Positions 1-64,000 of a stretch of DNA of 64,000 nt are shown here, in pieces. Source of the stretch: Rhizomucor pusillus (Eukaryota > Mucoromycota > Mucoromycetes > Mucorales > Lichtheimiaceae); the NCBI GenBank assembly GCA_900175165.2, contig FWWN02000656.1, positions 62,001 through 126,000 of the forward strand. Reading direction: 5' to 3'. The notes under the pieces are model-generated. The model was given only the letters and a program-made list of their open reading frames with translations. It searched no databases and was not told the DNA's origin. The position numbers and the translations under genes were made by a program. Each line of letters begins with the position of its first letter. Positions within the stretch are counted from its first letter, which is position 1.

Positions 1-1632
1 AGATTGCACCATCTTTCCCACAGGGTAGCCCCTGTCATACCCGAAAAGCTGGACGTCCCCAGAATAAGGACTAAAAGGAATAACTCTCAAATAGAATAAT
101 GACGATCCATTCTAAATGGAAAAAGTGCACTCCATTCCAATCACAGCCGGAGCTGTGCATACAAATGTGGCAAAGTAACAGTGGATCTGGCATTACTACG
201 GTGGCGCGCGCCTCTTTAAATGTCTCTGCGCTTCTAAAGAGAAGTGCAATTGGTTCCACAATTAGCGCAAAAGACTTGGCTTACCTTGGCATTACCATCG
301 GGTCTTGGCTTTTACCAATTGCTAGTTGCTTCTTGCCACCAGCGCAGTCTAAGAAAAGTACACGATCTGAACAGAGAAAACGCCACGTGCTGCACAAAGA
401 GCCTTTAATGGAGAAACACAAAGAGTCTTGACTGATTTGGAAACCCGTGTGATTCTGTGGAACTTTTTTCATTTTGTTGTTGCAAATGCAGTGCTACACC
501 AGGAATTCTCCTCCCCAACGCAAACATCCCCTTCCCAACTTGCTCCCTCTCCCCGGAACGACTATGGCCCACGAGTTATACGGCATAAAAGACGTCATGT
601 TTTGGGTTAATAACAACAAAGACACGAGCCATAAGTAAAAGCTACGTTGCTGCAGCTGCAGACGTTTCTCATCTCGGCAGCTCGTCCTCCAGATAACTTT
701 AAATTTATTCCGACATTGCTCCAGTTTGGACTGCTGTCGGTAAATGATACCTGCGTTATCTACTGTTTACATGCATCGAGTGCGGCAGTCCAGTGCATCT
801 TTTCTCATGGAGTGTACGTCGTCTCAAATGTTTTAGTGCAATTGCAAAGCGCTCTGAAGCTGTTAACAATTGAGGAAATTTATCACCGAGGAAGAGAGAG
901 TCTGCCTCGTCACACTACATAATGTGCCACAGGATGGACAAAAGCCGTCGTCAAATGCCCAAGCCATTTGTACTCCCTCAACTATATCGATATCGTCAAT
1001 GTCATGCCCGATCTGACGTCGCGCGAGTAGATGAAACCTCAGCAGCTGCTAAGCAACGAGCTAACCAAAAGAACTACAAACCGAGGTTAGAACGGGCGCT
1101 TTGTCTCCCCGTTACCCCAATGCGAGCGCCCTTAAGTTTGAAACGCAAATAACCATTAATGGAAGAAATTCTTCGAACGCGTATTTCCCGTTCCAGACTA
1201 CATAGCCCCGGGCTCAACGCTGAGAGACTGGTTAGATATGTATAACTGGAATGACTCAATACAAAACTTCTTTAATTGACAAGTTACTTTCAATGTTGGT
1301 ACAAACATATTAATCAACGACTATAGAAAAAGGACAAAAGATGAAAAGTCAAAACTTGGAAAGATGAAAAGATTGAGGGGGGCATAGATGTAAGATATAC
1401 ATAGTGAGGAATAAGCTATACATATGATAATAACAATAAGGTAAACTGCAATATAGATATATACAATGAAAAACGCGAAGATAAAGAAGGAGGATCCGGG
1501 GGCATAGAAAGAATTCAAGGAATGTTTAGGGTGGCAATGTTCTCGAAAGAAGGCGTTGCTGAGCTTCTTGGGAACCTGTATTAGGAGGAGGAAAGGGTCT
1601 CTGTCAATATAACCATTCTTTGCATTTCGCAG
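1..1632. other. left-edge spacer without a supported gene
   Basis: Several open frames of 60-110 codons exist on both strands, for example 99-431 on plus and 71-259 on minus. They overlap each other, show no recognisable domain and have no convincing splice partners. The sequence from about 1320 to 1520 is AT-rich and low in complexity. I see no tRNA, rRNA or transposon end here. The part near 1500-1632 is probably the 3' untranslated region of the minus-strand Sel1 gene. Confidence 0.5.
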
Positions 1633-4600
1633 TTACACAGATTCTTCAAAGAACTTACCATGCTCAGCGGCTAGCTGGTATAGATCCATAGCTTTTGAGT
1701 GATCAACAACGACAACGTCCCATCCATGCGCATAATATTCGGCTAGATAAAACACAGCCTCTGCATAGTCGAGTTCATCTTGCTCATCGAGTCCTTCTTC
1801 GTCCAGTAGGTCTTGATGATGCGTTACAACACGCCCGAACCATTCAAAAGCTTTAGTTCGGTCCTTCTCAACGCCTAGTCCAGAATGGAAGCACTTTGCA
1901 ACATGGATAAACACTTTAGGTTCGCCACCGTCTTGTGTTGCCAACTTTAGCAAACTTGCAGCTGCTTCTGTTGGACGCGCGGGTATATCACCCCAACCAT
2001 AAAGCTGATATAGAGAGACCATTGTCATCGCGGTCTTCTTTTGGTCAAAAGGAGCGTGGTCGTATGCAGCTTTGAAGAGTCCGTATGCATTGCGCATTTC
2101 TTGTCGTTGTTGGTGTAATAACCTTGCGAGTGCGAGTTCTGCGAGCCACCAGCCGCCTTGACCAGTCTTGTGCCGGTCTTGTCTCTGTCCAAGCTTTACT
2201 GCCACTTCATACCATTCTCTGGCAAGATCCAGGTTAGGTGGCACATGAATACCGTGCTCGTGGTAGATTCCAATAAATAACGTGGCAGTCTTGTCACCTT
2301 CCTGTGCAGCGCGACAAAATAGGTCGTATGCCTTTTCGAAATCTTGAAATACTACGCCTGTCTTGCCGGAATGATAGAGTTTGCCGAGTTCACGCTGGGA
2401 ATCGCTTGAGCCCATCTGCGCAGAGCGTTCAAACCAGTCAATTGCTTCTGCAGCGCTTTTGTTGTTGTCATCATCCATTAGCAGTTGCGCAAGCTCAAAC
2501 ATGGCATCCTTGTCATCTTGTTCAGCAGCTTGTCGGAAATGATGCATTGCAGCGGTTGGGTCAGGTAAAAGGGCCATAGTCGAGGGATTTGTGCGCTCGT
2601 CACGAATGCCATACAAGTAGTACAATCCAATGTAATAATGGGCACGCGGATGGCTCCTTGATTCGCAAGCGAATTTATACCATTGCAACGCTTCCATATC
2701 CTTGTGCAGAGTTGGATCTTGGCTCGGTACTCGACCTTGGGCATGCATTTGACCAATACGGAACATGGCTTCAGCATCTTGCGTAGCTTCAGCAGACTTG
2801 AGATACCATTCGAGAGCGCGACGATCGTCCTGAGGAGTACCGAGACCCAGTTCATGGCATTGACCCAAAGAGTTGTAAGCATCAACGCAGTTATCATTCT
2901 GTGCGCATTCGACAAGTTCACGGTATCCTGCTTCGGGATCAGCTGGAAGACCTGCCAGCCCAGCAATCTGGTACCGTGCCTTCATAACTCGAGATAATAA
3001 ATGTCCATGGCTTGCTGCACGTTCGTAGAACTCGAGCGCCGCTGCAAACTGCTCCTGGGCATGCCAGGATTGCGCAGCTAGAAACATTGCTTCCACATGA
3101 CCCATCGCAGCTGCTTGCTGGAAACAGCGTGTAGCTAATTCTTGCTCTTCTTGCTGCTTTTGCATGATTATCTCGGCATTGTCGTGTTCATCAGAAGGAG
3201 GGGTCTCGGTGTCGTTATCGTCGATGCTCATCATGACGGTAGCGGCCAAGTCTGATTCCGGTGGTGGTGGTGCTGCTGCTATCATCGGTTTACTAGTAAC
3301 CGCACCAGCTTGATGAAGTTGGCCGAGCAAGACTAAAGACTCGGCATCTCCTGATCGAACAGCTTCCGCTAAAAGCTCCATGGCATGTTCAAACTTGGTA
3401 CTCTTTTGTTGGCTTTGCTCGGATTGAGTTTGGAGTAGCAGGCTGGCGAGTGCACGCATCGAAGGAGCATGGCCTAGAGCAATGGACTTGTGCCACCAAG
3501 CAATTGCAACGTCTTCGTCGCCGTTTTCTAAAGCCATCTGGCCCAGTGCCCAGCTACTTGCCGCATACTTTGCAGCTGATCGTGTGAACCAAACGACCGC
3601 TTCGCCCAGATTGATATCAACATTTAATAAACCTCGCCAGTAGGCCATGCCTATACATAAAGGATCAGTTATCCATGCCGAGATGTTATGCGGTATATGC
3701 ACATTTGTTTCTTACCCATTTTGTGTTGAGCTTCAGGGTGACCTTGCTCAGCGCTTGTCTGGTAGTAGAACAGTGCCTTAGAATCATCCCTATCTACACC
3801 GAGTCCTTGTTCATAAGCCGTAGCGAGTTTGATCATCGCTTCAAGATCCTTGCAAACTTCTGCAGCTCGTTGGTACCACAAGACTGCTTGTACCAGGTCA
3901 ATTTCAATGCCGTTACCGAGTCGATAACTTTCACCTATGTAAATGACCCATAATGTCAGATTTTAGATCGGCAGATATCAGGTATCCTGCAATATATATA
4001 CCAAGCCAGTAAAACGACTGATCGAATGCGTCTTTTTCAGCTAAATTGCGGAGCATTTCAAACGCTTCCTGCTTTGTCATTGATCCAGTATCGATATTGA
4101 CAGACTGAGAAACAGTATCATCCTGAGCATGTGGGTGCAGCACTGTGATGTAACCAAGTACATAGCGTGCGACCATAAACCGAGAGGTTTTGCCGATGCG
4201 TGTTTCTGTGAGACTCGCGTCTCTAGCTGCAATGAGATATTGCGTGAATGCGTCCTGGAACTGATTCTGGGAATGGTAGACTTGCGCCGCGGCAAAAGGT
4301 GCCCTATATAATATAAACGTAAGCATATGTATGCAGCATTTAGTCCAGTGCTGTATGTCAAATAACTTACACCGAAGCTCCGAGTTTGGCAGCAGCGTGG
4401 TACAGCTCTAGAGCTTTTGCAATGCTTGTTTCAACGGCTAGTCCATTCTGGTAATAGCTTCCTAGCAGCAAGGTCGCTCGTGCATCATTTTGGTCAGCCG
4501 CCAGTTGCAGTAACTGGAAAGCTGTCTGGTAATCTTGCGCCACTCCAAAGCCAGCATCGTAAAGCATTGCTAGCTCTCTCTGTGCTACGGCATCGCCCAA

Positions 4601-7316
4601 AGAAGCCGCCTTTTGATACCAATGAATCATGAGACTGCTGTATTCATGTTGATTTCGTGAGTTCAAAGCATTTTTGGGTTCGTTGCCTACGGCAGCAATG
4701 CGGCAAAGCATGGCGAGAGATGTCATGGCAGCGATAACACCCTTCTTGGCAGCTTTTTCGAAACAAATACGAGCTCGGTTCAAATCAACTGGCGTACCGG
4801 CGATGCCTTTTGCGTAATATAGACCAAGACTATACAGAGCAACTTTGTGACCCTTGCGTGCTGCTTTCTCGTACCAAGGCATAGCACCTTTTCGGTCTCG
4901 TGGGATACCTTGACCGTTGGATAACATCAATGCGACCTGTTTTTGGACAATTGGACACATGACGTGAGTTCCTACTATTTTGGTCTACTGAGAACACACG
5001 CTTTGTTTGTTACCTGGAACTCGGCATCAACGTCACCTGTTTGTGCGGCGATCATGTAATGCTTGAATGCCATCTTTAGATCACGTGGACAGACGCCATC
5101 GAGTCCTTCTTCGTAGCAGGCGGCTAGCCAGTAGTTTGCCCCACCATCCTGCTCGCCTTTAGCGAGTGATGCAAGGATATTGAATGCCTTGTAGGAATCT
5201 TTCTTGACTCCAGCCCACCCATGTAAATAATAGCGTGCAATCATAAGCAAAGCTTTGCTGGTAGCTACTTGGGACGCTTCCTCGGTCGAAACTGCTGCCT
5301 TCTGGAACCAATCGAAAGCATCGCGATATCTATCCATGCTGAACAATAGCTGTCCGAGAATGAGCTGCGCTGCGGCTTGGAAGGGGCTTGTTATGCGAGC
5401 GGCTTTTTGGTAATGCTCCATGGCCGTTTCTTGACTCGCTTGGACACCACCGCGTCCATGTTCGTAACATGATCCGACTAGACACATTGCATGTACATCG
5501 CCCTGAAGGGCAGCTCTTCGGAACCACAAGAGAGCTGTCTTTTCATCCTTTTTCCCAAAAAGGCCCTGAGCAAACATGAGACCAATGATGCGCTGAGCAG
5601 GAGCGAAGCCAGCCTTGGCTGATCGATGAAGAAAACGACCTGCTTCCTTGTAGTCTTGTTGCAAACCGAGGCTACCGAGACGGTAGTGTAATCCAACAAC
5701 ATATTGCGCGACTGCATCGTCGGCGGTAATGGCAGCAGTCTTGTAATAATATAGAGCCTGTTCGTGATCTGCATCTACCCCTTGGCTGTGCTCGTACATA
5801 AGACCGAGCTTCAGGAGTGCGCGCGCGTTGTTCTACAATAGAAAATTACGAGTGAGACCAAGCTTACGCCACAACTGTTACACGGCGGTTATGTACCACT
5901 TGAGCGGCGTGCTCGAGCCATCGTTTGCCTTGAGTGATATCGTTCTTGTGATCTACAAGCAGAATGCCTAGTGCTGCTTGGGCATCTGCGAATCCTTGTT
6001 GGGCGGCTGACAGCAAATATTGCTCGGCAATGTCAATATCCCGTTGGACTACAATGCCTTGTTCGTAGTATATGCCTGCGATATATTGACCATACCTAAT
6101 TTGAAGAAAGTAAATATGTAAGGGTCTATACGTGAGAGAGATATTAAAATTGTCACTTTGAACTTTACTTGTTTCCATTTTGGGCGCTTTTTTGGAACCA
6201 TTCTAGCGCTGTAGCTGCATCTTCGGCAATACCTTCTCCTTTGAAGATAAGTTCTCCGAGGCGGTACTGAGCGAGGCCAGCTACGTATTGAGCTTCTTTG
6301 TGTTGCACGACAAAACCGGGATCTAGCTCTGCAGCAGCCTTGAACCAGTGAGCTGCCTCGACATTGTTGGATGCATGGTAGAAATATTCAGCTAGCGGAT
6401 AAAACGATTCCCAGCAGCCGAGCTCGGCCAAGTTTCTGAGTTGCGAAAACCCTTTATCGGTATCGAGAACCGTTCCCCATCCCTCCAGGAGGCACCGAGC
6501 AGACCAAACGAGGGCGCATGGATCGTTTGTTTCTTGACCCCAGAGAGTTATGGTATGAAACACTTTAGATTGGTCATCAGATGTCCTTGCAGATACGATA
6601 GCTTGTCGCAATATTCTGTGGGAATCACTGCGGCTCTCTTTGAGCTGCTGCAGGAGATCTTGGGAATCCGTAGAGCGCAAATCTTGCTCTTTTTGTTCTT
6701 CCTCCAGCTCCTGCAGCCCATATTCTTGAGTGTGAGCTATAGCTAATTTGTCTTCAACGCAGACAGATGGCCAGTCTTGGCAAAACTGCGATCGCCGGGA
6801 TACAGTCGATGAAAATGCCGTAACCGTCGTAATCGTGCTGGTAAGATCCAATTGAGAAAACATACCGCCAGACCACATCATACTAGCGGTACTGCTGCTA
6901 CCGGCGCTTGAGGAGAGCCGGGCATTGCTATCATTTGTTTCGCAAGAAAGGATAGAGCGTGTTCGCCGAGAAGAGGTTACTGGTTGCCACGGAGGCGAGG
7001 GTGAGCGGGATGCGTGCCTGTGTGGCCTGTGCACGAACGGTCGACTTTGCCTTGATGAGACCTTGTTGTCTTCTTCGGTGGCACTTTGGAGCACAGATGG
7101 TGATGGTGATGGTGATGGTGTTGAATTTGTTGATATCGCTGTTTCTGGTGATTGTGCTGTATCTGGCATTGCTTCGGACGGTACAACGATCGACTCACGA
7201 CTAAACCGTCGCGAGAACCGTTTCAGACTCTTGATAGATCCAGGTCGGCTACCCCGACCTTTTGTCGTGGACGGTATGCTTCTTTCCGACGTCGGCCGGC
7301 TATGATGACTACCCAT
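1633..7316 (-). CDS. giant Sel1-repeat (HCP-like) scaffold protein
   Basis: This is a multi-exon gene of roughly 1,700-1,800 codons built from many Sel1-like repeats (36-44 residue helical hairpins). Repeat cores such as AQYVVGLHYRLG, AMCLVGSCYEHG and ATLLLGSYYQNG recur from about residue 300 to the C-terminus. The first 250 residues are Ser/Pro/Arg-rich and look disordered. The chosen start at 7316 gives MGSHHS, a possible N-myristoylation site (Gly2, Ser6). Clear joins include NGN|KYGQYIAG near 6178/6096 and HAAQ|NNARALL near 5898/5833; further introns lie near 4975, 4375, 3930 and 3700. In fungi, Sel1-repeat proteins act as adaptors, for example the chitin synthase activator Chs4/Skt5 and ERAD Hrd3. 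Nothing here proves either role, since there is no signal peptide or C-terminal prenyl motif (it ends KFFEESV). Function unassigned; family certain. Confidence 0.88.
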
Positions 7317-7808
7317 GCCCAACCGTTCAAATCAATCGAAAGGAGAACAGAACACTACAGGCGGGAAAAAGGGTGAAGTGGAGTATAAATACGTGTGCGC
7401 AAGGAAATAAATAAGAAAAAAGAGGATGTCGTGTATCTCTGCACTCCACAAACTCTGTCCCCCAATAACAAGAAAATAGTCTGGCAGATGAAATGCATGT
7501 CCAAAAATGGATATCGAAAAACATGGGATGGCTGTTCCTGGTGGGAAATCGACTTGTTCAGTGCAACCCGCCCCTCTGAGTTTGGCCATCCAATCATGCG
7601 ATGGCGAAGCATGCGGTGAGCATCATTTCATCCATTAGACGGGATTATGCCAGAGTGGCAGCACGCAGGATGCCAACGATGAAGCGTTTCTACAGGAACG
7701 GCAAACGATGATATTTCACGCGGCCGTGCACACAAAAAGCGCACCATGTCTTGTTTGTTTGTTTTTATTGAAGGCGACGTCGCACATGGCGCCCGCAATT
7801 TTTTCCCT

Positions 7809-9787
7809 TTATTTGTCACTTGATGTCTTCTTTAGTAAACGGGAAACGGCGGCCTCTATATCTGCAATGCGAGCTTTGATACTGGGACGTGCAAGGCGCT
7901 CCTCCCATTCCCTCCATGTTGTTCCATCTTTGAACTTGCCCATAAGTTCCTCGGTTGTCTCTACAATGTTACCCTTGGGTGTAATTGTATTGACAGACAA
8001 AGGTTGTTCGTGGTCGCGGTCGTGCATCTTTGCATTGGTGACATTGCGAACGAAATTACACAAATTCTGCACAGCTCGTACAGATGACGGTGTTGGCAAA
8101 ATGATTTGAAACACGTGTGGTTGATCGACAAATAGTTCCAGATGCACATTTGTAGGTATATATTCATCGTTCTCGATATCTTCATTGCATTGGTTGGAAG
8201 CCGTAAGTGCTAAGTAGATCGACTCGTCTCGTAATCTTTCAGCCGTGCCCGCTTGCTATAAGCAAATATGTATCAAACCCAAACGTGTCCATATTTAGTT
8301 GAATTCGATATCCGTGCATAACATGTCAACCCCGGTGTGCAACTCACCACAAGTAATTTTGGTAAACCTCGAAGGCGGTGCTTGTCAAAAACTGGGCTCA
8401 CGTAGGGATGCTTTAGAACTCTGTTATCAGCATAAAATTGAACACGGTCAATATCGTCCTCACGATGTAGCGAAGAACGTGAAGATATAGCAGAAGGACG
8501 ACCGAAAGGGCCAGGAGAAGCTGCTTCCTTTAGAAGCTTGGATTTTGGACGTGGCAACTTATTGTAATCGACAGCTGCAGATGGAGCGTGTTTAAATCCT
8601 ACTGCCGGCAGATAATCTGTAAGTAGATTTGAAACAATTGAAGGAAGAGAATGCGTTAAATCGACCCTGCAGATTGGATGATAAGTACGCTCTTTACGGA
8701 AGCAAAAGAGTAATATCTACCATGGTGATAAGGTCATCGCACCAGCTGGTGCTTGCAATCCAGCATCGCGCAAGGCTAGTAGCAAGGCAAGCGTCAATCC
8801 GCCTCCAGCAGAGTCTCCAGCAACGACTATGTTGCTCGGGTCGATCTTGTCTGGGCCATCGATCAGATACATGTAAGCTGCTAATGCATCCTCGACCGCT
8901 GCAGGGAAGGGATGTTGGGGAGCTAGACGGTAATCTATCGAAAAGACGCGCGCATCTGACAACTTCGTACAAAATCCATTAAAAAAGAAGGAAAGCATGG
9001 TATCATCACTCGTATACTATTTTACCTTTGCGAGCTTACTCAAGAACTGTCGATACATAGTATAGGAACCGAGATAATAAGCACCACCGTGAAGATATAA
9101 GATGATCCTTTCCTTGTTTTTTGAGCCCTGTCTGCTTTCAAGCCATTCGCCCCGCAATTGAGGAACCTGGTCGCGATCGCTCCGCCAATCCCATCCTATG
9201 GCTTGCTCGTCTTCTAGACTAAACAGTTTTTCCAGCACTTCACCGGCCTTGTGACGGAATTCTTGTGGTATCCAGGCTTTTTCGCGGTTGATGCCTGAGG
9301 GTATCGGAATTCCTTTGACTGTCGTAATAGCTTGCAACTCTTCGACAGTCTTTGAGGTTGAGCGCTGTAGAAAATCGGCGACGACAGCTATAGCGAGGTC
9401 GAATGAAAGCGACCATGATTTTGCGGGCGGACCTGGAATTATCATCATCACCCATCGTGAGTTTCACTTGCGCCAGTGATGACTGCAAAAGCAGACACCC
9501 ATAATACCCTTTTTGTAGTGTCGATAAATCGTCTGTGCTATCACTGGCATGGGTGGAATAAGATGCGCCCACAGTCTTGGAGGGATACCTGTTGTAGGCT
9601 TGTTGGGCGTTGGACGACTTTTACGAAGGGATATCTTGCTTTGCTCCCCTGCAGCAGCACGGCGCGCACTGGCGGTCGTAAATGATGTAGATGAAATGAG
9701 CTTATTGACCTTTTTCAGCTTGGGGCGAGCTGTCCTGACTGTTGACATGAAAAAAAGAGCGGAAAAGAAGGGGGAAGGGAAGAGCAT
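7809..9787 (-). CDS. alpha/beta hydrolase, hormone-sensitive-lipase family
   Basis: This is a serine ester hydrolase of the HSL (alpha/beta hydrolase-3) family, expected to cleave carboxyl esters or short acylglycerols. The oxyanion-hole motif [12 protein letters not shown], the nucleophile elbow [12 protein letters not shown] and the late [11 protein letters not shown], which carries the usual acid residue, are all present. The distal histidine is probably in DQPHVFQ. At least four introns split it: one after RHYKKG near 9510, one near 9040, one between TLSPW and the DYLPAVGF exon near 8720-8620, and one near 8340-8260. A lineage-specific insert of about 70 residues separates the nucleophile block from HPYVSPVFD. 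The ATG at 9787 has a strong ACC context. An in-frame ATG at 9748 is an alternative that would remove a short hydrophobic N-terminus. Substrate unknown. Confidence 0.85.
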
Positions 9788-9827
9788 GGTAACAGCGAAT
9801 GTGAACAAAGATATTTAAAAAAATCGT

Positions 9828-10408
9828 GGTTCCACATGCCATCAGGGTCCGCTCAATGAAAAGAACTGAACCCCTTGTTGATGGTCAATACGGCCCACAT
9901 CCCAGAGCGGGTATCGACTTCGTATTTTCTCAAACGCAAAGTTCAGTAATATTCAAGATGAATCGAGCAGTCCAAGATTTCTTCGTTCAATTTCCTTATT
10001 CAATTTGCTTTCCAAGTAACCTTCTAACTATAAATTTTAACAATTGTGATATATCGGGCTAGATTGGTATAAAGTGGTGATAAACACAATAGCAACACAT
10101 ATATATCATAGCTCTTGACAATGGTCATAACTATTCTTCAACGAAGTCAATTACTAAACGACTTCGATGCTCGAATGCGACATATCAGTAAATGCTGCTT
10201 TTGTGAATACTGTGATACAATCGATATTTTCATTGCTGGCATATCCATTACCAGCTCGTTATTTTTTCGTTATGCTTTGTGGCAACAGTGCTTTTGACGT
10301 TACTAGAACGGAAGCTATGCTGCTGTAGTTTGGAGAACCACGAAGGCATGAAGAGTGCTTCTTTGAAACGCCGCTGAAGCGTATTAATAGCCTTTTTGTC
10401 AAGACCTA
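9828..10408. other. AT-rich intergenic region
   Basis: This is the divergent spacer between the hydrolase (minus) and PYM (plus). It is AT-rich with only short chance frames. It should hold both promoters, but no specific site can be named. Confidence 0.4.
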
Positions 10409-10870
10409 ATGTCAGAACCTACCAACGCTGGAATTATTACTGTAGGCGATGAACGTTGGATCCCGGGATCACGGAGACCAGATGGCAGCTACCGGAAAGA
10501 GCGCAAAGTTCGTCCTGGGTTTACCCCGTTAGAAGATTTGCAACGGTACACGACACCAAGGCAACGACTACAACAGCAACAAGAACAACAAAAGAAGCAG
10601 CAACAAGAGCAGCAGAAAGAGCAGCAGCAGAAACAGAAACAAGCAAACAACAAAGCGCAAGGTTACCAGCCGCCAACAAGCGGCAAGTCAGACACCGAAC
10701 GGCTTGTCAGAAACTTGCAAAAGAAGTTGCGACAGGTTCAAGATCTAGAGCAGAAATTGATCAAGGGCGAAAAGCTGGATGAAAACCAGCGAGAGAAAGT
10801 GAAGAAGGGCAAGGCTTTGAGAGATGAATTGGCGGAAGCAATGTCCAAGTTATCCCTAGACACAAAGTAA
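10409..10870 (+). CDS. PYM1: PYM, partner of Y14 and Mago (exon-junction-complex disassembly)
   Basis: This is a single-exon 153-residue protein. The N-terminus carries the Mago-binding signature, GDERWIPGSRRPDGSYRK followed by KVRPGFTP (about residues 12-45). The middle is a Gln/Lys-rich low-complexity stretch (about 52-85). The C-terminus, KKLRQVQDLEQKLIKGEKL to the end, is the conserved coiled segment of the PYM/WIBG family. In animals PYM binds the Mago-Y14 heterodimer and the 40S ribosome and strips exon junction complexes from spliced mRNA in the cytoplasm. Its presence fits an intron-rich genome. Length is typical for a fungal PYM. The start has A at -3 and no upstream in-frame alternative is needed. 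Confidence 0.9.
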   Translation: MSEPTNAGIITVGDERWIPGSRRPDGSYRKERKVRPGFTPLEDLQRYTTPRQRLQQQQEQQKKQQQEQQKEQQQKQKQANNKAQGYQPPTSGKSDTERLVRNLQKKLRQVQDLEQKLIKGEKLDENQREKVKKGKALRDELAEAMSKLSLDTK

Positions 10871-11732
10871 TAAACTGTTTTGATGTCCAAATTTTGTCAG
10901 TATCTATTCCTGGCTTCTAGGAAGGGAGTATAGCTTTACGAGCGTGTATAGATTGCTCCCACTCTCTAGGATAAATGAGACGAACAAGAATAATAGACGG
11001 ACGAGAACAACATCAATGCGAGCAGGCAGATACATTTTGCAGTACATCTTGTTTTCGTAGATCACTATGCGTAGCACGCGTAACGCAGTATATCATACGT
11101 GATTTCTCGATGCGATATACTCGAAAGACAGATTTAATTTCATCCACCAGCAGTAGCATGTCCATGTCCGCCTGCGCGCTCCACCCATAGTGCGCGATTC
11201 AATATCCCATATCTTGGATTTGCTACCAAGGAAGCCACCAAAGAGCCAACGACGCCGACGGTTTTAGCCTACTGTCTGGCCAGAACTCGCAAATATCCTA
11301 TATGAGCTAGATCAGCTGAGCCAAGACGTGACCTTTCAGCCGCATCCACCACAATCATCAGCAACAATGCCGCCGTCCGTGGATTTCCTGCGTTGGATCG
11401 GATAAGCTCTCTTCCCCTTTCCTCTAGTTCCTCTTTGTTCCTTTCTCTTTTCTTGCGCTTCCTTCCCTACCCTTTCATTAGAACTAAAAAGCTGAAAAGA
11501 ACCGCGCACAGGGCATTGATAATTTACTTTCCACCGCGAAGTGTTCGTCAAAAAACAGGAAAGAAGATTTGATAACAAATTTCTACAGCAATGTCGTGTA
11601 CAAACACCGTATCGAAAGAACAAACTAACAGTTATGATGATAACTAGCCGGTTTTAAGATGACAGCCTATAAAACAGGTGTTGGAACTTGTCAAAAAATG
11701 TTCCCTTCTTTCTTTTCTTCGTTCTCGTTATT
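10871..11732. other. intergenic region, pyrimidine-rich before the next gene
   Basis: There is no supported gene. A 95-codon minus frame at 11336-11623 is low complexity and is antisense to a pyrimidine-rich tract (about 11400-11480). Short CT tracts just before 11733 (for example ttcccttctttcttttcttc) resemble a fungal core promoter for the next gene. Confidence 0.4.
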
Positions 11733-12552
11733 ATGGACAGACCATCCAGAACCGAAGAACTCGATGAATGGATGCCGCTTGAGAAGCTAGATCGTGCATC
11801 AAGTCCGGTCCGTAATATGCCCCAATAAAATAACGAAAAACTTGGTTATTGATCTTTCTACTACATAGTGGGAAATCGTAGACGAAAATCCAAAGCGTAC
11901 AGGAAGGCAGGACGCGGGTCCAGCAGCAGACGATGTTGACGATGTTGCAGCGTTGCAAGACTATAGCATGCCAGGAAGTTATCCCGATATGGCTGTTAAA
12001 GACATACATCAAGCTGCCGCTGCCACCACAAGCGCATCAAAACAGCACAGGCATACTTTTGATGCATCCGAAGCGGAATCATTTGAACCATTGTTTACGC
12101 TTTTGCCCGATTCGCCAGACTTCGATGAGATAATGGATGAGTTGGCGATGCCTCTCTATGCACAAGAAGGCGCATCCAGTGCTACTACCGCTGCTAAACC
12201 GCTTACAAAGATATCTGCAGCCGCATCATCTCTCTCTGGACCAATGACTTCTGCATTTAGCAAGGCCTCGCCCTCAGATATTCCTTCAGCGTGGTCCGAA
12301 TACGTCCAAAATGCTCAGTACAATTCTCAACAAGAGCCTTCCAAAATTATAGCCACCGCGTATGCCGTCGATACCATGCCTGGCACTTTTCCGAACATTG
12401 ATTACAATGCCTTAGACTATGATAATCTTGGACAGATGAGTGGTTTGATAGACAGCGCTGCCAGTCCAGGTACTGGACACGACACGCCTTCTTTAGTAAT
12501 TGGTCCAATTATTACATCGCTCATGATCCTCTGGATGCTAGGACGGTTCTAG
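11733..12552 (+). CDS. orphan protein with C-terminal membrane anchor
   Basis: This is a 252-residue protein from two exons (11733-11807 and 11869-12552; the intron is 61 bases, gtccgt...catag, phase 0). The body is acidic, Ser/Ala/Thr-rich and low in order. A short acidic patch, LPDSPDFDEIMDELAM, looks like a linear interaction motif. The last 20 residues, SLVIGPIITSLMILWMLGRF, form a single hydrophobic helix followed by Arg, the layout of a tail-anchored protein inserted post-translationally in ER, mitochondrial outer or peroxisomal membrane. I do not recognise a family. Its 3' end converges with the proteasome alpha5 gene, with 93 bases between stops. The frame stays open across the splice, which supports a real gene. 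Confidence 0.65.
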
Positions 12553-12645
12553 CTCTGCCTTTCTCTCCTTTTGCATCATTCATTCTTCTGTTTGTAATCT
12601 TTGTCAAACGATCAAAGTTTGTTTTTGTGGAATCACGTCAAAAGT

Positions 12646-13914
<1,269 letters not shown>

Positions 13915-14165
13915 CTTTAGGGAATGGATTTTTTTGGTTACTATTCTATATACTAGATTGATGTTTTGGGGGTTTTTGCTAGCATCCATATTGCAAACAT
14001 GCTGTACAACGAAATACATCGAGATACCACGGCCATAGATGGATCTTATGTAAAGTCTGTTTATTTCGTAGTGATAATCATGCTGACTGAAAAGATGGCA
14101 GCACACATTAAAAGGGAAAAGCCACGTTTCCGCAGCATTCACTTTAACAGTTCAACGAGCCTTCG

Positions 14166-15541
14166 ATGAAAACCAGTAAGAGCCGGAAACAAATAGGAGA
14201 CAGGCTGCTGGACAGAATCGTAGAGTTATCTCTCCAGGTAAGCCGATCTTGATGTTTTAAACAAAAAAGGTCTTTCTTACGAAGAAGCAAATGGCAGCTG
14301 GAGCACGAGAGCGACAAAGATAATCGCGATAATAGTAACGAGCACTTGTGGCGAGAACTTGATGACGCACGACGCGAAAAGCTTGAAAAGAAGCTGGTAT
14401 GCAATATCTTTTCTTTTTTTTTTTCTCTTTGAAAAGTTTCGATATCCTTAACTCTCGACGTATATAGTTTCATGCAGCAAAGCTTGTAAGGACCTGCATC
14501 AAAAAATGCCGGATCCTTGAAACACAGAAGATCATAAAAAAACTCAAGGAAGCAAGTGGACGGTCAAAAGAAAGGTATTATGGCTTTTTCGTGACATGGC
14601 GCCATGGTTGCTAAGTAGCTTTTGAATATTCAGCCAATCTATAAATGATGAAGCTGATGCAATGAGTGTGTCAAATCCAACCGAAAAATGGGAGCAGGAG
14701 AAGCAGCTTCTCAAGGTACAAAAAGATATTTTAATTGTAGAGAATGGCAATATTGACATATGACGTAAAGGAAATCGATCTCGATAAGCTGGCAGCAAAA
14801 GCGATACGACGGCGGTTAGAGGAGCATGACAAATTGAAAAAGAACAGCATTGTACGCTCTGTCGTGAAGAAGCAGGAGGGTTCGCTGTCAGGCGAACTGA
14901 CTGCAACAGAATCCAATCTCGTAAAACATAAGGCAGTACGCGAAGAGTTGGACAGTGTATTGCGTGACATTGAATATATCATTCTGCCACAATACCTCGT
15001 CGTACCACACAGAGCAGCCGAGCAGCAACAAGAAGACAAAGAAAAATACGCACCATCATCCCAGAACAAGACTAGCAAACGAAAGTATGATAGCGGGCAA
15101 CAAAGCAATGGTGGATCCCTTGAATCGACGTTCGTCGATTCATTAAACGCAGAAGGCGATGATGGACGCAAGAAACGACGGAAGCAGAAGTCTGATGTGG
15201 ATTGGGAAGATCCTGAATTTGACAAATATTATAACGGTGTCAAGAAAAACCGAGCAGGCCAGCAAGCACGAAGACGGAAATGGGAAGAATTATACGGTGA
15301 AAATGCGAATCATTTAGTCAAGGAACGCAGAAGAAAAGCTGCGGAGAAGGCAAACAAGAAGAACAAAAAGGAGGATAAGAAAGATAACAAGTCTGCAAAA
15401 ATGTCAAAGAGGGATGAAGCTGCTGCTGCACATCCATCTTGGCAAGCCAAGGTACAGCAGCAGAAGATGATGGCTCAAGCTCTCAGTGGAAATGCTGCAC
15501 CAGTCAACAAGAAAATTGTTTTCGATGATGCTGATGATTAA
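14166..15541 (+). CDS. BUD22: Bud22 family ribosome-biogenesis protein
   Basis: A five-exon gene joins without stops: 14166-14237, about 14300-14395, about 14468-14573, about 14634-14715, and 14741-15541. Early exons encode charged helices, including FHAAKLVRTCIKKCRILETQ, the conserved N-terminal Bud22/SRFBP1 block. The C-terminal half has VDWEDPEFDKYYNGVKKN, a WEELYGENANH motif, a Lys-rich stretch and the family-ending HPSWQAK...KKIVFDD. Bud22 works in the nucleolus on early 40S pre-ribosome processing in yeast; the animal homologue is SRFBP1. Length (about 385 residues) is ordinary. The start at 14166 gives MKTSKSRKQIGDRLLD, a basic N-terminus. It is transcribed away from proteasome alpha5 across a 500-base shared spacer. 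Confidence 0.88.
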
Positions 15542-15762
15542 AGGATGTAGACGTGTACCATTTGCAAGATTCATTGTTTGTACAACATAGCCTTTTCTTC
15601 CATTCTCGCCAAACCTTATGTGTGATATCCGCCTAAAATTACAAGCTCACAGTAGCAACATACAAATATGTGAGGATAAACATAAGTTACCGAGTAACTA
15701 TGTACAATATGTTGTGAAATTACACAATTACATATCCAGAACAGCGTGAATGGATGACAAAG

Positions 15763-16214
15763 TTAGGAGTAACGTTTCACGAGTAGTTTGTTTAGGATAG
15801 CAGCAAATGTCACGATGCCTTGGTTCCATTCATGCTGTAAAGTTTTTGTGATATTGTCGCTTTGACGGATATCTTGGAGAACATGCCTTTGAGACCAATA
15901 GGAAATGAATTCCTGATACTTGGACATTAGCAGCAGCAATGAAAAGAGAATTGTATCAATGTTCTTGTTACCTCGTCCCGAAGCAGGTAAGGTACACCTC
16001 CTAAAGCTTCCAAGCGCCAACGCGTACTTAACATGGTCTCGCGCCATTCCTTGCATTGCCGGGACAATTGTTCTTGCATGGCATAGCCTCCAAGGAATAC
16101 AGCCAATGTGCCCCCTGAAAACCCTAAAAAGAAAGACAGAACTGGCAAACTGTCAAATGTCTTGAGACATCGTTCCTTTGCATCCGCTGCTAAAGTTCTC
16201 GTTCTCGACCACAT
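15763..16214 (-). CDS. small single-span membrane protein of unknown function
   Basis: Two exons join as LLRDE|YQEFISYW (intron gtaaca...tccaag, about 15970-15926), giving about 132 residues. A hydrophobic helix, LPVLSFFLGFSGGTLAVFLGGYA, spans about residues 27-49 and is followed by a charged C-terminal helical region ending LNKLLVKRYS. The ATG at 16214 has A at -3. The open frame continues upstream (KELLSLCLAKVTSAQAN), so an extra 5' exon is possible, although only about 100 bases separate it from the lyase gene upstream. Family not recognised. A mitochondrial or ER membrane role is a guess from size and topology only. Confidence 0.5.
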
Positions 16215-16380
16215 GTTTGCCTGAGCGGATGTCACCTTGGCCAGGCACAGCGAAAGCAATTCTTTTTCCTCTCTCTCCGATATCAATGATTCAACTTTGA
16301 TATTTCAAAAATAAATGGATATATGTAATAATGTACAAGTTTCTTGACGCCAGCGCCAAGTAACGAAGATATCTTCTAAG

Positions 16381-17403
16381 CTAATAGTAAGCCCAGACCT
16401 TGAAATCTTTGAAAAAGGTATGTTCTTCCTTTGGTGGGGCCCAGGAGTCATCGGAGCCACCAAAAAATGTGTGGAATGCTATCAATGAAGAAGAGTAAGG
16501 AAGTATATGAGCAACATGCCTTATATACATGTGTGTATGTAAAGACAGTCATGCTTACCAAGACCAGTAAGTCGGCCCGTCTTCTTGGACAAAAATGCCA
16601 ATTGCTTCTCGTTGTAAACTTGCTTTCCATTAACAAGCACCTCGGCTTGTCCATTTTGCTGACCAGGAGTGTTAAGCTTGACTCGTTGCTTGAGCGTAAC
16701 CCATTCACCAGTCTTAAAAGTCCAAGTTCCTCTTCCGAGACTGTATCCATAGTTAGGATTGCAAATGTTGCCTTCCTCATCGCAAAGACCGTCGCGCTGC
16801 TTGCTTTCCGGCATGTAAGCGTAGATTTCACCAGCACCTTCTTTGCGCCACATGAATCTATTTTGGGGTAGAATTGTTCAGTCAGATGAAAAGGGAAAAA
16901 GGTAGTTGTAAAAACTCGATTACTTACCTAGTAGAAAAGCAGCTACTGGCATCTGCACCGCCAGAGCAACCTTCATGTCCACCGTACAATCCTGGCAGTT
17001 TTCCTCCTTTTACAAAGTCGAAACCCTTTGGAAAGAAAAGCTTATATTCAAGGACTACCAGCTTTGCCTCCTCTCGAAGCTCTATAGGTTGCGCGTAGAA
17101 ACCAATGCCACCTTGAGGAGTGTTAGCGGGATTGCTGCTTCCTTTGGGATACTCGACGCGAAGGACCATATCAGAAGAACCAGAAGGATCCTTTACAATA
17201 TCGTAGTTGCCGCCGTCTTTCGGCCATGCCCAGCCGCTTGATTTCGGAATACCCCATTCGCTTGCCCAAGATCCACCTTTGGCGGCCTTGTCATTCTTGT
17301 ACTTGCTCCAGTTATCAAAGCGCCATGTTTCTACGTGCTGGGGTGCCGACAGTACGCTGTGAATACAGAAGGCAAGGAGGAGGAGTAGTGTAATGGGTTG
17401 CAT
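16381..17403 (-). CDS. secreted polysaccharide lyase family 14-like enzyme
   Basis: Three exons encode about 290 residues. The first 19 residues (MQPITLLLLLAFCIHSVLSA) form a classical secretion signal. The mature part matches the fungal PL14 (alginate/glucuronan lyase-like) fold, with WASEWGIPKSSGWAWPKDGG, the VEYPKGS block, ELFFPKGFDFVKGGKLPGLYGG-type strands and a C-terminal FGGSDDSWAPPKE...FKDFKVWAY. Cysteines in HEGCSGGADASSC and RDGLCDEEGNICNPN probably form disulphides. PL14 enzymes cleave uronate polymers by beta-elimination. In this lineage, whose wall contains glucuronic-acid polymers, either wall remodelling or external feeding is plausible (inference). Introns lie at about 16927-16860 and near 16555-16490. 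Confidence 0.85.
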
Positions 17404-19017
17404 TTAAGGATGTCTCTATGCCTGCTACGAGTATAAAGACAGTCTATGGTGTGTAGGAACCGATGTTTGCGTGTGCGTGCGTTCGTGCCAGGAAGAAGTG
17501 TCCGTTTAACTTTGAGGCTAATCCAATGCCATCTGCCTCTTTATAAGGCCCAAGCCGTGATACATTCCACGGAAGGCTCATCATTCCTCCTCGGACATTC
17601 TTCGCCTTATACATAATAGGTATGCTTAATTGAAAGACTCGAGGCACTGACGTCCGCTAATTTTTTCATTTTTCGAGCTGCCTTTGTTTTAAGTTCTCTT
17701 GTTTTTGGATATTCAACCATCCCTACCACAATGGCCATCACATTGACAGCAAACTCTTCAACCTTATTTCATGGAATTCGAAGTTCCTTGATCTGTGTAT
17801 ATGAACGAAGGAATTTCACATGGACTTTATTATTCTCAATGGGTCGAGCCTAAATCGTCAGCGGTGTCAATTATCTAACTAAGCTACTTTTTTGTGGAAG
17901 CCCAATTATTCCTTACCATATCTGGATAGCAGGTATCCTTGTCAGAATGAAAGAGTTGTACAATATGGCTGAATGAACGCCAGAGCCATAGCGCTATCGA
18001 AACCAGAAATCTTCTGTTTTCGACCCAACAGGACTGGAGACAATTGTCATGCAGGGCTTTGTGCAGAAATCGTCAATGCTGATAAATTAATAGCTCGTGA
18101 TTAAGCACGATTGCAGCGGGATAGGTACTCGGATGATAGATTATTGTTGTAACATTGGCCGTCCGCCAGAACATCAGTGAGGTTCTTTCGGCCCATTGCA
18201 ATATAGTCGACGCGGGGTTCTCAAAGTCCATCGTTTCGTGTCTGGAATTCTGTGTTAAGAGTCAAAAATGTGCGTATCACAAACCCTCCTGTATGGAAAA
18301 TCTTTGTTGACATGCAACTGCAATTCAGGGGCAAGCCGAAATTGTTTATCACCATATGGTGCATTCTCTGTACTCCCTAACGCCGGGTCCTGATAATGTG
18401 TACGAAAACCCTCACAAAATCATTTGCTGAGTATACAAATTCAAGTCAAGTAACATGTCGAACTCCTCCGTCTCGGCTCAGCTTGTAAAGTGTAGATCCA
18501 AAGCATTCGAGAATCTAGTAGTATGTACTCCTTGGAAGCAAGTCACATGTACATCTTTCGAGATCTGTAAATATTGTTAAAATACTTCATAATATAGAAG
18601 CTAGCGTGCCCCAGATCAGTAGTATCATCTTTGAAATTAAGAGCTCCCGTTCATATCTTCATTAATTACGTACTATTTACAGGGTCTCTTAATACGCCGA
18701 TGATGGCATTCCAGTATTATCTGAGCCATTATCCAGGTTTTGTAATTACACACGTTTTTCCGTTCTCTTGGGCTGCCATAATCTGGTAATTTCTTTTCTT
18801 TTACTGTACAAGCGGACTTGAACAAATATAGTAGAGCGGCGAAAACCACTCAGAAAATCATCTATCTAGTAGCTTTCCTTCTAAATCTCGATGGTATGAC
18901 TCCAGTCTGGCATAGACTATTGAATATAATTGGTAAAGTTCAGGACCGCAGCGAGATCCCTGTTCCATAACCTCCTAATGGATTTTCTTGCCATCTTGAC
19001 AGCGTTCGTTCTTACAT
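17404..19017. other. gene-poor spacer upstream of the lyase
   Basis: About 1.6 kb is without a convincing gene. The first 250 bases should contain the lyase promoter. The rest is AT-rich with only short frames and no clear repeats. It may include the downstream flank of the Fanzor element, where guide-RNA-like sequence would be sought. Confidence 0.4.
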
Positions 19018-21652
19018 CTATCGACTTCTCCCATAAGTAACAATATTTATACCGTAGGTATCGAGAGAAAACAGACCGAAGCAACCATGACATATCACTT
19101 GTGGAATCTTTGCTCGTCTATAAGGTCTAGGTTTCTTCACCATTTTGAATGTCTCCAAGGCTTGCGCGCAATCAGGACAGAGACTCGATGTTTTGAATTC
19201 ATCGATTAAATAAACTTGGAACCGTTTGTTGCGTAACATCCTTAATAGACCAATGCCCCGGGCAGGTTCATGGTACTTGTTCATAGTCGAGCTGCGTGCT
19301 GACCAGTTTCTAATGATTAAGACAGGATCTTCTCCAAATTGGACCCTTATGGCTTTCGCTAGCTTGTCGTCGGCTTGTTTCTTGTATAAACAGGAACGAA
19401 AACGTAGCTTCCGGTATATCAAGGATTAATAGTGTCGTGACATTATGGCGCTGACCTCGTATCTAGTCTTCATGTAGAGCAGAAACTTTGGAATAAACAC
19501 CGTTGCAGCAGGATGCTTCGACAATTTCGCTTCGCACGCTTTGACTTCGTTCGTTTTGATACGTTGTCTTAGCTTCTTGTACTGTGTAGCTTTTGTATTG
19601 ATTGCTTTTGTGTTCCTTGGATAGCGACACTAAGCGGTGCCTCAGTGGTGCTGTCCTGATGCATACAATATAGCAGATTTCTACGTCCGGGATCGATGAA
19701 GACTGTCCTTGGCTTTATATTTTCCAGAGTCGTCTTGTCCAAATCGTGAATGTATGTGAAATCACTCTTCGTATCAGCTTTCGTTTTCTTTGGCTTGCAA
19801 CCAAATCCGGAATAGAAATTTTGTTTTAGAATCGATACACCAAAGCCGTCTGTGAAAATAGTTCCTTTGAAGGCCATATACTTGTCAGCGCCTTGATTTT
19901 GGAGAGGCTTCAATTAGAAGTTGACAACTTGCTTCCACAGGTCTGAATCAAAGTCGATATTAGTTGGTTTTTTCAACATCTGAGTCGCCAGAATTTTGGT
20001 ATCAATTTGCATATGCGCTGGGATCCAGGACGTTCGTAACGGTATACACTGGAAAGTCTTGATTTCATAGTCTTCGCAGAACTTGGCTATCATTACATAA
20101 GCGAGCGCATGATTCCCAGGTCTTGACTTCGAGTCATAATATACGGAATCCTCGTCAAACTCGTATGCGGCAGGGTAGGCAGAAAACAATGCATCATGAA
20201 ATTCCAACAACAACAACAACTGGCTTTGCTTTTCTGATGGCAGCGATCCTCGTGTGTTACCGGTAATAAAGGCCTGTTCACATCGTGCGCAGGCTTGGTG
20301 ACTTGCTTGTATATAGCTTCCTTGATCTCTTGGCTGGATTTGCCTTGTTCGGTCATCTCTTTAGTGATACGCGCTCGATTATCCTTGACTTTGAGCAGCG
20401 AATTGATTACGTGACGTAATCGGTTACCGAAGCAATTTTTGATGCTGTTCAAGTAGGCGGTGCAAATGCTTGAACCTTTCATAACGCGCAATCTGCTGTG
20501 AATTCGTAAGCGCTTTTCGATTGAATGCAGAATGTTTCAGGTGATTTTTGATGTGCCGATCGATCAGCCCACGATAACGTGTTGTACCATCCGTTCGCGA
20601 AGACTTCACTGTACGCAGTGTCAAAGAGAGCCAGACTTCAGCGAAGAAATCCGTTTCCAGCCAGGTCTCCATGGGAAATCGCTCTCCAGGTTCAGTAGCA
20701 TGTATCTCCGATAGGAAGATGTAGCGAGCAAGCGCGTACGCGTGTGTAGTGATTTCGTTTACAGTGATGACGAGCTTCTCCAACGGACTTCGATATCGCG
20801 CTTCCCACGAAACGCCATTGATAGATGACTTGACAGTCATTACCCGTTTCCTGCGCTTTGTGGGTGTCTCAGTGGTCTTTCGGCGCTTGCTACTTGATTT
20901 GCTACTTGATTTGCNNNNNNNNNNNNNNNNNNNNNNNNNNNNNNNNNNNNNNNNNNNNNNNNNNNNNNNNNNNNNNNNNNNNNNNNNNNNNNNNNNNNNN
21001 NNNNNNNNNNNNNNNNNNNNNNNNNNNNNNNNNNNNNNNNNNNNNNNNNNNNNNNNNNNNNNNNNNNNNNNNNNNNNNNNNNNNNNNNNNNNNNNNNNNN
21101 NNNNNNNNNNNNNNNNNNNNNNNNNNNNNNNNNNNNNNNNNNNNNNNNNNNNNNNNNNNNNNNNNNNNNNNNNNNNNNNNNNNNNNNNNNNNNNNNNNNN
21201 NNNNNNNNNNNNNNNNNNNNNNNNNNNNNNNNNNNNNNNNNNNNNNNNNNNNNNNNNNNNNNNNNNNNNNNNNNNNNNNNNNNNNNNNNNNNNNNNNNNN
21301 NNTCAGTGCAAAATCTGGAAAGAAATCTGTATGGCTTACCCGCAATGGCATCTTTGTTTTTGCTTCGCTCAATGGTTCAAGATTCACTCGTACCTGCTGT
21401 AGCAATTGTAAATAACTGATGGGAGAAGTTCCAGTATCATAAGTTTGAACTTCGCCTGTTTGCTTTTCAAGTTTCTTTAGAGCTCGTGTCCGGGGTACGA
21501 TTGGGGTCTGGAAGTCATCTTCGCCGTCTTCAGCTAAAAAGCGTGATATATGACCAGGAAGGGCAGATACTGTCAGCGATTTATATGAATCCAATATGAG
21601 TCTGTGAAATAATCATACCTGTTACTGCATCGCTTCCTTTCGTACTGGACAT
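19018..21652 (-). pseudogene. decayed Fanzor (eukaryotic TnpB-like RNA-guided nuclease) gene
   Basis: Blocks in successive minus frames follow the order of a Fanzor protein. First come a Ser/Lys-rich N-terminus with a bipartite basic signal (KRRK...KRRKR, about 20890-20850), then helical blocks (VSWEARYRSPLEKLVITVNE) and NSIKNCFGNRLRHVIN. Next are AMQIDTK-like and FKGTIFTDGFGVSILK motifs, RuvC-I FIDPGRRNLLYCMH (Asp codon 19692-19694) and IIRNWSARSSTMNKY. The end has IDEFKTSSLCPDC with the candidate rearranged catalytic Glu (19198-19200), CHGC and SLDTYGINIV. In-frame TAA stops at about 19914 and 19432, and frame changes near 21610, 20460, 20225 and 19625, break it. The N-run 20915-21302 removes more. 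Fanzors are nucleases guided by a transposon-end RNA; this copy cannot make one intact. Confidence 0.8.
20915..21302. other. assembly gap (388 N)
   Basis: Unknown bases lie inside the Fanzor relic. The left edge is a tandem 12-base repeat (tacttgatttgc twice, 20891-20914), so a collapsed minisatellite is the likely cause of the gap. Confidence 0.95.
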
Positions 21653-22214
21653 ATGGAAACAGGGAAAAGAAAGGGATTGCGTGGCAAATTCGACTACAAA
21701 AGCCGTTTAAATCCACGCTTAGTTGCGACATTCAAATAGCGATGTTATTTTGAGGCATCCTTTTGCTACATGCTTTCTTGAAGCCGATGCCTCTTATCAT
21801 GAAAAGTTGTCAAGTGCTACAAATTATTATCCAACGAATTCTAAATCTAATGTCAGTCATTTAAAACTTTAAAAAATGCTATATTTCTTCCCTTAAGAAG
21901 ATTTGCTGCTATATATCTTCCCTCATATCTCTCAGAGGATCTACATCACAGAAAGATTTATCTACATCGTTGTTTGGCCTTGAATCCGATCATCATAACC
22001 GTAAATTGAACGGGGAAAGTCAGTGCTACCGTACAGGACATGAGTGCCCTTCGTCCCTTTCATTTACGCATACTGTCTAATCTACTTGAGCTCCAGCTCG
22101 AAATACGTACGGTCGCCTCTTGTAACACAGCACCGTCGAATTGCGGTTTATTCAGACCTGCGCTCCCATGAAGCATTGGTGAGAGATATAAGTTGGATGT
22201 CTCCTTTCTTTCTT

Positions 22215-22260
22215 GGAAGGGGGCTCTGCCCCTTCCAGACCCCCCGCTCCTGCGGAGGGC
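22215..22260. repeat. double GC-rich hairpin element
   Basis: The first hairpin is GGAAGGGG/CCCCTTCC, an 8-base perfect stem around gctctg at 22216-22237. It is followed at once by CCGC/GCGG around tcct with outer ccc/ggg (22239-22259). Adjacent double hairpins of this style resemble the GC clusters and double-hairpin elements known from fungal organelle genomes. Confidence 0.6.
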
Positions 22261-22540
22261 TGCCCATGGAATTATTGATGTCTATAATATATATTTTATT
22301 CGTATACTTCTCTGTTTACGATATTGCGAGTGGCAGGCTCTGCATTGGTCAATGTGGGAGGGGAAGAAAAACGGATAGAGATGACGGGGAAGAGACGCAG
22401 GAAAGCGCGACGTATAGCTGGCCAACAGCATGCTATTCTCTCTTCATCAAATGCCAGCTGTGACACCTTCCAAATCTGCTATTTAGCGTCCCAAAAGGGT
22501 TAAAATTCTGGGATGTCTTTTTATTGTTAGTAACAAGCAT

Positions 22541-22632
22541 GTTTCGCTCTCGCTTCGCTCGAGGACGAAACATTGCTTGCTTTTTCCTCGCTGCGCTCGG
22601 AAAAAGAACGCAACACAGCTCGCGCAGCGAGC
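22541..22632. repeat. three consecutive short palindromes
   Basis: In a row are gtttcg...cgaaac (22541-22571), TTTTTCC/GGAAAAA around tcgctgcgctc (22581-22605, perfect 7-base stem) and GCTCGC/GCGAGC around gca (22618-22632). The loops share the sequence cgct(t/g)cgctc, so the units look related. Confidence 0.6.
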
Positions 22633-23615
22633 GAGCTCGCCAATCCTAAATCTCTATGTTTTCAGTTAGAAAGGGGTTGTCATTCACAATGAAAATGCCG
22701 GGTGTACAGAAAAATAGACCGGTCCTATGAAGATATTTTCTCCCACTTAGTGGTAAGTAATACTACGCTTATTCCATTAACTGATGCGACCGTAACGCTC
22801 CAAACGGGCCATGACAGATCGGTCTGGTCCCAAAACGGACAGGCCATCTTCTTGGGACCGCGACTGACGGTCTTACAGCACACGGTCCTTTTATGTAGAC
22901 CGTTGACCCTCTGTCGAGCCATGTTTGTAAACGTTCATGTCCCCGTTCATTCTAAGCGATTGTTACATATGAAGGCTTACGTAGCACCTTATTGAGTGTT
23001 TGCAGTACGTATTTTCTTCCACATGTTCATGGATGTATCTTTCGACGGATCTTAGATCATATTCCAGGTGGTTGTTGTTGTTGCTTTTGGCATTTACTAT
23101 TAATATTGCGGGGCCACCTTCGGACACTTATGAATGTTTATGTATCTCAAAAAATCCACAAATATCTTGCATTGTGGTATCGCAAGAGCTACATTTTTCT
23201 CCGGAACATACAGCTGCTTATGTATGCAGTTATGAAGTCGAGCCTCCCTATGGCTTTCGCTGTGGATATCTCAGCGGCATACTTCTTCCAAACCTCGCAC
23301 AGCAGAACATCGTAATTCGTTGCAAAATATAAAACGGTCCTAACGGACAGGCCAAAGGATCGACTGGTCGGTCTATTTGCGATGACCGTTACCGACGGTC
23401 TTCTACCATCCGGGCCAATATCCTTGACCGTTGCTCGACGGGCCCAGCCCTAAACACTCGGTCAACGGTCTCTTGCCCGACCGGATTCGAGTTGTATGCG
23501 ACGGAGCTGCCAGTAGCCATACCGATGGATCGATCCCAACATAGAGCAAAAACTGCATTCCTTGTCGTACCCGAGGAGCAGTCCCAGCGTCGCAAAAGCG
23601 GGACAACTTCATCTT

Positions 23616-24074
23616 CATCACGAAAAGGATGGAAAAGCGACTAGCAGTTTCCAGAAATGTGAGTTAGGAATTTTTCAGGGTGGTATTTCAGAATGGGGTT
23701 TTTTTTTACTAAGTAGTTAGTGATTTGGATAGAAGAAAGGCGAAAGATTTTACCCATGGTTTGCTGTACGAACAGCATTGAGCGGGTTGAACGGGCATAA
23801 TCTACTGATTTTGCGACTGTGGTCTGTTCTATTGCAATGACTGCATCGCGTCCATCGTGACATTTTCAGTCAATTGGAGCGGAATTGGATTCTTTCTCAG
23901 TCTCAAAACTCAAGAACCAAAGGTCAAGGATAATGGATTGCAGGAAAGAGCAGCACGAGAGGTGGAAACATCACGGAAAGGATGGAAAACCGAGTATGGT
24001 TTCCAAAAGTGCGAATTAGGTATTTTTCAGGAAGGTGGTACAGAAAGTTGTTTTTTTGTAAAATAGTTAGTGAT
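23616..24074. repeat. diverged 110-base direct duplication
   Basis: Blocks 23616-23724 and 23969-24074 align from catcacg(a/g)aaaggatggaaaa to agttagtgat with scattered mismatches and small indels. About 245 unrelated bases lie between them. No stable open frame is shared by both copies, so this is noncoding or a long-dead coding repeat. Confidence 0.65.
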
Positions 24075-26268
24075 AGAGTCTGTGTTTAGAGATATAAGAA
24101 TATTATTTAATGCGGATTTCGCTGAAAAGCTTTTCATTACGGGAAACAGGCCTAGCGATCCAAGTGCAGAGAGCGTAGCGATCGCTTAAAGCACTTGTAT
24201 AGAAGAATTGGCAAAGTTAAATTACAAAGACGGCAATACAATCATTTTTTTCAGGAGCAAGTAAGATGCACAGGAAAGAAATAAAGTAAGAAGGAAGGAT
24301 ATTGAAGAAACAAAGACTTTGATGAACTGTTTGTATTAAACTGAAGAATCATACTGCATATTACTTAATGCAAAAAGCAATCCCGGAATTCAACGGGGGA
24401 CCTCGGCCGCATCTAAGTTTTAGTAATGAATACTCTTGCCATACATCGGTGCATATGGAAAGGAGCAAAGCAGGATTTACACCCAAAGGCCGCCTGTGTG
24501 GAAGCTACTCCAGTTAGCGTAAAGTGATGCTGCTGGGCTAAAAAGCCCAAGTGGTTAGAACTGAGTATTCGATATTGGGCGTTGGATCTTGAAGCAACTC
24601 ACCGTGGATAATAAGCAAGGGTAATGTTAAAGCAAAACTGTAATAAGCAAATGCACCAGGATCAGGACAGATGCTACTTCTGGGACAGCTGAATGAAGTC
24701 CTCTGGGTGCCGGTAATCCCAGTAAGTAAGTATAACAAGCTTACCGGGGTGCAACGAGAAACGAAACAGAGCGAAAGTACAGCGTGATTATATGCTCTCA
24801 CGTAATATAGTTTCTGTGGTGTACAGTGCTCATTATATCTGAAGACCGTCTGCAAAGTTTCTATCACACGCTGGCATGGAGCTTATCGGTATAAAGCCAT
24901 ACTGCAAGCCTGATCAGAGCCTTCTCTATAGAAATACTCTCAGCACGCTTATGCATTCAAATTAACAGCGTCGAATTATTTAGTTCTACAAGGAGGCTTT
25001 TGATAACAGTGCGCATAGAAGATACTTCAGACGGGTAGTATACAGTGACAACCTTTAAATATTCATATTTATCCTACCAGTCAAGAGAAAGAATGTTATA
25101 ATGCCTATCATGCATTGATGGTGTTGTACGTTGACCAAAGATACAGCAACAGAAGTTGAAAGAGAGAGGAAATGAAATAACTGTGAGACTCTTGTCAGGT
25201 TCTTCATCAGGTCACCACGCCTGTATATTTCCTTCAGATCGGAGATGATGTTATAGGTCTGTTTTATTTTGCTCTTTGTCTTTTACAACCTCAGATACCA
25301 CATAATAGAAGCAAGCAGCACAAATGAAAAAGGAAATGAAAGCCGCTCGAGCCTCTTTCCAGCCGCATTGAGAACATTTATGAGCAGCAGTAGGTCAAAG
25401 TTTACTATTGATGTATGCTATCGTTGCGCTGAAGTTAATCTTTGCCAGTGGCGGGAACAACGAGATAGATCCGTCAAAAATACAACATGAACCTCCTTGA
25501 GATAATTGTTAAAAGGGACAAGTCAGTCTTGTGAGATAGGGTATACCTTTGTAATGATCGATTTCTACAACACTTATCTTATTATATTCTATTGTAACTT
25601 TTAGATGACGAAGTCAATGGACCAGTTACACTTCTTGAAATACTTTAAAATATATAAATGACTCTATATACTGATACGACTGCCCAAGATAATTTTTTTA
25701 TGTCAAAAACAGAACCAGCGCTTGGTACCGAGCCAGACAGATGGGAAAGATGAAACTGCCAGCGACTGCAAGACTCTTTACTGTGTCGACTCTACCGAAA
25801 TCACAATGCATATGTATGCGAATGTCTGTACCAATTACTTGTGCACAATAGCTATTTCCCCTTCCGCGTGAGCTGCATCAGGTATATCTCTTTTGCGAAT
25901 CCAAACAATTTGCTCTTGACTTTCTTCTTGATGTGTCTGTCCACAGAATAAGATTGAATCCTGACAAAGTTATACATGATAAATCGTCTCGTTTGAGACG
26001 TTGGTCCTCTCGTATCTTTGAAGCATTTTTCCATCAACTATTCCAAGACGACGGAAGGGATCTCATCAACGTGTTCTAGAATGTCTTTCACTCAGGATCT
26101 GCGGGCAACCACTCTTTCTAGGCTTCTCCAAGAACCTGTCAGGATCTTGCATATATACCGTTTGGAAATATTTCGAGGATGGTGGGAAACAGACATTCTG
26201 CGTAAATATATTTCATTGTCACACATAGAGATTATGCAGCATTGATGTGTAAGCTCGTCGGACAAGAA

Positions 26269-26275
26269 TGACTCA
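26269..26275. promoter_or_regulatory. Gcn4/CPC1-type site upstream of CPA1
   Basis: TGACTCA is a perfect copy of the bZIP consensus recognised by Gcn4/CPC1, the general amino-acid control factors. It lies about 160 bases upstream of the leader uORF and 330 bases upstream of the CPA1 ATG, a normal promoter distance. Function is inferred from the motif and the target gene. Confidence 0.55.
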
Positions 26276-26432
26276 CGCAGTGTCACTTGGCGCATTTCAA
26301 AAAGGGGAAGTCGGCCGCACGTTGCTCCTTTCTTTCGTTTATAATACTTCTTTTTACTGAAAGCGCAACAGCAACAACTATTTACTCTTGTTGTTCCTGC
26401 TATCGACAAGAAACCGTAGTCGTACTTGCTTT

Positions 26433-26601
26433 ATGTACATCCACGCTTTTGAAAAGTGCTCCGCCGATTACATCTGTGACCAAAGTAAGTCGTCATAAAC
26501 TGATAAAACATATACTGAAAGAACTTAAACTGAAGCCTGGTGGAAAATGCTAATCTTTCTCCACTTTTATGACAGTCTGGAAATCCTCGGGAAGTTTCTA
26601 A
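26433..26601 (+). CDS. arginine attenuator peptide uORF (spliced)
   Basis: Two short exons, 26433-26484 and 26576-26601, join across a consensus intron (gtaagt...tttatgacag, 91 bases, phase 1). They give a 25-codon peptide that ends DYICDQIWKSSGSF. Yeast CPA1 and Neurospora arg-2 carry uORFs of 25 and 24 codons with the core DY(I/L)SDH(I/L)W. Asp, Tyr, the second Asp, Trp and the following Lys-x-Ser coincide here. That peptide stalls ribosomes at its own stop when arginine is high and lowers CPA1 translation and mRNA level. Without splicing the frame ends at 26498 as DYICDQSKSS and lacks the essential Trp, so splicing decides whether the sensor exists. The stop is three bases before the CPA1 ATG. 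Confidence 0.85.
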
Positions 26602-26604
26602 ATA

Positions 26605-27872
26605 ATGAGCGTGATAACGAATGCTATACGTCAGACATCCTTGAAAGCGTCAATCAGGCTGAAAACTGGTCAAATTTTCCAAGGCATCTCGTTCGGCGCG
26701 CATACGAACTGCTTTGGCGAAGCCGTTTTCACAACATCGCTTGTCGGCTATCCAGAATCCATGACCGATCCCTCGTACAAGGGGCAAATACTTGTATTTA
26801 CGCAGCCTCTTATTGGTAACTTATACCTAAACTTTCCATCCATCGAAGCGATGCTAAGACTAAGGAATATATATCGGTAGGAAACTACGGCGTGCCATCA
26901 CAGGCCAAAGATGAGTTTGGACTCTTAAAATATTTTGAATCAGACAGGATTCAAGTCTCGGGAATCGTTGTCAATGATTACGCTGCGCAATACTCTCATT
27001 GGACAGCTGTAGAGTCTCTCGGTGACTGGTGCAAGCGCCACAGCGTGCCGGCGATCTCAGGAGTCGATACGCGCGCCATCGTGCAGCTGCTTCGAGACCA
27101 GGGATCAACGCTTGCCCAACTCGTTGCAGATGACGACGCCGCAACTTTGCCCAACGGCGGCAATGGTGTGATTTTCCCTGATATAAATGCCAAAAGCTTG
27201 GTTGCCGAGGTCTCGACCAAAGAACCCATTTATTACCGAGGCACAAGGAAACACAATGGTGATAATCCAAAGATCATGCTCGTCGACTGTGGAGTCAAGC
27301 AGAATATAATTCGATGCCTTGTCAGCCGCGGGGCAGATGTGCTCGTTTTGCCGCATGATTATGACTTTAACCAGATAGCTGCACAGTACGACGGCTTGTT
27401 CATTTCCAATGGGCCAGGAAGTCCGGAGAAATGCACCGCTACCATCCAGCATCTTCGCAAGGCGATCGATACATTCAATAAACCGATATTCGGTATCTGC
27501 ATGGGCAACCTGCTGCTAGGAATGGCGGCCGGCATGAACGTCTACAAGTTGCCATTTGGCAACCGCGGCCACAATCAACCCGCCTTGCACGTCGAATCAG
27601 GAAAATGCATGATCACGTCTCAGAACCATGGATATGCTTTGGACGACCGGGTGATGCCTGCAGGCTGGAAGAAGCTCTTTGTAAATGCAAACGACCGCTC
27701 AAACGAAGGTATTCGCCACAAGACGCTTCCAATTTTTTCGGTCCAGTTCCATCCAGAGGCCAAAGGCGGACCCCAGGACACGAAATATCTTTTTGAAGAG
27801 TTCATAGATCTCGTCCGAAATGAAAAGGCAAAGCGATTACCACGACAGACCAACACAGCCGTTGCCATGTGA
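26605..27872 (+). CDS. CPA1: arginine-specific carbamoyl-phosphate synthase, small (glutaminase) subunit
   Basis: Exons 26605-26815 and 26881-27872 join as [12 protein letters not shown], giving 400 residues. The protein hydrolyses glutamine and passes ammonia to the large subunit to make carbamoyl phosphate for arginine synthesis. The N-terminal half has the CarA domain ([51 protein letters not shown]). The C-terminal half is a class I glutamine amidotransferase with [26 protein letters not shown], nucleophile Cys in GICMGN and the His-Glu pair in [13 protein letters not shown]. It is a separate gene, not fused to a synthetase, as in the fungal arginine pathway. A short N-terminus ([14 protein letters not shown]) may be a mitochondrial presequence. 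Control is suggested by the attenuator uORF and the Gcn4-type site. Confidence 0.95.
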
Positions 27873-27918
27873 TTAGGTTGATGTTACCGGCAATCATAAT
27901 CTCTTCATTATTTCCTTG

Positions 27919-30900
27919 CTAACGTAAAAACACACTATGAATCTTGTCAAATTCAGCAGCGCTCTTAATAACTATCCTACGTCGTCCCTTGGTTGCTGGC
28001 AGGGAACTTAATACAGGTATCTGAATCTTTGCCAGGGACTTTGATAATAGATTTGATCCCTGTTGTTTTGTAGAAGGAGTTGGCAAACGGTGGTGATCAT
28101 GTTGTAAAGTATCCATTTTAGTACGAAGCTGTTCGCTTCGTTGCTTGAGGGTATATAGCACGGATTGGTGTGATTGGTACTGGTAATCAGGCAATTTCTT
28201 CCTGCTCTGCCATTTGCCTCCTCTTCTGTCGCTGCTGAGTGCAACAACCCTCATCGATGCTCCTGCAACTCTCATGTCCTTTACAAGAGCTCTAGTCTCC
28301 ACTGCAACCGATCTAAGCAAATCCTTGGTTTCATCGTTCTGAGCTGTTGTATCTTGTGGTAGCTTCTCAATCTTGAGAGAGCGAGATAATTCGATACTCT
28401 TCAAGTGCGAATTCTCGGCTCGTAAGTAACGAATTGCTGCTTTGAGCGTTTCTACTTGTCCAGAAACCTGGACGTAGCTGCCTCCTTCCGCTGAAGTCTG
28501 CACTTCTGGGACAGATTCTTCTTCAGCCTTCTTGTTTGCTGACTGCCGTTTTTCTTCTAGCTGCACATCTGCCAGTTTCTTGAGTCTAGCGTTCTCCTTT
28601 TCAAGCGCATCGAATTCTGCCTGCAGATTCTCAATCGCTTCCGCGTACACGAGTTCTTGACTCTGTGATTTCTGTAACGACTCTTCCAGAATTGCTATAT
28701 GCTCAACTTGTTTCTTAGCTGTCACCATACGCTTCTCCAGCAATTCAACCTTAACATTAGCTTCTTGCAAAGCTTGGTCCTATCGGGATGAAATGAGACC
28801 TTATTGCTCTAATAATCAAAGATAATGAACCTTATACCTTCAACTTGACATCCTTGATCAGTTTCAGGATCTCTTCCGAATGTTGCTGCAACTTGCGCTC
28901 CATATCGTGGCTCACAACAACCTCAGCTTTCATATCAGAAGCTCGTTGGATCCAGGGTGCAATACCCGTGGTGACTATTGCATTGCATTGTGAGTTTACG
29001 ACTATTCTCAGACGTTCCATCTTTTTAACCTTACTTTTATCCATCTTATTGTCATTTTCAACACGAGTGACAGTGGTGTTCAATTCGTTTGTCAAGGATT
29101 TTAACGTCCTGAGACATCCTTCCCACATTGTACTCTCGGCAATTTCCAGAATTTCGTCGGCTTTGCTGTAAACAATCTGTTGGATAATGTTCAGGTTGAT
29201 CTCTTCTCTGCTTCCGCGCTTTGTATCGACGTAAGATGCGATCTGGCGGTAAACATCAAAGCAGAACTGACTGAGCTTGGAGCTGATAGCATACAACGTT
29301 CTGAATCGATGCAAATGTTCTGACTTGAGCATAAGGGCTTGCTCGGACAGATCCTCCAATTGTCGGATCAACTTCCTAAAGGTAGAAAAGTCTATCAGTA
29401 TCAAACCTATGTAGCCATAAAATGTTACTGCGTACTTTGCAATGAGCTTGCTGTTCTTTGCTTGACTAACAAGTCGGCCAAGCGGTTCGCTAAAGTCCAT
29501 ATCAAGCCGTTCTTGACCTTCAGAGATGGAAATACCCTCCTTCTTGACAGCGTTCTCGACAGTCTGCTTAATAAACGTCAGCTCCACTGTCATGCGGTCT
29601 GCGTTCAAATCGAGCGCTCTGGTCAATCCAAAGAATTGGTCTACAAGGATGCTCTCGCCATTCTGGACCAAATAAACATCTGCCAAATGCTCCAACTGAG
29701 CAATCATCCTATTTTTAAGAGAGATATTAGTTATTTGACAAAACGTTTTTCCTGCAAATTAGGCACTAATTACCTCTGCAGATCGACAATGCAATCATTT
29801 TCCTTAAGCTCATCGGTACGCAAGAGTTCAACGATACCATTCAATCTGGTTTGTGCAAGATAAATACATCACGGATAGCCAATATGGGTAGGCTTGTGCA
29901 AAATTTATACCTTCTTTCTGTACCAACTAGGTCGTGGAATACTTGTCCCATTTTTGTGAATATGTCAGGGCTGCAATGCATTATAAATGTAACAAAACGT
30001 TTGGCAAGGTCTCCCAACCATCCTGCTCTTTGACGCATCTAAATGGAAATTTTGGATAAGCTGACGTAAAATCAATGTACCTGAGCATTTTCGTTTACCT
30101 CGCACACTGCAACTAGGCTCTCCGATACTGTGTCCATGATTTTTTCACTAATCGGATGGTTCTGGTCCAAATGCTTGATAATGAGTTCGGATTTGAACAC
30201 CAAGCGTTTGAACAGCAAGAGACACGAGATTGGATCATTTTCGGTCTTGAAGAAGGAATCAGGGAGATAAGGCTACATAACAGCGATTTTCATGAGCATT
30301 CTCGAGTCAAACAGTTTCAAGTTCGGATAATTATACCTGGATATACGCAAGACGATCGTTCGCTTGAGCAGCTTCCAATTTTCTCAGCTCGAGATCGATG
30401 GCCTTGGCTTGCGCTTTCATAACGGTAGTCTGAAGTTGCATATTAAGGGACATCATAGCCTGAGATTGACTGCTGAGAGAATGCTTTTCAGAAAGTTGAT
30501 TTTGTTCCTTGTGTCGCAACTGTTCCAGATCGCTGTATCATATGTAATATAATGAGCAGGTGATAATTAAGTATTTCAATGGGGTTTAGTTATACCTCTG
30601 CAAATTCATAACCAGTTCTCTGAACTGGTGAATAGTCGCTTCATAGTCTGCATTTGTTTCTTCTGCTGATCGGATTCTTTCCAGCTGTTCTCTGAGTAGC
30701 ATATCACGATGATCTACAATGAAGTGACAATAAGCGATCCGTTCAATTGTGCTTGAGAGGTACTGGTTGCGACTTGCCAATTTCTGCTTGCAGTTGCTTT
30801 TCAGTTTCAATGTGATTCTCTTCCAACTCATCCGCAAGCTCTTTGAGTGCCTCCAAGTCTTCTATTGCGGCTTTCATCTCTTCCAGCTTTTCCTTCAGAG

Positions 30901-32994
30901 TCAAGTTTTGCTCGGTAAGTTGTTCAACAAGATCTTCAGCACCCAATGCATCATCCAATCGTTGTTTGAGATCGTCGATTTGTAACTCTGCATGTTCCAG
31001 CTTGTCCTTGACCTTTTCATATTGCACTAGAGATGTATTATAAGGTTCTAACTTGACATATTCAGACCTGCAAATTAATTTTACCTTTATATTCTTCGAG
31101 CTCATAGTTCTCCTTTTCAAGTGCCTTAATTTTTCGATTGAGCTCAGCTTCATGTTCTGTGGTAGCATCGCGCAGTCTACGTTCCAACGTAGATGATCAT
31201 TGGCATCAACGTCTCTTGAATGCATGAAATAAGAATTTACCGCATAAGAGCTTCTTTCAGGCGTTCATTGTGCCTTTCCAATTGTATAACTTCGAGTGGC
31301 GAGCGCTCATCACCCTCCTTTTCTGGTGCTCTGTTCAATATATCTAAAATGAAACCGGATTAGCGCATTGAATATATCCAGTGTTCCTTTCCTATATCCT
31401 TGCCTGCTTCTTTTCGGAGTACATCGAGATCCACGCTAATTTCCTCGATTTTGTCCTTCAGGACATTAACTTCCTGCTGCAAGTTTTCGGCGCGTTCTTC
31501 AGCGACCTCTTTATCCAAGGTCATCATTTCAAGCGACTCGAGAATATCCGTGTATTTCGATTCAAAAACTTCTCGTTCCGCGTTCGATTCCTTGAGTTCT
31601 CGCTTTGTTTCACGCAAATCCTTTTGCAACTCGGCAATCTTATCTAGCAGCAGAGCGAACAAAAGTTAAAGCATACTTTAATCACAGCCGCTATTGCTTT
31701 CTTACCTTGCAACTTGTTTCGTAGCGTTAAAAATTGCTCGGCTTCTTCTTTGACCTTTTCATGCTCTCGTTGCCGCTCACGATCTTCCTGCCTCTTCGTC
31801 TCCAATATCTTGAGTTTCAACCTCAATTCCTCGTAATCTTTCATAGGCACCATCTTGTATGATATCAGCAAAAAGATACAATTGTAGATATCCATTGTAT
31901 AACTAACCTGTTCGGATTTGCTAACAGGCATGTTGGGAGCCAAGGAACCATACACAGAGCTTGGTCGCGAGTCTTCAGGTTGTTGCGTTCCTGGAGATAC
32001 AGAGACTGGTTTTTGTTGCTCCTGTTCTTCTTCTTCCTCTTCTTTCTCCTCGCGCCCATTTATTATTTCTTCTTGTGTCTCACCCTTTGTCTTCTCTTCC
32101 TCTCTATCGTCGTCTTCCTGAAGTTCTCCTTGTTCTGTATGTTGCCCTAGTTCAACGACTTCCTCGTCACGGGAAGGTGATGTCTGAGGTTCGGATGTGC
32201 GTCCTACACGTGATGCTAGGATTCTACTGGCACGTTGCGATGCTGAACCTTGGGTGCCTGACCGTGGACGTTGCTGGCCTTGCGGCTTTGCCCTGGTTCT
32301 CGTGGTCATGGTAACACTGCTGGTCGGTGCCACATTGCCTCGAGCTGATGCAATCATGGTTCCAGGCCGCCGCAAACCCGTGGCTGTCGGTGGGGATTGC
32401 TGTTGAAGTCTAGCAACTCTCGATTTAGGCGAGGAAATACGAGAAGGAAGCAAAGTCGAAGATGGTGACGGGGTGCGTTGCTGGGCAGAACGAGCGGCCG
32501 CGAGTCCTGGGTCCTGTGGTGGCGCAAAACGATCGATACTGGAAGCAGAAACAGGCGAGGTCATGCCATCATCCTAGATAGCATGATACGAAACTCGGTA
32601 AAAATTGCGATTCTCCCCCTCATAACGATATATATGTTTCCAAGTAAAAAAAAAAAAAAGAAATACGGACCTCACTTGTGGTGCTGCTGGTAGACGGTGT
32701 CGACGGTAATAGCTTCACTTGACTAGGACGAACGAACACACCGTGATTCAAGCGACAATCAAAGTAACGTTTTCCTTGAACCACACCGCTGTTCTTGCCA
32801 GTAGGCTCATCGAGCTCGATACCTATCCATTTGCCTGTCTGGAAGCTTGTCGTTCCAGCGTAGCGGATGGTACCAATTTTGCCCTGGACCTGAACGCGTG
32901 CTCCAATCCTCAGATCGTGGTCATTAGCACCGACGATGTTGTTACGCTGCGAGTCTAGCACAGATGAACGTCTGTAACGCTCGGTTGCTGACAT
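27919..32994 (-). CDS. dynactin p150-Glued subunit
   Basis: This is the large dynactin subunit, which links dynein to microtubules and cargo (DCTN1; Nip100 in yeast, ro-3 in Neurospora). An N-terminal CAP-Gly domain is clear (IGARVQVQGKIGTIRYAG, FQTGKWIGIELDEP, GKRYFDC). After it comes a long basic Ser/Pro/Thr-rich linker (about 32560-31920) that probably also binds microtubules, then an acidic Glu-rich patch. Extended coiled coils follow (about 31860-30340). The middle region, 30150-28850, matches the p150-specific dynactin domain, and a further coiled coil runs to the end (KEANVKVELLEKRM-like at 28770). Around fifteen short introns split it, so exon ends are approximate. Its order of domains and size (about 1,250 residues) fit the family. 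Confidence 0.9.
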
Positions 32995-33117
32995 CAAGTA
33001 CTAGTCTGCACTGGCGCTCGTTTTTATATATTTAAGGGGTACAAAAAAGCAATTGCAAAAGAGTCGACTTCAAGATCGTGCTTTTTCTTCACTGAGAGAG
33101 ACGTTATTATTTCTGTG

Positions 33118-34330
33118 TTACTCTGCATTTGCAAGGACGTGATCAATAGCTTCAACAACCGAATCAAAAGCTCTGAACTTTTCATCCGCATTCTGCTCAT
33201 CGCCTGGTCGATATTTTCCAGTTTTCACTGTAGAAGCCATGCATTAGCTCTTGTTTGATCAATCTATTGCTTTGTACTTGCCTAAAAATCTATGGAGTCC
33301 TAGTTCCAGCGCACCGCCGCCGAGGTCATTGTTTGCATCGTCACCGATAATAGCGACATTTTCTGGAGAATCTTGCATTCCTCTGTAAAGTGCTGTCAGG
33401 GTCTATTTCTTCAAGCATGTTGTAGGATGCTATTCTCTCTTACAGCTGTTTCAAGGCCAATTCGAAGAAACTCTTTGATGGCTTGCCAACCACAGTAGCT
33501 GTCTTGCCGGTAGCATATTCCAGAGCTGCACCGGCCCACGTCAGCAACAAGGCAACTAAGTGACGGAGCTGTAACTACCTTCTACAAATCCGCCTGGGCC
33601 TAGTGATAGCTTCTCATCCTTATCTGCAAAGTACTTTGCCTTGTGGACAGCAATCAGTTTAGCAGAAGAGTTGTCCATCAAAAGACGGAACGCTGCGTTC
33701 ATCTGCAGCAGCAGACTTCCCATTAGCAAGACTCGTCGACAACATGACCACGGATAGAAAAACAAACCGTATCGTAACGAAATTTGGAAGGTGCGAGGCC
33801 CACCACAACCGCATTTGGATCATGCATGTCTAGACCCGCAAACTCGTCCAGCGCAGCATCCTCCATCAAAAGTAGGGGGCTACGTGGTGTCAAGAAACAC
33901 GATAATGTAGCTTGGAAAGGAGTCCAAATCCTTACCGCAGGTTTAGACTTTCCACTTGATCACGGCAAGCAGACAAGGATGTGAAGACCTAGTGGTGGTT
34001 AAATACGTCGAGACCTTGGCTAAAAAGATAAATCACGATTATTCATTACTTCATGCTCGTCAATATTGAATCCGATATCGTTTAGTTTCTCCACGAGCCG
34101 CCGCGAGGACGTTTTCGTCGTATTAGTGGCAAAGCTACGACGAGGATATCGAGTTGAGCTATGCGACAACTGGTCGTTGTTAACTTTTCCTCGCGTCAAA
34201 CTTACCGGAAAGGTATGTTGCTAGCCTTCAGTCTTTTGACGGCCTCAATCGCACCAGGGATTGCCTTTGAATCGATGTGAATGGTGCCGCTCAAGTCAAT
34301 GAGCAACGCTTTCACTTGACTGGTTGCCAT
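33118..34330 (-). CDS. HAD-superfamily phosphatase, HDHD2/LHPP-like
   Basis: This is a haloacid-dehalogenase subfamily IIA hydrolase closest in motif content to animal HDHD2 and LHPP. Motif I is [12 protein letters not shown] (nucleophile Asp), followed by [17 protein letters not shown] (motif II). The cap has [26 protein letters not shown] and AAFRLLMDN. The end has [12 protein letters not shown], motif [14 protein letters not shown] and [12 protein letters not shown]. Family members dephosphorylate phosphohistidine, phospholysine or small phosphates; the substrate cannot be read from sequence. Six or more short introns interrupt it. The ATG at 34330 matches the family start. The stop is at 33118. 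Confidence 0.88.
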
Positions 34331-34511
34331 CGTCTAGAGTGTGTCGCGCACAGCAGGGCTTTCTATCTAGGGAGGGGGGTCGGTGGTGTCTGGGTAGTGG
34401 AACAAGGTTCAATCGTGTGCACCGACCCGCAAACAAAAAACGTCATCTAGCACCAGGGCAACAAAAAAGCCATTTTATTTCATGCAACAAGGAAGACTAT
34501 AGTTATTGGAT

Positions 34512-35257
34512 TTACAACTCGCCGCTGTTGGTGATTTCAATCTTCTTGCTAGTGCGGCCAGTGGGAGAACCGAGCTTCTCAATAGCCTTGACAACGTCCA
34601 TACTACATCCTTTGTTAGAATCCAAGCCTAGATTATCATCCAAGATCTCCCTTACCCTTCGACGACGTGGCCGAAGACGACGTGCTTGCCATCCAACCAG
34701 CTGGTGGTGACGGTGGTGATGAAGAACTGGGAGCCATTGGTGTTGGGACCAGCGTTGGCCATGGACAAGATACCAGGGCCGGTGTGCTTGAGAGCGAAGT
34801 TCTCATCCTCGAACTTGTTGCCTATGTGTACCGAACATTAGCGTCGGATTTTGTCATGGATGTCAGATTGTTTATAACTCACCGTAGATGGACTTGCCAC
34901 CAGTACCGTTGAAATTGGTGAAGTCGCCACCCTGGAGCATGAACTCAGGGATGACACGGTGGAAGATGCTGCCCTTGTAGCCATAGCCGTTCTGGCCAGT
35001 GCAAAGCTGACGGAAGTTTTCAGCAGTCTTGGGGACAACGTCCTTTCTCAATTCCATAACGATACGCTTTTTATTGAGAGAAGACAAACGTCAGCCATGA
35101 GCAATGTACACGCGTTGCACCAACTTACGCCGAGAGGCTGACCGTCAGCAGAGACATCGAAGAAAACCTAGAAGTAATACAGTGTTGTTAGTCCATCCGT
35201 CTTTTGAGTTACATCTTTGAATAGCTCGGTCGCTGGCTTTACCTTGGGGTTAGACAT
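34512..35257 (-). CDS. cyclophilin A, peptidyl-prolyl isomerase
   Basis: This is a cytosolic cyclophilin of about 165 residues that catalyses cis-trans isomerisation of prolyl bonds and is the cyclosporin receptor in fungi. Exons encode [38 protein letters not shown], then the active-site stretch [16 protein letters not shown] with catalytic Arg. [31 protein letters not shown] and [11 protein letters not shown] follow, including the Trp that contacts cyclosporin. It ends [11 protein letters not shown]. Four introns lie near 35235-35170, 35125-35070, 34880-34825 and 34655-34600. No targeting peptide is present. The codon pattern is ordered and the gene looks fully functional. Confidence 0.95.
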
Positions 35258-36203
35258 GTTTAGAGCAAGCAAAAGAGTAACGAAAAAATTTCGCGAGGAA
35301 AGGCAAAGTAGGCTGCTTTTGATGTCGGAGTCAAATCTCTCGACTGACTTTTCCAAGCCCTGAGAACTGCCGATGGACGCGATGATTGCTAGGACGGCGC
35401 AAGGGTCAGTCAATCTATCGTTTCTGCTTTAATTTCGTATGTGCACTTTTCCCATCCTTTCTGAAAGATGTTGTATGTATATATTATCAAGTCTGAACTG
35501 TACTAAAGATCGTACCTCCGACAGTTACTACGAACGATGTCTCGGCAAATGATGCCGGGTTGTCTTGCCATGCTTGTTTGGAGCGCGGTAAAACTAAGCC
35601 GAATTTGGAGGCACCGTGCCCTCCGCAGCTTACCAACTTGATATCACCTGTGAAACAAGCAATCTGCAAAGCGACCCCGTTGTGAATATGCTGGCGTAGG
35701 CTTTGGGCAAGGAGATATGCTTAAATATTAGAGGTTATTTTTTTTCTTTTTTTTNNNNNNNNNNNNNNNNNNNNNNNNNNNNNNNNNNNNNNNNNNNNNN
35801 NNNNNNNNNNNNNNAGCAAACTCCTCTTTTCCGCGTGTTTTGGGGCCGCCGTCTTAGTTGCGGCAGGAAATCGTGTGGCTGTATGCAGATCATGAAATGC
35901 GGTGTGCAATAGCCGTTCCCACAACATGCAAATTGAGACAGTGTTGTTTTCTTTCTTGATTCTCCGTTTGAGCACCTCGTAAAAAATAATAATAATAAAT
36001 GATGCCTGTTGGCAAACAAGTTTTGCAATTTGGTTCTGCCATGGTGACACCAATGTATCGGAGGCTTTAGCGTGAGATTCCAGCACTTTCTTTTTGGATC
36101 TTCTCCCGCAGGGGGAATGCAGAAAATGCACTGATGGTGCATCGATCCATTGATTTTATTGATACTTTGTTTGATTGGAAGCATGAAATAGATATGGAAT
36201 TTG
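35258..36203. other. intergenic region with a short assembly gap
   Basis: Upstream of cyclophilin A there is no supported gene. A 60-base N-run (35755-35814) follows a T-rich stretch, which probably caused the gap. Frames crossing the gap (about 136-149 codons on minus) are artefacts of translating N. Confidence 0.5.
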
Positions 36204-37926
36204 TTACAGCATGGGTATAGATATGACTTCGATGATATTTAGATATATTGCAACTCTGCCATTGTATCCATAGTCTGTAAAGCCGCATTTAAAAACCTCA
36301 TTCACTCGATTGTGTTGTACATTGTTTACCTTTTCGCTAAGCAGAGTGGACACATTATGTAGGCAGCATTGTAGCATCTCCGGAAGTTGGTCCTCGTATG
36401 ACCTTGACGAGGTATCATCGATGCTTGAAAGGGACATTAAATGTTGAGCGAGTTTGTATGCCAGACGGTAGTCATCTTGTGTCTATATAGGAACATTCAT
36501 GAGCCAGTTAATCGAGAAAGCTTTAGAGGTATGCTTTTTCCCTACACTGCGCAGTTGTTTTTGTAGCTCCTTGACCTGAGTCTCCAATCTCTCAGCTTTC
36601 TCCTGAGCAAACTTTTCTCGTTTTTGTATCCGCCGTCTGCGCTCGATCTCTTTACCAAGTCGATCCTTGATAACTTCTATCTCGCCTTTCAATCTGGTAA
36701 CTTGAGCTTTGAGTACAGCGTCAGCTTCGTCCAGTTTTCCTTGCCAATACTTTTGTATGTCAGATGCATCCTTGGACATGGACGCTTGCATATCTTGTAA
36801 CTTATTGTTCCAAGCGCGTTCAAGTTCCTTCACGGCATCCTCGTGACTTGCTTGGGCTTTTCGCAGTGCATGATCGACGGCAGATTGTCTCTCAATCTGC
36901 CACACTTCCCTTTCTGCTTCGAACTGTTCACGGGTTTCCGCTAGGGTTGCTTCATAATCTGAACGCATGTTATCTAGCCTTGCTTCATGCTGCATCGCTA
37001 TCTGATGGTTCTCGTTCATGAATAACTCTCGCATTCGCTGCATCTCAGTCTCATGATTTTCCATCATATTTTGGAGCTTGGCTTTGTGCTCTTGCTCGAT
37101 ATTCTGTAACTGTTTCTCGAGCTGCAGTATGCGTTCATCCGTGGCTTGCGGCTTCTCCTCTAGACGATTCTTGAGTTCATCGATCTCCGTTTGCTGTGCT
37201 TCGCAGCGATATGTCAACTCTGCAATCTCTCGCTGATACTTTGGATTGTCATCCTCTTGTGATCCACAGACGTTCGCCTTGAGTCGTACTAACTCAGCAT
37301 CCTTGGCATTCAAACGCTCCTGCAGGGCTGCAAGGCGCCGTTCGTGCTTCTTCTGTTCTGTATCTAATGCATCATCGTGGCGCCTTCTCGCTTCTTGAAG
37401 CTCCTCGGTATAATCCAAACGTTGCTGCTCTAGCTGCTTCTGTAGAGTCTCGATCTGATATCACCAGTATGAGTTCTCGCTACTCCTCGAGCTACAGTTC
37501 AATTTTGCACATGCCTCTTGCATCATGTCGCGCTCGATATCCTGGATACGTTTCTCCCACAATCCTTCCTTCATTTTAACTTCACGTAGCAACTAGGAAA
37601 TATGAATGAACTTGGCGGCTATCATGGAGAAAACTTAGCATCCAACTCACACTCGCAGTATTGCGTTCGTATGTTTCCCTATCTTGTTGCAGTTGTTTCT
37701 CGAGTTTTTCAGCACGCTCTCGATACTCTTTGTGTTCTGCCAAGATCTTTGACGGGTGGTGGTTCATTAGCTTTCAGCACAGAGCGAGGAGGCTTTTGAC
37801 CAAATTTATCTTCACTGGACCCTTTACCGTTACTCGCTCCACCTCCCAGTCGTGTATAGGAGCACCAGGACCCAGTGTTAAGGTACGTTCCTGCTGTGGT
37901 CGTGGCCGGTCAACCGATTGCTGCAT
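36204..37926 (-). CDS. long coiled-coil protein of unknown role
   Basis: The start at 37926 gives MQQSVDRPRPQQERTLTLGP, then IHDWEVER, and splices (gtaacg...ctgaaag) to LMNHHPSKILAEHKEYRERA. Almost everything after that is heptad-rich coiled coil, unbroken in the exon 37440-36540 (for example RILQLEKQLQNIEQEHKAKL). It then splices (gtaggg...tatatag, 36543-36485) from LQKQLRS to a C-terminal globular-looking tail, TQDDYRLAYKLAQHLMSLSS. Length is about 480 residues. Lack of other domains prevents a family call; spindle-pole, Golgi or septal scaffolds have this layout. One junction near 37500 seems to use GC-AG (gcatgt), or the exon end differs from my model. Confidence 0.7.
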
Positions 37927-38156
37927 TGTTTCGAAACAAGAAAAGAAAGAAAAAGAGAGAGGCCTGTACCACGAGGACACGGACGGCTCCACATTCCGAG
38001 AGATAGAGAGCGCTATGCTCGGACCCGGATTCGTTGCAGCAACCCCGTGATTTGAACAATAAACATGCAAATGATGTACTTTTTTACAGAAACCATCAAA
38101 AAAAGAAATGAATGCAACAATGCAAGGGAATGTATACTATCTATCTAAATATGTGA

Positions 38157-38726
38157 TTACTCTTCTTGTTCCATATCTTGGTCTTCTCCTTCTTCTTCCT
38201 CCTCTATTTGATAGTCGTCGTCTCTTGGCAGAGTGGTTGCAATAATATTAAGCATCGAATCCAGGTCTTCTTCCCCAAACCGTTCTTCGCATTCTTCAAT
38301 GATCTAATGCGGGATATCAGGAAGCAAGTTCCATATTATACAGTGCAAAAGAAAAACTGAGTTACCAAGTAAATATCTACAGTACTTCGCGGCCGAAGGT
38401 TCAAAATTTGTAGTTTTTCTGCGCGTGTAAGTTCAAATTGAGAGAACGCCTCCAAAAACTGCTGCACTTGCTCTGGAGTCTGTGTACTGCATGGAGTGTT
38501 TTTCAGATACTCGGACAGCTGCAACAGGATCGGCGTGATTAGGCATTGCTGTCAAATCCACTCTGATCAAGGAATGTACCTCGTGTTGAATAGTCAATAG
38601 ATTCTCGGGGTATACACTGTCTGGATCCTGGGCTTTTGTTTCATTCTGAACTTGTTGTCGTTCTTCAATTAATCGCAGCACTTCGTAATTGCTTAACAAT
38701 GCTGATTGCGCTTTTATTAACTGCAT
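38157..38726 (-). CDS. RPC17: RNA polymerase III subunit Rpc9 (CGRP-RCP homologue)
   Basis: This stalk subunit of RNA polymerase III pairs with Rpc8 and contacts initiation factors. The N-terminal exon reads LLSNYEVLRLIEERQQ and VYPENLLTIQHEV. The next has LSEYLKNTPCSTQTPEQVQQ, LTRAEKLQILNLRP and VDIYL, followed after a short intron (about 38365-38305) by IIEECEERFGEEDLDSML and an acidic tail. These are the hallmark motifs of the Rpb4/Rpc9 fold family, specifically Rpc9/CRCP. An intron near 38580-38525 removes VDLTAMPNHADP from the frame. Length is near 145 residues, normal for the family. The start at 38726 is the family start, MQLIKAQSALL. Confidence 0.9.
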
Positions 38727-38853
38727 TTTTCTCGGAAGAGGAAGGGGGATTTGCGGAGAAAGGCAGCAGCCGAGGGAGTTTCATAATGGAAGAGCAAAGG
38801 GTCGTGGGTGGTAAAAACAGGGGATATGTCAGCAAGCAAAATTTTATAGAGAG

Positions 38854-39706
38854 CTATGTAGCTTCAGCTTTGGATGCATCGTAAGCAGGCATATCTGACG
38901 ATTCCGGAGCGTGATGTTCTGCTACTTGTTGATGTGCAGAAGGGGAAGCAGCATTTTCAGGATGAGAAGCATTGTATGATCGCATGGCATCCTCGTATTC
39001 AGAGAGCTCTTTGTTGTACATGTCATAGTATTTCTATTTTGTTTGATAATTGATTAGGTGATATGAATAAATCGCCAGGCAGATCTCTGCGCTCACCTGC
39101 TTTTCATCCTTTGGTAAATCCTTCCACTTTTGCGCAAGGATCTTTGTAATGTCTCCCAAACTTTCATTTGGGTACTGATCCTTGATTTTATCACGTTCAA
39201 AGCGGCAGTACAAGAAGAACACATTTCCAGGTCCTTTGGGCGCATTTGGATCCTTTTTCTTTTTTGGTTTTTCCACTCGTCTCCGTCGAACTGGTGCCTT
39301 TTGCCACAGGGCTTCATCGTGCGAAGACGCTGCATCCGACTCTTCTCCGTTCTCTTTACCAATCCGTTCGAGTAGGAACCTATATCATTCATATGGATAA
39401 GCTACAAATGGAATATCTGACATAGTTCCCCATCCCCAAAATAATACTTGCAATCGCTCCAGTTTCAGTCGGTGTATACTCTTTCGTGCCTTGTAGATTC
39501 GCACATGAAGTACATCATTCTCCTGTTGAGTTGCTCAACCTGTTCAGTCTTTTGATCTCAAGTAAGAACGTGCGCAAGCTGGAAATTGTTACCTCTTCGA
39601 TCTCGCGGACTCGTCTCTTCAGTTTCTTGTACTTATTCCGCAATTGCTCTGTAAAATGTCAGGAGACTGTAAACCGATGCAAGGGGTATGTCGTACCTTC
39701 GTTCAT
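38854..39706 (-). CDS. Nhp10-like HMG-box protein (INO80 complex type)
   Basis: Small exons splice from MNE|EQLRNKYKKLKRRVREIEE to a segment with KARKSIHRLKLERL, then FLLERIGKENGEESDAASSH and an HMG box (KDPNAPKGPGNVFFLYCRFE, LGDITKILAQKWKDLPKDEK, KYYDMYNKELSEYEDAMRSY). A coiled coil with RLKLER-FLLERI before a single HMG box is the layout of Nhp10, the INO80 chromatin-remodeller subunit in fungi, rather than of Nhp6. The tail is short and acidic (SSDMPAYDASKAEAT). It lies 127 bases upstream of RPC17 on the same strand. The start at 39706 is supported by the gtacga...tttacag intron that joins it in frame. Confidence 0.8.
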
Positions 39707-40598
39707 CGCGCAGTCAAGGAATCGTGAAAAGGTCCGTCGTGAGTTAAGGGCATGGATATATCCGACTTTTTGCTTGAACGACAAGAGAAATTGGATGCAG
39801 CCCTTGTGAAGCGGGCATCCTCGTTTTGGGAATTACCGCTCCCTGCATTTAACAGAGTCGCAAAGCTGTGATAATACTCCAAGATGAGAATAGCATAGAT
39901 ATACAAATGCAAACATTCTGTGTGCCACTTACATTATTGAATAGTACAAATGGAGGTCGATCGTTATTACCTTAAGCGTCAGAGCTTACTTCCGTAGAAA
40001 ATGCAGCCGCATTTTCCAAGTCAATTGACCTGATATGTCAATCTTCTAGAGCAGTTTCATATTGCGACAGTCGAGCAGATGATTTTCCGCACAATTATGC
40101 ACCTTCATTTGTATTCAAGATTAATAATGCATGGTACATATTGTATTCGAAAGGACTTACTGCTACAATGGGGTCGTTCAATTAATGCCAGCTACAGATC
40201 TTTTCTTGCATCAGTGCAGTAATTTTTGCATGCGCGCAGCTGTTACAACCATATCTAAATACATTTTCAAACACGGCGCGCAAGTTCGGCCGTGTAACAG
40301 ATCCCTGAAAGGTTCACGGCAACAGGCTGTCTTGGTTGCTTGGATAAACAATAGTATTTAGGATAAGTATTGAATGGAAAACGTTTACCGACATGATAAC
40401 GGCGACACTACCTTGATGGTCCCTTCCTGGGTGCTTGGGTGACTTTTTGCTAAGTTGTATCTTCTACTCGAATACCGGCTGAACTATTTAGCCAGGTTTC
40501 TGTCTATATATATCCTTCAACGTAGCATTTGCTATTTTGTACTTTTGAACATCTTCCCCGCCCTCCTTCCCACAAACTGTCCTTCCTGAGTTGCGTTC
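39707..40598. other. divergent spacer between Nhp10-like gene and P450
   Basis: About 0.9 kb is without a supported gene. Short frames are chance. The last 60 bases before 40599 are C/T-rich, as in a promoter. Confidence 0.4.
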
Positions 40599-42803
40599 AT
40601 GTTATCTTCTAGTATCAAGCGCGTCTATGAGAACTACGTGCTACACAGCTCTCGCAAAATTCAAGTTTTCTCACTAAGCGCTGCGGTTCTGTTTACTACG
40701 ATATACCTTGGATATCGCCAGATAACGGTGCCACCAAAGAATCTTCGACACCTACCGTGTGTAAACAATCTTCGATTTATATGGGCGCTCTTTTCAAAGT
40801 GGCCGATTCACGATATCGCGAAAAAGATTACAATCCCTACTGCACTTCAATCCGAACATGGTATCTATGTCGTAAGTTCATGCCGCTCCTGTGAATATTC
40901 CACCAGCAGGTCAAAAGTTTACATTCCGTTGTGATCTAGAGATTTGATCAAGTATGACTGTATCCAAAAAGTCCCAAGCATTAAATTATCCCCAACTAAT
41001 ATTCAAAACGGAATGGCTGGATAGTTAGAGTACAGAATCCGATTGCTGCAAAGAGATTCTTGCTCAAGACCGGCAAGTTCTATAAATTTTCCATCGAAGC
41101 TAAAAGTATATTTGAATAAATATTCACTGGCCAGCATGTAGATATATTTCAAAAACCTGGGTTTCAACAGCGTCATGTGAAAACATTGGTGGGCAAGTTC
41201 TTCCTGGGTCGAAATATTTTAATGTTAAACGGAGAAGAGTGGAAAGCACAACGTAACGTAAGTAAAAAGAGTATGAGCGACGGCTTGCATTGAAAATACA
41301 GTGCTCTAAAGGATTGAATTCAAATTATATAGATCGCCAATCCCGCGTTCCACCGATCTATGCCAGTTGAATTGTTTACGACGCTGACGCACAAACTTTT
41401 CAAGACAATGGATACTATGGATGAGACTGTTGATTTTCTGGACCTTACGACACGCTTCGCTCTCGATGCTATTGGACTGGCAGAATTCGGTAATTATTTT
41501 TCGGAAATATGATGCTTACTTTACAAGCAGTTACTGAATGTTGGTCTCTTGTCTGTATGCACCTATGTAGACTTTGATTTCAACTCCACCAGGATCCAGA
41601 AAATGAATGGACAAGCAAGTACTCGGTGCGTTAATGAAAATTTGTTCGACTCGATATTCTTCTTGTTTCCGTTCTTGGAAAGCAAGTTTTTAGGGGCATT
41701 TCCGAAACGTCGAAAAGTACATCGAGATCTTGACGACTTTTTAAACGATATGGATACCATTATCGCGCACAAGCGCAAAATTGTGAGTGATGAGAAAGCA
41801 GCACGGATAGAGAAGAAAGAAAGCGAAAAGGATCTGTTGACGCTCATGATTGAAAGCGAAAACAAGGGAGAAGATGCACTCAGTGACGGGAACTCAAGGT
41901 AAACAAGCAGTTATCATTGTTGACACTCAATAATAGAACGATTTCATTGAGTGTACTCTACAGAGCAATTTGTGCTTGTTCTTTATCGCCGGCCACGAAA
42001 CTACCGCAAATGCTTTGGCGTATGCCGTCTATTACATGGCCATCAATCCTGTAGGAAGATGCTTGATCGAGGATCCGTGCGAAGAACCGGGGCTAACCAA
42101 CTTTGCTATCGCAGGATGTCCAAGAGAAGGCGAGGCAGGAAGCTTGAAATGTCCTTGGCGACGGCAGCGAAGATATCTTCCCTACGATCGAGCAGACCAA
42201 ATCGCTAACTTATTGCAGTTGCGTTATTAAGGAGGTACTTTCATAGAGATGGTACTATACCTTTAGACTTGACAGGGTCTTGTAACATCCTGATGATTTT
42301 ATCATTTAGACACTGCGCCGAAGCAATCCCATACAGTCCATGGTGGCTAGGACTGCTGCCGAGGACTCGGAACTTGATGGAGTTTTTATTCCAAAGGGTA
42401 CCAAAGTAGCTCTCGATATCCGTGATATGCACAATAGTCCTCGTATATGGAAAGACCCCGAGACGTTCAATCCAGACCGCTTTTTGCCTGGAGGAGAGGC
42501 AGACCAGTTGGCTGGTTCTGGCATGGCATGGCTTCCGTTTAGCAATGGTGCACGTCAGTGTATCGGTATGAACTTTAGCCTCGCTGAGCAAAAAGTACTT
42601 TTGCCTTTGCTGCGTAAATTTTAATAGACCGCTACCTAGTAGTACGCAGTAATCCAGCCTAACACGACTTTTTTCTCTCTATAGTTCGCAGATACGAATG
42701 GTCGTTACCAGAGAACTCCATTCACAAGAATGGACTCGTTACAACTAGTATGGGGTTTATCACAACTAAAAAGCTTGAAATCACCTTTAGAAAACGTCAT
42801 TAG
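40599..42803 (+). pseudogene. cytochrome P450, probably inactivated
   Basis: This is an almost full P450 gene in about eight exons. It begins with an N-terminal membrane helix (QVFSLSAAVLFTTIYLGY), then VQNPIAAKRFLLKT|DIFQKPGF and NGEEWKAQRN|IANPAFH. The I-helix is FFIAGHETTANALAYAVYY, the K-helix ETLRR (ExxR), then FNPDRFLPGG, heme-binding FSNGARQCIGMNFS (Cys ligand) and a C-terminus ending in TFRKRH. Most junctions are clean. The one after LLKT uses GC-AG (ACCG|GCAAGT...catgtag). Two defects stand out. The exon after AINP has an in-frame TGA (QEA-stop-NVLGDGSEDIF, near 42153), and no acceptor joins exon 1 to the NGWIVRVQ exon without loss. These suggest a recent pseudogene or base errors. 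Family: microsomal class II P450, substrate unknown. Confidence 0.7.
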
Positions 42804-43715
42804 TCAGCCGAAATCGACCAATCTAGCCGTGACAATTGTATATTTTATTCATATTTATGCCTTTCTATATCACAGTTTGAAATAGCCTATCCAGACACGT
42901 TCCTGTTTAATAAATTACATATCTATAAAATTATTCGAGACTGTGGCTCAAGCGAATGTAAACGTGAAATAGTTGATATATTTCGAAAGAGTGCCTTTTT
43001 TGCCGTTATATATTGGCCGGAAACACCGACTGATCACCATATCTTCTGGAGACTAAAATGAGAAAAGCAAACCCATACTGCAATTAAGAATGAAGACGAT
43101 GCTAGCGCTGAATGCTGTGCAGCGCATATCATACGCAGATAGGTGATTGCTAGATTGATATATGAATACATATTCTCTCTAACTTCAACATTTATGAGAG
43201 GAACCTAGGGATTGATTTAAAGAGGATGCATTGTATAAACCTTTATTCTGAGCGATGTTTAGTTGCAGGTTATAGACCCTTAGTCATCGTTTTATCTTCT
43301 GAACACTAGCCGTGAACTCATATTCGGCGAGCTTATATTTGTAAATCCTTTAATAGCAGATGAATACCTGATCCAATTGCCTGTCCAGGTCACTTGCATG
43401 ACGTCTTAGGAAAAGACGAGACGCTTCCGAAGATACCGGAATCATTGCCGGTTCCAGCGTCCTCGAGCAAGGAGCATCCTGCATTCATAAGAACAAGGAA
43501 AGTAAATCACTCCAATAGCAGTTATTAATTAGCTTACATGCTCAAGCACAATAACAGCAAAAGAGTTTGAGATCAAGACAACTAGAGTTTTGATTCAGGG
43601 TTTATGCGGCTCCGCGGACTTTGACTGCAACAGACATCCATGTCTTGCTCGATTTTTCGCGACTTCTTTCTCTTGGTCTGCCCTGTTTTCCGTCCACCTG
43701 TTCGTCCTGCTCAAG
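42804..43715. other. intergenic, AT-rich
   Basis: No supported gene. It holds the P450 3' flank and the presumed promoter of the Myb-like gene; CT-rich sequence at 43660-43710 precedes that ATG. Confidence 0.4.
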
Positions 43716-44410
43716 ATGGCCAGGATTAAAAGGCCGTTGAAAGCCAAGGATCCGAATAAACAGCCTCGCCGAGATCTAAAGAGGCCGAAACCTGCACAGT
43801 TGCGTGCGACCAGAAAGGTAATGATACAATATCAAATGTGGCTCTTTTGAGAAAGTGTAATCGAACTTTGATAGGCACATGTGGCTCTCTCATACAATGA
43901 CCTTGTCCGGGTACGATCGCTACGAAAGCAAGGTAAGACATGGCGCGAAGCGGCAGAAGTCTTGGGGCAAGATATCGCAGGCAGAGTTGTTTGTTATTAT
44001 TACCAGAAATACTGCAAGGAACACAAGCTTCCATCAGGAAGGAGGTGACGAAAATGATGAGGTAAGCAGATGTACATAGAGGAGCACGTAAGCATATTGG
44101 TAACTGGCTGTATCCTCAGAATGGGAGTTTGTCCCTGGAGGTGGAGCACAAAAAGCGTTCCAAACCTTGGATGAAAGAAGAGGAGCGAATCCTTATGAAG
44201 GCGGTCAGTGAAACCAAGCCATTGAGAGACAATGCAAAGGCAATCGGCAGGTCTGAGGGCGCATGTTACCAAAGATCAGCACTGCTGTTGTCCGCAGACG
44301 ACGTAAAACAAGGAGAACGCTTCTGTCGTCAATGCAAAAGAAAACTACCGGAATCATTGTTAACCATTACTGAAATTGGCAAAATTTCCACAAAATGTCA
44401 CAATTGTTGA
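43716..44410 (+). CDS. Myb/SANT-like DNA-binding protein with C-terminal zinc ribbon
   Basis: Exon 1 (43716-43819) is strongly basic (MARIKRPLKAKDPNKQPRRD) and splices to AHVALSYNDLVRVRSLRKQG, a helix-turn-helix-like segment KTWREAAEVLGQDIAGRVV. The last exon holds a second Myb-like repeat (SKPWMKEEERILMKAV, NAKAIGRSEGACYQRSALLL) and a CxxC...CxxC ribbon (FCRQCKRKLP, TKCHNC). Between them the frame either ends at a TGA (44050) or continues by an unusual splice, gtgacg to gaatgggag, giving SGR|SLSLEVEHKK. The better donor (gtaagc at 44063) joins out of frame. So it is either an intact gene with an odd intron or a one-base frameshift. Two Myb-like units suggest a transcription factor or domesticated transposon protein. 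Confidence 0.5.
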
Positions 44411-44427
44411 GAGGAAGATAACCAAGT

Positions 44428-45101
44428 ATGATGTCTGCATACGAATATTTTGAACATCTGCTGACAACGTATACCTTCCAGCAACTACAACAACGTAGAA
44501 CAATGGCGGGCAAAAATAAATCAGCCGCCATAAGCGCAAAAACCAGAGATAGGACGGTTCGGTCAGATTTCGCTCCAATATCGGAATACCTTTGTTTAGT
44601 CACAGAAGGCTGCAATCGAGAACATACAACATGCAGATGTTGCGACCGGAGTTTCAGCGGTCGCCGCAGAAACGGAACTGCAGCATGGCTCGACAATCGC
44701 CGTTGGACGGGATCCGGTGTATTCTTCACTGTATGGCCATAAGTTCGACCATCACCACCAGTAGCTCCCAACTTGTCATCCTGATCAGACTTTAGATTGG
44801 ATTGTTGCATGTGTAACATGTAAATTGTTCAATTTTTTGGAAAACGTCCACGTATTTTTTGCTAATACAGTTATCTAGAACCAAAAGTGACCACTCTGAA
44901 GACGAATTCTTGCAGTTCCTTAATGACATCCAAACAGCACCTGAGGAGTGGAAACATGTCCCAGTCCCAAGTGAAGCACTATCGGGTATCCGAAAAAGGT
45001 TGGACAGCATGCGGCAAGGTGACGAACTTGGAATTGAGCAATGTAAAGAACAGGGCGTTAAAACATTTCTGGAAACGACAAAAGATGGACAAGGGAATTA
45101 A
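44428..45101 (+). other. fragments with a possible zinc-finger segment
   Basis: The frame at 44428-44742 contains EGCNREHTTCRCCDRSFSG, a short Cys/His cluster reminiscent of BED-type fingers. The frame at 44859-45101 (RTKSDHSEDEFLQFLNDIQT, GIRKRLDSM) reads like a charged helical protein. No splice join between them is convincing and neither has a confident family. They may be remains of one gene or transposon. Confidence 0.25.
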
Positions 45102-45779
45102 CAGAATGAAGTAAGTCAAGATTCGTTTGAGACTGCTTAGCTTCTGTACTTTAACTATCAATTACTATTACGAACACAGGAGGTCGATTTGATCATAATA
45201 ACAGACGAACTTATTGATCTGGCAAAAACGAACGGCGCTATGGATAGGGGAACACGCCTCATAGGCACTTGGAAGTCATCACAAAAGAAGGTCAGAGTAA
45301 ATCTTTTAAGCTTCAATCGAGTGATAAACTCACGATACGCTGATCAAGCTTATACAACTTCGAGGCATATGCATTATACGGAGAATCTAGAAATCATGCT
45401 ATGTCCATAGTCCGTATCGTGTCATGAATGCCGTCTTATGTGTATCTTCGGGTGCTACTCGTATCTGATGATATCCACTTCGTTAGTCCAATTTCGAGAA
45501 AATTAAATGGCGTCATGTCAAAAACTGGCTATATACTTTTACATTGCTGTATAAGGTATAATTAAAGCCAAATACAATACGCGATTACACTGTGGTGACA
45601 TGTAGATGACCGGATCCTTTCACGCAAGATATTTATTAGCAGGCCAGATTTGCCAAACCCAAGGGCATTTAAAGTAAACCGCGTGCTTTTATTAGATATG
45701 CTAGTCGCTTTTTGTTGGATATCCTAGTCCAAAGTGGCAATTAAATTAGCCAAAACCGTTACGAAGTTGCTTTTCAGTC

Positions 45780-46330
45780 AGCACGTACTCTGAACGGATT
45801 AGCAGCGAGGTAGTACACAGCGCAGGATAACGCATTAGCCGTTGTGTTGTGACCAGCAAGGAAAAGATATGCAGGTTGGCCTGGATTATTTCTATGCGTT
45901 AAAACGAATGCCGAATGTTACAAAAATTGATGTTACTGCATCTTTAGCTCCTCGTCAGTGTGAGCTCCTTCACCGTTGTTTTCACTTTCAATCATCAAGG
46001 CCAAGAGGTCCTTCTTGCTCTCAGGCACTTGAGGTGCGTTTGTATCTTTTTCTTTGCTCAAGGCCCTGCGTTCGTGTGCAATAACTTGATCTAGCATATT
46101 TAGAAATTCCTTCATTTCTCGATGACGCTTTCGTCGCTCGGGAAATGCCCACAGAATTTTTGTTCAAGAAACATGAAGATCAAGGAAAAGTGGTTCAAAC
46201 AGGCCTTGCCGACACCATCGTACGTAACCATCCCAAGGGCTTTGACGACCCTCGATAGCGTGGGAATCAAAACTTGTGTATAAACCAGAAAATAAGATGC
46301 TCTGCTAGCGAGAATACAGCCATTCACGAT
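45780..46330 (-). pseudogene. cytochrome P450 relic, inverted relative to the intact copy
   Basis: Two blocks of P450 coding survive on minus. One is SLIFMFLEQKFCGHFP, joined after a one-base frame change to RRKRHREMKEFLNMLDQVIA and KKDLLALMIESENNGEG. The other, after an intron-like gap, is the I-helix FLAGHNTTANALSCAVYYLA. Both closely follow the plus-strand P450 at 41.7-42.05 kb (FPFLESKFLGAFP, KKESEKDLLTLMIESENKGE, IAGHETTANALAYAVYY). The N-terminal and heme regions are absent. It is a truncated, frameshifted paralogue. Confidence 0.75.
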
Positions 46331-46669
46331 CATGTAATTACTCTAGTGCAAAGTATCCACCTACTGTGCCCTGTTTATTAGTGAGAAAATGCAAGGGGAC
46401 ATTGCCCGAGGATTCCCCTAACAAGGATGGAGTCGGTACCGCCGCCGCCATTCAAGCTCTCAAATCATTGGATACCAACTTTGAGCGACGTTACTAAAGC
46501 ATGGCCCAGATATGGATACATTTTATAATAAACACTGATCTGAAACAGCATGCTAATGAAGACAAGTGCAATATGCCGAGACCAAAGAGAGCAAGAGATT
46601 GTGTGTATATCCGTATGTCTAGATGCAGAAGAAAAGGGCAGAAACAGGACGCTAAAGAGGATGTAGTAT

Positions 46670-48388
46670 TTAGTCGTCGTTATCGAAAACAATCTTTGTC
46701 GCCTTGGGTGCATGTTCGGTATCTTTGAAGAAGGCGCCGTAAGCGCTGTGGGTCTTCTTTTTGACAGATGTTCCAAATTTGAGGAGTCCATCAGGGACAG
46801 GCATGTTTGCTTGTTTGAGTACATTTACGAGCTCGCCAGAGTGAGCTTTATCCTGTACTGTGAAGAAAGTGTAAGCGGTACCCTTCTTGCCACCACGGCC
46901 AGTACGACCAATACGGTGGATGTAAGCTTCAATGGTAAGAGGAAAGGTAACGTTGATCACGTATTCAACATCAGGGATATCCAAACCACGAGCAGCCACG
47001 TCTGTTGCGACCATCAACGGGTGAGAGCCAGACTTGAATTGGTTCAAAGCGGCCGTGCGCTGCTGCTGACTCTTGTCGCCGTGGATACCGATGACCTTGT
47101 AACCATTTCTAAGCAACTGTTCTTCAATACGCACCGCTTCCTTTTTGTACAAGGCAAAAATCAACACACGATTGCTTCGGCTGGCATGGATTTTTTTCAA
47201 CAAGTCCATCAATTTTCTAGTCTTGCTTCGTGGATCATCCAAGACTTCAACAATCTGCTTGACGTTTTGCGATGCGGCGAGTTCGTCCGAACCGATAGTG
47301 ACTCGAATAGGGTTCTTGAGGAAATCAGCAGCAAGTTTACGGACACTAGCAGGCCAGGTGGCAGAGAACATGAGAGTCTGGCGGCTGGAAGGCGTTTGTT
47401 CAATAATCTTGCGTATATCTCGTTCGAAACCATCATCCAACATGCGATCAGCTTCGTCCAAGACCAAGAATGAAATCTCACTCAAGTCGCAAGCACCATC
47501 ATCAATCAAATCCATCAGACGTCCAGGTGTGGCTACAACGATGTCGACACCTCTCTTGAGAGCCTCGACTTGAGGATCCTTTGGAACGCCACCGTAAAGG
47601 CAGATTGTAGAGATACCCATAGCTTTACCGGCGGCACTAGCTTGCTCATCACTTTGCATAGCAAGTTCACGGGTGGGAGAGAGGACAAGCATGGTTGGCT
47701 TCTTGCTCTTGGCACCACCCTTGAGCTGTGATGAGATGTGTACAAGACCAGGAACAGTGAATGCATACGTTTTGCCGGAACCAGTCTCGGCAATACCGAC
47801 AATATCGCGACCAGAGAGTGAAATCGGCCATGTAACTGCCTGGATGGGTGTAGGGTTTGCGAACTTTGCGAATACGTTGAGAAGCGATTCGGGCAAGTTC
47901 GTCTGCGAAAACTCGAGAATAGGTCGAAGCTTCAAGTCACCGTGAATATCGACCTCGTTTTTCTTCAAATACTCATCAATTGTACTTTGTGGCAAGGCTG
48001 TCAATGAAGGATGCTCCTTGTAGATATAGCTGGCTAACTGATCAATCTCCATATTCTGCTCAGAAGCTGCTGCTACTGTTGTTGCTGCTTCTTCATGGTT
48101 TCTTTTCTTTTCTTTCTTCTCTTTTTTAGATTTCTTCTTCTCTTTGTGATCGCCTCCGTGTTCCTTTTTATGCTTTTTGCTGTGTTTCTTTTCATCCTTA
48201 ACTTTCTTGTTTTCCGTCTTTTCGGACTTGTGTGTTTTGCTCTTCTTTTTGCTCACTTCAGACCCGGAAGTTCCTTCTTCAGTTCGCTTTCTCTTTTCAG
48301 CCTGTAGATTTGAATGTTAGAGATTCCTGTCGCTTAACATTTATTTGTATATAACATTACAAACCTTTTCAACTCGGGTCGGTGACAT
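46670..48388 (-). CDS. DBP3: DEAD-box RNA helicase Dbp3
   Basis: This is an ATP-dependent RNA helicase for large-subunit pre-rRNA processing in the nucleolus. A tiny first exon (MSPTRVEK, from 48388) splices (gtttgt...ctacag) to AEKRKRTEEG and a Lys-rich, nucleolar-type N-terminus. The helicase core is complete: Q motif NPTPIQAVTWP, motif I AETGSGKT, Ia PTRELA, II VLDEADRML, III SAT, IV VLIFALYKKEA, V ATDVAARGLDIP and VI HRIGRTGRGG. The C-terminus HSAYGAFFKDTEH followed by ATKIVFDNDD is specific to Dbp3. About 544 residues, normal. It lies 170 bases downstream of DTWD1 on the same strand. Confidence 0.93.
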
Positions 48389-48559
48389 TGTGTGCGGAAT
48401 AAAACGAAGCAAGGCACAGACACTTTTTTGTCTTGATAATTGAGGCTTTGCTGATAAGTGGTCACAAATCTGCATTGACGAATGATTTTGAGGCTTATAA
48501 GAATGTCGTCTCCAGATCTGACCACTCGCATGACAGCCAGTTATTGATACGTATGCCAT

Positions 48560-49486
48560 TCAAGATTCAGCTTTATTTTGATTTTGTTCATTCTCATTCT
48601 CATTATCATCATATTGGATATAATCTTGTCGATGCCTGTGCGTGAATTTCTTGTCAGGTTTTTGACGATAGGTATCCTGAATAAGATTGTAAAAGAATCG
48701 ATAGTAGAAGAGTAAATTGTCGTAGCGTCCATCTTCGTATCCTCCTTCAAATGTTTCCGCATATTCCCGGTAGAGATAATAAATGGCTTCAATCGTTGCT
48801 AAATGGTTCTCGCTCTTTTGCTGATATCTCCAAAAGTTAGTCTTGCGAGCTTGGATAGTGACCTTTTGCAAATTCTGCAACGCAGGTGTCTCGCGCACAA
48901 TCCTTGACGCTTGTTTCCAGGTACCATCTATAACAATGATGCGGTCAAACGAATCTCTCGGAATCTCCTCCAGTCGCTTTGCGTCAGGTCCAGGGAACAA
49001 AAGCAGCGACCCTTCGAATAAGTGATTTTCCTCTGATGCCTCTGTCCAGTTGTAAATATCCACATCATCTTCTGCAATGACCCGAGCATGTATGGCTGTT
49101 GATTTGCCGTCCAATTCCATTTCGTGCTTTATGCTATTATAAAACATCATCGTCAGCAATATGCAACATTTATCCCGCAAGTTGATCACTTACATGTCAA
49201 GATGGACCGGAAGTTTGATATATGGAACCTTGGATCGTTCCATACCAACAACTCCAAAACATCGATAACAAAAATACTTCACAGACTTTTTGCACTTTGA
49301 GCACAACGTGCGCTCTTTGACCGTATGCAAGATACTGTCGTCGTTGATCTTTAGATCTTGAAATGGATTGGTCCGTGTCCGCTTCGGTTCCGGCTGTATG
49401 TTTCCGTTGTTAGCTCGTTTCTTGTTCCCGTCATGCTGTTCGGGATCGGCGCCGGTAGCTATTGGTTCCTTTTCAGCTGGTGTCAT
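48560..49486 (-). CDS. DTW-domain tRNA aminocarboxypropyltransferase (DTWD1-like)
   Basis: The enzyme adds a 3-amino-3-carboxypropyl group from S-adenosylmethionine to tRNA uridine (acp3U), by homology to human DTWD1. Exons join as PVHLD|IIKHEMELDGKS (intron gtaagt...taatag near 49191-49132). A zinc-ribbon-like start (LCSKCKKSVKYFCYRCF) precedes the catalytic region with LFPGPDAKRLEE and the DTW-type motif IIVIDGTWKQASRI. It ends with NLLFYYRFFYNLIQDTYRQK and an acidic Asn-rich tail. Length about 290 residues. It is divergently transcribed from the SDH4 gene, with 109 bases between ATGs. Confidence 0.9.
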
Positions 49487-49595
49487 TTAGAGAGAAACAG
49501 AGAATTGAAAGAAACGAGAGGAGAATGTGCGGGGTGTCGGAGGAGGAGCAGAGGCTTGTTTTCCTTAGTTTCATATCTTTCCCCTCAAACTCGAC

Positions 49596-50135
49596 ATGGC
49601 GATTCAGTTACTGCAGCGATCCCGGCCAGTCCTTGCACGATCTAGCTTCCTGATCACAAAACGACATACGAGTGAGCAACATATAATAGTTGGGCAGGTT
49701 ATTTTGAGTAGTGCTCACTAAGTTATTCTGACAGCTGGAGCGGCAGCGGCTATCGCCGACCCATTGAAGAAAGAACCTGCAGTCAAATCGGTGGAAGAAG
49801 AGAACAAGGAACAGGGATATACACATGGAGCATATCACTGGACGATGGAAAGAGCATCCGCAATAGCGTTAATACCGCTCATCAGCACCCAGTTCATTTA
49901 CGGCGCACATCCAATCTGTGACGGACTTTTGGGCGTCGTGCTGCCTTATCACATCTACCTCGGTTTCGACTCTTGCATTACCGACTATATACCAAAGCGA
50001 GTATATCCACGAATGCATCGTGTCGCAAATTGGACCTTGATGGGCACAACCGGTCTTGTCATGTGGGGATGCTTCGAATTCAATACAAACGACGTCGGTT
50101 TAACTGAAGCCATCCAACGCATCTGGACAGCATAG
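49596..50135 (+). CDS. SDH4: succinate dehydrogenase membrane anchor subunit 4 (CybS)
   Basis: This is the small membrane anchor of mitochondrial complex II, which with Sdh3 binds ubiquinone and heme b. Exon 1 (49596 to about 49669) encodes a presequence (MAIQLLQRSRPVLARSS) and splices (gtgagc...ctgacag) to TGAAAAIADPLKKEP. Three hydrophobic helices follow: ASAIALIPLIST, GLLGVVLPYHIYLG and TLMGTTGLVMWGCF. The HIYLGFDSCITDYIPKR motif holds the heme-region His and the Asp-Tyr pair conserved at the quinone site. About 158 residues. The promoter is shared with DTWD1. Confidence 0.92.
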
Positions 50136-50775
50136 AGAGATCGATCAGTTTATTCAATTTATCGCAAACAATTTATAGATACTTTCAGAGAAGAAGATGA
50201 AAAATGTACAGATTAATAGCAAAGAAGCATGGGTCTCGCCGCAGTTTCTGATGAAAACGAACAACATACTCTGGCTTAATCAAAATCATTTTATTTACAC
50301 AATTCACTCTATGTGCTTTTAAATATGGGTGACGTTCAGTTCATGTTGAGCAATAACAACGGCAACTATATCTCTATGAACCACTGTGAGGGGCTCAAAA
50401 GACGGTATAAATTATATCTTACCTCATAGTATCTGTCATGCTTGTGATCGGCTGACAGATACTACTCAAAAATTCAAAATGTCAAAAATCCGACTTGTTG
50501 GATGTCTTGTATGCGCTGGGTGCGTGCTTTGACCAACTTGGTAAGGTTCCACCAAATACCACCCTTCTACTCCAATTGCAACAGCCCGTAGGAGGGGTAA
50601 TAGGAACCACCGGCCTCTGCGGGCATTTTAGACCTGGAAAAGGGTAATATAAACTGATAAGTCATTTGGTGGATGAATTTATTACGCGCTAGGCGATCGA
50701 AAAGCGAGAATAAATGAGTTGGAGAAATTCAACGCTTGGGAAGATAGAATTATTCTGTGAAAAGAATGTATATTT
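50136..50775. other. convergent intergenic region with a hairpin
   Basis: This separates the SDH4 and Ede1-like 3' ends. It contains no gene. A perfect 12-base inverted repeat lies at 50427-50464. Confidence 0.5.
50427..50464. repeat. perfect 12-base inverted repeat
   Basis: TAGTATCTGTCA (50427-50438) and TGACAGATACTA (50453-50464) are exact complements with a 14-base loop. It could be a foldback 3'-end structure or a mini-transposon relic. Confidence 0.7.
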
Positions 50776-53602
50776 TTACGAAAAGAACATGTCATCGAAC
50801 GTTGGTTTTTTCTCTTTGCTAGTATTTTGAGAAGAGGAGGAGACATTGAATATATCATCGAAATTACTTGCGGTGCTGGATGGCATCTCTTGCTTTGCAG
50901 GTGCAGGACTTCCAAATAAAGAATTCAATTCATCTTTCAGCGAACCGGTTCCTGATCCTGACGGAGCAGCTGGTGTGCTTGATTCTTCACTTTCCTCAAA
51001 CGCAGATAGATCAAAACCATATTTAGCAACAGACTTGGCCTGCGACGGCGACATGGTAGTTTTCACCGGCTGCTGCTGCTGTTGCTGCTGCTCTTGCTGT
51101 TGATTGCCAAATATAGGTGATCTTGCTAATGAAGGTGAGTTCATGTTCAAAGGAGCAGATTCGGCCGCCGGAGCTGGAGGCTTAGGAGAGGCGGGAGGAT
51201 GTTGGGTGGTACTGGAAGATGAAGGAAACTCTGCGGTTGTCGGGGAGCTGAACTTTTGCTCAACGGTGGAGAGGTCAGGAAACTTGGCTTCAATATCACT
51301 GATGTCTATGTTGGGAGTGGTTGATCTAGCCTGCTTCTCTTCTTGAAGTCGATTCAATGTCATCATAGGAGAAGAAGACGTCGAAGAAGCCTTTCCGTCT
51401 TTGATGCTCGCAAACGGATCATATGTCTTTTTGCTTGGTGATTGCGTATTGGCTGCAACTGAAGCTGAAGAGTTTGAGTTTTGAGCCGAGTCTGGCTGCG
51501 GCGCAGATGCAAATAATTCTGTCGAGGGTGCGCTGGATAATGCAAAAAGATTGGCAACATCAATTTTGGGACTCTGTGCTGTCATGGATGCGATTTCTTC
51601 CTTGACTTGCTGCGTCTCATTCTGTGCACTTTCGGCTCGTTGTTTGAAATGCTTGCCCTCTTGCTTGTACATTTGAAGTTCTCGGATGAGATCCTCCTTT
51701 CTCTTTTTCTCTTGCTGCAGTTCATGCTCAGCATCCTGGGCTGCTTTTTTCAAAGCTTCCAATGCTTCCTTTTCGCGCTGGATCGTCTCTTGTAGTTCTT
51801 TCACAGCTTTTTGCTCGGCTTCTATTTGACTACGTAGCTGATCATTATGTTGTATTTGTGCTCGGGTATCGGCTCGTATGGATGACAAGTTATTTTCCAG
51901 TTCTGTACGCTGCAACCCAAGGTGCTGCCCTGCTGCAAATGGTATTTGTCCCGTTGGTTGCTGCATAATAGATTGTCCTGTTGGCTGTTGTGGGATAGGT
52001 TGCTGTTGTTGTTGCGGTTGTACAGCTGCTGAAGAGTCACCGAGACCCAGCAAGTCCATCTCATTAGAAGCTTGCTGCATGCCAGAAGCTTGAGGTGCTA
52101 TCCCTGCATCTGAGCTTGCTAAGTGAGCAACTATTCCAATACATGTCATTCCAATGATTCGGACTCACCGATATTAATATTGGTCAGCATATTAGGTATT
52201 TGTTCGCCTGCTAAACGTCTATCAATCAAATGCATAGCTACTGCAAATTGCTGCAAATCCAGGTGACCGGCCTGCTTGGTGTCAGCAAGATCCCAGATGC
52301 GTGCCAGCTCGCTGGACGGTAATTTCGAGTGACCAAAAAAGTGCACTGCATCGGACCCTGTCAAATTCAGATTTAGTGGATGACACGCAGCTTTTAAAAC
52401 TTGATTCAACTTACCCGATATTACACCGGTTTGATTGGTATCTAGTTTCTCAAAAAAGGATCTGTATTTTGCAAATTCATCGCGGGATATAGATATTTCG
52501 CTTCCATTCGGCATCGGTAAACGAGTGTTAGATAGTGTCGATGGTGTTCCAGTAGCGTGCCGTCTGAGTGTAGGAGATGCTGATAACTTTGACAAATTTG
52601 GTGACATGGCTCGTTCTGAAGCGGCGGCAGCGTAAATAGATGCTGACAACGAAGTTGGTAAAGGATATCCAGATATAACTCGATTAATATAATGCATTGC
52701 AATTATAAATTCAGTCTGATTCAAAGTTCCTGATTTGCGTGTATCGGCAAGTGTCCAAATCTGATGAAGTATGGAAGGCGCCAAATTGGACCGTAGAAAC
52801 ACTGTTTTTGCCTTTTCACCTAGCACCATACATCAGACTTGTATGTTTCAGCCTTTCGAAGACATCCTATATGCCAACCTGTCAAGATTCCATCTACAGG
52901 ACCTGCAGATTGAAAAACTGCAATGTATTTGGAACGTTCATCTGGATTTATCGTATCGCTTCCCCCCGCAGATCCCGTAGCTGATAAGCTAGGACTTGAC
53001 GGTGTGGTCGTTCGAGCTGGTGTTGCTGGCGGTCGAAAATGGACATTCTCAAACTGGGGAGGTGGTACTAGAAAGTTCTAGGATAAGGCACGACTAATCC
53101 CAAAGTTGGTTATTTTTCTCACTAACCTGCTGTCGTTAGCACAGGACTAGCTGGCATAATTCCATGCTGAGCACAGGCTATCAATTTCAGAGCTATGCTA
53201 AATTCTCTGTCTGTCAAGAAGCCTCGCTTGTCTTGATCGGCCACCTCCCAAATCTTGACAAAGTCAAGTTAGCAGCAAGATCTTCAAAGGTCAATCACCC
53301 GAAGCTCACTTCATTTAAAATCTTTTGTGGTATGTCAGCTTTCTTGAAGAAGGCCAAGGCCTCGTCTTTTAGGAGAATGCCTTTACGCTCGGCATCTGCC
53401 GCCCTGAACAGCTCTGCGTAAGTTCCTCTTTCCTCGGCAGCAAGAGATTGCTTCCAAGCCTCTAGAGACACGATGGTATTTGAGTGACAGACGAAGAATG
53501 AGTAGAATCCCAGAGACTAAATTACCAGAAGGACCAGATTGCATGACTTGATGGTGTAGTTGTCTGCCAAAAAGATGGAGGAGGCGCTTGTTGCTCCGCC
53601 AT
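50776..53602 (-). CDS. EH-domain endocytic scaffold, Ede1/Eps15-like
   Basis: This is an endocytic-site scaffold with three EH domains followed by coiled coil, the order of yeast Ede1 and animal Eps15. EH1 includes AFFKKADIPQKI and WEVADQDKRGFLTDREFSIA. EH2 has FLRSNLAPSILHQIWTLADT and TLNQTEFIIAMHYI. EH3 has SKLPSSELARIWDLADT and HLDLQQFAVAMHLIDRR. These carry the EF-hand-like loops and the Trp pocket that binds NPF peptides. A Gln/Pro linker, a long coiled coil (about 51880-51600) and a Ser/Ala/Pro-rich tail with DPFASIKDG and DDIFNVSSS complete it. The start at 53602 gives MAEQQAPPPSFWQTTT; the first splice join is not fully resolved. A C-terminal UBA domain, present in Ede1, is not seen. 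Confidence 0.85.
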
Positions 53603-53823
53603 GTCTTATGCAAAAATTCGGGTTAAGCATGAACGTCCGATCAGCGATCGCTGTTTGCTTTGATATACTGTGGCCCAAGACTTAAGTCCATGCATCATCC
53701 CACGCAGTATCTTAAACGTCATGATTATTCTGTCTAATTCCTCCTGCTTGAAACCAGTTTGATTGGAACGCCTGTTTGAGTGGCGTTTGAAAATCAACAA
53801 CCTTGTGTCGAAACTTCCAAGTC

Positions 53824-55083
53824 ATGGATCGCTTTTTCTCCTTTCTTGATCCCACATTTTCATATTCCTCAATGGCACGAATGGAAACTTTGCAAAAAAT
53901 AGCCAACGTGCTAGTCTACGTTTACCTGTTAACGACCACCGGTTATACGGTGTTCGCAAAAGGCCGCATAGCGGATATCTTCCATGGATATCAGACGTAA
54001 GTCTACAGCTAAGAATGGTACAGAAGGAAAGCGATTACTGACATAGGGTGACAATTCAGATACTTTGACCCAGGCAAATACTGTGTATTTTCATCAATGA
54101 TGGGCTTATATTTACTTGTAGATATCCTGCACGATTTAGCAACGTGGGTATTTCTACTTTGGTCGCTTATCCACCTTCTGCTTGCTGGTTTCGTCATCTA
54201 TCAATGGTCAGAAGCTGCAAACGAAGCCGCTATGCAAGGAGTCGGTTGGCAATTTATCATTTCTGCTCTGTTAAACTCCCTTTGGTTCGCGTTATTGGTA
54301 AAGCTATCGTGATGCAAATAATGCATTATTGACGTAGCATGCACGATTAACCACGTGAAAATATGCAGGAAAATCACAGACCCATCTTGGCATTTTTTGT
54401 CAGTTTGCTGCTCGTCGGCTCTGTTTCTGTTATCTACTGCAAGTATTTAGACTTTTTATATACGAGGCTTTTCCTCCTAACATCGATGCTTTCCTGTAGA
54501 CAATCTGGAAGCTAATCATCCTACGCAAACATGGCTTGATAAATTGTTTCTCCATGCACCGTTCTCTCTTTGGCATGGCTTCACCGTATTTCTAGCGGTA
54601 GTTAACGGCTTTGTCGCGTTTACAAAAGTCAAGAAGAATGCTGATGGGGATATCATATCTCCTGACTTGCTGCATTTGATCCTCGTTTACGCGGCGCTGA
54701 TCTTTCTTGCTCTCACAGCCATCGGATATGTCCAGTATAAGCATGAGAAAGGAGACTTGACTTCTGCGTGGGCGATTGCATTTGGTCTCTGGGCCGTCTT
54801 TGCCAAAGTAAGCAAGATCATCCATTCTACTTAGAGATATATGGAACAATAGCACTGACATGGTTTTGCAGCAAACAGATCCATTGATTCATTGGCCAAC
54901 TTTGGCAGCTGCCCTTCTGACAACGCTCTGGCCAGCCAAGGTAAGAAGAGCAATTAACGTTGGCGTTGATGGAATCGCTTATTTTATGAACTTTTCATTC
55001 TATTGCTGCTGTAGCCTTATCTTTACAGCATGATGGGAATAAGCACCAGGTCTTCGGAGAGTGCCCCTCTGCTATCTACTTAG
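53824..55083 (+). CDS. multi-pass membrane protein, TspO-like layout
   Basis: About six exons encode a protein of roughly 300 residues with seven or eight hydrophobic helices. Exon 1 gives MDRFFSFLDPTFSYSS and one helix. Exon 2 joins as GYQT|YFDPGKYCVFSSM. Later parts include WVFLLWSLIHLLLAGFVIYQ, FLHAPFSLWHGFTVFLAVVN, YAALIFLALTAIGY and KGDLTSAWAIAFGLWAVFAK|QTDPLIHWP. The H-PFS-HG and W-I/L patterns recall fungal TspO/MBR-related membrane proteins, but this is family-level resemblance only. The tail SSESAPLLST contains an acidic dileucine motif, as used for vacuolar sorting. The join around 54440-54500 does not keep frame in my reading, so an exon edge or a base there is wrong. Function unknown. 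Confidence 0.6.
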
Positions 55084-55735
55084 GCAACGTGAAATGTCTC
55101 AATAAATGCAACTCTTGCTCTATAGCTTTGTAGTAATTTTGAAGCAATAAACTAGCATTCGCTTGAAAATTTCTCGACAGAGCTGTAAATATATTTGATC
55201 TTTGATTATGCATTAGATGCGTGCAAACAATTTTTTCCAAAAGCAATGTCGCGTTTTGTGAAATTTTATAATACATTTATATACCAAAACGACAAATTGC
55301 AGCGACATTAATTTTTACAAAAAGGTGTATAATGCTTTTTGCTCTCTGTCCATCAAATTTAATCCAATAACCGCAGGAAAGGCAAACATTTGAGACACCT
55401 AATTCCGTATTACCTAGAAAGTAACCAAACTATATGCCTCGATCCTTGCTGCACCTATAGACATACAGCATATCAAGCTGGAGATGCTTTAAACTGCTCA
55501 TTTCATGGATCAGTTAGTTTGGAGACAGTCAAGTTTCTTTTTCGAACGAGTGGCATCCATTGACATGCTGTCTGCACAGCAGCCCACGTCTTTGGAAGGC
55601 CACACTTGAGCTATGCCCCAGACAATAGAATAACTGATTGTCGCGCTCCAAATTCTACAGTGCAGCGATTCAACGTCAGATTTTGCAATCCCAAATTTGC
55701 CAATTTCCAGCACATCCCCTTTTCCCTCTCCACAC
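55084..55735. other. AT-rich intergenic region
   Basis: About 650 bases without a gene, between two plus-strand genes. It should hold the terminator of the membrane-protein gene and the promoter of the nucleoporin gene. Confidence 0.4.
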
Positions 55736-57675
55736 ATGGCATTCAACTTTGGTTCCAGTATGAGCCAACCAGCATCAGGGTTCGGTTCTACAGGTCCTAC
55801 AACGCAAAGATCTCTTGCAACTATTACGATCTAACAATACGTGCTTATTCTAGGCTCAACCTTTGGTGCATCGACGCACAGCGCGGCAGGTACGCTGTTT
55901 GGCGCCGGTACTGGACAAAGCAACGCGACCTTTGGCAACACATCGACCACAAACAACACACCGGCTGGTACGTTGTTTGGCTCCGGCTCAGGTAACAAGT
56001 CATGCGTCATCGCACTTGTGGAATCTAGCTTATCGCTTTGCTTATGATAGCAACTGGCGGCGGCTTTGGGTCGACGACGAGCACTGCCGGCGGAACGACG
56101 GGCTTTGGATCAACAGCGGCAACCAGTGCCCCAGGGACAGGCTTCGGCTTTGGAGGAACTAACATTGGTACTGGATTCGGTAATACATCCACCGCATCGA
56201 CCGGTTTCGGTACAAACGCCAATACTGCATTCGGCAAGCCTGCTACCACTGGCTTTGGAGCAACAGGCACCAACACTGGCTTCGGTGCAAATACAAATAC
56301 GGGATTCGGCACAGGCACGAGCACCGTATTCGGTAGCGCCACAGGAACAGGGTTTGGCACTGGAGGAGGATTTGGATTTGGAGGACAACAACAGCAACAG
56401 CAGCAACAACAACAACCATCAATGGGTTCTAGTTTCTCATTCGGTAGCGGATTTGGATCTACAGGCGCAACAAATTCATTATATGGTAAGAGCGCTTAGG
56501 AGACTATATATCCGAGACGATTGCGTTAAGGGCTCACCGGAAATCGTAGGTTCATCACAGCAACAACAAAACGCTCAGCAACAATTGATACCCGACCAAC
56601 AATCCAAAAGACCATGGCAACAGTTTGCTATGTTCAGAGGAAAATGGGATCCTTCTTCATCGTTCTGCGTATTCAAAGTAAGATTGGTCTCATTAAAATA
56701 TTCGGAAACGCGTTATATATGCTAAATACGGATTTATACAGCATTATTTTTACAACGTAGTGGCGCCAACCGAACGACACTTGTACGTGTGTCCACCAAA
56801 CCAGACGGAAGAAGCTTGGCAAGAAGCAATGCGTAGAAGCCCTGATCCCAATACGTACGTGTGTCTGAGCATTGTAGCAGGGCGATCGATTTCCTAACGC
56901 AAACGAAAATTTCAGCATGGTTCCTGTGCTTGCCTTTGGATTTGAAGATAACCTAAAACGCATGAGAGTGCAGGAGCAAGCTAAAGCTGCGCTCCAAGAA
57001 AGATTAGAGGCAAGTTTGACGATTCAAGGTATAGAAATAACTTCCTGATTTCAAATGACTATAGGAAGCAACCCAGCGCTTTTTGGCTGTACAGCAACAA
57101 CATAATTTGAGCACCACAATCCGTCTTGAAGAACAGAAGCGGCAACAAATTAATTTGACACGACGTTTAATAAGAGTAAGGCAACTCGAGTCTATCTCTT
57201 TACAAAGTGTATTTAAATGAACATATCCTTCTAGCTGCTTCGAACCGTACAAATCTTACGATACAAGGGCTTGCCAATTCAAGAAACCGAGGAGAGACTT
57301 ATCCAACAGTTGAAGAATTTATCGATAGCACCAGAAAGTCCTGAACGCTTAGATATGGCTTTGCGAGAGGCATACGCACGTTTGCAGAACTGTAAGCGGG
57401 AGCAAGCCATGGCTGATGAAAACTCTGCAGAAACATGGGTACCAGTCAGTCTGGAAGCTATGAATAATCTTGAAAAGGTAAGACGCCAGAATTCGCATTA
57501 ATCACAGCATAGTAGGATCTTGACCTGCTCTCGATAGATAATCAACGATCGTCAAGAAGAGATTCGCCAGCTCACGGATATTCTTTTGAAGGATTTGGAA
57601 ACATTGGAAACGTACAGAGTCAGTTTGAAAAATCGTAAGAATGTAGAGCGGCCAAACTCTTCATTTATGGCCTGA
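55736..57675 (+). CDS. NUP57: FG nucleoporin Nup57/Nup54
   Basis: This is a central-channel nucleoporin of the Nup62 complex. Exon 1 (MAFNFGSSMSQPASGFGS) is followed by about 200 residues of GFG and LFG repeats (TLFGAGT, GFGSTTST, GFGFGG), which bind transport receptors and make the permeability barrier. After a poly-Gln run (about 56388-56415) comes the structured part: KRPWQQFAMFRGKWDPSS, FKHYFYNVVAPTERHLYVCP, WQEAMRRSPDPNTMVPVLAF and coiled coils (LEEATQRFLAVQQQH, LLRTVQILRYKGLPIQ). It ends EIRQLTDILLKDLETLETYR. The region WQEAMRRSPDP through LRYKG is diagnostic of Nup54/Nup57. About nine short introns. Total near 480 residues. Confidence 0.9.
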
Positions 57676-57763
57676 AATTAAAGAGGGTCCTATCCGACAT
57701 CCAAAAAGTGTAACAATCCTAAGTATACTTTATTTTTTGTTTTTCTTGTATTTGGCAAAGCAT

Positions 57764-60700
57764 TTACAGTGCACTGGCAACCTTTTGTTTGATCTCCAGA
57801 ATGGTATTGACAAACTCAGTGTTGCTACGAAAGAATTGTTGGTTAGCGACGGTTTTCAAAAGAAACCACTCTCCCTGCTTACTTTAGATTTTCAGAATTT
57901 GCAGCAGACAAATTAAATATACCGGCCATCATTTGCTCTGCTACAGCTTGCGTTACACTTGGAGGAAAATCTCGCAAAAGTCCTAAGCATTTCAGGATAT
58001 CATCTTGCATTTGTTCCTAATAAACGCATGTAAGATTTTCATTATTGTACATGTCTTATCAATTGCTTACTTTGCCTGCAAAGCTGATGCACAGTCGTAA
58101 AAGCGCAACGACAGCTCGCTCTACTACCAAAGCACTTTGCTTGTCAGCATAATCTAGAATGCCAAAAATGTATTTCATGGTATATGGCCTAAAAGCTTGG
58201 TTATCAAGGGATTCCCAATAGTTGTTTGTGTTGATACATACCAGACAATTTCTATGCGGTCAGAATTTCTAAGTGTAATAGTGACGATGAATTCCAGAAA
58301 GAGGACAGTAACAGGATCGTAAGGTATCGTCGTCTTCGATTCTTCTATGGCTTTAGCATCATATCCGACTTGCTGGATGCTGCTCACCAGTGCGATTAAT
58401 GGATCTGTATCCAGATTGCTATTTCTCCATTAAGTTACTCGTCTTCAACTAGAATAATTTAGTACACTAACCTCATTTCTGACAGAAGTTCTTCCAGCTT
58501 GCACGCCGTTATACAATCCACGGCGCACATAGTACTTTCTACTTCCTCCTCCGTTGGGTCTGCGCGGTAAGATTCGTCACTCGAGTATGGTGATAGTAGG
58601 TAAGATGACAGGGTCGAAAGCAAAGAACCATCTCGTCGATTCTGCTGTTTTGATGGTGGCGGGCTCTTTGGTTTCAAAGGTATGCTCGTTGTGCCAGACA
58701 CAAAATCCTCCACCTGCAGCATTGAGCCGGGTAGCAGCGAATTAACAAAAAGATTGTGGATAATTTCAAGTATCTTCTTCCAGCTTTTGCGCATAGAGTT
58801 GCCGTGTCGCATGATTATAGTAAACACAACTACAGCTGCAAGCTGGCCTTTGTAGTTTCGTCCAAATTGCACTGCGAGATTACTAACGACATAGGTTTGT
58901 CCTGCAACATCCACGATAGGATCCGGCAGTGAGCTCCGGTTATCGGCAGTTTCCAAAAGACCTGTCATTGTTGCAAGGTTGACAACGATCGCGTCAAAAA
59001 CGTTGTATAATTCAAAATGTGCAGACAGCATTGCACACTGATGGAAGCCCGAAATAGCCTTTTGTAAAGTGTTATCATCTTGCGCAGTATCGAATGCTAT
59101 TACATGTTTCGGATTAGCTTGCATATATCCAATGCTAACGCTTTTCCGTACCATATGCAATGGCCGCTAAAGCGGGTTTCCATGCTAGTTTGAATATATC
59201 TTTATCGTATGCCGAAGTATCGCATACAACGAAGGGTCCAGATGTTTGTGACCGATGCAACAGTTGCTTCCAGGCATAGTTGAAACCAAGACGACCTTCA
59301 TGCTCTTCAGGCATAACGATTTCATCCTGACGAATTGCTTCGTAGATAGCGCTCTTTTGATCCATGTTAATAGGTGGGTTTCGAATCTTCTTGAATAACT
59401 TACAAGATGCTCTTTTGGGAAATCCTTGCCATCATTGACACCCCGAAGATTGCGCATGTAGTCATCCAAAGTCATCCGCCGCTAATGTCGATTAATGAGA
59501 AATCTCAACATTCACAGTAAATCATATACTTACCCGCACTTGTGGATTATGCTGGTCTGTATTCAGCATTATTATGGAGTAGGCCAAAAGTTGAGCGGCC
59601 TCAGGATTTGCAATTTCCGGCGGCGAAGATTCATAAAAGACCTCAGCAAAGGTATCTGTTACGCGCATAATCTGCTGCGACTCGCCAGGTAACCGGAATG
59701 TTTCCAGAACCATTCTGAGAGCTTCATCCATACGTTTCTATCTGAAACTTAGAATTTTGAGGTCTCAAAATTTGCAATAAAGATACTTACTCCGCTAAAG
59801 TCAAACTGGCGCATAAAGACCTGAAGTAATGGAAGATTGTCAGGTTTACCGAGGTATTCTCCAAGAGTCTTCTTATTGAGTTGCTGCGTCGATCGCAAAA
59901 AGTGTGCAAGGCTGACCGTTGTATCTCCATTCTCATCAGCCACTACAATGTTGTTCTCTAGAGCATACGTTACAAATCGGTCCTTTTGCGTTAGACAAAT
60001 ATATTCTAATTACCTATCAAAAACTTGATACCCTTCTTGGGACTCTCATTGAACAACGTCGCGCCTTCCAAAATCAATCTCTTCCTTGCTTTTCTTTCCA
60101 GTAATTCTTTGCTGGAAGTCAACTGTAGAGAAAAGATTTTCAGTATGTATGTATATGTGAACGGAAACTTTGGATACTCGATTACCTGTCCACCTTGAAC
60201 TCCAGGATTCTTTATGTAACAATTGCATTCAGCGTTGTGAGATACAGATGTTTCTATGGATGATAATTCTTACCTCAGAATTGATTCGCTCCACCATGTG
60301 ACTGATGAATAACAATAGGGTATCCAGGCACAGAAAGTGTGAATTGAAGGCAACGAAACCAGTCGGGTCAGGGAAAGAGTTCTGATGTAACATATTAATA
60401 TAACTGATCTGCAAACCATTCTCTAAAAAATGATTCATACTCTGCTTAAAAACTGGATTGTTTCTTCAAACAAGTCGCCACAAGAAAGATCGCAGTCATA
60501 GTTGAACCAAAGATCGACCATGAAGCTTGGTATCCGCGCGCATTGAAGTAGACATTCCAGTAACAATTCCCGAATTTCTGGTGAAACTGGCGTGTAATCT
60601 GATCCTACAGTTTTGTTCGATCGTGCATAAATGCTAGGTGATGCGCTTCGAATCTCAACATGCCGGGAGTCTCCGTTTTCCTTGGTAGTGTGTACGAGTG

Positions 60701-62641
60701 ATATGTTGCCTTCTTCGTCCACATCAACCTTGAATCCTCTGCTGTTGTTTCCAGATGGTGGTGAAAGACGTTCGATCAGGAAAAATAAGAATAACTCTTG
60801 CTGCAGCTTGAGATGTGGTCGCATGGTATCCAGCACGTTAGAAATTACACGCAAGGTTAGGGATAGCAATGGAGTTGAATCAGATTTCGCGAGCTAGATC
60901 ATTTTGGCTTAGGATCAGATTCGACAAAATCTTTAGGCATATGTTAATAATAAATCTACCTGGAAAAGATATTTGCAAAAGTCATCAGCAACCAAGTTCC
61001 GTAGACTCTCAAAGCGACTAATACTTCGTCCGCCAACTTCGAAGGCGACATTTAAAATGCTGAGAGCCATTATCCGCATGGAGTCTGTATGTTTATGTTC
61101 ATGAGGATTCAACAGCGATATCAATACGCGCAATAGCTCTTTGATTGCGGGTAATCCGTATGGGCGCAGACGAGTTCCTTCTATATCTGAATTCATTAGC
61201 GAATACTCAATAGCATTAAAATGGCTGAGGACGCATCCAAACCTGTCGTTTCGCCTATCTCTGCTTGATTGGATACTACATTGTTATTTTCATCGTCCCC
61301 AGATGTCGATGGGCTTTCCGCTGCGGCGACGTTGCTTGTTTCTCCATTACTATTTCGTTCCACCACGCGAAATTCGGTGAGTACAGTTTCTGTCTGCTCA
61401 TTGTCATTTTCTGCAGAAGTGGGTGCAGGGGAAGGTGATGGTCTTGGTGCGCTCATATGCGGTGAGGCTATGTCTTTATTGACTTCGTCTTTAGGCGTTT
61501 CAGCTGGTGTGTCAACGTATACCCATTCTTCTTCCAACGATTTTAATCTAGAAATAAAACTTTAACACACAATGAAGCAGTTCATTCCTTCTTCTCTTAC
61601 CTCTCGAACATAGAGATTACCATATTTATCATCACATGTTCTGCTGATCTGCGCAGCATTTCTATGCAAACATTACAATCTTCGAAATAAAATGACAACT
61701 CCAAACGTCAATGTTTACCTGATAATCGCATTTGACAGCACATGCTCAATCCGGTTTCCATCATCTCGCATACAGCCTCGTCACTGAGCACTTGCCCGCA
61801 CTCGCTCGTCAATGCCATCTCCAAAACCTGAAGCATCCGTAATAGCACAAGTTCGTCAGATGCTGCATCAGAAGCTTCGAATTTGCAATGTGTTGCTGCA
61901 GTGGATAATGTATTCATAGCAAATGCTATACTTGGATTATGCAGACCTAAACGAATTATGATAAGAGACGAACGCTATTCTTTACGGAACAGAATACTTA
62001 CCAATGATGCCATAATGCAAAAATTTCTCGATACTGCTCAATGCTGTCGCGGCGATTGGGCCTGTCGTATTGCCTGATCGTATAACTTCCAGGAATGGGT
62101 TCAATAGAATCGACGCATCTAGCTCGGCGACGTCTTTAAAATTCACTTTAGTTTTATTTTTGATCGATTGCTTGCATATATTTTCAGATGTTTACCCTGA
62201 ACTGTTCCCAAATACTCTCTCAAACTGGTGAATTTCTCCATCAATGGATTTTCCTAGTCAAATTGTTAGTAAGTCATGACGATATATATGAGCATTTCAG
62301 TACCTGTTTTCGTGCCTGTGCTTCCTTGGGGCCCATATGTCCTTGGCGCAGACCCATACTCGATCCCAGTCTTCCCATATTGAGGTCACTAACGTTCATT
62401 CCGGACCACCGTGCATTCTTGCGCATTGCACTAGTGACAACTAGTAATACAATATGAGCTTTGTGAGCTATCCTTTCTTAACGTTGCAGCCCTGCATACC
62501 AATGATCTCTGCATGGACTAATTGTGACCAAGTGAGCTCTGCTTTGATTCGATGGACGATCGCAAAGGAGTTCCCTGTCTCTATCGGGGATGGCGAAACA
62601 AGCGGCGCATTACCGCTGTCGGATGAACTGGCGGTTGTCAT
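57764..62641 (-). CDS. GBF1/Gea-type ARF guanine-nucleotide exchange factor
   Basis: This large Sec7-domain GEF activates ARF at the early Golgi to start COPI coat assembly. The N-terminal DCB/HUS region has KNARWSGMN, SILLNPFLEVIRSGNTTGPI, ELVLLRMLQVLEMAL and EMLRRSAEH. A disordered Ser/Pro/Thr insert follows (about 61540-61230). The Sec7 domain is clear: LAHFLRSTQQLNKKTLGEYL, FMRQFDFSG, RLPGESQQIMR with the catalytic glutamate, and AYSIIMLNTDQHNPQVR. The YS...M...NTDxHN form is the brefeldin-A-sensitive type (inference). Later HDS regions run to EFVNTILEIKQKVASAL. More than fifteen short introns. The start at 62641 (MTTASSSDSGNAPLVS) is one of two possible ATGs but leads in frame to the first domain. 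Confidence 0.9.
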
Positions 62642-63762
62642 TGATGAGGTGGCAGTTGCACACCAAGAATGTATAAAGCCGAAAGAGTTTAATAGAAGGT
62701 CAAAGTTCTGAGAGCTTTTGGGACCAATAACAAAAGGACTTAGCATATTGCGGTTATTGCAATCAGTCTCAGACTCACAATGTAGTTCAACTGAACCTCG
62801 CTTATATATATGTATATATATCTGTTCAAACGGACTTGTCCTCAAAGAGGATCGCAGGAAATGAATGTCCTCTCCTCCCCTAAAAAAGAAAGTCAGCCAG
62901 ATGCAAGGAGAGCAGCGTGGAACCGCGAAATGCTTCCACGTCAAATTTTTCAACGTGGATGAACCATGATAGACATGTATTCGTGTCATTTCGAGACTCT
63001 CCTCAATAAGGTGTGCTCAAGTCTTTAATGGGCTATTAACTTTACACTGTGATATCCGGGAATTCTGGTCGCAATACCTGTAAACACCGCCTACTTTAAT
63101 ATTGTAAATAAGACACAAAAGTTTTCCAGGTATGTAATTTTCTGCGGTTATCTCAGTTGCAGAATGTAAAGATTATGTACGTGAGTGCGTAGCGAGAATC
63201 CAGCAGAATGCTCAACCTAAAAACCATTAATTATTAAGCTTTTCTATGATATTTTATTGCTATAAAATAATTGATACGTATATATAGAGACACAGATTGG
63301 TGATGTATTATTTAAGTACAGCATTTGCCTATCTTTGCACGTTTTCCTAGTGGCATAAAGGACAGCGTTGTTTTGAGTCCCATTGATGGAAAAGCACAAT
63401 CAAAATTTCGTTGCAGAGTTGACGGAAGACAACTTCCGTCAGCAAAACACATATCCTTATCTGACATGCGAAAATGGATTTGATTTGTGATAATTTGCTG
63501 TCAAAAATGGAGAGGAAATATACAGCGCTTATGATTTGCGAGGTGAAATGTATGTAGAGGGGCAGATTCAAGTCTAGGATGTCAAACGGGATCATGAGGC
63601 ACAGGACAAATGTGGATGTAAACAGAGCGTCATCTGCTCCCATATGAGTCGATGTTTTAGTTGCATCTATTTCTTCCTTCTCCTCCTTTTTTTTTAGCCG
63701 TCTCTTTATTCCTTCGTACCTTTTCATACCTTTTTCCAAGCGTTCTTCTAACAAAACACTAC
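62642..63762. other. divergent spacer between ARF-GEF and proline-rich gene
   Basis: About 1.1 kb. It contains an AT dinucleotide stretch (62802-62820) and a perfect 9-base hairpin at 63420-63441 (TGACGGAAG, loop acaa, CTTCCGTCA). CT-rich sequence at 63665-63755 looks like the core promoter of the next gene. No gene supported. Confidence 0.45.
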
Positions 63763-64000
63763 ATGAGCGCCGTTCCACCGCTTGCCCCAGGGTATGGAGG
63801 ACCGCCTTCCATGATCACACCGGTTGGTTCAGCACCATACTATCCTGCTCAGCCTGTACCTTACGCCAACCCACCAGGTAACTAGAATGCTCAGGAGTTT
63901 GCCTGAAGGAACCACCTAACATTGGTCTACAGTATTACCACCAGGTTCAGCAGCCGCACCATCCATGTACGGCGTCGCACCTCCTCCACCGCCACCTCCT
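63763..64000 (+). CDS. proline-rich protein, 5' end only
   Basis: Exon 1 (63763 to about 63880) encodes MSAVPPLAPGYGGPPSMITP and continues Pro/Tyr/Gly-rich. It splices (gtaact...ctacag) in frame to VLPPGSAAAPSMYGVA and a poly-Pro run at the window edge. Low-complexity Pro-rich starts occur in RNA-binding, actin-related and trafficking proteins, so no family can be named. The gene continues beyond 64000. Confidence 0.6.

Follow-up and report, generated by a model that had tools for sequence, protein, structure and literature searches.

A probable arginine attenuator peptide, split by an intron, upstream of CPA1 in a Mucorales fungus

Does the leader of CPA1 in an early-diverging fungus encode an arginine attenuator peptide (AAP), and does it do so across an intron? 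The question is raised by a small upstream open reading frame (uORF) in a 64-kb window of Rhizomucor pusillus DNA (the window is the whole stretch of 64,000 nucleotides that was analysed). When window positions 26433-26484 are joined to 26576-26601 by a predicted splice, the product reads MYIHAFEKCSADYICDQIWKSSGSF*, and the uORF lies directly 5' of a free-standing CPA1 gene. Exon 1 (26433..26484, plus strand) encodes MYIHAFEKCSADYICDQ and contributes the first base of the I18 codon, and exon 2 (26576..26601, plus strand) supplies the remainder of I18, W19 KSSGSF and the stop codon TAA (26599-26601). After predicted splicing the uORF has 25 codons, within the AAP range of 24-25. The original prediction had placed the ATG at 26433, the GT donor at 26485 and the end of the AG acceptor at 26575 in a 25-codon frame, and all of these coordinates were correct. 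The start codon stands in the context GCTTTATGT, with U at -3, and the uORF stop is separated from the CPA1 ATG (26605) by a gap of 3 nt.

Splicing is predicted here from sequence signals, and transcription is presumed to start upstream of 26433. The predicted 91-nt intron (26485..26575, plus strand) falls within codon 18; its donor reads GTAAGT, its branch-like site TGCTAAT and its acceptor ACAG. TGCTAA was present in three of the four introns compared from this genome (counted by eye), and the uORF intron looks like an ordinary one. Because the intron divides codon 18 (Ile), exon 1 supplies the codons for D12, Y13 and D16, and that for W19 is in exon 2. Read through without splicing, the uORF gives MYIHAFEKCSADYICDQSKSS and ends at 26498 before reaching the Trp, as had been predicted.

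We compared the spliced peptide with the AAPs of yeast and Neurospora, using reference peptides identical to database entries P0121 and P0122 (a structure of the Neurospora AAP is available as PDB 2xl1). M1, D12, Y13, D16 and W19 were invariant in the three-way alignment. Thus, the expected coincidence of the core Asp, Tyr, Asp and Trp was borne out, and these residues stand at the same numbers as in the Neurospora AAP. Overall identity of the spliced peptide was 38% to the yeast AAP and 25% to the Neurospora AAP. When the 49-residue frame, aligned to two known AAPs, was used to search proteins, seven were recovered, every one of them an AAP-type peptide and every one bearing a name from Ascomycota. 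All seven carry DYISDHIW or DYLSDHLW after a Gln, followed by five residues past the Trp. The Rhizomucor core reads ADYICDQIW against QDY[IL]SDH[IL]W, so the full database core is not matched: A11 for Q, C15 for S and Q17 for H, within the core or next to it, set it apart from all seven peptides, at positions that are not known to be required, and six residues instead of five follow the Trp.

These departures might mean that the uORF descends from an AAP that has decayed or become arginine-blind, and that it is now an ordinary uORF merely lowering CPA1 translation. The three replacements and the extra residue past the Trp would fit such a history, as would the 3-nt gap to CPA1 and a Pfam score that falls below threshold (see below). 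However, D12, Y13, D16 and W19 have been kept across an intron, at the Neurospora numbers, and a decaying peptide is not expected to retain both reading frame and core. We therefore regard decay as unlikely, and favour a peptide that is still of AAP type.

Profile searches point the same way, with modest scores. When the spliced peptide was run through hmmscan with 24,736 Pfam models, a sole family matched, Leader_CPA1 (PF08252; E 0.033, 14.0 bits), and the match was in register, pairing peptide residues 10-22 with profile positions 10-22. No family among the same 24,736 models matched the unspliced peptide, and the reversed spliced peptide had no Pfam match; a rotated peptide that retained the core again matched Leader_CPA1. 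The score of 14.0 bits lies below the curated Pfam cut-off of 18.5 bits, a threshold that the spliced peptide does not reach, and in the same hmmscan the known AAPs scored 58.8 (yeast) and 56.0 (Neurospora) against this model. An E-value of 0.033 is weak by itself because unrelated models reach similar values: a zinc-finger model unrelated to the Neurospora AAP matches it at E 0.037, and when the 49-residue open frame that encloses the uORF is the query, the unrelated Cmc1 (E 0.078) comes out slightly ahead of Leader_CPA1 (E 0.08). The Pfam case rests on the expected family being matched at the expected place and in register. A six-frame search of the genome with the Leader_CPA1 profile found nothing, which is the expected outcome for a split ORF and adds no support.

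How easily could chance produce such a peptide, that is, a random uORF joined to a suitable ending by a fortuitous intron? A match becomes likelier when splice sites can be chosen freely. The leader (26200-26610) nevertheless offers just 12 candidate small ORFs, counting unspliced and one-intron forms, of which three are one-intron versions from the ATG at 26433. Among 4000 dinucleotide-preserving shuffles of this leader, none yielded DYxxDxxW near the end of a small ORF, unspliced or with one intron, and the only Pfam family matched is the one expected for a CPA1 leader. When the same small-ORF scan was run over both strands of the whole window, it found the uORF and a single further place, a minus-strand frame in which DYFTDSYW occurs in two forms. 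The core motif does recur elsewhere, in one unrelated ATG-started ORF on another contig. That ORF has 47 codons, has no Pfam match and does not precede any CPS gene found. A chance origin of the Rhizomucor uORF seems extremely improbable.

This recurrence emerged when we searched the 24.45-Mb genome for the unspliced core pattern D-Y-[FLIMV]-x-D-x-[FLIMV]-W, which occurs at three places. Each was considered as a second AAP and rejected: the place on C30 lacks an ATG-started short ORF across the core, and the one on C32 lies in an open frame with no Met ahead of the core. The third (C144:59947-59970, minus strand) is the ATG-started 47-codon ORF, which begins MIIYKYFDTNSEDYISDLLW... and carries DYISDLLW at residues 13-20, which are also the core positions in the yeast AAP. 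It gave no Pfam match at E 10, lies away from every CPS locus found in the genome, with no CPS gene found beside it, and is followed about 1 kb downstream on the same strand by a frame that looks like ribosomal protein S26. Its DYISDLLW is probably a chance occurrence. Because this ORF carries the motif too, the core without its location is insufficient as proof.

Similar frames unrelated to CPA1, with DYFTDSYW or DYFTDSFW, were seen at 21573-21731 of the window (minus strand), beside a masked stretch, and at C32:86296-86319 (minus strand); they are probably part of a repeat. Other features of the minus strand of the window include a long ORF run at 1633-7331, in which the ORF tested (1636-3711) is rich in Sel1 repeats, part of a protein of the polysaccharide lyase 14 family at 16924-17403, and ORF pieces at 19018-20360. 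One of these pieces has a C-terminal CPDC...CHGC pattern, which to us recalls TnpB/Fanzor-type proteins; the pieces had no Pfam match at E 0.01.

We wondered whether the gene downstream is the arginine-type CPS subunit that an AAP would be expected to precede. CPA1 begins 3 nt past the uORF stop with exon 1 (26605..26815, plus strand), continues after a 65-nt intron (26816..26880), whose junction lies 214 nt past the uORF stop, and ends with exon 2 (26881..27872); it encodes a CPSase small chain and a class I glutamine amidotransferase (Pfam PF00988 and PF00117). Three loci in the genome carry the small-subunit domain PF00988, namely the window CPA1 and one locus each on contigs C106 and C173. 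In the latter two, the small-chain domain is followed on the same strand, after 2.0-2.2 kb, by a large-subunit domain. A further large-subunit domain is found on C271, where PF00988 found nothing. Thus, of the CPS small subunits found in the genome, that of the window alone is free-standing. Because the C106 and C173 loci look CAD-type, and judging from its relatives, the window CPA1 is presumably arginine-specific. The two CAD-type loci (C106:89714-92594 and C173:9879-12642) are a pair of diverged loci within one genome, 45-53% identical to the window CPA1 over the matched parts.

The other CPS loci offered no second copy of the device. In the 1.5-kb regions that precede the two CAD-type loci, no small ORF had D[YF]xxDxxW (0 of 213 and 0 of 126 candidates), and none with DYxxDxxW was present in the 1.6-kb stretch before and at the first large-subunit frame of C271. 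Position -3 is U at the uORF start but A at the starts of CPA1 and both CAD-type genes. Further upstream, TGACTCA at 26269..26275 (plus strand), 157 nt before the uORF ATG, is one of two exact sites in the window (about 11 were expected from shuffles) and matches a Gcn4/CPC1-type core. Each CAD-type locus likewise has one TGACTCA or TGAGTCA in the 1.5 kb before it, and the C271 stretch has one too. Since the CAD-type upstream regions hold similar sites, TGACTCA is not specific to CPA1; the site at 26269 hints at general amino-acid control.

The organism was placed by its own genes. Among the best 120 of 7004 CPA1 relatives, the two nearest by identity are 99% identical over 82% of the query and 79% identical over 79%. 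Of the relatives with a name, those of Mucorales rank highest (Apophysomyces and Zychaea, 74%), with Umbelopsis at 72%; many early-diverging fungal CPA1 proteins are included. A tree of the window CPA1 and 46 relatives chosen from these 120 groups it with the two nearest relatives, beside Dichotomocladium, Zychaea, Fennellomyces and Phascolomyces (support 99/94), inside Mucorales. The top named matches of a helicase from the same window are also from Mucorales, and the placement rests on the CPA1 tree together with the top of the helicase match list. Thus, the AAP-type peptide does belong to an early-diverging fungus outside the Dikarya, as had been proposed.

The search was also extended beyond this genome. 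An AAP fused to CPA1 by misannotation was sought among the relatives, and the motif was in none of the best 120 of 7004. Viral contigs gave no match to the AAP pattern and no CPA1 loci. A prokaryote contig collection gave 23 matches to the AAP core pattern; these look like chance, because tblastn of the stretches fetched found no CPA1 homologue in them.

Could splicing itself be a control point? The original prediction had proposed that it acts as a second switch over arginine control, the cell altering intron retention, perhaps with arginine or stress. Because W19 sits in exon 2, splicing would be needed to make the sensor at all, and an unspliced transcript cannot do so. However, a retained intron would add two AUGs, at 26547 (A at -3) and 26569. 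The first of these, present in the retained-intron form only, stands in a better context than the uORF AUG and opens an out-of-frame ORF across the CPA1 start (26547..26815, plus strand, at least to the end of CPA1 exon 1). Intron retention should therefore lower CPA1. It offers no route to arginine-free CPA1 expression, since the sensor would be lost but CPA1 depressed as well: the retained form should silence CPA1, not free it or render it arginine-blind. The intron ends are consensus-like, and we rejected a special RNA structure in the intron because its fold is not unusual (z -0.35). On these grounds we dropped splicing as an arginine switch from the main reading and hold it to be quite improbable. 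Of the earlier interpretation, this much is supported: the leader of an arginine-type CPA1 in a Mucorales fungus contains an AAP-type peptide whose coding sequence is interrupted by an intron. The second switch is not supported, as the analysis gave no sign of regulated splicing.

Taken together, these results suggest that an intron-split AAP uORF controls CPA1 in a Mucorales fungus, a reading to which we give a probability of about 0.8. Very probably such a uORF would work like the AAP of Dikarya, although for the Rhizomucor peptide we infer arginine-dependent stalling solely from residue identity. High arginine has been described as causing a stall at the uORF stop, and low arginine as permitting leaky scanning (PMC11550727). 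The course of events that we propose for Rhizomucor builds on what can be read directly in the DNA: the intron signals, the 25-codon peptide with its core in register, the weak uORF start, the 3-nt gap and the junction 214 nt downstream. After splicing, some scanning ribosomes would initiate at the weak AUG at 26433 and others would leak past it to CPA1; leaky scanning is favoured by the U at -3 of the uORF AUG, against A for CPA1. Reinitiation is unlikely across a 3-nt gap, so CPA1 would be fed by leakage. At high arginine, the nascent peptide and arginine would block termination at 26599-26601, and the ribosome held at the uORF stop would, judging from footprint size, cover the CPA1 AUG and halt further scanning. 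Use of the uORF should also favour decay of the mRNA, because the CPA1 intron junction lies 214 nt past the uORF stop: with a junction well 3' of the stop codon used, the transcript would be prone to nonsense-mediated decay. The yeast and Neurospora CPA1 orthologues are decay substrates (PMC7049704). At low arginine, termination would be prompt and leaky scanning would supply CPA1.

A more far-reaching scenario is tentative, and we think it rather more doubtful than probable. The sensor would predate the split between Mucoromycota and Dikarya; in Mucorales it would have become splicing-dependent, the stalled ribosome would occlude the CPA1 start and not only block scanning upstream, and intron retention would be an arginine-independent off state.

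What would an AAP in Rhizomucor mean? No AAP was described in a fungus outside the Dikarya in the titles and abstract openings among the literature matches listed (Hood 2007 lies outside this scope). Where attenuator peptides and Rhizopus occur in one paper, Rhizopus is named in connection with a tRNA synthetase duplication. Yeasts and moulds are known to have the device; its apparent presence here suggests that it may predate both. If the reading is true, a nascent-peptide metabolite sensor is present beyond the Dikarya and may go back to the ancestor of terrestrial fungi, and its wider weight depends on sharing by other early-diverging fungi. AAPs may be more widely distributed than is known, because searches that read leaders unspliced, such as the six-frame search above, would miss intron-split peptides. 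The natural variant, with A11, C15, Q17 and an extra C-terminal residue, is a ready test of the residues needed for the arginine response, and the 3-nt gap makes this leader a clean example for studying whether a stalled ribosome occludes a start codon.

How does the Rhizomucor uORF compare with known systems? One likeness is the uORF of Toxoplasma ApiAT1, which is arginine-responsive and has some similarity to AAPs, including the aspartate that is conserved and critical for AAP function (PMC8370653). It differs in that it controls an arginine transporter in an apicomplexan, and for it similarity is stated and descent is not claimed (PMC8370653). Within the fungi, the CPA1 homologue of Cryptococcus (Basidiomycota, Dikarya) has a conserved AAP uORF with strong ribosome occupancy and is itself increased in a upf1 mutant (PMC7049704); the likeness to an AAP uORF on a CPA1 homologue is drawn here from that description only. 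The closest comparison is with the AAPs of Ascomycota (Neurospora arg-2 and the yeast CPA1 leader; PF08252). Like these, the Rhizomucor uORF falls within the range of 24-25 codons and precedes the small subunit of a CPS that is arginine-specific in Ascomycota and presumably so here, and it shares with the Neurospora AAP a D-Y-x-x-D-x-x-W core at residues 12-19, under the same numbering. It differs from them by A11, C15, Q17, the extra residue after the Trp and a Pfam score of 14.0 against 18.5. The intron in codon 18 and the 3-nt gap to CPA1 are Rhizomucor features, read here in Rhizomucor alone. Because the Pfam threshold is missed and the layout differs, we count the Rhizomucor uORF as a variant of the AAP.
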